DNA of 64,000 nucleotides, from positions 27,460,720-27,524,719 of the forward strand of contig OY720346.1 of assembly GCA_963082975.1 (NCBI GenBank), written 5' to 3'. The notes beneath the pieces were generated by a model. It saw only the letters and a list, made by a program, of their open reading frames with translations. It was not told the DNA's origin and searched no databases. Origin of the DNA: Labia minor. Lineage: Eukaryota; Arthropoda; Insecta; Dermaptera; Spongiphoridae. Both the position numbers and the translations under genes were made by a program. This document shows positions 1-64,000 of the stretch, one piece after another; within the stretch, counting starts at the first letter, position 1, and every line of letters starts with the position of its first letter.

Positions 1-1294
1 ATTTTTTAGTTTACCTTCTTTAGTTTATCACTTGGCATTCTCTGTCCAATTTAATTGAAATCCATTACTTTAATCTTGCCTAGATTTGTATATCAAATTT
101 TTATAATCTCATTAACAAGTGAATTTATAAACTTCGTAAATTTGATTTCGAATAATTGATGGTTTCGATGAATAGCAGGGTCTCGTAGAGACAAGTGTAT
201 AAAATTTAATAAGTTTTCAACATGCGAATGATAGAAACCATTAAGGGATGACAGCGAAAAATTAATAAAAATTGTAATATTTAAAAAAATAAGCTGGAGT
301 GTCTCCACTCGACTATCTCGCAATTTGAATTGGATTAAATAACATAATAAATGATATTTAAATTAAATTTAATTAATTATAAATAATAAATTAAAATTAA
401 TAAATAATATTTATTAAACCAGCGCATGTTAAGTTAAAAATCTCCACTTTGTAATCTTCCCTTCCCTTTTCAAATATAAATCATTCCACCCATCAAAATC
501 CTTCCCTATATTCTTAACACTTCAACAACATCCATTTTTATAAATTGTTTATACTTTTATTGTTTTAACATTTACTTTTATACAATTTTTATTATGTTTG
601 GTTCATACACTAATATATTTGAATAATATGTAATTCTCTAATTAAAATAAAAAACTATCACAAGGAGAGAATTAAATAAGTTAATTAATAGGAGAGATAA
701 TAATTTAATTATTATTATTCCAAGGTATTCATTGGTGGGCGTTAAGAGGGTTTTTTTTACAAGGTTTATTGACAAATTTTTAACATTTATTTTTGCAAAA
801 ATTTTAGATTTAATTATGAATTTTTTCTAAAACTAAATATAGGTTATTTAAAATCAATGTTAATGGGTATATAATTTAATTGAATGTAAATTTTAATATA
901 CATATGTTTCCCATATGAAAAAAATAAAAATTAAATTAATTTTATAAAATCTCTATTTTATAGAAGGATTAAAAAAGTTTATTGTTTGCTAGGATATATC
1001 AAATATATTTTTTAATATTTAAAATTAATATTTTTATTATATGTAAATTGTTTTTTTGATCAAGTTAAAATATCCTTTAAGGTTGGGGAGAATATAAGGA
1101 GTTTTAATGAAAAATTCAAAAATTAATTTACTTATATACAAAAATATTTATTAAAATATAAAAAATAAATATTATTAAGAATACAATTATATTAATATAA
1201 TATAATGTTTACATAGGATTGGAGAGTAGTAATATTATATAGATTTTACATTATTTATAACAAAATAAAAATTAGATATTATATAAAAGAATAA
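1..1294. other. AT-rich intergenic stretch
   Basis: I see no supportable gene here. The stretch is very AT-rich with short homopolymers. It contains one dispersed repeat fragment (293-434, listed separately). The last ~90 bases would be the 3' UTR of the small minus-strand gene ending at 1295. Confidence 0.6.
293..434 (+). repeat. Fragment of dispersed repeat family C
   Basis: The segment starts with AGCTGGAGTGTCTCCACTCG followed by CTATCTCGC and ends at CAGCGCATGTT. The same order of words occurs at 4803-4940 and, inverted, at about 13180-13290. Only the left ~140 bp of the ~600 bp element is present. It is a non-coding mobile-element relic of unknown superfamily. Confidence 0.75.
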
Positions 1295-1609
1295 TTAAAT
1301 TCTTAAATTATAATAGAAATTTCTTTTTCTATTGACTACATTAATTGTTAAGTCAAGATTTCTTCTCTTTGTTCTTCGACGATTAATCGGATGATTTATC
1401 ACCGTCTCGATGTCATCCTCGTTCGGCGGAATATTTTCTTTATTTGCCATTATATCTAAAAAATTGATATCACCACCAACTAATCTTACCGGAGTTTCAA
1501 TTCTTATTGATTCATCATGGAAAACGTCTAAATGTCGTCTATGATGATAGTAATTGAGTCCTTCTTCTATGATATTGTGAAGAACATTCCACTCCTGTTT
1601 TAAATCCAT
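1295..1609 (-). CDS. Small 104-residue protein of unknown function
   Basis: This is a single uninterrupted reading frame of 104 codons. I chose the ATG at 1609 (MDLKQEWNVL) over an upstream in-frame ATG at 1633 because it opens directly into a more protein-like sequence. The product has an N-terminal helix-like stretch, a PVRLVGG motif near residue 42, an ANKENIPP segment near residue 56 and a basic Arg/Lys-rich C-terminal third. I recognise no domain. The gene is supported mainly by the strong core promoter upstream (TATA plus TCAGT initiator, 1755-1797) and by base composition less AT-rich than its surroundings. Small TATA-driven single-exon genes of this layout include the Bearded/E(spl)m family in insects, but I do not see that family's diagnostic motifs, so this is only a thought. 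Confidence 0.55.
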   Translation of the reverse strand: MDLKQEWNVLHNIIEEGLNYYHHRRHLDVFHDESIRIETPVRLVGGDINFLDIMANKENIPPNEDDIETVINHPINRRRTKRRNLDLTINVVNRKRNFYYNLRI

Positions 1610-1754
1610 TCTGAAATCAAACAAAATAAACAAAAATAATTAATGATATATAATAAAATGAAGAGGATAGATGAGCGAAGAAATATTGAAAATAGTTTGG
1701 TTGTGTGTTGGTCAGAGAATTCCTTGTAGAGAGCAACTGCTTGCGAAGAAAGCT

Positions 1755-1797
1755 GAACACTGAATGACTCTCAACACAAATTGTAGGTATATATAGT
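1755..1797 (-). promoter_or_regulatory. TATA box plus TCAGT initiator
   Basis: On the minus strand, CTATATATACC is followed about 30 bases later by TCATTCAGTGTTC, which contains the arthropod initiator TCAGT. The spacing is that of a classic RNA polymerase II TATA/Inr core promoter. Transcription would give a ~150-base 5' UTR leading to the ATG at 1609. It is probably the promoter of the small gene at 1295-1609. Confidence 0.7.
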
Positions 1798-2009
1798 CCC
1801 TTTTTAACAAAGGAATCCAATTTGCATGGGTCATACAGGTACCTTTTGTATTGGTTTGTTTTGACCCTTTGAATAGACAAAATTTTCAGATAAATCTTTT
1901 CAATTCAAAATAAACAAAAATTTGAAAAAAAAAATATTTTTGAAGTGAAACTTCTTTAGCGGCGTCCTGACATTTGGTTGAGAATGGAGAGTGAATTGAA
2001 AAATTGAAA

Positions 2010-2029
2010 TTTCGTAACGCGTTACGAAA
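2010..2029. repeat. Perfect 20-bp palindrome
   Basis: TTTCGTAACGCGTTACGAAA is a perfect inverted repeat without a spacer. It lies ~220 bp upstream of the predicted TATA box of the minus-strand gene and just before a 47-bp tandem repeat. It could be a dimeric transcription-factor site; no specific factor is recognised. Confidence 0.8.
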
Positions 2030-2078
2030 CGCAAGAGAGAAAAAAGATATAGATATAACGAGTGAGAATGAGATAGCC

Positions 2079-2220
2079 TCTATCTCCGTCTCTCTTTTGT
2101 GCGGTGTTTCGTTCTTGAGAGAGAGGCTATCTGGGTCTTTCTTTTGTCCGGTCTTTCGGTCTTGAGAAAGAGGCTATCTGCGTGTTGCTTTTGTGCTGTC
2201 TTTCGTTCTAATACCCTCTC
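2079..2220. repeat. Tandem repeat, three 47-bp units
   Basis: Three imperfect units begin with CTATCT at 2080, 2127 and 2174. Each contains a CTTTTGTNCGGTNTTTCG-like core; the first two then read TCTTGAGAGAGAGG-like. The segment is much richer in G+C and in CT/GA than its surroundings. It has no convincing coding content and is probably promoter-proximal or a minisatellite. Confidence 0.75.
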
Positions 2221-2237
2221 GCTAGGTCCAAAGTCCA

Positions 2238-2255
2238 TGGCGCGCATGCGCGCCA
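2238..2255. promoter_or_regulatory. Palindromic NRF-1-type site
   Basis: The 18-bp perfect palindrome TGGCGCGCATGCGCGCCA contains CGCGCATGCGCG, which fits the NRF-1/erect-wing consensus YGCGCAYGCGCR. Such sites usually lie close to transcription starts. No recognised gene starts immediately downstream, so the target is unclear. Confidence 0.5.
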
Positions 2256-2427
2256 GTACGTTGACCCGGAATAATATTTCTCAGCTTCTACTGGGTCAAA
2301 GAATAAAAATTAGTATGACTTATGATCAAAAGAGGGCGAGATCTCCACCTTGTCCAGTAGATATCGCAATTAAATACAATTTGAATTTAAATATATATTA
2401 ATTTCAAAATTTGCCTAAACATTTATA

Positions 2428-2760
2428 AAAATAAATATACATATGAAATTTGTTATTTTTTTTTAATATTAAAAAATATTTAATTTGAGATTAATTATAT
2501 GTAAAAAGATCAACTATCAAATAGATTCAAACTTTTATTTTCTTTGATTAGATTATAATTAAATATTATTTATATTATTTAAAAATTATTATTTTTCTAT
2601 TTATTAAGGATGTCTATTAAAAAATTGTAATTAACCTTATCATATGTCAAATATTATAGCTAAGTTTTTTTGAATTTTTTAAAATTTTTTATATAATTAA
2701 TCTCAAATTAAATATTTTTTAATATTAAAAAATAACAAATTTCATATGTATATTTATTTA
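2428..2760. mobile_element. Fold-back MITE with ~72-bp arms
   Basis: The segment at 2429-2500 is repeated in inverted orientation at 2691-2760 with almost perfect identity (AAATAAATATACATATGAAA at the outer left end). About 190 bp of non-coding AT-rich sequence separates the arms. The arrangement is a non-autonomous inverted-repeat element; its superfamily is not evident. Confidence 0.75.
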
Positions 2761-2789
2761 TTTTTAATATTAAACGTATTTCATATTTT

Positions 2790-3640
2790 TTGAGAGAGAT
2801 TAATAAATATATATATATTTTATTAAAAATAAATATTTTTAATTTTATTTCGAAATTAAATAATGAATTTTAAAATATTTTAAATATAAAAAAATGTTAA
2901 TAAAATATCATTTAAAAAAAAAGCGGGATTAATAAATATATATATATATTTTATTAAAAATAAATATTTTTAATTTTATTTCGAAATTAAATAATAAATT
3001 TTAAAATATTTTAAATATAAAATTTCGAAATTAAATAATGAATTTTAAAATATTTTAAATATAAAAAAATGTTAATATAATATCATTTAAAAAAAAAGCG
3101 GGATTAATAAATATATATATATATATTTTATTAAAAATAAATATTTTTAATTTTATTTCGAAATTAAATAATAAATTTTAAAATATTTTAAATATAAAAT
3201 TTCGAAATTAAATAATGAATTTTAAAATATTTTAAATATAAAAAAATGTTAATACAATATCATTTAAAAAAAAAGCGGGATTAATAAATATATATATATA
3301 TTTTATTAAAAATAAATATTTTTAATTTTATTTCGAAATTAAATAATAAATTTTAAAATATTTTAAATATAAAAAAAATATTAATACAAAATTAAAAAAA
3401 GGCGGGAGTAAAATTTCAAAATGGATGCCATTTACGTCACCCATATATAATTTTCAATTAAGAAATTAATAATGAAGCTGTAAGTTTCAAGAGATGTAAT
3501 CAATAAAACTCAATTTTTCTTTATAAATACTATATCTAGTGTGAATTTGAAAAAAATCGTTAGAGCGGTTTTTGAGAACCAATGGTTATAGATAAATAGA
3601 TAGATATATACAATTTTAGCTAGCATAATAAGATAAGATA
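2790..3640 (+). mobile_element. Helentron-like repeat (family D) with expanded tandem core
   Basis: A core beginning GATTAATAAATATATATA, with TTTCGAAATTAAATAA inside, is repeated about four times with a period near 176 bp (GCGGG marks at 2923, 3098, 3275, 3402). After the last unit comes a unique tail containing TCGTTAGAGCGGTTTTTGAG, a (GATA)-rich microsatellite and the end motif TTTTAGCTAGCATAATAAG. Other copies lie at 23660-24055 and 33661-34000. An internal microsatellite near a conserved end resembles the Helentron-associated HINE/DINE elements of insects. The superfamily is inference. Confidence 0.6.
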
Positions 3641-3872
3641 TATATCGTGAAATAATTAAAATTCTCAAGTCAAATATACAGCGTGCACGCATACCGACGC
3701 ATGTAATTGTGTGTGTGAACATGGTCGGCGATTCACACGCCAACACATACAGTTATGTGCGTCGATGACCATTCACGTTATTTATCCGAATCTCAACATT
3801 ACTTTAACACTACTAAATCAATTTAAAATTATTATTGCATTTAAAACTGCTTTTCTCTACTCCACAGATTTC

Positions 3873-4282
3873 ACTATGCCGAAAAAAAATAACGACCAAA
3901 ATTTAGACGATATTATTTATTTCATACACCGTTCACTACTGGTTTATAGCCACACAGGTGCTAATGCACTTGAACGAGGCGAAGATAAAATCCCTCTAAT
4001 TCTCGGGGGAGATTTTAATGTAAATTTTGGATCTGAGATGATTCGTTGCCGTTGATCAACTTTCTTCGAGAAACATTTGGTCTGCTTATAAATAACGATC
4101 CCAAGGAATCAACAACAAAATCTGGAACTACAATAGATGCTGTTTTTACACGTTATATAGAAAATATCGAATCACGAACATATATATCTTATTTTAGTTA
4201 TCACAAGCCATTAATATCAGTATTACCAATTGAAGCACCAACCGACAATAGTACAGGCAATGTAGATATGATGATAGAGTAG
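3873..4282 (+). pseudogene. Relic of a transposon endonuclease (EEP fold)
   Basis: Two adjacent reading frames joined by a frameshift near 4046 encode pieces of an endonuclease/exonuclease/phosphatase domain. GGDFNVNF is the conserved Asp-Phe-Asn-Val catalytic motif; GTTIDAVFTRY and, further on, SYFSYHKPL correspond to the C-terminal motifs with the terminal His. Proteins of this type are found fused to helicases in insect Helentron elements and also in non-LTR retrotransposons. The position next to family D repeats favours a Helentron origin. Broken by frameshift and truncation, so not functional. Confidence 0.65.
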
Positions 4283-4796
4283 ATAATAATAATAATAAAG
4301 CGAATATTTGTTACGAAAATTTTATACTGTTATATGTCTTTCGAAATGATCCCTTTATTTTTCTCTATTTCTCTCTCACTCACACTCTCAACTAAAATTT
4401 ATCTTATTCTCTAGATTGTAAGAAGTTTCACTTCCGCCACGTGTACGATGCTGCACATTTTTTTTTTTCTTTCATATAATTTCATAAATATAATTGAAAA
4501 TGTTTAGGCTATTTTTAACATTTTGACATTTTGTAATATTTATGACTTTGTTCAATTTCTCATCTATTGTTATTATTTATTATTATTCTATTACAAATTG
4601 TATCTATCCTTTCTAACAAAATACAAATAATTTAAAAAACTAAAATTCATTGTTAAATGAACAATCCAAAAGGAATTTCTTAATTAAAATAAAATTTTAA
4701 AAATTGACAATGATAAAAAAATAAAGAATGAGAATCTTACATTTCTTATGATTTTGAACCGAAATTAAGTTAAAGTATCCTTTTTCAAAACAAAAT
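4283..4796. other. Gene-free AT-rich sequence
   Basis: No coding potential or recognisable repeat seen. It includes a CT-rich run (4360-4395) and a T-tract at 4459-4470. Confidence 0.5.
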
Positions 4797-5425
4797 CAAA
4801 ATTAGCTGGAGTGTCTCCACTCGACTATCTCGCATTTGAGAATTGGAATAAATAACATAATATATTATATTTAAATTAAATTTAATTAATTATAAATTAT
4901 AAATTAAAATTAATAGAGAGTATTTATTAAAGCAGCGCATGTTTGGCTTGTTGTTGATGGCACCACGTCACGTGTTGGCGCGTGATTTGCAGAGTTAAAA
5001 AATTAATTCCGGTACTTTCTTCAATTCAATAAAGCTGAAATTCTATATATAGCAGTTTTATACAATTTTTAATCATGTGAAAAACTATCAAACATATATC
5101 GCTATGTTTACGGTGAGTTTAAAGGAAAAAAAATTAAAACCTTGTAGGTAATGAGACCCTCTCCCGGTTGAGCTATATTTCTCAAAAGTTGATAGAAAAC
5201 TATGAATTTTGAATAATGCCCGTGTACTAAATTTCATGATTCTAGCTCAAACCGTTTTTGCGTAATCTTGGTTACATACATACACACACACACACACATA
5301 GACATTTTTCTCAACCTTAGTGAAAATGATTCAGGTACCTTCAAAACGTATAAATACATCAAAATCTCAACATCGAACATTTTCGTTATCGCAATATATC
5401 TGGCGAGATAGTAAAAACAAATATT
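4797..5425 (+). mobile_element. Dispersed repeat family C, fuller copy
   Basis: The copy starts at TTAGCTGGAGTGTCTCCACT. It passes through CAGCGCATG, AACTATCAAACATAT, an (AC)n microsatellite (5280-5300) and a TTTCTCAACCTTAGTGAAAA block, and ends near GGCGAGATAGTAAAAA. An inverted copy with the same block order lies at 12721-13290. It is non-coding, about 600 bp, and its superfamily is unknown. Confidence 0.7.
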
Positions 5426-5810
5426 TTTTTTATTAAATTTGTTTATCTTTAAAATTATGTAAAAATTGGAACCAATTATTAATTAAAGATACACATATAT
5501 GCAAATATATAAAGAGTCGATTTGCGAATTGCATTGCTTTTTATCAGCCTTAATTAATGACGCAAACAGAGGCTTGGGTGTAACTGGTTATCAGTTCACA
5601 TTTTTGCATTCTCTATTTTAAACAAATCCCCAAATTTATTTCGTTTTAAGAAAACAAAATTATTGTAAGTCTAGGAAACATTTAGAAGATTTTGCATGTT
5701 CACTATCGATATATTAATTTCTATAGATATAGAAAATTTTATACATGTCAATCTCATTTTCCCAGAGGTGAACGAGCCGGACTTCAGTTGATTGTAATGT
5801 ATACGCAAAG

Positions 5811-6137
5811 CAGTGGCGTAACTAGGGGTGAGCAGGGGGGACATATGTCCCCGGGCGCCAAATTTAGGGGGTGCAAAATTAGGGAAGCCAATTTGGAACA
5901 AAAGAAGAATTAATATTTAAAGTTAAACTCTGTATTTTGTGTAAGTCAATAAATATTATTTATACGCTTATTTTTTAATAACAGGTTTATATGATTTTTC
6001 ATATAAACCTGTTTCTTTATTCGTCATTAATATTCTTTAAAAAAAAAATTAAATTAAATATATATATAAATATATAAGAAAGGGGGCGCTAATTTCTCAG
6101 TTGCCCCCAGGCGCAAGAACCTCACGGTACGCCACTA
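5811..6137. mobile_element. hAT-type MITE with perfect 8-bp target duplication
   Basis: The element begins CAGTGGCGTAACTAGG and ends GGTACGCCACTA. It is flanked on both sides by the identical octamer ACGCAAAG (5803-5810 and 6138-6145). TIRs starting CAGTGGCG and 8-bp duplications are typical of hAT transposons. The 327-bp interior has no open frame. A second member lies at 42728-43479. The intact duplication suggests a fairly recent insertion. Confidence 0.9.
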
Positions 6138-6242
6138 ACGCAAAGATATGCAAAAATTTTCAAATTTGCAGCAATGTGCAGACAAAAACCTTTATATATA
6201 TATACATATCAAATTTACGAAAATATATATATTTTATATCAA

Positions 6243-6720
6243 CAGACCTACTTTTTTGTCTTTCAGTGCATTAATACATACGTTTAAGGAGTATATGTTT
6301 TATTAGTCATTTATGTTCTTTTAAATTATTTGAACGTTGAATCGGTGAACCAGTTATTACTATAACCAGCCAAATCCAAAAATTAGGAAATTTTTTTTTT
6401 AATGATCTGGCTTGGTGAACCCGGTATGATCTAATAATGTACCAGGTTTGATATAAGAAAAGCATAATAGCAGCATAGCTGAAGTGTCAGTTTTATCTCT
6501 ATATATAAATAAATAATTTTTTAAGACCATTCTTTTCTGTCTTCCAGTGCAATAATACGTATGTTTAATGGGGTGTATGTTTTATGCTTATTTTTTGTTA
6601 ATTTATATTCTTTTAAATTATTTGAATAGCGATTCGGTGAATCAGGTATTAATATTATCAGCCAAACCCGATAATAAGAAATCAGTTTTTTTTTATTGGC
6701 TCGGTGACAAGGTACTATAT
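6243..6720 (+). repeat. Degenerate direct duplication, two ~200-bp units
   Basis: Segments 6243-6440 and 6522-6720 align in the same orientation. Shared words include TTTCAGTGCA/TTCCAGTGCA, GTATATGTTTTAT, TTCTTTTAAATTATTTGAA, CGGTGAA and a final CGGTGA run. The period is about 279 bp. The sequence is non-coding and its origin is unknown. Confidence 0.6.
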
Positions 6721-6865
6721 TTTATATACTATATAAGTATGTATATATATGTACAGTATATGTAAAATATAAATAATCCCTCTATTGTTCTGTTCTCTCT
6801 CTCTCTATCTATTATATTTAGACCATATGATTAAGCTAATTGAAATTATTTTTCATATTTTTATA

Positions 6866-7223
6866 TACGGGGTGGCTCAATAAGTAATTAGCATACAAAA
6901 GAAAAAACAAAATTTTGAAAAAGTGGCGATTTCAATATTGAATCGGGCTACAAACTGCTGTTCCATCCACCGTATTCTCCAGATTTGACCCCGTGCGACT
7001 TCTTTTTGTATCCAAACTTGAAAAAGTCACTCGACGGGCAGAAATTTGATTCGAATGAGAAGGTCATCGCCGCCAAGAATGCCTACTTTAGAGACCTCGA
7101 GAAAACGTATTTTTTCAGACGGGTTAAAGAAGTTTGAAGATCGCTGTGTCAATTGTATCGAACTAAAAGGAGACAATATTGAACTGATTTAAATGACCAA
7201 TTACGAAAGGCACCGAGTAGAGC
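6866..7223 (+). mobile_element. Internally deleted mariner element
   Basis: A left end (CGGGGTGGCTCAATAAGTAA) preceded by TA is followed directly by the C-terminal part of a mariner transposase. It reads FHPPYSPDLTPCDFFLYPN, which carries the third catalytic Asp of the D,D34D triad, and is then broken by a frameshift before the stop. The degenerate right end GACCAATTACGAAAGGCACC is similar to the left end when inverted. The N-terminal and central transposase are missing. The right end lies ~85 bp upstream of the EEF1AKMT1 start codon, so it may form part of that gene's promoter or 5' UTR. Confidence 0.75.
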
Positions 7224-7304
7224 CGAATGTTTCATCAGAGGGCAGCTCTAGAAATCTTGTTTTGAAATTTACACGTGTTATTTTGTTTTCAAAGAATTGT
7301 TAAA

Positions 7305-8401
7305 ATGTCAGATAGTGATGATGATATTCCAAAATTATCACATGAAACACTAAACGCTTTAAATGAATTTTATCATGAACAAAAAGAAAAAGAAAAGAAA
7401 TTGAATAATTTAATTAATTTAACAGAAAATAAAGAAAATTTGGAATTTGATGAAAATTGGGTAATATTTTTTTTTGTTTTAATAATTATCCATACTATTT
7501 GAAATTTACTAAATGTATAGATTCATGATACATTAATTACTTATGTATATTATAGGTTATAATCTTAAAAAACTTCTCATTTGAAAAATTTGACAGAATT
7601 TAAATTTTAAATTACATATTTATATATAAAAAAAAACAGTTATTAAAATACATTTGTGATATTTTAGCAACTTAGTCAATTTTGGTACGATGATACAACA
7701 GCAGAATTTCTATCAAAAGAAGCTATTAAATCTGGAGATAAAATTGCATTAGTATCTTGTCCCACTCTATATAAATATATTAAAAAGCTTTCCCCACAAT
7801 CAAAAGGTAAGTTGAACCCCTATTTAGTTTATTTTTTTAAATAAATTCAATAAAGACAATATAATCTACTTCTTCCACTTTTCCCGGCCAGTTTTTTTTA
7901 AATGTTTTATATTTATTAGATCTAAATTAAATTATCTTTATCATTATTTATTTATATTATGTTTTCCTAATATTTTTTATATATAATTAAATATTTTCTA
8001 GTTACATTATTTGAATTCGATGAAAGATTTTGTATATATGGATCAGACTTTATACTTTATGATTATAAATCACCATTAGATGTCCCAAGAGATTTTTCCG
8101 GTTCATTTGATCTTGTGATAGCTGATCCGCCTTTTTTATCTGAAGAATGTTTAACAAAAACAGCTTTAACTACAAAATTTTTAACAAAAGAAAAAATTAT
8201 ATTGTGTACAGGTATATGTTTAGATATATAAATTATTTTTTTAATTTATTTATTTAACGAAACTTATTTAATATTTTAGGAGCATCAATGGAAGAATTAG
8301 CTGAAAGGCTTTTGAATGTAAAAAAAACTCATTTTCTACCTAAGCATAAAAATAATTTGGCAAATGAATTTTTTTGTTATGCAAATTATAATATAGATTA
8401 A
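7305..8401 (+). CDS. EEF1AKMT1: EEF1A lysine methyltransferase 1
   Basis: Four exons: 7305-7460, 7668-7806, 8002-8211, 8280-8401, all with GT-AG borders and matching phases. The 208-residue product matches the length of the N6AMT2/EEF1AKMT1 family. The N-terminus is an acidic/charged helix (MSDSDDDIPKLSHETLNALN) and is followed by a QFWYDDTTAEFL block typical of the family. A seven-beta-strand SAM methyltransferase fold carries the catalytic DPPF motif at residues 140-143 (IADPPFLSEE). The enzyme methylates a lysine of translation elongation factor 1A in the cytosol. I chose the ATG at 7305 over an in-frame ATG at 7275 because MSDSDDD fits the family start. A mariner relic abuts the 5' side. 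Confidence 0.93.
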
Positions 8402-8534
8402 TTTGTATGAATAAATTTATTTATCAATATATATAATTTAATTTTATTCAATATTTAATAATTTCATAAAATAAAAAAGAATATATTCAGATTGTAATTG
8501 ATCTCCTCTACAAACATTTATTTTAAATAAATTA

Positions 8535-8580
<46 letters not shown>

Positions 8581-9558
8581 TGTAAGCTGTATTTTATTAA
8601 CTATTAAACTATTATATGAATTTTTGTCAATGGCAAATGTGAAGATTTAATATATTATTATTATTGACCTTTATGCTATATCAATATAGATGATACACAC
8701 AAAGAAACTAAATTATTTCGAAATTACCTGAAGAGGTATTTAACAAATATTTCAAGTTTTGATTGGCGTAAGAGATATATAACTAATTTAATCTGCCAAG
8801 AAAACCCATAAAAACTCGGAAAAAGCTTTTTTGAAAAAAATATAATTTTTATTTAACTTTTCAAGTGACATCTTTCATTAAGTTTATGAGAAAGTTTTAA
8901 TTAGAAGTATTGATGATAATGAACTGATTAAAATTAAGTCACAAAAGGGTTTTAGGGGAGGATTTTTTTTGGGTGCAAATTATTTTTCTATAATAAATGT
9001 TTAGTATTATTTTAATTACTTTTAAATCCTTATTTTGAATTATTTTATTAATTAATTAATAAGGTTTGAATATAGTTATTTCTTTATTATTGAATTATTT
9101 TAATTATGAATATTGTATTTAAAAAGACAATTTTTGAAACAACTTAAAAATTTGTATGGTATAATTTGCAAATTTTATGTTGCCTTATATATAGTATGTA
9201 TATATATTATAAATTATAAAGAACTTTTGAACCTAAGGATTTTGCCTCCATTTGGCGAACTGCATCTCTAAGATACATGACATTCATATGTCACCTTTCA
9301 AACAGATTCACCATTCGATTGAAATAAATTTTATATGAGATATTAATTCAGAATCTTTTTTTTTATTTTATCTTTACCGCCTAATTTACAATCACATTTG
9401 GAAAATTCTGTGTTGACATTTTTTTTCTAGGGATTTTTTTGTATATAATTTCATTTCTGCCATTTTTCAATTTTAACAGTTTTTAATATATATGATGAGA
9501 AATTCGTTTTTTAATCCTATTTGATTTTAAATTGTCTTAATTTTTAAGAATTTACATA
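8402..9558. other. Intergenic spacer with (TA)n microsatellite
   Basis: The 3' UTR of EEF1AKMT1 and the 5' flank of CEP43. It holds a pure (TA)n run at about 8540-8576. I see no gene or clear transposon in the rest. Confidence 0.6.
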
Positions 9559-12500
9559 ATGGCATTGCCTGATGATGATCCTGAATTAAAAGATCTTGTT
9601 ACACAAACACTAGAGCAAAATGGTTTGCTTAAAAATATCAGAGTAAATAGTTTATTTTTAAATATTTGAATATAAATATTACTTTAACTATTTTATTAAT
9701 TTTCAGGCCCAATTACGAGCAGGAGTATTTTTAGCATTAGAAGAATCAGAGAATAGAGAAGTTAGTGATTATTTTATTAAAAAATTATATAAATTCTTAT
9801 TTTTTTAAAATCATTTTTCAATTTTTAGCATTTGACTTTAGAAAATCAGCCATTTAAAGAATTTATAGAGAAACCTGAAGGTGCTGTCATTACATACCTA
9901 GTTAGAGAATTTTTGGAATATTTTGGTTTTGATTATACATTATCAGTCTTTGATCCTGAAGCAGGACTTGGAAAAGAATTTATCTATCCAGGAAGAGAAA
10001 AATTAGCAAGTCAAGTTGGATTAGAGGATGTAGGAGGTTCATATTATAAAAAAAAAAATAAATTTTTATGTACATTCTGAAATTATATAAAATAAAATAC
10101 AATTTATATTTATATTTTTCCTCCACAGATAATAAACCGTTATTAGGACATATACTTTTAAATTTTGAAAATACTTTGGTTGAAGATTCAATAGTACAGG
10201 TAAATATAATTATAAATATGGTTTATTTATAGATATATATATTTATTATGGTATATATTTCCAAACCCATACACCTCGCAGAATTTGATGAAACTTCGCC
10301 AGTAGATTCTTTGATTAATTCTAAGAAACTTTTTCCTTAGGCATTTCTTGGGAGAACTTCTAGTTTTCGAGATACAAGTGATTAAAGATTGGATATCAAT
10401 CCATTGATATCCCATTTAGCTACCATGTCTTAGCAGTTTGACCAGCAGAGGGCGCGACTAATTTTCGGTTTTTTCAGTTCGGATCGTATATAGAAAAATT
10501 AAAAAATTAATTAATAAAATAATTTTCCTATATCCAAACCGAACAGAAAAAAACTAAAATTAGTGAATATGTGAATAATTAGTGAATTAGTCAATGGAAA
10601 TTTCTTAATGGCTGCACATTTCGACATTCATAACCATCTAATTGATATCCAATCTTTAATCACTTGTATCTCGAAAACTAGAAGTTCTCCCAAGAAATGC
10701 CTAAGGAAAAAGTTTCTTAGAATTAATCAAAGAATCTACTGGCGAAGTTTCATCAAATTCTGCGAGGTGTATGGGTTTGGAAATATATACCTTTATTATA
10801 TTTAAAGATTATTTTTTACTTCTTCTGTTTTAAACAACTAAATTTACAATTAAATAATTTTTTTATTAAAATAATATAAAACTCATCATACTGTAATTGG
10901 TTGGTTTGGAAAGTCCTTTACTTCTTAATTAGATTTGAAAACATTGATATATATATAATATAGATTAGAGGTGGCCAACCCAAATGATCATGCGGGCCAC
11001 TTTGGAAATGCATCATAACTTCGCGGGCCGCATATAAAATTATACATACCCATTATAGATATTGTTTGGTGTGACAAATTGAAAAATAATGAATTTTTAT
11101 TATGTTTACTATTATTTTTACATATAAACTTATATAATATAATAATAATGATACTGAATGCACATTGTAAAAAATATATAATACTAAAAATAAAAAAAGA
11201 ATCAACGAAATAAAAAAAATGAAATCATATTTATTTCACTAGTGCGATATTTGTTTCATGAGGGCACAGAATATAAAAGTGTGATGAATCTCGCGGGCCG
11301 CAAAAATGTTTACGGCGGGCCACATGTAGCTCGCGGGCCGCGGGTTGGCCACCCCTGGTATAGATAATTAAAATTTTTATATTTTTTATTAATTTATTTT
11401 TAGGAAAACAAAACATATATATTTGATAATAGTGATAATAATGATTCACCTCGATCTGATCAAAAAGATTCATTTGAAAATAAATCTTCATCATTAAAAA
11501 CATCGACATTCCCGGAAAATAAAACGATTAATAAAGAAAATAATTCTACTAGTGCATTTAAACAAAAGATCGTAGGATCATCTTTATTATCATTAGAGAC
11601 ATCCATTGAAGATGAAAATAATTCAATTACAACAATTAATAAACCTATTCAAGATAAAAAAAACACTGATGAGAATTCTTTAATTCCGTCAGCCGAAACT
11701 TCACAAATGTAAATAAATCTATTCCTTCATAATATTAAGATTAAATAAGAGAAAACAGGCTAATTTGAAAAGTAATAATTATTAAACATAATATTTCTAG
11801 AAAAAAATTAAATGCGTATAATAAGTTTACTTAGATTAATGAGTTCTTAATTTTTAAGAGGATAATAAAAAAGCAAAATTAATTATAATTCATATAATTT
11901 CTTATTTTTAGCTATAAAACATATGTTTAAAAAAAATGACAAATTTATAAAAAAATTTCACAATAAAAATTTATTCTTATCTTCAATAATTAAAATTTAC
12001 TTTAGATTTTTTGTTTTAATGTGGTTTATTATTATTTTCAAAGAAATACTCTTTTGAAATTAATTGAAACAGTGAAAAATTAGTATTTTGAAAATTAAAA
12101 TACTATTTCTATATTTATTTTTAATATAATTTGCTAGAAAATAAATAATTATGATAAAAATTTTTTGATTTTTTTTATCAAGTAAAAACCATCACAAAGA
12201 AGATGAACGGAAGAAAGAAAATTCAATAACATCATTAAGTAATCTTCCGCCTTTAATTAATAAAAATTCTATTGAAAATATAGGTCAATTGAAAACTATG
12301 GTTGAATTAAGTTTAGGTTGGTATCAAATAATAAATTAAATTATATATATAATTATTAAATATATATATATATATATATATTATATTTAGATTCAACCTC
12401 AGAGGCACAATATGAAGAAGATTTTGAAGAAAATGATAATACTCCAAAAGAAAGTGAAAAACAAGATTCAGAATCTGAAATTCAAGAGGAAATTGAATAT

Positions 12501-15500
12501 GTTGATGATCTACTTAGTTTAAGTGCAGCAGTATGTATTTAGTTTTTTTTTATTTAATAGTACTTGATTAATCTTTACATTTTATACATCTTTCTCATCT
12601 ATACATTCAAATCTTTAATCTTTAAATTAACTTAAATTAAAATTCGCATTAAAATATATTCTATAAATTTGTGAATTAATTTTAAGTATAATTATAATGT
12701 ATATTTCGCTGTGTTACTTATCATTGATTTTTACTATCTAGCCAGAGATAGTATTGCTATCACGAAAATTTTCGATGTCGTGATTTTGATGTTTTTGTAC
12801 ATTTTGAAGGTCCCTGACTTATTTTCACTAAGGTTGAGAAGAATGTCTGTCTCTCTCTGTGTGTGTATGTAGACAAGATTACGCAAAAACGGTTTAAGAT
12901 AGAATAAATAAATTTGGGACACACGGGCATTATTCAAAATTCGTAGCTTTCTATCAACTTTTGAGAAATGTAGCTCATCCGGAAGAGGGTCATTACCTAC
13001 AACGTTTTGATTTTTTTCCTCTAAACTGACCCTAAATATAAAGATATGTTTGATAGTTTTTCACATGATTAAAAATTGTATAAAACTGTTATATATAGAA
13101 TTTCAGCTTGATTGAATCGCTGAAAGTACCGGAATTAATTTTTTAACACGACGTGGTGCTATCAATAAAGAACCAAACACGCGTTGGTTTAATAAATATT
13201 ATTTATTAATTTAATTTAAATAAAATATGTTATAATGAATCCAATTCAAATTTGCGAGATAGTCGAGTGAAGACACTCCAGATATTTTTAAATTAAAAAT
13301 AAAGTTTAAGGTTTAAGGAATTGCAAGATGGTATTAGAAAACAGTCACTAATTTAGTTTGAAAAAAGTCTGATGCGCGATCATGACTACATTATCTTACC
13401 ACCCTAACACTTTTTTGCAATTTTATCCTGGGGTTAATTATCGTTTCGTTTATATTTTATTTCTATTAACATGTGGGAGTGCTACTTATTTGAATATAAA
13501 TACAAGATTGTTACTATTTTTGTTTTGTTTTGTGAGAAATTCTATCTAATTCCATCTATGAATTTAATTTAATTAATTTTGATTATTTTTAATAATAGCA
13601 ATATTCACGATGACATACATTTATAGATGTAAACTACTTTTTTTCTTAACTTGAATTAATTAATTATTATCTAAAGCAGTGCTCCGCAACCGGTGTGACG
13701 CGGCACACTGGTTTGCCTTAAAGGAGATACATGAATATAAGAAATTTATATTTTTTTGATTTATAATTATATTATATGCGGATTTCTAAGTTTCATTTGA
13801 TCGCGGCGGCACACCTGTATCTCCTTTAAGGCAAACCAGTGTGCCGCGTCACACCGGTTGCGGAGCACTGATCTAAAGCACCACTCACTATTCTAAAGTT
13901 ATGGTCAACTATGCTTTTCATTGTGAGTCGATGATGGACTTTTATAATTAGGATGATCATGTTGTCTAGTAAAAAAAAACGAAAAGTTAAGAATTGGAAG
14001 AAAGGTTATAATGACATAAAATAATGGTTCATTGACCCCTTCTAATTCTCAGCTCTTCAAATATTCATAAAAAAGTAATATGTTAAAAAATTTTATTATT
14101 TCTAATCATACTAATACTTTATTATTATTATTATTCTTAAAGAATACAATACAAAAATTTACATAACATAAAAAATATAGAGAGGTGATTCTACAATGAG
14201 GTAATCTTACGCAGTTAATTTCGATTTTATCATAAAACTTCTCGCACTCCTTAACAAAATTTGTTTTTACTATAGTTTGTTAAAATCTGAACAAAATTGA
14301 CAATTTTGTTTACTCCTCAAGCTGGGAATTAAATTTTCCTATGCCAGCGCTCCGGCGGGAATTAAATGAGGGAAAAATGGACTTTCTTGCACTCGTACCT
14401 AAAATAATTAATCTCATAAACTACTTAACATAAATTTGTGAAATTTTCAAGAGATGTCAAGGGAAGAAATTTCTTTGTATACAAAAAATTTTATCAGATT
14501 TGTTTATCTAGAAATTGAGTTCTGTGTGATAAATTTTGAAGCAACCGGATTCAAAGCATGCCTAAAATAATTAAAATTTCATAAACTACTCAATATAAAT
14601 TTGTGAAATTTTCAAGAAATATCAAGGGAAGTTGTTTCTTTGTACACAAAAAATTTAATCAGCTTAGCTAGAAATTCAGTTTTGAAGACTCGAAAAAAAC
14701 AATTTTTTCTTCTTTGAAATAAGTTGACCTGTGGCCAGGTCCGAGCCGACCGACGGTTTGAAATAAATTAATTTCCAGCTACAGAAACAATTTTAAATAA
14801 TTTTAATATATCTATTAATGTAATAAAAAATAGATAGGCATATAACATAAATATTTTTAATTTTATTTTATTTATATTTATAATATATATGTAAGACCAG
14901 GCTGTGACGTCATGAATGATGTCATATAATTTTAAATTAAGAAAAAAACTAATAAATACAAAGTGCATGATTCGTGGTGATATGTAAAAAATCTCCTTAT
15001 GTGAAATTTGGTGCGAAAATAACCCTTCCCTTCCTATCGTCGATCGCTAATACTACCACTTCCGGTTTCCGGATTTGCACCAAAAGTTGATCAATTCATC
15101 CCACTGATGCATTAAGTAAATATACCAAATTTCATCAAAATCGGTTGAGCCGTTCAGGCTGTACAAATCTATACGGACGGGCGGACGGACAGACATCATG
15201 CTAAAAATACTTTTTTCTGTTAAGAAAATGCATGATTCGTGGAGATATGTAAAAATCTCCACATATGAAATTTGGTGTGAAAACAATACCTCCCTTACTA
15301 TCGTCGGTTGGTAAAAATGTGTTCAAAAAAAAAAGTGGAAAAAAGAGAAAGTGTAATTATTGTATTTTTAAAAGAGTGCAAAAATTTTCAAAAATGATCG
15401 AGAGGTGACAGAGAAATGCATATTTATATAAACGCTGGAAGCCGGCGACTACGGACTCGGGGTCCCGCCGTTACGATAGATTCGCGCGAGTACGTACTCG

Positions 15501-15762
15501 GTTTCCCGGTATGAGGGTTAAAATGACGGAACCGCCCGTTCAAAACGATACGTATTATCACCATATATATAATAAGCAAAGTCTAAGTCTGTTATATAAA
15601 TTTATTAATTAAAATAATTTGAACAATTAATGTAATGCATAATATATGTAAATCCATATAATAATTAAAAATCATCTATTTTAGGTCGATGATCTAACCG
15701 TTTCGGCAACTGTTTCAACTGGAGCTACAGGTCCTCGCGCTGATTATAGTGAAAGTATTTGA
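9559..15762 (+). CDS. CEP43: CEP43 / FGFR1 oncogene partner (FOP) centrosomal protein
   Basis: Eight exons: 9559-9642, 9707-9760, 9829-10036, 10129-10199, 11404-11708, 12183-12316, 12391-12530, 15685-15762, giving 357 residues (vertebrate FOP is about 400). Residues 1-55 form the family's N-terminal helix (DPELKDLVTQTLEQNG, then RAGVFLALEESENRE). A LisH dimerisation motif follows at about 65-95 (YLVREFLEYFGFDYTLSVF). The middle is Asn/Ser/Glu-rich and disordered, and the end carries acidic repeats and the conserved VDDLTVS block. FOP acts at centrosomes and basal bodies, in distal appendage and ciliary function. The donor of exon 3 (G|GTTCAT) is weak, but it is the only junction I found that keeps frame. 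Introns 4 and 7 are swollen by transposons. Confidence 0.92.
10250..10791. mobile_element. Long-TIR MITE with 8-bp target duplication
   Basis: The arms 10250-10405 and 10637-10791 are near-perfect inverted copies about 155 bp long. The ends read GGTATATATTTCCAAACCC and its complement, flanked on both sides by TTTATTAT. The loop contains a second, smaller inverted repeat (TATATAGAAAAATT / AATTTTCCTATA). The element lies in intron 4 of CEP43. An 8-bp duplication is compatible with hAT, but the TIR sequence is not typical. Confidence 0.88.
10966..11357. mobile_element. hAT-type MITE (GGTGGCCAACCC family)
   Basis: The left end is TAGAGGTGGCCAACCC and the right end GGGTTGGCCACCCCTG, inverted. Flanks ATATAGAT and GTATAGAT agree at 7 of 8 positions. 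The interior is rich in GCGGGCCGC words that recur near both ends. CAGGGGTGGCCAACC is a common hAT terminal sequence. It sits in CEP43 intron 4, 46 bp before exon 5. Confidence 0.85.
12721..13290 (-). mobile_element. Dispersed repeat family C, inverted copy in CEP43 intron 7
   Basis: Read on the minus strand it starts CTGGAGTGTCTTCACTCGAC and follows the same block order as the copy at 4797-5425, down to CTATCTAGCCAGAGATAGTA at the other end. It is non-coding. Confidence 0.7.
13677..13870. mobile_element. Short hAT MITE with perfect target duplication
   Basis: This 194-bp element has about 53-bp near-perfect TIRs (CAGTGCTCCGCAACCGGTGT at each end, inverted). It is flanked by the identical octamer ATCTAAAG (13669-13676 and 13871-13878). 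CAGTGNTCCGCAACC-type ends and 8-bp duplications identify hAT. The high arm identity suggests a recent insertion. It lies within CEP43 intron 7. Confidence 0.93.
14313..15517. mobile_element. piggyBac-type MITE interrupted by a nested element
   Basis: The ends TACTCCTCAAGCTGGGAA and TTTCCCGGTATGAGGGTTAA match, in inverted order, those of the intact copy at 28997-29607, which sits between TTAA sites. The internal order also matches, including an ~190-bp direct duplication (CTAAAATAATTAA...AATTTTCAAGA, 14400-14640). The copy is split near 14718/15316 by a family B element (listed separately). Removing that segment restores the continuity seen in the intact copy. In CEP43 intron 7. Confidence 0.8.
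14719..15316. mobile_element. Family B element nested in the piggyBac MITE
   Basis: The ends ACCGACGGTTTGAAATAAAT and TCGTCGGTTGGTAAAA are shared with the copy at 62137-62735. Both copies carry CTGTGACGTCATGAA, GCATGATTCGTGG (two times), TTTCATCAAAATC and a GGACGGACGGAC-like run. The length is about 600 bp with no open frame. The insertion point is precise when compared with the uninterrupted piggyBac MITE at 28997-29607. Confidence 0.78.
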
Positions 15763-16355
15763 CAGCTTGATAATCTTAATCTTATTTTAGATATTGACAT
15801 GTATTAAAAATAAACTCTTTCTAGTCAAAATAGTAATGACTGATCAAGAGTGCCTTAAAAAATGATCTTATTAAATATAATGTATCTTTCATTGTCTTTT
15901 TAACATATTTTTTATAAAAGTAAAATTCCAATTAATAAAATATTTTTTAAAAAAAATAAGTTTGTTTTTAATTTATCTATTGTATATTAAGAGAAACTAG
16001 ATAGTATGCTTTATAAATTGTTTAGAAGTTGACAAAGAGAAGTAAATAAAGTGGTCCTAGTACAAAATAGTTTTTGATCTATTTTATTAAAGTGATATAT
16101 TGATTTTTATTAGCTTTTATGACCAGGAAATATTTAATTTTAATTTAAAATTCAAGAAAGAACTATTTAAATAATTATTCATTATCAAATGAATATTTAT
16201 CATTTATTACAAAAAGAAATAACAGTTATTTAATAGAAATTGAAAATAAAATAAGAAAAGTAATAAAATTCTTAATGGAATAATGAATAGATAATAAACA
16301 TATTTATCTAAAAAATATTTAATTAAACTACATAAATAATAATTGAATAATTTTT
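15763..16355. other. Convergent 3' flank of CEP43 and TIM13
   Basis: No gene seen. AATAAA-type poly(A) signals occur on the plus strand shortly after the CEP43 stop (for example AATAAACTC at 15808). The rest is AT-rich and contains the TIM13 3' UTR on the minus strand. Confidence 0.5.
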
Positions 16356-16789
16356 TCACATTCTTTGTCGTTCTCTTTGAATTCTATTTAAATATGCTCT
16401 TGAAACAATATTCCAAGCATCCATATATCTATCCATACACATTGCTACACATTTCTGCAACAGATAATTTTTCATATTATATTTTAATTATTTATTTTTT
16501 TTGCATTAGAATATTATTACGATTATCAATTTATACCTGTTGACTTCCATCCAAAGATGTACCCGGCTTCTCAATGCACTTTTTGAAACATTTATCTGTC
16601 ATTTTCTAAAAAAATAATATATATATATTTATATCATTGTCATAAATAAATTTATTACTGATTTAGTTACAAATTTCATTATAAATTTACCGATAATAAT
16701 TCATTTGCATTTGCAATTGCTATTTGTTGTTTTACTTCATCCATTAAAATCTCCTTTTGTGAACTTGTAAGAGATTCCATACCTTCCAT
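16356..16789 (-). CDS. TIMM13: Mitochondrial import inner membrane translocase subunit Tim13
   Basis: Three exons on the minus strand: 16789-16691, 16605-16537, 16454-16356, giving 88 residues. The protein is a small Tim: [20 protein letters not shown] then [13 protein letters not shown], and in exon 3 [15 protein letters not shown]. It has the twin CX3C motif (Cys39/43 and Cys58/62), the helical-hairpin disulfide signature. IANANELL and the Met-Asp-Arg-Tyr-Met-Asp-Ala-Trp block identify Tim13 rather than Tim8, Tim9 or Tim10. In the intermembrane space it pairs with Tim8 to chaperone hydrophobic precursors. It is transcribed divergently from the MEI4-like gene across a 366-bp spacer. Confidence 0.95.
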
Positions 16790-17155
16790 TTTATTTAAAT
16801 AATAATTTTTTTTAATTAATAGTAGTTTAAAAAATTTCAATTTCCAATTTTTTCATTAAATCCTTTTTTTTAATTTTAAGGTTAGGTTTTTTCAGAAACT
16901 TTAAATGTAGTCACTAGACAATCTTTATACAATATGATTACTAATCAAATCAATTTATAGATAATTTCCTGTTCTTAAATTTAATTCTCAATAGATAATC
17001 TATAAAAATTATTAATATAAAATACATATTTTTATTTAAATTCACTTAATTTAAATCTTTTTTATTTATTTATTAATATTATGTATCTGATTTGATCATA
17101 TTGAATTTTGTTTCATTTTTAAATTTAAATAGATTTTTTGTTTTGTTTTTTTAAA
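16790..17155. promoter_or_regulatory. Bidirectional spacer between TIM13 and MEI4-like gene
   Basis: This 366-bp spacer separates two divergent start codons, so it must contain both promoters and 5' UTRs. It is AT-rich. I see no TATA/Inr pair as clear as that at 1755-1797, and no NRF-1 palindrome. Confidence 0.55.
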
Positions 17156-20100
17156 ATGTCATTATTTAATAAAAAAAATATTAATAATCAGATTTTTTAT
17201 CAATTTAGTAAGTTCATATTTATCCTATATTTACTATTTATTGCTATTTCGTAGTTCACTAATTGATATTTTAGTCCAGGATATTTATAATCATATACGT
17301 ATTGCAAGCGCAATTTCAATTATACGAACAAAACCTCAAGATTTATCATTAAAAGAATATATATTAATTATTCAAACCAGAATTAAAAATAAATCACATT
17401 TTGTAAGTATTTATTTATTTTATGGAAGAAAAATTAATTTTTTTTTAAATATTAGTGTTTGATAATAGTTTACATTTAATAGAAATTCATTACGAGTTGA
17501 CCTAAGAGAGCAACTTGAAAGAATCACATTTAGTTATTAAAATACAGACAAAAGAGAAAGTGAGAGTATAAATTTTAATCAGTAGAGTCCCGAAAACTTT
17601 GTACTAAAGACCATCCATACTCAATAACCTCGAACTCGGACTGAGCATAAAACCTAGTTTTTGTAAAGTTGGCCAATTAATTAATTTTTATTATAGACAA
17701 CTTTAAATATATCTTCATAAAGTATTTTTCTGAGATTTTAACAGAAAAATTAATGCCAATTCATTAATTCGTTAATTTTTACTTTAATGTTTAAAGGCTA
17801 ACTTTTTATGAAGTAAATATACTTTTTCTTTTGTTAACAGTATTTTATTCTCTGTAGTATTTTTAAGCCAACAACACATATATAGTACAATATTTTCTGA
17901 AGAAAATCTCAAACTTATTTTTCTAACCTCATTCCTAAAACACGGCATCATTTTCACACATTCGGCTATTCTTTTGTAGACACGAGACCGAGTTTTTGAG
18001 ACCTTAATTTATTTTATTAAAGATTATTATTTATCAATTTCACTGATAGTTTCTTACTTAGTTACTTGAGCTGCAGTTGGTACAAAGGCAAAAACGGGTT
18101 TTAAATCAAAACACGAGTTCAACTATCATTGATTTGATGTCGGTCTTAATGGATAAATTCAACCTAAGTTAAACCTAAAGATAACGGAGTGGAAAAGTAG
18201 ATTTTTCATTTTGTATCAATTTTTGACTGCACCTTGGTCGACCCTTTCCTGAGTGAGACGTTTTTTTGAACGCGGGTCCCAACTCCATGCTCGGCCGTCT
18301 TTTGCCAGGGTCGTCCAATGGAACACATTTTTTTCATTATATTACATTTTACTTATTTCACTGATATTAAAATTTTAAATTATTTTGGATTTAATTTTAG
18401 ATGAATAACATTTCAAATCAGTTGTTTACAAACCAACAAGAGGCTCTTACACAAATTGAACAATTTATATTGCCCCAGAATTCAATATTTAATAAATCAA
18501 TTGATATATTTAATGATGAAACTAGTGAAAAAGAAAAAGAAGAATTAATTATACATGAAAATAATTCTCAATTTATTCAATCTCTTTTACAAATAAAATC
18601 CATTTTAAATAATTCTAATTCACAAGAACATAAATCATTCAATCATGAAAATAATCTATCCTTTTTACGATATAAATTACATTTATCCGATACAGATGAT
18701 ATTTTAATACGTTCTGTTCATCAGCTATGTGATTATCTTTTCGATGCATTAACAGGAAATAATTCTTATCAGATTATAACAAATTGGAAAGGGTCTTTAT
18801 TTGAAAATGCTTTAAAATTACTATTAGAATTATTAACAACTTTTGCAGATAATTTCCATTTGTTTAACATTTCTTTTGATCTAATAAAAAAATTAATACT
18901 CTATATAGAATCAAGATCTGGAATGAGCAAAGTATTTTTTTTTCTTGTTTTTTTTAATATTAATTCTATGAATATAATTTAAGGTGGCTTATTTTATTCA
19001 CAATTATTTTGTATTATGATTTTATCATTAAAGCATTTTTAGTGAATACTTAAAAACAATATTAATATTTGAGTGGTTTTAATTCTCTAATTAAAAAAAA
19101 ACCTAAAAATAAGTAAAATTACCGTTTACCTAGTTTATTGAAGAATCTATATATATTATAAAAAATATAGTAATACATATAGAATCCTAAATATGTTATA
19201 ATTCGTGTCAAAGAAATTATTTATGTGATTATACTTTATATAATATAAACTTCTTTCAAATATTTAATTTAAATTTATTCTATTCTATTTGTTATAAAAT
19301 TAAAATTTAAGAAATAATTACATGTGACCTTCTTTCTCTCGATAAATAACGAGTTACCATATATTTATATATTTATTATCTCTTCTAAATAGAAATAGGT
19401 GAAATGTAAGGGGACATGGATAAGGAAATAAAATAAAATTCAATTAATTATATATATATTCTTTGAATAAAAATTAAGAATTATTTAAAAAAGCACCTTA
19501 TTTTTTAATCATAGAAGTAAGTTAAACAATAGACTGCTGGACAAAATTATTATCTAGTTATTTTTCAAAGTTAATATGTATTATCACTCAATTTTATTTT
19601 AATATTTAGATTCTGTTAATATATTTGAACCCGAAAATTTTTTACGATTCTTAAGAGGAGGTATTTATATAGCGTGTTATAATGGTTAACACACACACAC
19701 ACCCAGGCCTCTCAAATCACCTTAACTTTTATTATAAAATAATGCGTCAACGATAAAATAATTAAATTATGAGATATTTAAAAAATTCCATTCTCTTCAA
19801 ACACTAAATAGATTCAGTAAATTAACCGTAAATTAGAAAATAGTTAAAATTACTCAATATTCAACTATACATATATAATTTTGTCTTGCAGTTTATCAAA
19901 TCATGTTTTGTAAAATGAAATAATTAATTATCCTTACTTATTTTTTAGAATGTTATTTTAGAGAAGCAATGCAATATAATTTTCGAAATTTCTGTCCATA
20001 AACAAATGTGTTATAAAACTATAGATTATTTAATTAAAAAAATATGTGATATATGTAAATATTTAACACAAACAAACAATCGAAATCTTACATTGATTGA

Positions 20101-20458
20101 TACAATTGAGAAAAGTTTTTATATATTTAATTTAACTGAAAAATTAATAACTATTTATGTAACACGGCCATTGCAATTTCGTGATTTACGTAGCCAAACA
20201 ACATCTAATCAGTCTACAATGAATAGTGTTACACAATTATGGCAAGCCAGTTGGCATCATTTGCCATCAACTAGTGCAGCAATTAATAATTCACCAAAAC
20301 CATTAGAAATAGATGAGAATGAATTTCTCATTTGGAAATCAAAACTTGAGACAGAAGTAGTTCAATTAATGGACCAATATCCACTTCATTTTTTTATTTT
20401 ATGGAATTGTATTAATTCATTAAATAAAATAGAATCTATTCAATCTTCTATAAGTTAA
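17156..20458 (+). CDS. MEI4: MEI4-like meiotic double-strand-break protein
   Basis: Four exons: 17156-17207, 17275-17402, 18401-18931, 19949-20458, giving 406 residues, close to the ~385-390 of mammalian MEI4. The N-terminal signature at residues 27-46 (IASAISIIRTKPQDLSLKEY) fits the conserved MEI4 start: a short helix, then Ile-Ile-x-x-Lys-Pro, then Ser-x-x-Glu-Tyr. The rest is helix-rich, as in the family (for example LHLSDTDDILIRSVHQLC and LYIESRSGMSK). The last exon ends with PLHFFILWNCINSLNK. MEI4 works with REC114 and IHO1/Mer2 to let SPO11 cut chromosomes in meiosis. Exon 1 is assigned from a 67-bp intron (A|GTAAGT ... TTTTAG|TC) that restores the frame. Identification is from pattern memory. 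Confidence 0.82.
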
Positions 20459-21190
20459 TTTAAAAATTCTTATCTTATTCTTATTATATTAAATAAATTA
20501 AATTTTTTACGTTTAATATGTCTAATCCATAAGGCGAATAAATATTGTTTATATTTTGAAAAATTGGTTTATCATTTTATATTTAAATTTTATCTTCAGA
20601 GCTTACTCTTATTCATAAGAACGTTATTACAAAATTTGAGATAAATAGTAGTGTTTGTGATGTTAAGGTTCCATGGTCTGTGGTTCCAACTTCTAAAAAT
20701 TCAAACTTATAGCTTATACTCTATGGATCAACAAGAAATCAAGAAAAATCAATTTTACCTCGTTTTATAACGCTAAGGTATCTTAAATTGAGTAGTTTTA
20801 TTGTTTTTAAATTATTTTTATATTTAATGCTAAAAAACAAGAATTATTCTATGTATTTATGTGCTTTCCTTTAAGCCAGTTTAACAATATTTTTAAATAA
20901 TATTTTCTCTTGAATATTCTCGCGCCCCAAAAGGTTGAGAATCGCTGATCTATACAATAGAATAAGTCACAATTATTCTTAATTTAGAAATAACGAAATT
21001 TTCATTTTGCCCGAAGATGAATTTTATTTTTTATAAATTAAATTATTAATTAAATTAAAAAAGTAAAGTAATTAATTTTTTGCATTTCCTGTTGAAACCT
21101 TTATTTTTAATAACGTTATTAATATCAATTGTCAGCAAATAATTAATTTTTTTTTTTTTTTTATAAATTATTTCTCTTCGGAAATCAATT
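20459..21190. other. Intergenic AT-rich sequence with possible hAT end
   Basis: No gene seen. At about 20920-20947 the sequence CGCGCCCCAAAAGGTTGAGA followed by ATCGCTG looks like the right terminus of a hAT element, but I could not find a matching left end, so it is at best a relic. A 14-base T-tract lies near 21148. Confidence 0.45.
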
Positions 21191-21680
21191 TTTTATTGAA
21201 TTGGCATAAATTCTTATACCTGGCAAAGTGGATGTTGGACTCAAGGACATTGAACATCCAAAGAGTGGAAATTTTCCTAGGTGCAGGCCGGGTGATTGGA
21301 CATTATCGTGATATTACCAAGACAGACAAGGTTTTAAAAACTCGTGAGTACGTGTTGTTTGGCTTATTGTCTCTTGTTGTTTGGCGGCTGAGTCTTCTTA
21401 TTCGGGCTTAGTCTTATTAGGCTTATTATTGTTATGTGCTGATTTATTTTTACGTCTTGTCGGGAGGTCAGAGGCTCTTCAGCAGCAAAGATCATCTCCT
21501 GGGAAGGCAATATGCCTTCTTATCTCGTCTGCTTACTCGGCCTATCAGAAGGGTTGCCCTCGCCAATGCAATCAGCTGAGAGACTATAATGCCTCGATAT
21601 AACTCGTCGAACCTCAATTGGACTACATGTTTGGATTGCACTAGAAGGACCGTAATTCTCCTTTGATTTGGATAACCTAT
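21190..21680. other. GC-richer insert, possible solo LTR
   Basis: This ~490-bp block is clearly less AT-rich than its surroundings. It starts near TGTTGGACTCAAGGACATTG and ends around GGACCGTAATTCTCC. It contains frames of up to 73 codons that overlap one another, with no recognisable protein. Composition and a TG start suggest a solo LTR or another transposon fragment. I could not find target duplications, so the nature is open. Confidence 0.35.
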
Positions 21681-22286
21681 ATTATTTAATTTTTTTTATA
21701 ATAATAAGTCATGTCATTCACATTTTTATGTATTTGTCATTTGATCTAAGAAAAGTGACATTGAAATAAAAAACTTACGTTGCCTTTTTTTATAAAATAA
21801 AACGATTTGTTATTTTTTCCTCTCGCTCCTTCAATGATGATTCATGTTGGGTTTATAGGTCAATAATCCAGAGTTGCTAACCATTACACATTCACCTAAG
21901 GACTACCACCCCCCAAAAAAATCACTACATATATGTATATTTGTATTTCTGAATAATATGCAAAATTTGCTTAATAAAATATTAAATAGTTAAATAAAAA
22001 CAAATCATCCTAAAATGAAAGATTATTTTTTTTCCTTACGTCATAACAATACAATATCGGGAGAATAAAAATATTTTTCAAATTTTCTATTTTATAAACT
22101 ATTATAATTTGAGTGGTATATAATAATAATAATAAATGATTGAAAAGGAATGTGTCAAGATTTTACATTTTAATTGATTCCTGTTCATTCAAAGCAAACA
22201 AACTTAATTGTCATATAAAATTATAGTCATTAAAGTAGTATGTGAATGCACGTAAACGCACATTTACGCGTATATAGTTACATAAT

Positions 22287-22318
22287 ACCTGGAACACCGA
22301 GCTATCGCTCGACCCTTT
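22287..22318 (+). repeat. Stem-loop repeat E (CCGAGC-GCTCG hairpin)
   Basis: ACCTGGAACACCGAGCTATC continues as GCTCGACCCTTT. The same word with small changes occurs at 31674-31705 and 32573-32604, and related hairpins (CCGAGCC/GGCTCGG) at 31594 and 33113. At 31674-31830 and 33113-33362 this hairpin is one end of elements sharing family D sequence. It is probably the stem-loop terminus of a Helentron-like family. Confidence 0.6.
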
Positions 22319-22514
22319 TAAAAATATTGATATACAATTCTTTAATTATTTATTACAATTATTATATGTTACATTATTGCATCAATCTGATTAAAATGAA
22401 TAGAACTTGGGGTACTCAAAAATAATAAATAATATTAATAAATATTAAATAATACTTTAGTGAAAAAATATTAAAAATTATAAAACTATCTAAAAATTAA
22501 TTAATAAAAGAACA

Positions 22515-23330
22515 ATGAATAAATCTATCTATCAATCTCTGTGGGTCTTCAGAACTCGAAAGTTCTTGGCCGCAGCAACCACACCCCTCCTAGTATTCCT
22601 ATTCTGAGTCACAACCCTCCAGTCCCTATCCTCTCCCATCTCTCTCATGTCCTTTCCCACATTATCCACCCACCGCGTCCTTGGTCTTTCAAGCGGACGT
22701 TTCCCACTCGGTCTCCCTGCCAATATATTTTTCGCCATTCTATCTTCTCCCATTCTAGCCACGTGTCCTGCCTACCGCAGCCTTCTCGATTTTATAATTC
22801 TACCTATATCTGGAGATGCATAGAGGTGATGCAATTCCTCGTTATGCAATCTCCGCCATTCCCCGGTGACCTCATCTTTCTTTGGCCCATAAATGCTTCG
22901 CAGAATCCTATTCTCAAATACTCTAAATCTACTCTCGTCACCTAAGGTCATAGACCATGCCTCACACACATAAAATACAACCGTTAAAATAATTGTTTTA
23001 TATATTTTAATTTTTATCCCCTTTGATAATAATTTTGACGCGATAAGCCCTTTTACTGCATGATAACAGGCGATCCCGATTGTAACCTCGCTTTAAACTC
23101 ATCTCAAATATTATTATCTTTCGTTATTACTTATTATAGAACCTAATCTACATTTTCAAATTCTATATCTTGTATGTTAAGACTTTGTCTTAGCATTATA
23201 GTCCCACCTCTTTTCCTGCTTCGATAAATTTTTCTACGCTATCTATGATTATAATTGCCGAATCTCCTATTATATTTAAGTCGTCTGCGTAACCAAATAC
23301 TTGAATTTTTTGTTTAATTCGACTTCGTTT
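22515..23330 (-). pseudogene. Non-LTR retrotransposon reverse transcriptase relic (copy 1)
   Basis: On the minus strand, degraded frames encode pieces of a reverse transcriptase. FGYADDLNIIG near 23265 is the catalytic YxDD box. It is followed by EAWSMTLGDESRFRVFENRI, then KKDEVTGEWRRLHNEELHHL, and KSRRLRWAGHVARMG with the basic GRPRTRW-like tail. This order is the typical 3' half of an RTE/Jockey-like ORF2. Frames shift between the blocks. The 3' end runs into ATAGATAGAT-type repeats near 22520. A second copy lies at 34755-35190 in the opposite orientation. Confidence 0.85.
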
Positions 23331-23489
23331 GACAATGAAAAAATAAATATAAAATAGTAATTTAATAAAAAATAAACACGAAAATAGATAAAAAAATAAC
23401 ATACAATTAACTAATAAAAATTTATAAGAATTAACAAAATAATATAACTACAAAACATATCAAAAAATTTTCTTTTTTTGGAATATATC

Positions 23490-23605
23490 ACCATTTTATT
23501 ATTTTTGTTTTTATTTTTTATTTTTAAATATCGATGCACTCGGCAAGCGTCGATCCCTCAAACTCTAGTCGTCAAAACGGCGCGACTAATATATTTAGAG
23601 AATAA
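23490..23605 (-). repeat. tRNA-derived SINE (copy 1)
   Basis: On the minus strand, TTAGTCGCGCCGTTTTGACG (A-box region) is followed by AGAGTTTGAGGGATCG (B-box region), GAGTGCATCGATATTTAAAA and an A-rich tail. It matches the plus-strand copy at 45511-45625 block for block. It lies immediately before a family D repeat. Confidence 0.7.
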
Positions 23606-23659
23606 CTACAATATATTCTCTCATGTAAGCAAGGCAATTACCAAGCCGTATTTGTCTTG

Positions 23660-23995
23660 TTTTTTTGAGAGATTAATAAATATATATATATATATATATA
23701 TTATTAAAATAAATATTTTTAATTTTATTTCGAAATTAAATAATAAATTTTAAAATATTTCAAATATAAAAAAAAATATTAATACAATATCTATTAAATA
23801 AAGAAAAAAAGAAAAATCTCAATATGGTCATTTGTGACGTCATCCATATATAAATTTAAATTAAGAAAAAATTAATGAAGATGATTTTTCTCCAGGTTGG
23901 AACCAATACAGATCGATTTGTATTTATAAATATTATCTATGGTGTGAATTTCAAAAAAATCCTTTGAGCGGTTAATTAATAAATTACAATAGAAT

Positions 23996-24034
<39 letters not shown>

Positions 24035-24055
24035 ATTTTTACTAGTATAATAAGA
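23660..24055 (+). mobile_element. Helentron-like family D copy
   Basis: One core unit begins TTTTTTGAGAGATTAATAAA, followed by TTTCGAAATTAAATAATAAA, TTTGTGACGTCATCCATATA, a unique tail TCCTTTGAGCGGTTAATTAA, a long (TA)n run and the end motif ACTAGTATAATAAG. The architecture is the same as 2790-3640 with a single core unit. Confidence 0.65.
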
Positions 24056-26150
24056 GAAGATACGCATATTGACGCACATATAGGCGTCTACATTCATAAA
24101 CACGCACACACAATTTTTCCAGGTCGTTATAACCCAAATAGAAGCTTAAATATAAACTTTGGTTATGATCGGTTTTACCGTTTGTCCGAATTTTGTTCAC
24201 AACTTTTCTGCCACACACACACACATACTCAAATAGGCCAACGGCACAACTACTTTTTTGGAATCAGAATGATTCCTTCGTGGATGTATGTGAAAAAACG
24301 CACATTAGTCGTGAATCGGGATTACGAATCATTACTCTCAAAAAACTTTTTTTCGATTGGAAAGTAAAAAAGTTGGCATAATTTATTTTTATATTACTTT
24401 ATCCATTATACAATTATATTATATGTAGGTTTGACTATAAACTTAATTAGTTTTCTGAGACTGCTTATGTTTTATGTTTTTAGGAATATATAATTCATCA
24501 AATTTACTGACATAAACTTATCCAATCTCTATAATATATTATAAAATATTATGAATTTAATGTTTTGATGTTTTTTATACATTATTTGCTACTATCAGAA
24601 GAAAACTAAGAAATTAGAGCCTATTAGATTAAATATAAACCAAATGAGATTATAAGAATTTATTTACAATTTAAAAAAAAAATAAAATAAAAAAAAAATA
24701 AATAATCCTGAATAATATAATTTGATCAATCATTTTTTTTTAGTTTAAATTACACATGAAATCCTAAAAAACTGGAATTTTTAAATCAGCAAATCGTGTA
24801 AGTCTACAAATTAGATTATTTAATTTAATTTTATTATTTTTTCGTTAAATATTAGAAAATTATTGCAGGGGAAGGGTGGGTTGTGGTCCCTAGAAGGGTA
24901 ATATTTTGTTTAACAATTTAAAATGAAACAAAATATTAATATTATTTAAATTTGTTGTGAAACTGATTTATTATAAGTTATGAATTAATTTAATTAAATA
25001 ATTCTAAATTTGGAGGTTATTTTGGAGAGAGTTATAGGGTAGCAAAATAAAGGTATCTCTCTATTACCATTATAAATTTATACCAGAATAAGCAGACTTC
25101 GAAACTGCTTTATTAAAATAAATTTTGCATACGATATTATAGATATATTCTTGGCTAACCATGAGGACCTTAATATGTATATATATAGTTAGTTATTAAA
25201 GTAGTAATAAACAAAACATAATTATTAAGCTATACATAAATAAATTTTGGATATCTTCTTAATGAATAATTTGCAATAACTTTTAATTTTTAAAGATATC
25301 AAAATTTTGAAAAATATACATTTTCTGATAAATTTTGTTTTTATTTAAAAAAACTACTGGTTTCCCCAATAGTTTTTTTAGTTTTGTAGGCCCTAATTTG
25401 CTTATCTTTCGTATTCTAGTAAAATTTCGTAAGTTAGAAAACAGAATGTGATTTGTTTAAAAATTTAAATTTTATTGACAAAATAAACTAACATGACAGG
25501 ACGTAAACTATTTTCAGCTTTAAACTGCTAAAAACCCTAATGCAGAAGTATCGCGATTGCGTAGAAAAATTAAAAATCTTAATAAATAAATTTAATAATT
25601 TCCAATAAAATAGATATATGATCTATCTATATATCAAACAAACTATAATTCTAACTTAGATATGACAAAAATATATATCACAGACCATCTATATCTATGG
25701 CCTATAAAATTAAACAAGAAAACCACAATATTAGTTTAGGATATTTAATGTGTATATATTTTTCAATGTGTTAATCATCTTTATGATGAAAAAACTCAGA
25801 TTCTATACTAATTTCTAATTTTATAAATTAACCACTTCATAAGTTCCATTCACTTTTACTTTAAGAAAATAATTGAATGTCCATCTTCTGAATATGAGGC
25901 CTATTGGTATATACTATTTAAATATTTTTTTTTCCATTTCTTAATTAAATTAATAATTTGAATTTTAACATGAAACAAAATTAATTTGATTTCAAATTGA
26001 TTCGTACATTTTAGTTTCTGCTTATAAAACAGAAGTGCACTCTAGTTTTAAAAAATAGAATTACATTCTCATTTCTTTCACTTCTAGGTTAAGGTTATTT
26101 TATTTAATAATATAAAATTATTTTTTATTATTTTGATAATTTCTATTAAT
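24056..26150. other. Gene-free AT-rich intergenic sequence
   Basis: No gene recognised. A short stretch around 24060-24370 contains an (AC)n run and two overlapping frames of about 60 codons on the plus strand (CEKTHISRESGL) that could be transposon debris. The rest is uniform AT-rich sequence with no visible inverted repeats. Confidence 0.5.
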
Positions 26151-26182
26151 TTATAATTCTTTTCATACAGATTTTTAATAAA

Positions 26183-26614
26183 ATGGGCAACACACAAGGG
26201 AATACTAGACGATTTACAATGCATAATGATTCACCAAATGGTGTAATTCAAGTGTCAGAATCGGTAGCAGCCCGATTACAAGGAGCATCAACTACAAAAT
26301 CACCAATTCATACAATGCAATCACAACAAGAGGCAAATGATAAAAAATATTGGAATCATCGTATGGATCAATTGCATAATCAAAATGCTGAAATACACAA
26401 ACATTTAGAAATTGAATATAATAAAGCGTTTGAGGAGATAGAGAAATCATTCCCCAAACGCACATTGGAAATTAAAAAGATCCCATGCCAAGATATGAAA
26501 TCAAAAATTCTTGAATGTTATAGAACAAATCCTGATAAAGCATTGGCATGTGCTAAAGAAGTTGAAGCCTTTAGTTCTTGTGTTAATAATATCCGTAATG
26601 ATATCCTATGTTAA
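26183..26614 (+). CDS. CHCHD3: MICOS complex subunit Mic19/Mic25 (CHCHD3-like)
   Basis: A single-exon frame of 143 codons. The start MGNTQGNTRRFT has Gly2 for N-myristoylation, then PNGVIQVSESVAARLQG matches the conserved DUF737 head of the Mic19/Mic25 family. Residues ~50-95 are a short charged coiled coil. The CHCH domain has Cys102, 112, 123 and 133 in two exact CX9C pairs (PCQDMKSKILEC, CAKEVEAFSSC). The protein sits in the mitochondrial intermembrane space and links Mic60/Mic10 at cristae junctions. At 143 residues it is clearly shorter than the ~220 usual in flies and mammals; the shortening is in the coiled coil. An acceptor-like TTTCATACAG 17 bp before the ATG suggests a 5' UTR intron. 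Confidence 0.9.
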   Translation: MGNTQGNTRRFTMHNDSPNGVIQVSESVAARLQGASTTKSPIHTMQSQQEANDKKYWNHRMDQLHNQNAEIHKHLEIEYNKAFEEIEKSFPKRTLEIKKIPCQDMKSKILECYRTNPDKALACAKEVEAFSSCVNNIRNDILC

Positions 26615-28091
26615 TGGTATTCTTTTATTTTTATTTATTTTAATTTTATTTGTTGTCAAATAGTCCGACATATACAGAAATCTTTAGTCATACATACATA
26701 CGTTTTTTAGTTTATTTCTTGAGAAAATAAAAAAATCATGAAAAAAATGTAAAACTTGTACATTATCGAAAAAAACATTCATTTTTGTACATAAATAAAT
26801 CCAACAAAAAATAATATATTTAAGTATTTCTGGAATAAATAAATAAAACTTATTTTCAAATTTTATTTCATTTAATCAACCTGATATATAAGCATTTTTA
26901 TTTTTAGATTTTCTTACAATAATGGAGAAAAAATATTAAATAAAAAAAAAATTTCTTCCCCATTCATTCTTTTTTTACAAAAACAAACACTTATATCGAC
27001 GTCTATTTTCAACAGACTTGTTTTTGTTTATATAGAAAGGAGTTTTTTCCATCTTCATATAAATAAACAACTTTGTAATAAAATTAATAAGGTACTAATA
27101 AAAATGAGAAGGAATATTGAAAAAATTGAATTAGAATTATAAATAAATTCACTTATTTTTTTATAAAATATATTTTAAAAAATATTCTAATTACTTATAA
27201 ACATTTAAATATAATTATTTTCTTACAAAAAATATAATATATAGATTAAAAAAAATACTGATCTTGTTTTATTATATAACAAATATCTATATACATTATT
27301 ATAAATGTTATAAAACTATTTTAAAATTATAAAAAAATTAAATAAATAAAAATGAGGTAAATATTTCACAGTGATCTTTAAATAAGATCAAAATTATTAA
27401 ATTTAAAGAAATTATAATTGTATATAAATAAAAATTTATTTAATTATAATTAATTTATTAATAAATTAGATAAATTCATTATATTATTATAAAGAAAGAT
27501 CTAACTATATATATTCTATTTATTTAAATTTTACATATCTTTATTGTTAGTTGATTTCATTTTATAATAATTTGAATTTTTTCTTGATTTCTTACACATT
27601 TAATTATAACTAGCCAACCGGCCTTACAATTAATCTAACTGAGAGAATTCTGCAAGTACCTTTATCCGGCTTGATATGTGATTTATTGTTACATACATGT
27701 CCAAAACAAATTCAATAGACAAATATTTGAAAAAAAAATTCCCAAAATTTACCGAAGTAAAGAAATTAAATCCAAATTCATGTTGTTATAAACATTTTTG
27801 ACTCTGCCCCTTCCTCCACATCACCTACCACTAAAATGCCGGAGCCCAATTGGAATTCCTCCGAAAAAACAAAACACGAAGGAGTTGCTGCAAATATAAA
27901 ACATTTGGATGCATACATACAAATTAATTATTAATTTAAGTTATTTTTAATTAATTTATGGCACATTGGTAATTCAGGAAAGATTAAAATTTAAACTACA
28001 GAAATTTTTAATCCAATACTAAACAGGATTTGAATTTGGGGATGAAATTTAGACAAAGCATTTGTCTATTTAAACTATTTATTTGATTATC
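26615..28091. other. Gene-free AT-rich intergenic sequence
   Basis: Includes the MIC19 3' UTR with AATAAA signals. No coding potential, and no inverted repeats I can define. A slightly GC-richer patch at 27800-27900 may be transposon debris. Confidence 0.5.
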
Positions 28092-28305
28092 GCAAGAGTG
28101 TCAAACTCAATGGCTAATATGGACCAAACAAAATATAGGTGGGCTCCCAAAAAACAAAACAATATAGAAAAGTACGTTTAACACAAATAATAAATACAGT
28201 AAAAAAAAAACAAGAAAATTATAATGTTCTTGTCATCTCTTCTGTGCTACTATACTTATCCGGATATCCAAAATATTCGTTGCAGGCTGCGAGTTTGACA
28301 TTTGG
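28092..28305. mobile_element. Probable degraded hAT MITE
   Basis: The left part AAGAGTGTCAAACTCAATGG and the right part GGCTGCGAGTTTGACA are in inverted orientation. They resemble the CAGGGGTGTCAAACTC... termini of a widespread hAT group. I could not define exact ends or a target duplication. A GGGGCGCAGCCCC palindrome follows the right end. Confidence 0.45.
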
Positions 28306-28474
28306 GGCGCAGCCCCAAATTGGTAAAAAGGGAAAAAATAATTTTTTTATATACCCATTATTTATGACAAAAAACCATTTCTTGCCTTTATACCAATTTA
28401 GGACTGCGCCGCAGGATTAGAGGTTAACGTATGCTCGATAAGAGTCATTTCAAATGTGAAATAGTGACTCTTAA

Positions 28475-28716
28475 CACACTATAAGAGGGGCGGGTATTTG
28501 TACCCGTTGCGGGGACTGCCACTTATAAGCGGGCGGGTATTTATACCCGTTGCCACTTAATAATATATATTTTCCCTTGTGTCACTTAAAATTACTTATT
28601 TTAAACGATAACTAATATATATCCCCCATATAAGTGGCAACGGGTATAAATACCCGCCCCGCTTATAAGTGGCAGTCCCCGCAACGGGTACAAATACCCG
28701 CCCCGCTCATAGTGTG
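28475..28716. mobile_element. TTAA-flanked fold-back MITE with four GGGTATTTRTACCC palindromes
   Basis: This 242-bp element lies between two TTAA sites (28471-28474, 28717-28720). The ends are CACACTATAAGAGGGGCGGG and its near-complement. Each ~87-bp arm holds two short palindromes (GGGTATTTGTACCC and GGGTATTTATACCC), each followed by GTTGC. The whole element can fold as one long hairpin or as four small ones. TTAA target sites point to the piggyBac superfamily. It is G+C-rich compared with all surrounding DNA. Confidence 0.85.
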
Positions 28717-28996
28717 TTAATAATGCCTATAGTCCCCACGATTTTGTAAGAAAACATCTAAATATTTTATGTTTATATAGCAAACTCCTGAGTGATTAGA
28801 TTTTTCCACCAGTGTATTCAAGTAAATGAAAATTAGGTATATCAACTTAAATATAAACTTAGATAAATAAAGTTTTTTTATACAATTACAATAATACAAT
28901 ATTATAAATGAAATGAGTAATTAATATTTTAAAATAATTTTTGATATCAGGCACGTTTATATATATAAATTTATTAAGCATTTAAAATTTTTTTAA

Positions 28997-29607
28997 CCCC
29001 TTAAGCCGGGAACCCGAGTACAAAATCTATCGTAATGGCGGGACTCCATGTCCGTACTCACCGGCTTCCAGCGTTTATATAAATATGCATTTCTCTGTCA
29101 TCTCTCGATCATATTTGAAAATTTTTGCACTCTTTAAAACTACAATAATTACACTTTCTCTTTTTTCCACTTTTTTTGTTTTGTTTTTTTTGAACACATT
29201 TTTTCAAAGAAGAAAAAACTGTTTTTTCGAGAGTCTTCAAAACTGAATTTCTAGCTAAGCTGATTAAATTTTTTTTATACAAAGAAACAACTTCCCTTGA
29301 CATCTCTTGAAAATTTCACAAATTTATATTGAGTAGTTTATGAGATGTTAATTATTTTAGGCATGCTTTGAATCAGGTTGCCAAAATTTATCACAGAATT
29401 CAATTTCTATGTAAGCCAAGCTGATTAAATTTTTCGTATACAAAGAAACATCTTCCAATGACATCTCTTGAAAATTTCACAAATTTATGTTGAGTAGTTT
29501 ATGAGATATTAATTATTTTAGGTACGAGTGCAAGAAAGTGCATTTTTCGCTCATTTAATTCCCGCTGGAGCGCTGGCATAGCAAAATTTAATTCCCGGCT
29601 TGAGGGG
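28997..29607. mobile_element. Intact piggyBac-type MITE
   Basis: Flanked by TTAA on both sides (28993-28996 and 29608-29611). The TIRs are CCCCTTAAGCCGGGAA and TTCCCGGCTTGAGGGG. The 611-bp interior has an ~190-bp direct duplication with AAATTTCACAAATTTATRTT blocks and no open frame of note. TTAA plus CCC-starting ends is characteristic of piggyBac. It serves as the unbroken reference for the nested copy in CEP43 intron 7. Confidence 0.9.
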
Positions 29608-29679
29608 TTAATATATATATATATATCATTTGTACAATTTAAAATATTAATTATTAAATAAGTAGTTTTGATAAATACT

Positions 29680-30532
29680 TTATAGAAAATCATCATAATC
29701 ATCTTCATCTTCAGCGCCTGGGGGGACCAATGCACCACCAAACCATTCTGAAACATCCCACCCAAACACTTTTGTTATACCATAAAAAAGTCGCATTAAC
29801 AAAAGGCCAACAAAACTGATTGGATTTGTTTCACGTGAAACTAATTGTTGTTTATTATTGATTGATAATTTTTTTGCTTTCCCTTCTTTTATTATCTGAA
29901 AAAGAAAAAAAAAATTGAATTCTTTTTAATATAACAATTCTCTATATTCTAATATAAAACTTATATTTATTAATTATTTATTATTTCAACCTTAATCTTT
30001 AAATTTAACCTTAAAAACGATTAAAAATATCTATTAATAAATAGGTACAATCATTAATCTGTTCATAATAAACTATAAATTATTTTGTTTTATTTTAACT
30101 TAATCATTACATAATTGGGTTTAACAATGTTTATTCCAAAAGTAACATATACCTAATTGTTTAAATATTTTTAATATATGAATGTTCCATTTTAATAAAG
30201 ATAACATCAACTAATTTTAATTTTAAATTTTTGAATAAATGTATTTCAATAATAATAATAGTAATAAAATACATAGCTGATAACAACAAAATTAGGTATT
30301 AACAAATAATTTAAGAAATTTCCAATTATGTTTTTTGTCATAAAAAGCCGGCCCTCAGTAAATTCATACCGTTACTATTACATAAATAAATTAATCTAAA
30401 ATTATTGATAAAATAATTTTATATATATCTCAATAAAATTGTATTTCTTACCATTAATGTTACGAAGATGATAAATTGAAATAGAAATATTCTTCTGTAG
30501 AACATATTTATTTATTGTTATAATGAGGGGAC
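29680..30532 (-). CDS. Small protein with N-terminal hydrophobic segment and acidic tail
   Basis: Two exons on the minus strand: 30532-30452 (5' UTR plus coding from the ATG at 30505) and 29895-29680. The joined frame gives 89 residues. Residues 1-20 (MFYRRIFLFQFIIFVTLMII) are a signal peptide or signal anchor. A basic stretch follows, then NPISFVGLLLMRLFYGITKV, a second hydrophobic/amphipathic helix, and the end EWFGGALVPPGAEDEDDYDD with a very acidic tail. I do not know a name for this family. The PPGA-acidic ending resembles small conserved insect secretory-pathway proteins, but that is memory, not proof. A strong acceptor (TTTTGCCTTAG|G at 30533) before the ATG means a non-coding first exon lies upstream. 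Confidence 0.78.
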
Positions 30533-31590
30533 CTAAGGCAAAAGAGAAAAAATTGATTATTTCAATAAAGGTGTACGTCAATTTGAACATTCCTCATGTA
30601 ACTGTAAAATTTAGTTTTTATTCAAGAGTCGTATTAGTATACAAATAAAAATGCAAGAAGCATCGGTATATTCTTTCTTTAATTATTTATTATTTAGAAC
30701 AATATTCATATATAGCTAAATGTTAATTATATTATTTATCCTTAATCTATGACCTCAATTTAAATTATAATAATTTATTATATTTTTATATATATATATA
30801 TTAAATCCATATTTTTCTAAGATCATGAGATTTTTGAAAAATTTAAAATGTTACACTGTTTTTTAAAATGAAATCGTTTTATTTGAATACAATTATTTCA
30901 TTTTATATTTATATTTTATAAAATTATTAGAAAATCTTCGTATATAATTTAAATATTTAATTTGTGTCTAATTCTGTTTTTGCTTCTTATTAAATATTAT
31001 TTAAATTGAAGATTCTATCTAATATTATGCCATTAACGTTTCTTCCTCATAGGGATAATTAAATAATTTAATATATTAAATAAAAAAAAATTGGGGACTA
31101 TAACTGGGTTAGTATTAACAAGGACTAGATTATTATAGAATATATATGAAATTAAAGTTTTCTATGTGTTCAGGTGCTAACACAAAATGGGTCTCAAAAC
31201 TTGATCAAAAGGGAATTTCAATTATGTTCAGAATCAAAATAATTCCTAGAGATGTATAAATTTAAAATCAATAATTTATATATTTTTTAGAGTTTCTCAG
31301 ATATTTCAAGAAATAAATAAAAAAATTTAAAATATTTATCTTTTCATATATAAGAAATATATATACTTTAACAAAAAAAGTCACCACATAGACAATAGTT
31401 TATTCTTTAATCACAAAGATAAATGCATTTAATTATTATCTTTAAAACATTTTTAGAATGTAAAATATGTAATGCAATTTTCGTAAAAATCATTTTTTGG
31501 TAATCTCTATTAAAAAAAGTATAAGTCAATAAGATTAATTTCTATTATAATATAAATATATATGCGTATATAAATGCGTATATAAATAAT
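30533..31590. other. AT-rich sequence, probably first intron of the 29.7-kb gene
   Basis: No gene or clear repeat seen. The acceptor at its left border implies that this is the beginning (minus-strand sense: the end) of a 5' UTR intron. Confidence 0.45.
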
Positions 31591-31593
31591 AGT

Positions 31594-31830
31594 ACCGGGA
31601 CCCCGAGCCTCGGCTCGGTACTTAAGTTAAAAAAAATGATTCATTATTATTGGGTTTGGCTGGTAATATTAATACCTGGGACACCGAGCTGTCGCTCGAC
31701 CCTTTAAAAAATATTAATCTACAATTAATTATTTATTACAATTATTAAATGTTGCATCATTGCATCAATCTGATTAAAATGAATTGAACTGGGGTCCTCA
31801 ATAATACAAACAAACAATTTTAGCTAGCAT
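31594..31830. mobile_element. Two adjacent Helentron-like termini, one short complete element
   Basis: 31594-31625 is the hairpin ACCGGGACCCCGAGCCTCGG then CTCGGTACTTAAG. From 31674 a second hairpin (ACCTGGGACACCGAGCTGTC) is followed, after only ~150 bp, by the family D end motif TTTTAGCTAGCATAATAA at ~31830. This is the shortest segment with both ends, so it defines the family: hairpin at one end, TAGCTAGCAT at the other. Confidence 0.6.
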
Positions 31831-32368
31831 AATAAAATTAATCCAAGTAATATCGTCTATTTCTATTCGACACTATTTTCAGTTATGAAATGAACAGTCA
31901 GTAGAGAGTAAAAAAATTGTAATTGAAGACCGTTGTTTTTAAAAATAATTAAATTATTTTATAGATTATAAAATAAAAATTATTGTATTAACATTAAAAA
32001 TATTGAAATAAAAAAATAATAGTTTGATTTAATAAACTAAAATATTATAAACATTTTTAATGTGAATTTCTCAGGGAGGTAGGGAGCCCAATTCATTTAA
32101 CCATCCATGTTGTATAAGGAATCTTAATTTCTTAACACTCCGTTTTTTCAAATTTAAAATAGAGGGAGAGAAAGAGTTTCAATTATATTCGAATAGTCTA
32201 TATATTCTATATATGAGTATTTTTTTTTTCTGAATTTAATACCAAGTTGATTTTCAAAATTTTCTATTCTTTATGCATATGATTGATTACATGTGTTAAA
32301 ATTTAAACAAATTCAAATATTCTAATTTATAAATTTATATAAAATTTAATATTATTTTTTCGAGACTA

Positions 32369-32478
32369 ATGGCAAATACCGGTGGCCCTAGTCAGAGCAA
32401 GAGAAGACTCCTTTTGGTAGCGGCCCAGTCGATGATGTTATATGGATCGGAGATTTGGGCTTTACAACTATATTTTAA
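32369..32478 (+). pseudogene. Fragment of an R1/Jockey-type reverse transcriptase
   Basis: The frame reads LMANTGGPSQSKRRLLLVAA and continues QSMMLYGSEIWAL. This matches the conserved stretch after the fingers/palm of non-LTR reverse transcriptases (MxNxGGPxxSxRRLL...LYGxxIWA). Only ~36 codons survive. It is a different lineage from the copies at 22515 and 34755. Confidence 0.75.
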
Positions 32479-32572
32479 GTGAAAAAATGATTTCTTGGTT
32501 ATATAAAAATTAAAATATGATTCTTTATATCTTTATTATACAGAAAAGTAGGCGTGTTAATATAAAATATAT

Positions 32573-32604
32573 ACCTGGGACACCGAACTATCACTCGACC
32601 CTTT
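32573..32604 (+). repeat. Stem-loop repeat E, third copy
   Basis: ACCTGGGACACCGAACTATC then ACTCGACCCTTT. It is slightly degenerate in the stem compared with 22287 and 31674. Confidence 0.6.
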
Positions 32605-33112
32605 AACCAATTTATACAATTTATTTTTATATACTTTAAAAATTTTACAATTTTTTAATTATTTATTATAATTGTTAAATGGGATTTCTAAAAATGACCC
32701 ATTAAAAATTTGTTTCCTAAAATGTTTCAAATTAATTAAAATAAATTGTATAAATGTTCATTTATAAAATCTATATATCTGTGAGTTTGTTTTTCGATTT
32801 TTTAAATTTTGATTTTGGATTCGATTAGAGCTTAAAATGTGTAAATAAATGTAGAGTGGTCTTGGTTTTTTTAAAATTCGTTTGGGAACATGGTCAAATC
32901 GGCAGTCAAAGTTGAAAATTCCCCATATATTATAACTACTGTAATTAGTATTATTATAATGTAAAATTATAAAGAAAAAATGTTTAGACATTATTATAGA
33001 CATTTTCATTCTGTAAATTAAATAATTTTATTTCATTTAAATAAATATCTATTTTTAAATATTTTTTTCTCTCTACATTATTTATCTAATTCTCACAATA
33101 TATTAAGATCAT

Positions 33113-33362
33113 ACCGGGACCCCGAGCCTCGGCTCTGTAATTAAGTTAAAAAAAAAAAATTCATTATTATTGATAAATATATATCGTAATTTATAATTAT
33201 AAAATATTATTAAAATATATATTTTTAATTTTATTTCGAAATTAAATAAAAAATTTTAAAATATTTTAAATATAAAAAAAATATTAATACAATATTCTTT
33301 AAAAAAAGGCGGGAGTCAAATTTCAATATAAATGTCATTTGTGATGTCATCAATATATAAAT
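33113..33362 (+). mobile_element. Helentron-like fragment: hairpin end plus family D core
   Basis: ACCGGGACCCCGAGCCTCGG (hairpin) is followed by AATTAAGTTAAAAA and then by a family D core with TTTCGAAATTAAATAA and GGCGGGAGTCAAATTTC. This physically joins the hairpin repeat to family D and supports one element family. Confidence 0.6.
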
Positions 33363-33479
33363 TAATAATAAATAATATTAATAAATATTAAATTTAATAA
33401 AAGAACAATGAATAAATAAATATAAAATAGTAATTTATTAAAATGTAAACAATAGATAAAAAGAAAAAAAATAACAAAT

Positions 33480-33590
33480 TCATTATTTTCATTTTCATTT
33501 TCATTTTTAAATAACGATTCACCCGGAGAGTTTCGAACCGACGAAATCCACTCGTTAAAACATCACTTTACCATCTGGACTAAATGTATT
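33480..33590 (-). repeat. tRNA-derived SINE (copy 2)
   Basis: On the minus strand, TTAGTCCAGATGGTAAAGTG is a good A box and GGTTCGAAACTC a good B box, with an A/T-rich tail after it. Like copy 1 it is directly followed (33661) by a family D repeat. The pol III boxes are better preserved than in the other two copies. No tRNA cloverleaf can be closed around them with certainty. Confidence 0.7.
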
Positions 33591-33660
33591 TAAATAAAAA
33601 ATTGTCATTTTTTTACTGTCTTAGCAGGCAGATTTGATGTTTTTTATTTTATTTTTTTTT

Positions 33661-34000
33661 TTTGAGAGAGATTAATAAATATCTATATATATTTTATTAA
33701 AAATAAATATTTTTAATTTTATTTCGAAATTAAATAATAAATTTTAAAATATTTTAAATAAAAAAAAATATTAATACAAATAAAAATGGAGGCCAATTTT
33801 GACGTTTTCCATATATAATTTTCAATTAAGAAATTAATAATGAAGCTGAATGTTTCAAGAGATATCATCAATAAAACTTAATTTTTCTTTATAAATACTA
33901 TATCTAGTGTGAATTTGAAAAAAATCGTTAGAGCGGTTTTTGAGAACCAATATATATAGATAGATAGATATATACAATTTTAGCTAGCATAATAAGATAA
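33661..34000 (+). mobile_element. Helentron-like family D copy
   Basis: One core unit (TTTGAGAGAGATTAATAAAT), then a tail nearly identical to 3440-3640: CAAGAGAT, TCGTTAGAGCGGTTTTTGAG, (GATA)n and TTTTAGCTAGCATAATAAG. The close similarity to the 3-kb copy suggests recent spread. Confidence 0.7.
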
Positions 34001-34754
34001 GATATGCTTCATCCATAAATATGTTCACAAATCAAATAGATCCTTAGTCCTAGAAAAAATAAAAATTTTATTGTAGTTTTTTTCTTATATAAGATTAGTC
34101 ACACTAACAAATAGGAAAAAAATGTATTCAAAATTTCATTATTTCATTAATTCTTTCATCAAGTATTGAATTTATTTTCCTAATATATAAAATTTGGTTT
34201 TGTTAAAATTAAAAATACAATGTTCTGAAAATGTCGATAATAAAACGATATGGTATTAAAATGATTTTTTGTAAAATCCGATCGTATATTGAGACGCGAG
34301 CTAGGCAACTTGAGAACAAGAAACGAAATCTCTAGTACTAGAATTAAAAAAAATGAAATAATAAATAAAATATCTTTATAATATATATGAAAATACCTAA
34401 GAATTCCGAGATTGGATTATATTTCAATAGAGAATAAACTTAAAATAATATAATAGATGGTTATTTTTTTTAATTATTCATTTCAAAAAAATTGAGTTAA
34501 TTTTACAATAGAAACAGCTCTCATTTTTAAGATTTTATAGAAATTAATTTTCTTTTTTTTAACAGTTTTTTAATATTTAAAATGATAAGAATCAACTTTA
34601 GAAAACTTATAAATTAAAAAAATAATTTTGAATTGAAAATATTTAAAAATAATAATTAAAAAAAAATTAAACCGATATAATATAAATTAATAATATACAT
34701 AAATATTTATTATCAAAGGGGATTAAAATAAAAATATATAAAACAATTATTTTT

Positions 34755-35190
34755 CCTGTTGTGTCATATGGGTATGAAGCATGGTCTATGAGTATGGCAG
34801 ATGAGAGTAGATTTAGAGTATTTGAAAATAGGATTCTTCATTTATGGGCCAAAGAAAGATGACCTTACCGGGGAATGGCGGAGACTGTTTAACGAGGAAT
34901 TGCATGACCTCTATGCATCTTCAGACATAGTTAGGGTTATAAAATCGAGAAGGCTCCGATAGGCAGAGCAGGTGGGAGAGGAAAGAATAGCTAAAAATAT
35001 ATTGGTGGGATACCGATTGCGAAATATCTGCTTGGGAGACCAAGGACGCGTTGGATGCACAATATAGGAAGGGTCGTGTGAGAGATGGGAGAAGGTAGAG
35101 ATTGGATAGGGACACTTGGAGAAATGTGGATGCTACGGCCAAGAACTTTTGAGTTCCGTAAAGCCCCAGAGATAGATAGATAGATAGATA
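34755..35190 (+). pseudogene. Non-LTR retrotransposon relic (copy 2) with (GATA)n tail
   Basis: Plus strand: EAWSMSMADESRFRVFENRI, then several frameshifts and stops, then GRPRTRWMHNIGRVVREMGE and a final (GATA)n tail at 35171-35190. It is clearly the same element as 22515-23330. Broken and short. The tail was used as the TA insertion site of the following mariner. Confidence 0.85.
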
Positions 35191-35825
35191 CAAGGTTTGT
35201 TCAAAAGAAAGTTGAATTTTGAATTATTTGGAAAAGTATTTATTTATTCACCAATATCCATTTTGTCTCCTTCAAAGTAATTCCCCTCAGATATAATGCA
35301 CTTATGCCAGCGCTTCTTCAATCGTCAATGCACTTTTGAAATATACTTTTCGGTATGAACATCAGCTTGTTCTTCGATTTCGACTTTATCTCATCAAATG
35401 TGACAAAACGCTTTCCTTTCATTGGTCTCTCCAGTTTTTGGAATAGGAAAAAGTCGCAGGGAGCCAAATCTGGTGAATATGGTGGTTGAGGCATGATTAC
35501 GGTGTTTTCGGCCAAAAAATCACGAACAAACAATGATGTGTGAGCTGGTGCATTATCGTGGTGCAGAATGGAGCACTTTATTCCATTTTAAATGCAAAAT
35601 TAAATACAGATTCTTTAATCCATTTTTTTAAGTAAAATAATCGAAGAACACACACAAATGTGACTAGCTTTTTCAGTTGTCAAAAACAAACTACTAATCC
35701 AAAATGACTGATAAGGCCAACATATGAGAAACATATATGTACGATCATAACAAAAAAATTTCGATAATCGAATGTACATAGCCCGCGAAAATTCAAAATT
35801 CACCTTTTCTTTTGAACAGACCTAG
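35191..35825 (-). mobile_element. Internally deleted mariner with transposase C-terminus
   Basis: TIRs CAAGGTTTGTTCAAAAGAAA (left) and TTTCTTTTGAACAGACCTAG-like (right, inverted), with TA at both borders. On the minus strand 35318-35533 encodes the C-terminal transposase with PYSPDLAPCDFFLFQKLERP, including the third catalytic Asp. The first two catalytic Asp residues are missing, so it is non-autonomous. Confidence 0.88.
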
Positions 35826-37555
35826 TATATATTTTGATTTAAGGTATAGATCTTATAATGGGATAGGGTATGGTTTCATCAATTAGGTATCTATAAACTT
35901 ATAAATATTAATTAAATTTTACGATAGTTATAATAAAACATAATAAATTAATTTATGTATGGTAAATTGCATTTTATTACTATTAATTTATATTATTTAA
36001 AAGATTATTTACCTGGCTCAGGTATTGATGTTTATACACAGATCGATCGTTTAATCAAAACAAATATTTAAAAAAATGTTGCGACATGCACTCCGTGAGG
36101 GCCGAATGTGAACTGAGTGAATGACGAAGGGAAACTGCTTTTTCATATCATTACAGTTTGTATACAACTATCAACCGCTAATTTCTCCTTTGCGATATAT
36201 CTTCATTAATGAAAATATAATCTTTTAGTATAAATATTCTCATCATATATTGTTTTACCTTTTAATTCTTATTTAAAATAAATCACGAATTTTATAATTA
36301 TACGTTTATATATGTATTATATAAGAAAAAGAAGAAGCTTACCGGAATGTGTGAGACTGTTCTCATGCTTGATTAAGTAACTGTACTTTATCCAAGTAAC
36401 CGGCTAAGCTAAGTAGGAGATATAGAAAGAAGCGTCAAATAAAAAAAAGATACCTTTACCTTAACCTCGAAGGTCATATGTTGTTCTACTTTCCTAACTT
36501 GAATAATTTTGAATATTTATGAAAGTAATGACAAAGAAAAGGGGTGGAAGGAGAATGATAAGAGTTAAAATAAAAAAATACAATAATTTTAAAAATATTT
36601 ATTAAAATCTAAAATAAATTTGGTTTTCTTTTAATTTATTTATATAATTTATTTAAAAAAATTAATGATTAATTTATTAATTTTATTTTTTTTTATATTT
36701 CTTATATTTTCATATATATGTATAAATATTCAATCACTACAAAATATAACATAAAAGCAATATAAATAAAAACATCACATAACTTTCACTGTTTTTCATA
36801 GTGAATGGCAAATCAATCAAGAGTTATAATGTAACTGACCTAATGAAATTTTGTAAGAAATAGAAGGGGTAAAAATTATAGTTAAAAAACTTTTCTTTTT
36901 GGATTAATTATTCAATTAAAAATTAATAAATTTCGAACTCAAAAAATAATCCCATTCAATAACTACCCAGAGCCAATTAAACCCCCCCAAATTCTTATTC
37001 TTTTTTAATTCCTTCTCATATCTGATTTTACATTAACTTCAATTCTGAATTGTTGGTCTAACTATTCACTATTAGTTAAATTAATTTTTCTTATAATAAA
37101 CTTTACACAATTCTAATCTAGGTTTTCCACTCAATTGAGAGTGAGATGGTTAACATTGTTTACAATAAAGTGATTAGTAGTATATAAAGTTCTTTCACCA
37201 TATAAATATAAGGTAAAACCGAGGAATATGACGCACAATTCGGTTTTTTTTTCTAAATCTCAAATGATAATACCTATTATGACATTATTATTAGAGTTAA
37301 TGGTTTCTTTGACTATTAGGTAGCAAAAATAGCAGCGCTTTATTGTTAAAATAAGTACTACTAAAATTTACAAAAATAAAAAAAGTAAACTTTTAGGCAA
37401 TATCCCTAACAGGGGTATATTGCGGAACCGGTGTGGTGATTATTGCTTATTTGAAATTACTTGTAAAACATAAAATAAAAACTCATAAAGTTTAAATGTT
37501 TAAATATTTAATTTGATTAGTTTTAAGAATTACAAGAGTAAATATTTTAAATACT
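35826..37555. other. Intergenic; possible distant 5' UTR exon of the 29.7-kb gene
   Basis: No coding gene seen. On the minus strand around 36112, CTCAGTTCACATTCGG has an initiator-like TCAGT, and ~95 bp downstream GAGCCAG|GTAAATAA at ~36015 is a good splice donor. This block is less AT-rich than its neighbours. It could be the non-coding first exon expected for the gene at 29680-30532, but the distance (5.5 kb) makes it tentative. Confidence 0.35.
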
Positions 37556-37665
37556 AGGGCAGATCAATAAGTCTACGACTTTTTGATTGAAATACAGGTT
37601 TTTGGATAAAAAATTATTCATTTTTCAACGTAGTCTCCTTACACTTCGTTTCAATTATTTTATCC
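37556..37665. mobile_element. Solo mariner terminus
   Basis: AGGGCAGATCAATAAGTCTA then CGACTTTTTGATTG, followed by TTTTTCAACGTAGTCTCCTT, resembles the left end and subterminal part of mariner elements. No right end or transposase was found nearby. Confidence 0.5.
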
Positions 37666-38512
37666 TTCCAAAAGTAAACAATGAGGAATATGTGAATAAA
37701 TATGTCTTAATATTACTTTTAAAGAATGTAGAAAGATGAAGAGAAAACCCTATACTACTTACCTACTTACCCTAAAATTGCAATATAGATCAAATTACGA
37801 GCCTGATATGATTAAATTTCATTTGTGTTGATCAAAATGGTGGACAAAAGAAATCCTTACGCGACGGTTCGTATATAACTAAAGTAGACGTACTTTACTT
37901 AGTTTTCGAGTTATAGTAAACGTACCATTTTTTCCTTATATAAAGAGAGTTTTTTAGTAGTTCAAACTTTAAAATAAACTATAACAATTAATTAAACTAG
38001 CCTTATTTGAAAGCTGATGAAATAATATTTTAATCATTGATCATTGAGCCAAAAATTCAGCGGTAAAGCATTCTTTTGATTAAATGTATATGTTAATAAA
38101 TAAATAAATTAATTAATGAATCCAAGTCTTTTCCGACAAAACCTTACATCCAGAAAATTAAACTGTTTGGTGCTCTTTAAGTGTCGGCGTAATAATTGAT
38201 TGAAAAACGATGATGTATAGTCAACGCTGAATTGTATAGAGACATTGTTATTACTTTATTACTTCATTTGGCTATCATTTATCTTGAACTTTCATCAGGA
38301 CTGATCTTCATACCATTCATTGCGTTATACAATTAATTTACTCAAGAAACATTTGGTGAACAAAACTCAAGAGACATGTTAATTCGTTACCAAGATCGAA
38401 TGAACTAACCCTAATGGATTATTTTCTTTAGGATTATATTAAGTCCCTTATCAATGAAAATAAAGCAGAGGTTTTTGGAATACAAGATGAGCGAATTAGA
38501 TAAATTGTTAAG

Positions 38513-38752
38513 AAAATTGGAAAACCTGATGCACTAAATTGCGGCGGCCTCCTTGCTAAAATCATATCTAAATATTATTGAAATGAATTTTTTTCCAATA
38601 AAATCAGTTTTATTAATATTAAAAATATTTTTAAAATTGGAAAACCTGATGCACTAAATTACGGCGGCTTCCTTGCTAAAATCATATCTAAATATTATTG
38701 AAATTAATTTTTTTTCAATAAAATCAGTTTTATTAATATTAAAAATATTTTT
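38513..38752. repeat. Tandem duplication of a 120-bp unit
   Basis: Lines of sequence 120 bp apart are almost identical: both start AAAATTGGAAAACCTGATGC and contain GCGGCGGCCTCC/GGCGGCTTCC, CTTGCTAAAATCATATCT and ATTAATATTAAAAATATTTT. There are fewer than ten differences. Upstream, 38400-38520 has a slightly coding-like composition but only very short frames. Confidence 0.85.
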
Positions 38753-40539
38753 CTTTGATTTATTTAAAAAAAAACACTATTTATAAATTAGATAGAGTTG
38801 ATATATTTTATATTAATAAAATATATATTAATAATATAATAATCAAATAAAACAAAGAAAATATTAATTTTTATCTTTGTATTTTTTATAATCAGCTTTT
38901 ACTAAATATATGGAATTTGTACTTGAAAAAATTAAAAAAAAGAAAACCAATTATTGATACATACATATGTATGTTTAAATTATCTATAATATAAACTTTA
39001 TTTTATGAGAGATAATTTCTCAATGATTATTATTTTTTTTTATCGACAAATATTAAGTTATTCTGAAGAATCATTCCAAGCACACATGTTATAATAATAA
39101 TTAGAATTTTATTATTTTAAAAATATATTTAATAAGAAAGTGATATACCGAAAGTATTTGATAGCCGGAACAAATCACTATTGGTTGCCTCAAAATACCT
39201 ATAAAATTTTCTTAAAATTCTTTTTTGAAAACTACTTATTAAATTATTTAAAAGAAAAATATCTTTATTATTTCATGAAATTCTAGTGAAACTTCTCAAA
39301 TGTTCTTTAAATAATATTTCTTTTTGATTTCTCATCAAACAAAAATAATAATTTAGAATAATTTAAATTTGTTTCTAAACCGGTTCCCATTATTTTATTT
39401 TTAAACAAATTAGAAATTATTATTTTTTTACATTTAATATCGCATTATTGATAATATTTCATTCATCAGATTATATAATTTTCTAAATCTTCATTTAAAT
39501 AATAAATAATGCAAATGTTCATTTTAACCATTTAATTAAATTTAATAATATAACCTGTAAAATTGTTACAACAATATCATGACCTTCATTTTTCTAGTTT
39601 GTTTATAATTGAATTAATTTGTTTATCCATGGCAATATTTGTTGGAACATATTTAAATAATTTATATTTTATTTTTATATAAAGACTATTGTTCATCTTA
39701 AAATGAACAGTATGTATATGGATATACTTATGTAAATATATATAAGTTGATACAAGAATAGTATTCATATAGGTAGAATAAAATAACTAAATTCATTACA
39801 TTATCTCTATCCTAAATATTTATTAAATAATTTGATGTATATACATTTGAAAAATAATTTATAGACCTATATACTATTCTATATATATATAATAATCATT
39901 ATGATTTTATTAAGATGACTTGCGAATAATATTACTGACACTATTTTTTTATAACTGTTTCATTTGGTATTTTTTATAACTATTATTATTAAAAATAATT
40001 CGTGATTTTTCTCTTGTAACAAATTCCATTTAAGAATTAGATCTATCTTCAATCTAGCTATAATTTTGGTTTTGGCTTTGGATAATTCTCTTTTGTTAAG
40101 TATAATTATTTATTATTTATTTTATTTTAAAAAATAAGAATATGTGATTAAGAAAGATGGTATCCAGTGTTTTTCAAACCATCATATTTTTTTTATGATA
40201 TTAAACAAACAAATTGCAAATAGTGATAAATAACTGCTGAAAATTTTTACATCTATCCACTTTCGTATTTTTTATTCATAAAAAGTAAATATTGACAAAT
40301 AATTTATCTATTTAGATTTTTTCTTTCTTTTTAATTTGGTGTTTGTTTTGTTTGTAATGTAATTTGTTTTTATTTTCTTTATCATTTATATTATTTATAA
40401 AATAAATTGTAGAGCACTATATTATTTTTAATAATATATGAAATTAAAGACAATAATTAAATTTAATATAAAAAAAATCATTATAATAATTATTAAAGAT
40501 TTTATAAATTAAATATTACAAAAATATATGAGCAAAACG
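38753..40539. other. Gene-free AT-rich intergenic sequence
   Basis: No gene, terminal repeats or other structure recognised. Confidence 0.5.
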
Positions 40540-40846
40540 CAGTGGTGGTCTAAGGCTAAAGCGGGCTCTAGGGAACATTGTAATTCAATGCATATTTTTC
40601 GTGTTTGGTAGTTTGGTTTTAAAAGCATGGTGACACTTAGAGTCAAATTGACAAATCTAAAATGTTTAAGAGCCAAATCGGGAAAAAACCTTTTTATTTT
40701 TTTGGCATATATTATGTAGGCCTATTTAATTATCGGATTCTAGGAGAAAATAAAGGGAAAATAATATACAAGTAGAAAAATTTTCGGGCCTACTAAAATT
40801 ACGGGCCCTAGACACTTGCCGATTTAGGCAACCTAGTCCGCCCCTG
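40540..40846. mobile_element. hAT-type MITE (CAGTGGTGGTCTAAGG ends)
   Basis: Left end CAGTGGTGGTCTAAGGC; right end CCTAGTCCGCCCCTG, inverted and degenerate. Flanks GCAAAACG and GCATAACG agree at 7 of 8 positions. The 307-bp interior is non-coding. Confidence 0.75.
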
Positions 40847-41338
40847 GCATAACGCTAATTTCATTTATGAAATTTATAATAGAAAAAGTTATCAAACAAA
40901 TAAATTTTTTTTATAATTTCTAAATAAATAATATATTAATAAAAAAAAAAATAAATTTAAAATAAAAACAAGAATCTAAAATTTCCAAAAGAACCTTTTA
41001 AAATTATATAAACTATAATATTTACTTTCTTAGTTATAATAAAATTGCACCTCTATCCTAAATATAATTTTACTAAATCTTGTATTGTTGTAAATATACT
41101 AACATTTAAATATTTATATTACATTTAAATCCAATACAATCAATTCAAATGGATTACTCATAATTATTAATTTAATATGATTGCACAATAATAGATTTTA
41201 TAAATACAAAATATGTTGATTCAGTTATCTTTTATCATTTAATCATCCGAATGTATTTTATATATATATTATCTCTCATCTTATAATTAAATGAAGAATA
41301 AGTTGAATTTATGCAAATTAATCAGAATTGATTGAGTG

Positions 41339-41350
41339 TGCGCATGCGCA
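41339..41350. promoter_or_regulatory. NRF-1-type site in the alpha-mannosidase promoter/5' UTR
   Basis: TGCGCATGCGCA is a perfect palindromic match to YGCGCAYGCGCR, 121 bp before the start codon. It is set in otherwise AT-rich DNA where such a word is not expected by chance. It is likely a promoter-proximal activator site of the gene. Confidence 0.55.
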
Positions 41351-41470
41351 TTTGTATATATCTATGGAATCTGGTTTCGATCCTTTTGGTGTTTGTGGGT
41401 GTTTGTCTGTTCACTTCACTTGCCGAACTCAATCGGCATCAACGGCATCAACATTACAATAGCCATTAAA

Positions 41471-44400
41471 ATGAATATATCATTAGTTTTGTTAATATTA
41501 GCTCTAAATTTAATTAATATTCATTCGAAATCTATACATATTAAAAAAAATGATCGAACAAAAGGTTTGCCACATGCATCAGTTTGTGGCTATGATGTAA
41601 GTAAAATATTTATTATTTAATTTACATGAAATAAAATAATAATAAATAATATATTATATAAAATGAAATTTCAACTAATTATTTATTACATTTTCTTTAC
41701 CTTGACTTGTTTATACTGTCATTTTATTTTAATTTAATCAATTTTTTTAAAAATAATTTATAACTAATATCTTTAATATATGGTATTATAACTCAAATTA
41801 AATGTATAGTCTTCGTAATTTCAATAATAGATAAGCACTTTATTTTTTAGTAACGAAAATGGCACTTAAATCTTATTTATACAAAAAAAAACAATCATTC
41901 AATTGTGTGAAAGTTGTTTTTTATTTTTATACTAAAAAATTAAAAATGTAGATATTTTTTTAAAGAAATATTTAAGAAATGAAAGTGAAAAGATCCTCCT
42001 CCCTCTTATATGGATGACCAAAGATATTTTTTAATTCAAATATTTAATTAATAGCTGATTTAACAAATAGATGGCAGAAGTATGCATTTTTTTATTGTTA
42101 TTTGGGGATGAAAAAGGAAATGTACTTATATGAAAATTACAATGAGAGGAGCATCACACTACTTTCATTTATGAAAATAAAAATAAACTAATTAATTATT
42201 ATAATTATTAAATTTTATTTGATATATTTTTAGAACATTAAAATTAAATTTTGTTTCTATTTTTAAATTTATAATTTTACCTAGGTGTTTGAAAATTATT
42301 TTTTTATTATTGTGTTTTAGAAAATTATATTAATTCAATTTATTATCATTTTTTTAAGAAAAACATTAATGACCTTTCCTTGAGTGAATCAATTTAGATA
42401 TAGAGATGAAATAAATCTGTTTACAAAACGTTTTTATAAAGTTTAATAAATTTAATAAATGTTGAAAAAATAACAAATTTAAGCCGCCAATTCAGTTTCG
42501 TCAAAACTAATTAAAATATTTCTCTCATATTTTTAACCGGTTTTAATATGTATAGTTCCATTAATATCAAATTTAATAATTGAATCAGAAATTATAACCA
42601 TTTATATATTATTTTTAGTAAGATATTCACAAATAGAATAAAATAATGAATTAAAGTCAAATGAAACTGGTATCATGTAAATGACCTAACAATGGACTGG
42701 TTTCTGAATCCCACTGAACATGTTAGGCAGTGGCGTACCTAGGGGGGGGGGGGGGGGTGCGGTCCGCACCGGGCGGCACTTATCTTGGGGCGGCATTTTT
42801 TATATTAGTTATAGTTGTAAAAAGCAACTTACTCATTTCATATTTATTTTTTTTCTTTTTTGAATAGTAAATGATTATTATGATTATTATAAGTTTACTA
42901 TTTGATTTATATAAATTATGATTAACTATATGATTTCGAATATTATTCCTCGGTGTATATAAATGCATTTTAGTGTAAATTTTGAATTCTAATTCCAAGA
43001 TCAGGATAATAATTTTATTTTATTGTATTCATTAAAATTGTTGAATTCGTAAACGCATCTTTACGATTTTGTTTGGCAATTTTTCCTAACTAAAATTTTT
43101 TGATATCAGTTTATAAATGTCATTCTTTTGAAAAGTTTATATGATTACTTTGAAGTGATATACCAATATTTTTTTAAATCATCGATTTTTCTTTTGAAAA
43201 GCAGGGCCGGCGGAAAAAATATAAATATAAATTTGAGAGCATTATACACGATTTTTCTAGTATGAAAGCTAGAAGAGTAAATATTATATTAATATGTTTA
43301 CGAGTGCATACAAATATGTGTAAAAAATTTACTCTGTGTATTAATTAATATTGATTAAATAACTTAATAATTTATTTATAAGTATTAATTTATAAAAACC
43401 ATTATTTGATTGACTTATAATAAAAAGGGCGGCAAACTGGAGATAGTCCCGGGCGGCAAAAGTTCTAGGTACGCCACTGATGTTAGGCCTATTTTAAATT
43501 TCGATTTGATTAATTATCTATTTCTAGAAAATCTTGTTAATCGATGTCAATCAATTTTAACAAATTATTTTGAATATTATATTATTATATGTGATCAAGC
43601 ATATTTAATATCAGAGTTGAATTTAATTATTATTTTTTTATTATTATTCACAGTCTTGTCCTAAACCTGTAACTGGAAAATTAAATGTTCATTTGATTGC
43701 TCATACCCACGATGATGTTGGCTGGCTTAAAACAGTTGATCAATATTATTATGGAGGTAGATAAAAAATATTTATTATTTTATTACAAAATAATCAACAT
43801 TTGTTCAATTTATTTATACATTTATTGTTTGTTTAGCAAGAAATAATATACAGAAAGCTGGTGTTCAATATATCCTGGATTCGGTTGTACAGGAACTTTT
43901 AAAAGATCCATCTAAAAAGTAAATATGTAAATTTTTTATAGTCATTTTGATTGTAAGCATTTATATAAGAATATTCTAATACAAATACTATCTATAGCTT
44001 AACAGGAAATAAATTATTTAATCAAATAAATTAACAATTTAGGTGTAAGTTAACTTTGACTATATTATCTAAGCATAGTATTATTCAATATTCGATTTTA
44101 ATAATTCTTAATACCTTTTCATTAAAGAATATTCTCTTTTCTAATAAATTCATTTGTGTAATTTTTTCATTTTGTTCAGTAAAAAATTTATTAATGAATG
44201 TTTTCGATTCATATAATAATAATTAAAAAAAAATATAATAATAATAATTGTAATTAATACTATTATGAAAAATTTATTTTATATTATTTAAATATTGAAT
44301 GAAATTAAAACTTAGAAGATAAAATTATCATTATATATGATTATTTTTTGTATTATGATATTAAAATCATAATAGGCCAGGACAACAAAAGAACTGACTT

Positions 44401-47400
44401 TAATGAATTATATAATAAAAATATAAATTTAAATTTTTAGATTTATATATGTAGAATCTGCTTTCTTTATGAAATGGTGGCAAGAACAAGATGATCAATT
44501 AAAACGACAAGTTAAGGATTTGGTTAACTCAGGTCAATTGGAATTTATTGGAGGTGGCTGGTCAATGAATGACGAAGCTACAACACATTATCAATCAACT
44601 ATTGATCAATTCGCATGGGGACTCAGGTTGGTTTAAATTATTTTTCATTTTTATTTACATTTTCTTTTATTGCAAATGTATTATAAATACTTTTGAACAT
44701 AGTAAGAAAATATTTATTTATTAGCTCGTTAATTAATATTTTTAATTTATTTATTTATTAAGATTCATTATTTAATATTTTATTTTACCAAGATCTAATT
44801 TATATCAGGGAAGAAATGCTTATAGTAGCTTTTTTAGGGTTATCATTATATATGCTTATCAAATATTAATTTCTTGGAAAATATAATTTTAATTTAATAA
44901 TATTAATATATATATATAATGTATCATAAAAATTGATATAAATTTGAAAGTTATACATTTTTTCTTATGCCAAATTAACATAATTGAAATGATTTTCAAT
45001 TAATTATTTGTTTAAAAAATGCAGCGATTTAGTTAATTTAAATATATATATATAATCTTGATATTATCTTAACATTAAGTGCATGGATTTATAATAAATG
45101 TAAACAATTAGATAAACATATAAACAAAAATATAATAAAAAAATAATCAGTGATTTGCACTGGCAAATGTTAAAGTGCTGTCTTTGATGAAGATAATACT
45201 CGGAAATAAATAAAATAAAATTCAAATGTAAAATAATCTGATACTAATTAAATAATAATCATCAACTAATAAACTTTTTAAAAATTATAATTTTATTGAA
45301 AAAATAGTTTAATTTCTAAGAATAACTCCATATTTAAGAAATATTTTTTTGTATTACTCTTTTATAAAAAAAGATATTAAAAACCTATGACCTAAACAAA
45401 ATAACTTAAATGACATTTTAATTAAACAATCCATTTTTTCTTTTCAATATTATGAACTATTTGAACAGAACAAATTTGTAGACAAATTTTTAAATTATAA
45501 ATAATAATAAGTGACCGGAAGCTTAGCCGCGCGGTTAAAGTGTCTGGTCCGCCGACTCGAGTTCGAGGGATCGAACCTCGGCGAGTGCATCGATATATTT
45601 AAATAAAAATAAAAATAATAAACAATTCTGAGAAAACTGGCTAAATGGAGATATATTCCGAAAAAGCCAAAGAAAATTTACCTTCTCAGATATTTCAATT
45701 TACAATTTTTGATTGGTACTATTTAACAATAGATTTTTAAAAAATAAAATTAAAAAATATATAATAGATCTAAGTTACAGTTTTTATTTAAAAACTCAAA
45801 ATACTAGTAAAATCACACCCACACACAATTAGTATTATTTAAAGAATATTTAAATAATTTTGTCTTACTTTTTGAAACTTTTAATTTTAAATTATTTATT
45901 TTTTATTATAGAAAACTTAATGATACTTTCGGTTCTTGTGGACGACCTCGTGTTGGATGGCAAATTGATCCATTTGGACATTCAAGAGAATTTGCATCTA
46001 TTCTTAGTGGTATTGGTTATGATGGCCTCTTTTTAGGAAGAATTGATTATCAAGATAAATCATATCGTCTTGAAAATAAAGAAATGGAACAAATATGGTT
46101 GTCAAGCGAAAATTTAGGTAAATTCAATAATTTACAATATAATTATATGTATATTTAATTGTATAATTTTTATTGAATTTTCTAAAAAGGTAAATCTCGA
46201 GAGTTGTTTACTTCCGTATTATATAATAATTATGCACCGCCACCAGGATTTTGCTTTGATATTTTATGTCAAGATGAACCCATTATTGACGACAAACGCA
46301 GTCCTGATTATAATGTTGATGCAAAGGTAAGCATATAAAAACATTAAAATTGGTGGCTAAAAAGTTAATATTATAAAGTTATTATATAGGAGTACAAAGA
46401 AGTATCTACCGTTTTCTATTCAAAATTACAAATTTATTGTAAAAAACGGTCGAATCAACGTGACTATGCTGGCTGGGTCCCAATATTATCTTAAAAATAA
46501 GAAAACAAAGAAATATTAATTTTTAACTATTAATTATAAATTCCACTCGTTGTATGAATAAAAACTACATCCTATTAAAATGAATAAATAATTTACTGAT
46601 AGAGTCACTAGGGAATAAATTTAAAATTTGATATTTGTTTAAAATTCTTGAAATTAAAATTGATAATATCTACACAATTATTTTTTGTTTTTAAAATATT
46701 TTAAATTAAATTATTAAATTATATTTATTAAACATAAGTAATTTCTAGCCATTATACACGTGTATATGAGGGCAATTCACAAAGTAGGTTACGTTTTGGA
46801 ATTAAGATAAAACTAGTACAGTAAAATGTTTTATATTATATACATTTGAAAGAGAAACTAGAATACTATTTTTCTACATAATCGCCAAAAAAGTTGAGAT
46901 ATTTATCGAAACGATGAACGAGCTTCGAAATTCCTTCCTCATAGAAATCCGCCGGCTGAGTGTTGAGCCAATCAGTCACGGTCACCCGGAGATCGTCGTC
47001 GTCAAGATCAATGAAAAAATTAGAGGAAACTGTCGTTTCACCATAACCGAACTTTCCTTCAGTTTTCCGCAAATTTCATGCACTTTATTGTACGAAATTG
47101 TTTCTCAAAAGTTAGGCTACCATAAGTTTTGTGCCAGGTGGGTACCAAAGCTTCTGACAGACCATCACAAGGGTCAGCAAATGGCTGCCTCTTTGTCATT
47201 TTTGGAGGCCTACGAGTACTACGGTGATTCATTCCTTGATCGAATCGTAACGGGAGACGAGACTTGGGTGAAACAGGTGACGTGTTAGACGGCGTATTTC
47301 TATGAGGAAGGAATTTCGAAGCTCGTTCATCGCTTCGATAAATGTCTCAACTTTTTGGCGATTATGTAGAAAAATAGTATTTTAGTTGCTCTTTCAAATG

Positions 47401-50400
47401 TATATAATAAGAAACAGTTTTGTCTTAATTCCAAAACGTAACCTACTTTGTAAATTGCCCTCGAAAATATATTGTAGTTAACAGTAAAACAATTATGAAG
47501 GATATTTGCTCTAGAATATATATATATTTATATAAATTTAGTCTAATTTTCTAAACTTGATAATAAGTACATTCATTTTAATAAATATGTTTGTATGAAT
47601 TAAATTGAAATACAATTAGGTGAAAAACTTCACGAAATGGGCTCTCTCCCAACATAGGAGATATCGATCTAAACATGTATTAATTACGATGGGTGGTGAT
47701 TTCACTTTTCAATCTGCAGAAATATATTACAAGAATTTGGATAAATTAATCAAGTAAGAGTATCTAAAATGAATGAAGAATGTCTGATAGTATTATTATA
47801 ATAGAAATAGTATTAAATCTAACATTATCTACTTGTATTTCTTTCTTTGAAAATGGAATATCTTTTTTTTCTTCTATTTTTCATTTCCAATTCTTTTCTT
47901 TATGTTTGTTAATTTTTGTGTTATAATGAATGATTTCATCACAATATAATTGCACGCATGCAGGTGGAAGCATTCCTGAATTGGACACAACAACAATCAA
48001 ATGGTTATCGGAGTAAAAATATAGCAATTACAATGGGAGAGGATTTTCATTTTCAGGATGCTAGAATATGGTTTAAAAATCTCGACAAATTAATCAAGTA
48101 AGCCAACTTTTCAGTTTAAATGTTGGCTTGGCGAGCGAATTATTTTATTATTATTTTAAATTTTGTTTTTATTTTAAATTATTTATCAATAGATGAATAG
48201 ATAATATTAACGAAAGTATTTGTTTATATATATATGTACTGTGTTTTGATAAAAGTATTATCAATTTAAATTATTATTATCAAATTCTAATATGTTTTGA
48301 TGTAAACATTTTAATGAGAGAAATATGATTTTTTTACTAGGGGTCAGTGAAATCTATACATATATCAAAATTATTAAGTTTATTGATCATTTAATAATTT
48401 ATTAATTTCCAATTTTTTGAGTAACTGAGCTATTCTAGACGTTAATAAATTTCGAATCCAATAGAAAAAAATGAATTTGATTATTTTGAAAAATTAAAAT
48501 TTTCTTTTTCATTCACTGTAAAATTTTTATCTTGAAGGTTAGTAGAACTCTTCCCTAAATAATTATATATGGGGGTCTACATAAAAATTGATCTTGGAAG
48601 TATAATTGAATTTAAACTTGTCTTGACCTAAATAGGTAGAAACTTTTATGAAATGGGTAATTGGATTACAACATTTGTTTCGGACTAAACATCTTATCTT
48701 GCCATTGGGGAATGACTTCACCTTCCAATCTGCACATATGTGGTACAAAAACACCGACAAACTAATCAAGTAAGAGAAAAAAATGGCATGGTTTGTTTTT
48801 TGTTTTTCAAATGCAATTTGCTATGAGTCTTGATTTTAATGCACGATTAAAAAAATTCACTTCTATCAGGAATTGGTATGTAATTGTGTGTGTATATTAT
48901 ATTTAGATTAGCTAGAATTAATATTTAGTTGAATGTTCGCTCGCCTTGTCTAACTACATCGCTAATAAGAATAAACTTATTAATTAACAAAATAACTATA
49001 AATTTCTTTAAATAAATAATTTTAAGACAAAATTTTATATTGGAGATTAATTTTTTTAAGTATATTATAATTAATTTTTCAAATAATGTTAATAGCTTCA
49101 ATTTTTGGTCAATATAAAGTATAATGCATAAAAAAACCAACATTTATAAATAATAATTAATTTAATACTTTAATAATTTTTTAATTTTAATTAATTATTT
49201 TCAAGGTTGAATTGATTATTTTAAATTTAATTTAAATTTTGTTTCTCTTTAAAAGAAATACTTTTAATTAAATTTATATAGTATATTTATAAAATTATTT
49301 TACTTTTGTTATTTTTTTTAATTTTTCAAAATAAAATCTGTATAATTATTAGTATTACTAATGATATTATCTGTCATTGGTAGTGGTTTTAAATAAATTA
49401 TTATTAAATTAAATATTACTATTATGATATTTAGAAAAAATGTAAACATCGAAAATAAAGTAATATTCATTTTATATAATAAATTTCTAGTAATTGATTG
49501 AAGTGAGTGAGGCATATTTTAAATTACAATAAACAGTTTTAATAATATTAATGACGGCACGGACATGGACCACTTATCATGACAATAACAAACTTGATGA
49601 ACTTGAATTTTTTTGAAATATAATTCACTCAATTTGAAATTAGAAATTTGAACGAATCAGGAAATTAATTTAAAAATCAATAATGAAACGCAGAAAATGT
49701 ATAATAATAAAGTATTTTTCAAAATAATTTTTTATAGGAATTATTTTTTCATTTATATATTATTTTTTATATTTGAATATGTATTGATAACTTTTATCAT
49801 TTATTTATTATTCAAATTATAATTTGATACTGATTGATAATTCATAATCATATATTTAAAATTATAATCTTATATTTACTTATATAGGATACTTGATATA
49901 ATTATGCTTCAATTAAAAATTACTTATTTAAATAATAAGTGAAACATTATATTTTTTCTTTTAGATATGTAAATGAGGCACAAGCGAAAGGTTCTTTAGT
50001 TAATGTATTTTATTCCACTCCATCATGTTATCTTAAAGCTGTAAATGATGAAAAATTAAGATGGAATACGAAATCGGATGATTTCTTTCCATATGCAAGC
50101 GATCCACACAGTTATTGGACTGGTTATTTTACTTCAAGACCAGCAATAAAATATTTTGAACGTCTTGGCAATAACATTTTACAGGTAATGACTCTTTAAT
50201 TGAAATAAATATATAATTCTTAAAAATATAAATTATAATAAATAATAAAATAATTCAAAATTATCAATAATTTAATATATTTAGATAGCAGCATCGTTAT
50301 TAGCGCCTAAATTATAGGCAACTAAAAATCAAATAACAAAACCGTTGTTTTATTCTACGATTATTGCTATTATTATATATTAACATGCTCGATATTTGGG

Positions 50401-53400
50401 AATAAATAAGGAATCCAAACAACAAACAATTATCAATTTGAGGAAATTTAGAACAAAACCTCATAAGTTTCTTAAAAGAAGAGCATTTTCATAATCATAA
50501 GAGAAGATAAATTAGATGAAGTTGTAAATAAGAAAATAAATTAGATAAAGAATGAGAGCAATATATTATATTTATAAACACAATTATAGGCTTTTTTAAT
50601 CATGCTTATGAACATATTTAAACAAATATTTGATAGTCTCTTTTTTTTTTAAAAATGTTTAGAAAAATTCCTAATAAACCAATAATAAACATAAAATGCG
50701 ATCAATGTCAAATCTCATTAAGAAGTTGATAAGATCTCAAATTTAAATAAACCTATGAATTTTATGTATCTATTTAACTACATCCGTTGAAGCATGTATT
50801 TATTGATTTTACTTATTTTATAGATATGTAAACAAGTGGTGTCCCAAACTCAATTAAGTTCATCTGAAAATGAAGATATTTCTAAATTAAGAGAAGCAAT
50901 GGGAATAATGCAACATCATGATGCAATTACAGGCACAGAAAAACAACATGTTGCTGATGATTATGCCAGGATATTAACAAGCGCCATTAACGAATGTCAT
51001 CTTGCTATCAATTCTGGACTCAAGTTAATATTTAATTAATAATAAATTATTTAATTATATTCCCTTTGTTTTTAAATGAATCCTTCTTTGATATTTGTCA
51101 ATAAATGAACATAATCTTTAAATTATGAAAATAAAAAATATTTTACAGTACAAGTCACTTTTTAATAACTTATTTAGAGATAATTAAATTAAAATAATAA
51201 TATTTTTTAAGAGTGTTTTCTCCTGTGAAATTATAATATAATAATAATATTTTTTTATTTCAGTAAATTATCAGCAGCGACTAAAGAATCACCAAAAATA
51301 ACATGGAATTCATGTTTATTATCAAACCAAAGTTCATGTGATATTAGTGAAAACTCACCTAAATATGTGGTAACAATATATAATCCAATGAGTAATTTGG
51401 TAAATGAAACTATTCGTCTTCCTGTTCCAAACTCTGATTATTCTATTTATCATCCAAATGGTGATTTCATAATTGCATTTAATTAATTATTTTTTTTTAA
51501 TATATATTAATAACTAAAGATGTTTATTAATTTTTTTTTAATAGGTACTCAGATTATAGTTGATGTGTTTCCTATTCCATCATCTGTTTTAAGTTTAAAA
51601 TATCGTAATAGTAATGCCACTCATGAACTTGTTTTCCTTGCTGAAAATCTTCCCCCACTTGGATATCGTTCATATTATGTTGTCCAAGAGAAAGGCGCTG
51701 ATGGTAGCACATTACCAGCACAAGAAAGTCAAGATAATTTCATTAGTAACGATGTGTGTTTCAAATCCTATCTTTATAATAAATAAATAAATAATATTAT
51801 ATTTATATTTTTTTATTCTTGTTTAGAAATCAGAAGTTAAATATGATCCAAATACTAATGAAATAACTGTAACAAAAATTAATGGAAATAATCTTGATGT
51901 AAAAATCATGTCTAATTATTATGAAGGGTTTGTGGGAAATAATGAAGAATTTGTTAATCGTTCATCAGGAGCATATATTTTTAGACCTAAAACACCATCC
52001 GTTGTACCTTTAACAAATGAAACAAAGACAATGATTTACAAAGGACGTCTAGTTGAAGAAATGCATGTCACATTTAATTCGTGGTCAACTCAAGTTATCC
52101 GTGTACATAAGTAAGTTAAAAAATTAAATAATTTGTGTAAAGATATAATTTTTCGACCTTTAAAGAAATATTTAATAAAAATAATATTTAAAATCTACAT
52201 ATTTTAAAAAAAATTAATTTAATTGGATATGATTCGGAAAATAAAGCTTTAGAATTAAAAATATAATTCGATGTACGTAAATTTTTTAGAATAAAGTTAA
52301 AAAAATTATATTTAAAAAAAAATGAAAATTTGTAACAAACGAACTGGAGAGCAGGTGGATAAGACAAAAATAAATCCCTGTGAATAGAGAAGTTTAGTGA
52401 TCGTCATTGGTAACCCCAAATATTAATATTATATTATTTTTCTTTGAAAGTTTTATTTTTTAAAACATAATTAATTCTATTTTCATCAACCCAATATTTT
52501 ATTATATATTTTCATATTTTATTTTTCTCTAAATTTATATAGATATGATAATGAAGTTGAAGTGAATTGGTTAATTGGGCCAATTCCGATTGAAGATGAT
52601 ATTGGAAAAGAGATAATCGCTCAATATAAAACTGGACTTGCCTCAGAAAGTATATTTTACACAGATTCCAATGGTAGAGAATTAATTAAAAGAACAAGAA
52701 ACTCTCGTCCTACATGGCAATTGAATTTAGAAGAACCTATATCGGGAAATTATTATCCAGTTGTAACACAAATTGGAATACGTGATCAACCAAATAATCT
52801 TGGTTTTGTTGTGGTAACCGATCGAGCCCAAGGCGGATCCTCCATTGCCGATGGACAAATTGAATTAATGTTGCATCGTCGTTTATTGCACGATGATGCT
52901 TTTGGTGTTAGTGAGTCATTAAATGAAACCGCATTTGGAGATGGATTGATTGTTCGTGGAAAGCATTGGTTAGTTGCTGGCTCATTGACACAACATCCAA
53001 CTGTTCGAGCTTTAGCAAGAAAGATCACACAAAAGAAAGTTCTTGCACCATGGGTAAGAAAGTACAAACAAATATATTTTTGTATTAATAAAAACAATAT
53101 TAATTATATTTTTGTTTCTTTAGACTTTCTTAACATCAACTGATCTTAGCTTGGCCGAATGGTCTAAGAATTATTATATGGAAAAATCAGGTTTAAAAAA
53201 TTCCATCCCTGAAAATGTTCAAATTCTAACACTTGAACCATGGAAAAATAATTCGCTTTTATTAAGACTTGAACATATTTATGAAAAAGGAGAAGATATT
53301 GAATTAAGTAGAACAGCAACTGTTAATCTTCAAGTATTTCTTTTTTTTACTTTTTTTAATTCTTTTTATTAAATTGTTCTCTATTTAATTCATTTATTTC

Positions 53401-53706
53401 AATTTTTAGGGATTATTTGTTAATTTTGGAATTAAATCAATAAGAGAAACAACACTTGATGGAAATCAATGGCTCTCAGATAATAATCGTTTAGTTTGGA
53501 ATATTGAAACACATTCTGTTCAAATAAAGCGTGCGAAAGAATTTCTTAATGCTGGATATATTAAGAAGAGATCAATAGATGAAAATTGTGAAGACAAACA
53601 TCCACATAAACATAAAATAAGCAGTAGCAAACAACATGATGCAAACGATTTAGAAATCACTTTGGAACCAATGGAAATTAGAACATTTGTACTCGATTTA
53701 AATTAA
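41471..53706 (+). CDS. MAN2B1: Lysosomal alpha-mannosidase with a triplicated exon
   Basis: Fifteen coding positions: 41471-41596, 43654-43756, 43837-43918, 44441-44626, 45912-46117, 46190-46326, one of three alternatives (47620-47753, 47964-48097, 48636-48769), 49965-50184, 50824-51023, 51264-51460, 51545-51753, 51827-52110, 52543-53053, 53124-53333, 53410-53706. The 1033-residue product starts with a signal peptide ([20 protein letters not shown]). GH38 landmarks are all present: HTHDDVGW (zinc ligands, 59-66), WQIDPFGHS with the nucleophile Asp185, Gly-x-Asp-Phe with Asp307 in the alternative exon, and [10 protein letters not shown] (zinc His430). It hydrolyses alpha-mannosides of N-glycans in lysosomes. 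The ATG at 41471 is chosen because the upstream in-frame ATG would bury the signal peptide. Confidence 0.97.
42728..43479. mobile_element. hAT-type MITE in alpha-mannosidase intron 1
   Basis: Left end CAGTGGCGTACCTAGGGG with a 16-base G-tract; right end CTAGGTACGCCACTG. Both flanks are ATGTTAGG, a perfect 8-bp duplication. GGGCGGCA words repeat near both ends (GGGCGGCACTT, GGGCGGCAAAA). It is the same family as 5811-6137 but longer (752 bp) and non-coding. Confidence 0.92.
45511..45625 (+). repeat. tRNA-derived SINE (copy 3) in alpha-mannosidase intron 4
   Basis: GCTTAGCCGCGCGGTTAAAG (A-box region), GAGTTCGAGGGATCGAACC (B-box region), GCGAGTGCATCGATATATTT and an (AAATAAA)n tail. It matches 23490-23605 on the other strand. 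Confidence 0.75.
46766..47463. mobile_element. Mariner-derived fold-back in intron 6 of the alpha-mannosidase gene
   Basis: Left arm 46766-46970 and right arm 47285-47463 are near-identical inverted copies (GAGGGCAATTCACAAAGTAG at the outer left). Both arms carry the 3' end of a mariner transposase ([15 protein letters not shown], then NFFGDYVEK and stop), pointing in opposite directions. Between them 46990-47280 encodes the N-terminal half ([29 protein letters not shown] with the first catalytic Asp). The centre, with the second Asp, is missing. The element is thus a rearranged, inactive mariner able to form a ~175-bp RNA stem. Confidence 0.88.
47620..47753 (+). CDS. MAN2B1: Alternative exon 7A of alpha-mannosidase
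   Basis: Acceptor TACAATTAG|GTGAAA, donor ATCAA|GTAAGAG; 134 nt, entry phase 0, exit phase 2. It encodes residues 281-324 starting [19 protein letters not shown] and the active-site block [20 protein letters not shown]. The variable residue before the catalytic Asp is Gly. An N-glycosylation sequon (Asn283-Phe-Thr) is present. It is 25 of 44 residues identical to 7B and 22 of 44 to 7C. Confidence 0.93.
47964..48097 (+). CDS. MAN2B1: Alternative exon 7B of alpha-mannosidase
   Basis: Acceptor CACGCATGCAG|GTGGAA, donor ATCAA|GTAAGCC; 134 nt with the same phases as 7A. It encodes [19 protein letters not shown] and [20 protein letters not shown]. The residue before the catalytic Asp is Glu, an acidic side chain next to the active site. 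The sequon is shifted to Asn286-Trp-Thr. No stop, frameshift or damaged splice site. 19 of 44 residues are identical to 7C. Confidence 0.93.
48636..48769 (+). CDS. MAN2B1: Alternative exon 7C of alpha-mannosidase
   Basis: Acceptor TTGACCTAAATAG|GTAGAA, donor ATCAA|GTAAGAG; 134 nt, same phases. It encodes [19 protein letters not shown] and [20 protein letters not shown] then DKLI. The residue before the catalytic Asp is Asn, the preceding Met is replaced by Leu, and there is no sequon. It is the most divergent copy at its N-terminal half, yet it keeps Gly-x-Asp-Phe, FQxA and KNxDKLI. Confidence 0.92.
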
Positions 53707-56700
53707 CTTGGCAAATTATTTATAATTTCTATTTTGAATTTATAAATATATATAATAATATAACTATTTTTAATAAATAAAAATGTTTAATGAGTCAAAC
53801 TACTGATAATAACTCTATTTTTAATAAATAAAACAATTTAATATTTTTCAAGAAATTAAATGTTTATTATTCTTCATACCATCCTTTCAAACTTACTATG
53901 AGAACAGTGCTCTTACAGGTATGAATAGATTAATGTTTGAAAATACTTTCTACTTTTACTATTTTATTGAAAAATTTTAGAAAACAAGAAGCAAATGAAT
54001 CTACTTTTTTAATTTATATATCTATCAATAAATAATTTAAATTAATTCATGACATTTTTAATTTAATTTTAATATATTAAATCATTTTAAAGAAAAATAC
54101 AGGAAAAGTTAAATACATTTTTTTTAATAAACTAAAATTCATAAAATAGATAAAATAATTAATCATAGAATTTAATATAATTTATATAATCTAAATATAT
54201 ATTTTTTTTTTAAATTATTACTTATTTTAAATGCGATAATGTAAATATTGGCAAGTTCCAGTAGTCGCGTCCGAGCGACTAAATTCATGTTGGCCTATTT
54301 TACTGGTTCCACATGCTTGAGGCGTTACAACCATTAACTCAAGTGGAATTCACCCTTAAAATCCACATGTAAATAATGACCAAAATATTTTGATGGGTCG
54401 TTGGACCCGAGAGTTTACCCCCTTCCCATCGCACCGACTGCAGGCCCATGCGGACGAATTAAAATAGTATTTTTGACGTTCGCATAAATACTGAAACTTA
54501 CCCATAATATTTAATACTTAAAATTTGGCAAAATAAAAAATGTTCATAACTTCCGATGATATAGAAATTACTCTAAAAATTATTTATAATATGCGTTCTT
54601 ACATATTATCAAAAGACTTGAGGTTTTAAAATTCTAATTGTAAATTAGACAGGAGAGAAAATAAAAAAAAAAATAATAAAACTGAAAATCTTTATTTTTA
54701 AAATTTTAACTACATAATATATATATTTTTATAAAATATATAAAAAAAGTTTTTGTGAACCATATTATTTTTTTTTAAAACAATCCCACTTTTTCTAATT
54801 ATAAAAAAAAGAAAGACATCTAAAAAAATATACAAATAATTATTATTCATATGGTTCTAGAAAATTCAAGGTTATAAAGAAATTTTACGAAAAATCTATA
54901 TCTATAACATATGTATTTATATATTTTTTAAACTGAATATTTACAAGAATTTTTTCTCTTAAAATATAAATTAATTTATCTATTAATTAAAAACATTTCA
55001 ATGCAATTAGGCTTATATAATATAATTATTATCCAAACAGCCTTTGTCTAGCGTCAAGAAAAAGAATGAAGCAGTTTTTATTTTATTTATTTATAAAGTG
55101 AAGTGAATGAATATTAATGAAATACAGCCTGATATATTAATATGGGCTGTAAGAGAAGACTTAAAAAAAACATTTAAACAGTTAATAAAAAGATAAGATA
55201 AAGGAGTGCATTTATATAGTATACTTATATGTAATAATTGATCATTTAATTTTCAGTTTTATTGAGATATTATAAATGCTCAATTTTTAACCATTATCAA
55301 TGGCACTGATGAATTAGTTGTTTATAGTTTATATTGTCGCTATTTTTTGTTACCTATTTATTTTCCAAAACATTTTTTAATTAATAATCAAATTCTTATT
55401 AGTTTTACTATAGTTTCAACAAACAACTCATTGATAAGTGAATTTTATACAATTAGAATTATATTAATTATTTAATGAAAAATATTTATTTATCTTAAAA
55501 TTTAAAATAAATATTTAAAAATTTTTTTCTATCAATCTGAAAAATTAGTTGGTTTGGTTTTATATAGGATTAATTTAAATGACTTTCTTGAGTAGAGGTT
55601 TGTCTATTAAAGTATAGAACTTTTCAATACAAAAACGACAGTAATGAAACCTGATTGTTTTTTTATCCACTTTTGATTTTTAAGAATTAAACTGTTCTTT
55701 TCTGTAAAAAACTCATAAATGTGTATTACTTTCTTTAACAATAATATAATAATTAGTGACAAGCAATATTACTGTAGTTATAATTGTTCTTAAATGATCA
55801 CACAATTTCTATATATCTACCTTTATCTTAACATTAATTAGAGATTTCAAGTAATGGTTATTATTTATAAGAGTATAAATAACTTGAAGCAGAAGAAGAG
55901 AAAATAAATTAAAATATATCTTTTAAAAAAAATCATAAAAGATATATTTTTCGTTCGAGTTTAAATATTTTTTTTTTTCGTTTTTATTTATTTTTTTTTT
56001 TCATTTTTTTCTTATTTTCAAATATATTTCCTTCTCTTTTTTAAAATATAGTTGGTATATTTTTGTATGAGAGTGATTGTTTGATTGTTATCAAGAAAAC
56101 TTTTTATTTGTAGCAAAGATAGGTGATTCAAAAATAAATAAAAAAGCATCCATCACTTCACATATCACTCTGGCCGGGCCCTGAAACATCAAGACAATAT
56201 ATATTATAAATCTTGTATGGTTATTCTTTTAATATTGTGAAATAATTTGATTTCTTATTTTTATTAATATTTATTTAATAATTTTTGGTAATTAATCAAA
56301 ATTTTATTTTATTTAATTTATTTTTTTATTAAATTTTGATTCTAATTTTAATATTTGATACTTTTTATTTTTAAATTTATGAAATATATTTTCTTTTAGT
56401 TAATTAGCCAAATTGTTTTCATTAAATAATTTAATGACAAATTCATTGATCAATGTTTGACTTAAATGAATTAAAAAATTGTTATAGAAATTTTAATATT
56501 TATTTTAAACTACTAATATAGTTTTGGCAACAATGTTACACATGCTAACAATCTGTTTGAAAACGACAAAAATCTACATAGTAAATATAGGAACTATTGT
56601 ATTAATTATAAATTTTTTTAATAATTTTTGGTAAAAAAAATTGGATACATACTATCATGCCCTGTGTTAGTTAACAAAAGAACACATTTTATTATATCAA

Positions 56701-57148
56701 TAAAAAACAAAACAAAAATGAAAAAATAAATTTCATAATAACATCTCTCTGAAGCAAACTGCACGATTTTAAAGAGCAGTCTGTATTTTCATTTTGATAT
56801 TATAATGAAAATATATTTATACTCTTCGTTAGCATAAATAAATAAAATAAAATTGATTGATATATTATTATTATTATTATTATTGATGATAATGATAAAA
56901 ATATGTTCGCTAAGTCTAAGTCAGTTGATTAATTAATTGGGACGCTAATTAGCCACGCATTCATCAATGGATTTGTTTTATATTTTGTCTCGTTTAATTT
57001 TTTAAGGCTCTTAGCGCGCGCGTTTTCGGGCGGTTTACTCCATAGAGAATTCCATAAAAAAAAAAAATAGAAAAAACAAAAATATGTAAAAAATAAATAC
57101 AATAAAACATTGATTAGGCCAATCGGATCCAAATTCAAACTACTTCAC

Positions 57149-57179
<31 letters not shown>

Positions 57180-57604
57180 AAAAATGTAAGAAAAACTGCA
57201 GCCTCAAAATTAAAATTAAAAAAAGTGCCAAAAAATATTAAAAATTAAAAAAAAAACAATTATCTCTTTGTCAAACTACGTGTGGACCAACTCACACACT
57301 CTATGTTGTACCTCTGACACCTGACCGAGGACATTTTTTTCATTTTTTTCAAAAAAATAAAAGAATGCTCGTTATAAAATGTTTATCTCTGCTTGCTCTG
57401 TATCTATTTATGTGTATGTTAGAGAAAAAAAAACGCTTATATATTTTTTGTTTTGTTATCACAATGTCTAGGAACTTGAACTGACGTCGCTGTCACTCTT
57501 TCGTTTTTTCTCCCTTTCTCTCTCTCCCTCCCTCACTTTTTTCTTTCTCTCTCTCTCTCTCTCTGGCCCCAGCACTCCCATATAATAAACCCATTGGATC
57601 GGGC
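53707..57604. other. Convergent intergenic region between alpha-mannosidase and the Zasp-like gene
   Basis: No gene recognised. Several AATAAA signals lie just after 53706. A GC-richer block at 54250-54470 (GTCGCGTCCGAGCGACTAAA, GTCGTTGGACCCGAGAG) has no coding content and may be a transposon remnant. The right part is the 3' UTR side of the minus-strand gene, with a 34-base A-tract (57149-57175 region) and a (CT)n run at 57544-57565. Confidence 0.55.
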
Positions 57605-58724
57605 TCATGAAGGTGTTGCAGGCCGTGAATTTGCTTCTGTCACTGCCACAGATAAATCTTTGCCACTAGGAATCCGTGGACACCGAGCCCAGAGTCCATT
57701 AATTGCCCCTGGAGCATATCCTGGCTTGCTATGCTCAGAGAGTAATCGAAATGCTTTCGATGGCATGATTTCATATTCAGAGAAATTATCATAGTAACAA
57801 CCTTCAGGAGGTGGTGGACCGGTCGCCCAACTATCATAATAATTGCAATATTCATTATAATATGGATGCATTGGTTGTGTGGTTGGATGATGTAAACCAA
57901 TCGTTTGACGCGGATTATTTTGATGATTACTGGAATCTTCTGAACCGGTTGAACTCATTGTATCATATGGGTCCATATCTTCTTGAAGGATACGCAACGC
58001 TGCAGCATGAAGCTTCGCAAGTGGTAATTTCTTTAATTTCTTGCCCTTTTTCCTATGTAATAAACTATGAACTAATTCTTTAACTAAACGATCAGTGATT
58101 GTTGGTGAACCTGGAGATGTAACGCCCGACGAAGAGGACTGACTTTCAGGATCACTTGAATGAGCATGTAATGGCAATGTGAGATGTTCTTTTCTATCTT
58201 TAAGTACACCTACGCCATCTTCATTTGAAACCGATGAATAAAGGGCACCATCCTCATCTTCATCTTCAGTAGAGCCACATTCCTCTTGTAATAATTTAAA
58301 TAGGCGCGAATGAGTAGATGCTCTTTGACAGATACGTTTCATTTCACTTGAATCACTCTCAGTGTCGGAAATATGGCGGGAAACATCATCAGACGTTACA
58401 CCAGAATCATCTTCACTTTCTTCTTTATTCATATCTTCTTTGCATTCATCTTTATTAGGTCCATTTTGTTTCGAGGCTTCTTCAACTACAAGATCTATAA
58501 TTTTATCAACCAACGTTGATTTCTTCTTAGATTTTACTTCATTATCTTCATCAGATTCTTCATCATCTTCATTTTCTCCTTCATCATCTTTATTATTAAT
58601 GTCTTTATAAATATTATCATTGTCATATTCACTATCTTCATGTTTATTTTCATTTTTTATCACCTTTTTCACAGCACCAATAAATGTTTCTTCCTTATTA
58701 TTAAAATTATTCTCCTCGTCCTCC

Positions 58725-58756
<32 letters not shown>

Positions 58757-60873
58757 CTCCTCCTCCTCATTATCATCTTCATCATCATCATCATTTTCCT
58801 CTTCTTCTTCATCTTCTTCTTCACTATCAGTTTCATTTCCAGTATTATTTGTTATACTAATTTTATTTACTTCTGAATTTTGAACATTAATAATCATTTT
58901 TTTATTTTCATTATTCTGAATATTATCATTATCTTTTTTAAGAACATTTTCTTTAACTTTTTCATCTAGATTTATAACTTTATCATTCATAGTCATTTTT
59001 ACTAGATTTTGGTTTTCATTTAATTTCTTTTGATTCTTTTTTATATTAACTTCAACTTCACTTTCATATTCTTCTGATGTGTCATCGTCAGATGACTCAG
59101 ACTCTTCTTCTTGCACACACATATTATAAATTCTATCTACCATAATTTCACTTTTTGTTTGTGGTAATTGTTGTATTTTTTTTGTTTCAGATATTTTCTC
59201 TGTATTATTTTTGGATGTTTCGATTACAGTTTGAACACTTGTGCCACTTGAATCTTCTGGATTAGTACGATTAGGTAATGATATACGAATAGAGACACTT
59301 TCTTCATCTGAATCAGTTGCAGTTTCATATATATCATCATTTGAAATTTGACTTTGCGCTATACTATCACAAGAGGCAGTAGAAATGATACTTGCATTAG
59401 AAAGATTTTTCGATATATTATTATTACGTTCATTTGGTTGAGGTGATGGTATTGAAAATGTGACAGAAACTGAATCATCAGTTTCTTTATCATCGCTCTG
59501 AATGTTTACTGTTTGTACGTTATTATTATTATTATTATTAAGAGATCCTTTTGATTTGGTGCTTTGTATAGCTTTTGAACTATCTATTAAATTTTCTTGT
59601 TCGGCTTTGGATCTTGTGTCTTTAGCAATAGAAGTCTCTAGAGATTTTATTATTTGTGGGGAAGTTTTGCTTTTTTCAACTCTTTGGCTATCTCCTACAA
59701 TTAGTGTTGTTACTTCTTCATCATTTTCAGAACGGCTAAATTTTAATTTCAAAGGTAACCGAACAGTAACCGTAGCAGAATCTCTTTCTGCTTGATCTAA
59801 ATCAACATCACTCTCTTCTTCTTCTTCTTCATTATCTAATGTAGCTGTTGAACTTTCATCTTCTGAAATCGATCGGCCACTACTTAAAGTTTCATTTGAC
59901 TTTGGAACTTTTCTTATAGATTCCACATCAGAATGTTCTGATTCTTCAAAAATTACACTTAATTGATGAGGAATTTCATTTTGATTTTCAATATATTCTA
60001 TTTCTTCTTCAGATTCTACTTCATCTTCTTCATCTTTATAAACACTTGATTCAGAGGATTTAGCATTGGATCCTGAGTATTCATCTGTAGCATCCTCTTC
60101 TACCTCGGTATCACTATCAGTTTCTTCCTCCTCTTCTTCCTCTTCACTGACATGATTTTCATTTGATGGTTGGGTAATTACTATTCCAGGTGTTTTGGTC
60201 AATTCTCGAGAAATAGGCTGTTGTTGCTGCATGATTTGTTGCTGGTATTGTTGATATTGCTTATTTAATTCTGCAGCCTTTTGGAAACGTGCTCCATAAT
60301 AGGACATTTCATCTGTAGATGAGTATCCACTGTATTCATCGTCACTTTGACCGTAACGACTTGGCGGTCGTTGATAAGGATGTCCAGGGGGTGGAGTAGG
60401 CGAAGGATGATAACCATAGGGTGGATAAGGAGGTGGTGGATATCCATAATAAGCAGCATACATGGTATAAGGATCCCCCCAGAATCCTGATGGTATGGGT
60501 GGTTGTTGTTGAAGTATTCCTGTAGGACTCTCTGAACCCGGGGGTGGTGGCAGTGGAGGCGGTGGCAGTTGGCCATAATAGCCCCACCATTCAGCTGGCC
60601 AATAGGGAGGTGGGATTGGTGGGGCCGTATATGGGGACTGAGGCCAGTTAGGGGCAGAGACAGGGGTCTGGGCAAGGGCCGGCGTTGTAACGTCCGGCGC
60701 TGCTACAACAGAGCAAAAAAATCTTTCTTGGTCCACTCTCCTGTCGCAATCGAGGATATATTTATTTTAATTATTATTTTAAACCCTTTCTCAAAAAATT
60801 ATGAAGGGTTTTAAAAAAAAAAAAAAAAAATTAGATTTTTTATCAAAAAATATTCTTTCAAAGGCACTTAAAA

Positions 60874-60916
<43 letters not shown>

Positions 60917-63061
60917 AAATTTTATCACTTTTATTATTATTTTTATTTGTAGCTTTTGAATATAATATAGGCTAAGGTAGGTCTGGTGGGGGATTGAAGA
61001 ATATAGTATTAATATTATTTACAAAAAGTGAAAAATTTTAAATGAGAATAAATAATCTCAATATACTCCATAAAAATATTATTTTTAATTATTGAGATTA
61101 TATACTTGTTATTTATTTTTTTAACTTTCTCAAAAATGAAGATGTAATTCAAATTTTTAATAAATTATTAAGCTAAAATTTAAATCCGTTAAGTTAGATT
61201 AAGTCATATAAAGATAAAGATAAATTCCCGTAGTATATTTCATAAATTGAACAAATTTAAAATTACAAAATATTTTTGGAATAAAAAATGTATTTTTTTT
61301 AGGAAAAATTAAGTATTACGAATATTAAATTTATCATAACTTAACCTTACTTTACATAAATTATTTTACTAATGTATTATTTTTATATTTATTATATGGA
61401 TATTAAATAATCTTTTTTTTTAAAATGAAAAAATGTAAGAAAAATTTTTTTTTTAAAAAAACAAAAAGTGGTGTTGTGTGAAAAAATCTAAATAATAAAC
61501 CTACCACAATTTTCTGGTGCAGTCATAGCTTGAAGGATTTTAAATGACCTTGATGGTATTGCTCCGCCAGTGTATTTACGTGGCTCAGGGACTGTTTGCT
61601 CTGATGGAGGTATATATACTCCTTCGGGGATATTTTCAACAACTAAAAGTAATATATTTTCAATTTGTTTTCATTAATTTATATATATAATATATATATA
61701 TATAAGAAAAAATAATCTCTAAAGTAAGGTGATGTTTTATAAGATTTTTCTTGAATTTGTCTAAATATTATTGATAAGTAAAATTGTGTATATTATAAAT
61801 ACATTACCTGAAGATTGTGGCGGTGGCTTATTTTGTGGCCCAGGTGTTGACCCACGAGGTACTGCAATAAAAATAAGAAATTATCAGATTTAATAATTTA
61901 TAAAAATAGAAAGCATTCATTGAATAAATAATATATACAATAAATTATACTAAATAAGAATATCGCTAGTGAACTTGATAATCCTAATACCTATTATTTG
62001 AAAAATTGAGGTTTTAATTGATTTTAAAAGAGGGTCACAGTTTTATAAACTTTCTACATATCAATGCGACTCTATGGAGTAAAAGAGTTTTTTACTTTTG
62101 GTTTGCTGGGAATAGTCGGATCAGTAAAATTTTTGTTTACCGACCGACGGTTTGAAATAAATTAATTTCCAGCTACAGAAACAATTTCAAATAATTTTAA
62201 TATATCTATTAATGCAATAAAAAACCGATATGATATAACATAAATAATTTTAATTTTATTTAATTTATAATATATAATGAGGCACTGGCTGTGACGTCAT
62301 GAAAGGCTGGGTGACGTCATATAATTTTAAATTAAGATAAAACTAATGAAGATTATTTTTCCCTAGGATAAAATCAATACAAAGTGCATGATTCGTGGAG
62401 ATATGTAAAAAAATCTCCTCATGTGAAATTTGGTGTGTAAATAACCCTTTCCTTCCTATCGTCGATCGCTAATACTACCACTTCCGGTTTCCGGATTTGC
62501 ACCAAAAGTTGATCAATTCATCATACTGATGCATTAAGTGAATATACCAAATTTCATCAAAATCCGTTGAGCTGTTCAATCTGTACACATCTATATGAAC
62601 GGACGGACGGACATACATCATGCTAAAAATACTTTTTTCTGTTAACAAAATGCATTATTCGTGGAGATATGTAAAAAACTCCACATGAAATTTGGTGTGA
62701 AAACAATACCTCCCCTCCTATCGTCGGCCGGTAAAAATATCAGATGCAAGTTCACAAGCGATAAGTGTTAGATAAAAACTTGTAAATTATTAGAAGCCCA
62801 TATTTAAAACACACGCACACAAACAAAAAAAGGTCCATTATTTTTCCAAATAATGTCAAAAATGGGATTGTCAAATTGTATTTGGCTAGTGTAAAAAGGG
62901 TAAGGGAATAACACACAAAAGGGGAAACAAAACGAATCGGCTACCAGGATCATCAGCCTCGCCAGTCATTGTTTGTAGGACACGAAAAGCTCGCGAGGGA
63001 ATCGCGGCTCCACGATATCTGGGATCCACCTCTGAATGCAACGAACCACTCTCGCCGTCAA
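57605..63061 (-). CDS. Zasp-like Z-disc protein, 3' part (5' end outside window)
   Basis: Exons on the minus strand: 63061-62945 (117 nt), 61861-61808 (54 nt), 61642-61505 (138 nt), 60702-57605 (3098 nt, to the TGA). All junctions are phase 1 and the three small exons are symmetric. Exon 1 ends with RYRGAAIPSRAFRVLQTMTG and exon 3 has KYTGGAIPSRSFKILQAMTA: two Zasp-like (ZM) motifs that bind alpha-actinin. The large exon begins Pro/Tyr-rich (PPPPLPPPPG), continues with a long Glu/Asp/Ser-rich region including runs of more than fifteen acidic residues, then a basic helical block (LVKELVHSLLHRKKGKKLKK). It ends with a third, weaker motif (EIMPSKAFRLLSEHSK) before RPATPS. Zasp66 is the nearest fly relative I can think of; the PDZ domain would lie upstream of this window. 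Confidence 0.78.
58706..58830. repeat. Coding trinucleotide (GAA/GAG/GAT) microsatellite
   Basis: Within the large Zasp-like exon, plus-strand CTT/CTC/CAT triplets run almost without a break and encode poly-Glu/Asp on the minus strand. Opposite-strand frames translate to poly-Ser or poly-Leu and are not genes. The run is likely length-variable in the population. Confidence 0.85.
60863..60912. repeat. Long poly(T) tract in the last intron of the Zasp-like gene
   Basis: A run of 34 T (60879-60912) lies about 170 bp upstream (minus-strand sense) of the acceptor of the large exon. It is simply low complexity and may also be an assembly weak point. Confidence 0.7.
62137..62735. mobile_element. 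Family B element in a Zasp-like gene intron
   Basis: Ends TACCGACCGACGGTTTGAAA and CGTCGGCCGGTAAAA are inverted with respect to each other. The internal blocks are the same as at 14719-15316 (GTGACGTCAT, GCATGATTCGTGGAG, ATCAAAATCCGTTGAG, GGACGGACGGACAT). It is about 600 bp and non-coding. It lies 209 bp downstream, in the minus-strand sense, of the first ZM exon. Confidence 0.75.
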
Positions 63062-63398
63062 CTGTAAATCATTTTAAAATAATCATCTAGGAAAACCTGC
63101 TACTTTTTTTTAATTACAAAAAGACATTGGGAGAAAATTAATTCAAAAAAATTCTATTAACGATTAAAATTGAAAATATAAGCCATATCCTCTCATATCA
63201 AATATTTAAAATTTTATTGTATGATCCCTCTTCTAATATATTAAAAGGAAGATTTTAAAATTTAAAATTAAATTTAAGTGTGTAATGATTTTTTCTTGAC
63301 AATTGTCAAATATATTTCATTCATTCTCCCTCAATCTTTCTTTCCTTTTCATTCTCAAATACACACTACCCTCCACCTATATTAATTCATTGCCTTTA

Positions 63399-63882
63399 TT
63401 ACAGGGTTATGTATTAATATAAAGAAAATGATTCATAAATATAATTAAAATTATTCATTAAAATAAATAAAATTATTCATTATCATAAATAGAATCATTC
63501 ATTAATATAAATTCATATTTTAATATTTTTTCATATTTTTGACCCAAATGACTTTAAATTATAACGACTCTGAAGACGAATATTTCTACAGAGGAACAAA
63601 TATCAGCTGTATGGTAGCAATAAAAATAAGCTTTATCAAGACAAGATTTCATCTAATTTTAAATAAAAAAAATAGTGAAAATGTTTTATAGCTATTTTTA
63701 AATTGTATTAGTTTGTTATATTATATAAAACTTAAATAAAGCTTTGTTTAAATTTATTTAAAGATTTTATTTATATTAATGCATAATTTTATTTATTTTA
63801 ATCCATAATTTTATTTATTTTAATGAATAATTTTATTTATATTTATGAATCATTTTCTTTATATTAATACATAACCCTGTAA
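63399..63882. mobile_element. TA-flanked fold-back MITE with internal tandem repeats
   Basis: CAGGGTTATGTATTAATATA at the left and its perfect complement at the right lie between TA dinucleotides. Arms of ~115 bp each contain several ~22-30 bp repeats (ATAAAATTATTCATTAAAAT). CAGGG ends with TA target sites fit the Tc1/mariner superfamily. It lies in an intron, or upstream, of the Zasp-like gene. Confidence 0.78.
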
Positions 63883-64000
63883 ATTAGAGTCTCAAGATGA
63901 CTAAGTGTATTCTTACAAGAGTCTATTAATCCTTTTTCATGCAATATTTTTTTGCATAGTACTCAAAAATTACACATGCAAAGTATTCATAATATGTGGC

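Follow-up and report, generated by a model that had tools for sequence, protein, structure and literature searches.

A lysosomal-type alpha-mannosidase gene of Labia minor carries three tandem versions of exon 7, probably spliced as mutually exclusive exons

A single lysosomal alpha-mannosidase (LAMAN) gene of the earwig Labia minor contains three tandem versions of its exon 7, and the sequence makes it probable that tandem exon duplication within this gene has produced three mutually exclusive exons. We propose that the spliceosome would join exon 6 to one of the copies 7A, 7B or 7C and this copy in turn to exon 8, that only messages holding one copy would yield enzyme, the others being shifted in frame, and that the versions would have the catalytic acid/base Asp in common and differ in what surrounds it. 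The gene would then most likely yield three enzymes with the same retaining chemistry and an altered grip on the substrate. That all three copies are spliced in, that their splicing is exclusive and regulated, and that the products differ in substrate preference or pH behaviour is what we infer from the DNA.

The window, by which we mean the entire 64 kb analysed (contig C4:27460720-27524719), contains the following features of the gene:

41471..53706, + strand: complete lysosomal-type LAMAN (GH38) gene of 15 exons, recognised from its splice sites, single open frame, Pfam families and PDB match
46190..46326, + strand: constitutive exon 6, ending in phase 0 (...NVDAK)
47620..47753, + strand: exon 7A, residues 281-324 plus 2 nt
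47964..48097, + strand: exon 7B, of the copies the one most like the sole exon 7 of the C5 paralogue (26/44)
48636..48769, + strand: exon 7C, with PLG before the catalytic Asp, like Golgi-type enzymes
49965..50184, + strand: constitutive exon 8, completing the split Lys codon left by any exon 7

The 15 exons were placed by eye via their splice sites, and the reading frame, the AG/GT borders and the stop were then checked. Whichever single exon 7 is included, a product of 1033 aa results. Five Pfam families scored above their cut-offs in the full isoform A (PF01074, PF09261, PF07748, PF17677 and PF21260; among them Glyco_hydro_38N, 38C, the middle domain and a LAMAN-like domain), and PF01074 was matched in isoforms B and C, of which residues 1-398 were scanned. 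In a PDB comparison the first 464 residues, taken with exon B, matched bovine LAMAN chain A (E 2e-117), and alignments place both the nucleophile Asp in DPFGH and the acid/base Asp (human D196 and D319). By these matches the gene belongs to GH38 and is, as the original prediction had said, an alpha-mannosidase of the lysosomal (MAN2B1) type. By eye, its intron 1 holds a mobile-element-like stretch (42733-43480) with matching inverted ends around GTGGCGTACCTAG, and its intron 4 a tRNA-like stretch (45510-45600), perhaps a SINE; ARAGORN found no tRNA in the window. On the - strand, 57605-60766 is an open frame of 1053 residues, rich in acidic runs and prolines.

The cassette is real and lies where it had been predicted, at 47620..48769. 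Each copy is 134 nt long, stands between an AG and a GTAAG, opens with a GTR codon (GTG, GTG and GTA in A, B and C) and ends in ATCAA; all three run from phase 0 to phase 2 and, as claimed, are free of in-frame stops and frameshifts. As 134 is not divisible by three, joining zero, two or three copies shifts the frame and leads to an early stop: at codon 284 when exon 7 is skipped, at 330 for AB, at 326 for AC and for BC, and at 330 for ABC. Full-length enzyme is thus encoded by single-copy messages only, and all three of these give the 1033-aa product. Among the 44 residues, A and B share 25, A and C 22, and B and C 19 (43-57% alike); the differences counted (19, 22 and 25) span exactly the predicted range of 19-25. 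A repeat search found a three-copy DNA repeat of exon 7 that ends at the donor sites, copy-to-copy tblastn comparisons against the window and five other loci gave E values between 6e-11 and 1e-13, and with the bovine LAMAN segment as query the copies came up at 9e-11 to 6e-12. At intron composition an open frame of 44 codons arises by chance with P about 0.014, and 148 of 3104 windows of 132 nt are open in the cluster introns joined end to end.

Prediction of mutually exclusive exons relies on length, splice sites, frame and homology (PMC3228551); on the fly X chromosome, according to the same source, such features also occur in 90 of 16,180 exons that are not mutually exclusive. The array described here combines tandem arrangement, equal length, homology, compatible splice sites and phases, and a frame that is open with one copy and with one copy only, all of which upholds the mutually exclusive reading first put forward.

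How far the duplication extends was examined at the locus and in the 604-Mb genome. Neither further copies of exon 7 nor duplications of other exons were found: tblastn at E up to 10 revealed no fourth exon 7 in 46327-49964, and the other exons of the gene had no second copy at 41000-54500 (E up to 0.1). Genome searches with exons A and C (E up to 10, only the best candidates being scored) led to five places each, namely the copies A, B and C plus one site apiece in two LAMAN paralogues; exon B was sought in the genome only as part of the full-length protein. The paralogues are two further LAMAN-type genes, to which a protein search of the genome gave matches across C5:68072992-68084736 (g5) and C9:26338015-26347642 (g9), and both have a single exon 7 of 134 nt with identical borders. 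A PF01074 search returned 16 matches in at least five GH38 loci: the three LAMAN-type genes and two loci at C5:74.32 Mb and C2:93.34 Mb, which carry the motif PLGDDFRY as in Golgi enzymes. A search for relatives in prokaryote contigs gave 40 pattern matches, of which tblastn confirmed 0. As a side observation on the same 604-Mb assembly, TTAGG x5 has one exact match (C1:100213409-100213433), a hint that the lineage lacks TTAGG telomeres.

These data make it highly improbable that the array is an assembly artefact in which exons of different genes have been joined. All copies lie in one contig, they are only 43-57% alike, and an exact match to exon A, and likewise to exon C, occurs at a single place in the genome. 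Moreover, A, B and C have in common F30, at which both paralogues, bovine LAMAN and jack bean have Y; this fits a duplication inside this gene.

If tandem duplication has created exclusive exons, the splice signals may tell how a copy is chosen. Two features of the introns concerned are:

47819..47905, + strand: candidate distant branch point and pyrimidine tract of exon 7B, within a 153-nt AG-free zone
46768..47462, strand not assigned: foldback insert resembling a transposable element, in intron 6 before exon 7A

Compared with 21 constitutive sites (13 from this gene and 8 from the paralogues), the donors of A, B and C are strong, outscoring 19, 18 and 19 of them, and the acceptors are weak, outscoring only 2, 0 and 1. 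The single exon 7 of g5 also has a weak acceptor (-5.99; 4.89 in g9), so that acceptor weakness alone is no proof of exclusive use. Exon B stands out by its AG-free zone of 153 nt, against 52 nt for A, 35 nt for C and 16-98 nt for 20 other acceptors (this gene's exon 8 and the paralogues' exon 4 being left aside); of the 2499 gaps between AGs in the window, 13 are as long. This zone contains CTAAC (47819-47823; candidate branch A at 47822) and, at 47861-47900, a tract with 36/40 pyrimidines, one of six such on the + strand of the 64 kb.

Several ways of enforcing exclusion were considered. The candidate branch A is 142 nt from exon B; its distance from donor A, 69 nt, exceeds the steric threshold of <50 nt between branch point and donor (PMC7969005), which leaves steric exclusion of A-B joining unsupported; a CTGAT 34 nt from donor A is an unlikely branch point, an AG intervening downstream of it. 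Incompatibility with U12 splice sites is rejected, all three donors being GTAAG. Docking/selector RNA pairing, sought in this one species as a common docking site pairing with all three introns, did not rise above dinucleotide shuffles (60 per layout): in the two layouts 51/60 and 43/60 shuffles were equally strong. The intron 6 insert has arms 93-96% complementary in three adjoining pieces of 70, 69 and 47 nt, and by eye it holds a mariner-transposase-like remnant; we count this transposable-element-like insert among the points against the mutually exclusive reading.

Exon 7 varies more than the exons around it. Between this gene and the C5 paralogue, exons 4, 5, 6 and 8 share 47/61, 50/68, 33/45 and 55/73 residues, whereas copies A, B and C share 20, 26 and 21 of 44 with the exon 7 of that paralogue; the C5 and C9 paralogues share 21/44 in this exon. 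Codon models of exon 7 group A with C, the three top-ranking of 15 topologies leading the other 12 by 6 lnL units or more, and give an omega of about 0.09 with saturated synonymous change. The copies have thus diverged long ago, under purifying selection on average. Branch tests against omega = 1 were not significant for A, B and C (2dlnL 1.62, 3.11 and 2.61) and significant for g5 and g9 (4.03 and 7.57), but in this first model such branch-specific tests are uninformative because synonymous sites are saturated.

The main competitor of the mutually exclusive reading is that no more than one or two copies are in use, the rest being a duplicate exon that died recently and has kept an intact appearance. 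We consider this unlikely, and a second model, in which a neutral branch may gain stops and intron base composition, speaks to it; its variants are not nested and are compared by lnL differences only. With all branches selected lnL was -680.93. Letting one copy evolve neutrally gave -683.14 for A, -685.07 for B and -683.48 for C, i.e. losses of 2.2, 4.1 and 2.6, so that the decay of A or of C alone costs little. The test on a single copy has low power, as the same treatment of g5, whose exon 7 is its sole one, lost only 4.7 units (-685.62). When A and C were both neutral since their split the fit was 15.5 units worse (-696.48; -695.83 with their common stem also neutral), and with A, B and C all neutral it fell to -700.54. 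At least one of A and C has therefore very probably been constrained after the A-C split, and the recent death of one copy is excluded only weakly.

The coding signal likewise leaves some room for a dead copy. In bits per codon, A scores -0.007, B 0.244 and C 0.003; the 14 other exons, all constitutive, range from 0.13 to 0.59, which places A and C below every one of them. None of 518 intron windows reaches B or C, and the highest (-0.0) is about level with A. The weak acceptors point the same way as this low signal. Against a dead copy, each of the three has retained the exact 134 nt, the open frame, both splice sites with a strong donor, and the catalytic motif.

Conservation at the protein level separates the proposed exclusive exons from a further alternative, in which the extra copies are poison exons and the array sets the amount of enzyme rather than its kind. 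The stops at residues 284-330 that follow from skipping and from AB, AC, BC and ABC joining are what such a device would produce, but a conserved protein sequence would be needless for it. We used four LAMAN-type outgroups (the two paralogues, bovine and jack bean) to define the family-invariant positions, and A kept 12/15 of them, B 13/15 and C 11/15, against 8-13/29 elsewhere (one-sided Fisher p 0.0005-0.016). With this excess, and an omega of 0.09, a purely quantitative role is very unlikely.

The original prediction made no mention of what the swapped segment holds: the catalytic acid/base and two substrate-site positions. In the human enzyme D319 is the general acid/base (for the roles of D196 and D319, see PMC11898060). 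The catalytic DF is kept in 3/3 copies, and its Asp, residue 307 here, aligns with human D319. This numbering, here as for the other positions, depends on a presumed bovine-chain offset of 49, which also yields Ser318 and Gln321 as in PMC13204073. In the holding site of the fly Golgi enzyme, according to that review of inhibitor selectivity, the M4 mannose is bound by Arg343, whose place in bovine LAMAN is taken by residues such as Leu272 and Gln321; the Golgi pair Asp270-Asp340, it adds, corresponds to lysosomal Asn262-Ser318. Position 318 is Gly in A, Glu in B and Asn in C (Asp and Gly in the paralogues, Asp in jack bean), and position 321 is Thr, His and Thr (Asn and His in the paralogues, Gln in jack bean). 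Both count among the 19-25 differences, and 321 does not separate A from C. A further peculiarity of exon C is PL at a site that reads TM in A, B, both paralogues, bovine and jack bean; this PL matches the motif at both Golgi-type loci of the genome. As aligned, the exon swap leaves the catalytic residue in place and alters what lies around it, from which we infer an altered specificity.

It is tempting to go further and to speculate that the choice of exon switches linkage preference, such that one gene covers the N-glycan bonds that mammals divide between MAN2B1 (M4) and MAN2B2 (M5). Each exon would then shape the holding subsite (318 and 321) anew, exon C in the direction of the Golgi-type PLGxDF. 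Flies are without a direct MAN2B2 homologue, and which of their enzymes removes M5 is described as uncertain (PMC4006722). We regard such a linkage switch as doubtful.

If exclusive exon use holds, the gene is a natural experiment in glycosidase specificity, in which three 44-residue variants are set into a constant scaffold of 989 residues. It would offer natural variation at 318 and 321, positions reviewed as differing between lysosomal and Golgi enzymes (PMC13204073), and would help in testing which enzyme takes off the core M5 mannose in insects. Exon duplication in one gene would here do what gene duplication did in Drosophila.

The original prediction knew of no such cassette in this family, and we too found no alpha-mannosidase with one among the open-access matches listed. 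The string "mannosid" is absent from the main text of PMC3228551, PMC3303723 and PMC3923563, and as a word start from that of PMC6071210. Judging from the sequence, these are very probably mutually exclusive exons in a family for which the open-access literature listed describes none.

The insect clusters of Dscam1, Mhc, 14-3-3zeta and MRP1 have the same general design, tandem homologous internal exons of which one enters each message, but they belong to different protein families and use competing RNA pairing (PMC6071210), which was not detected here. The vertebrate OGDH exons 4a/4b offer a second comparison: OGDH is also an enzyme, and its downstream exon is preceded by a distant branch point, a long pyrimidine tract and a long AG-free zone, a layout that the sequence before exon B, with its candidate branch point, resembles. 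OGDH has two such exons, with human branch points 25-41 nt from the donor, whereas there are three here and the candidate lies at 69 nt (PMC7969005). Switching of an active site by exons is already known, if rare: nine catalytic-site switches by mutually exclusive exons are counted in the data set of PMC7954323. Among these, the exclusive exons of fly CG42249 touch the catalytic site as ours do; in ours, the catalytic Asp itself stays the same and it is the residues around it that change (PMC7954323 for the fly exons). Another parallel is Drosophila LManI-VI, the same enzyme subgroup likewise diversified within an insect. Drosophila has six separate LAMAN genes (PMC4006722), whereas Labia has three LAMAN-type genes as found here, one of them with a multiplied exon 7.
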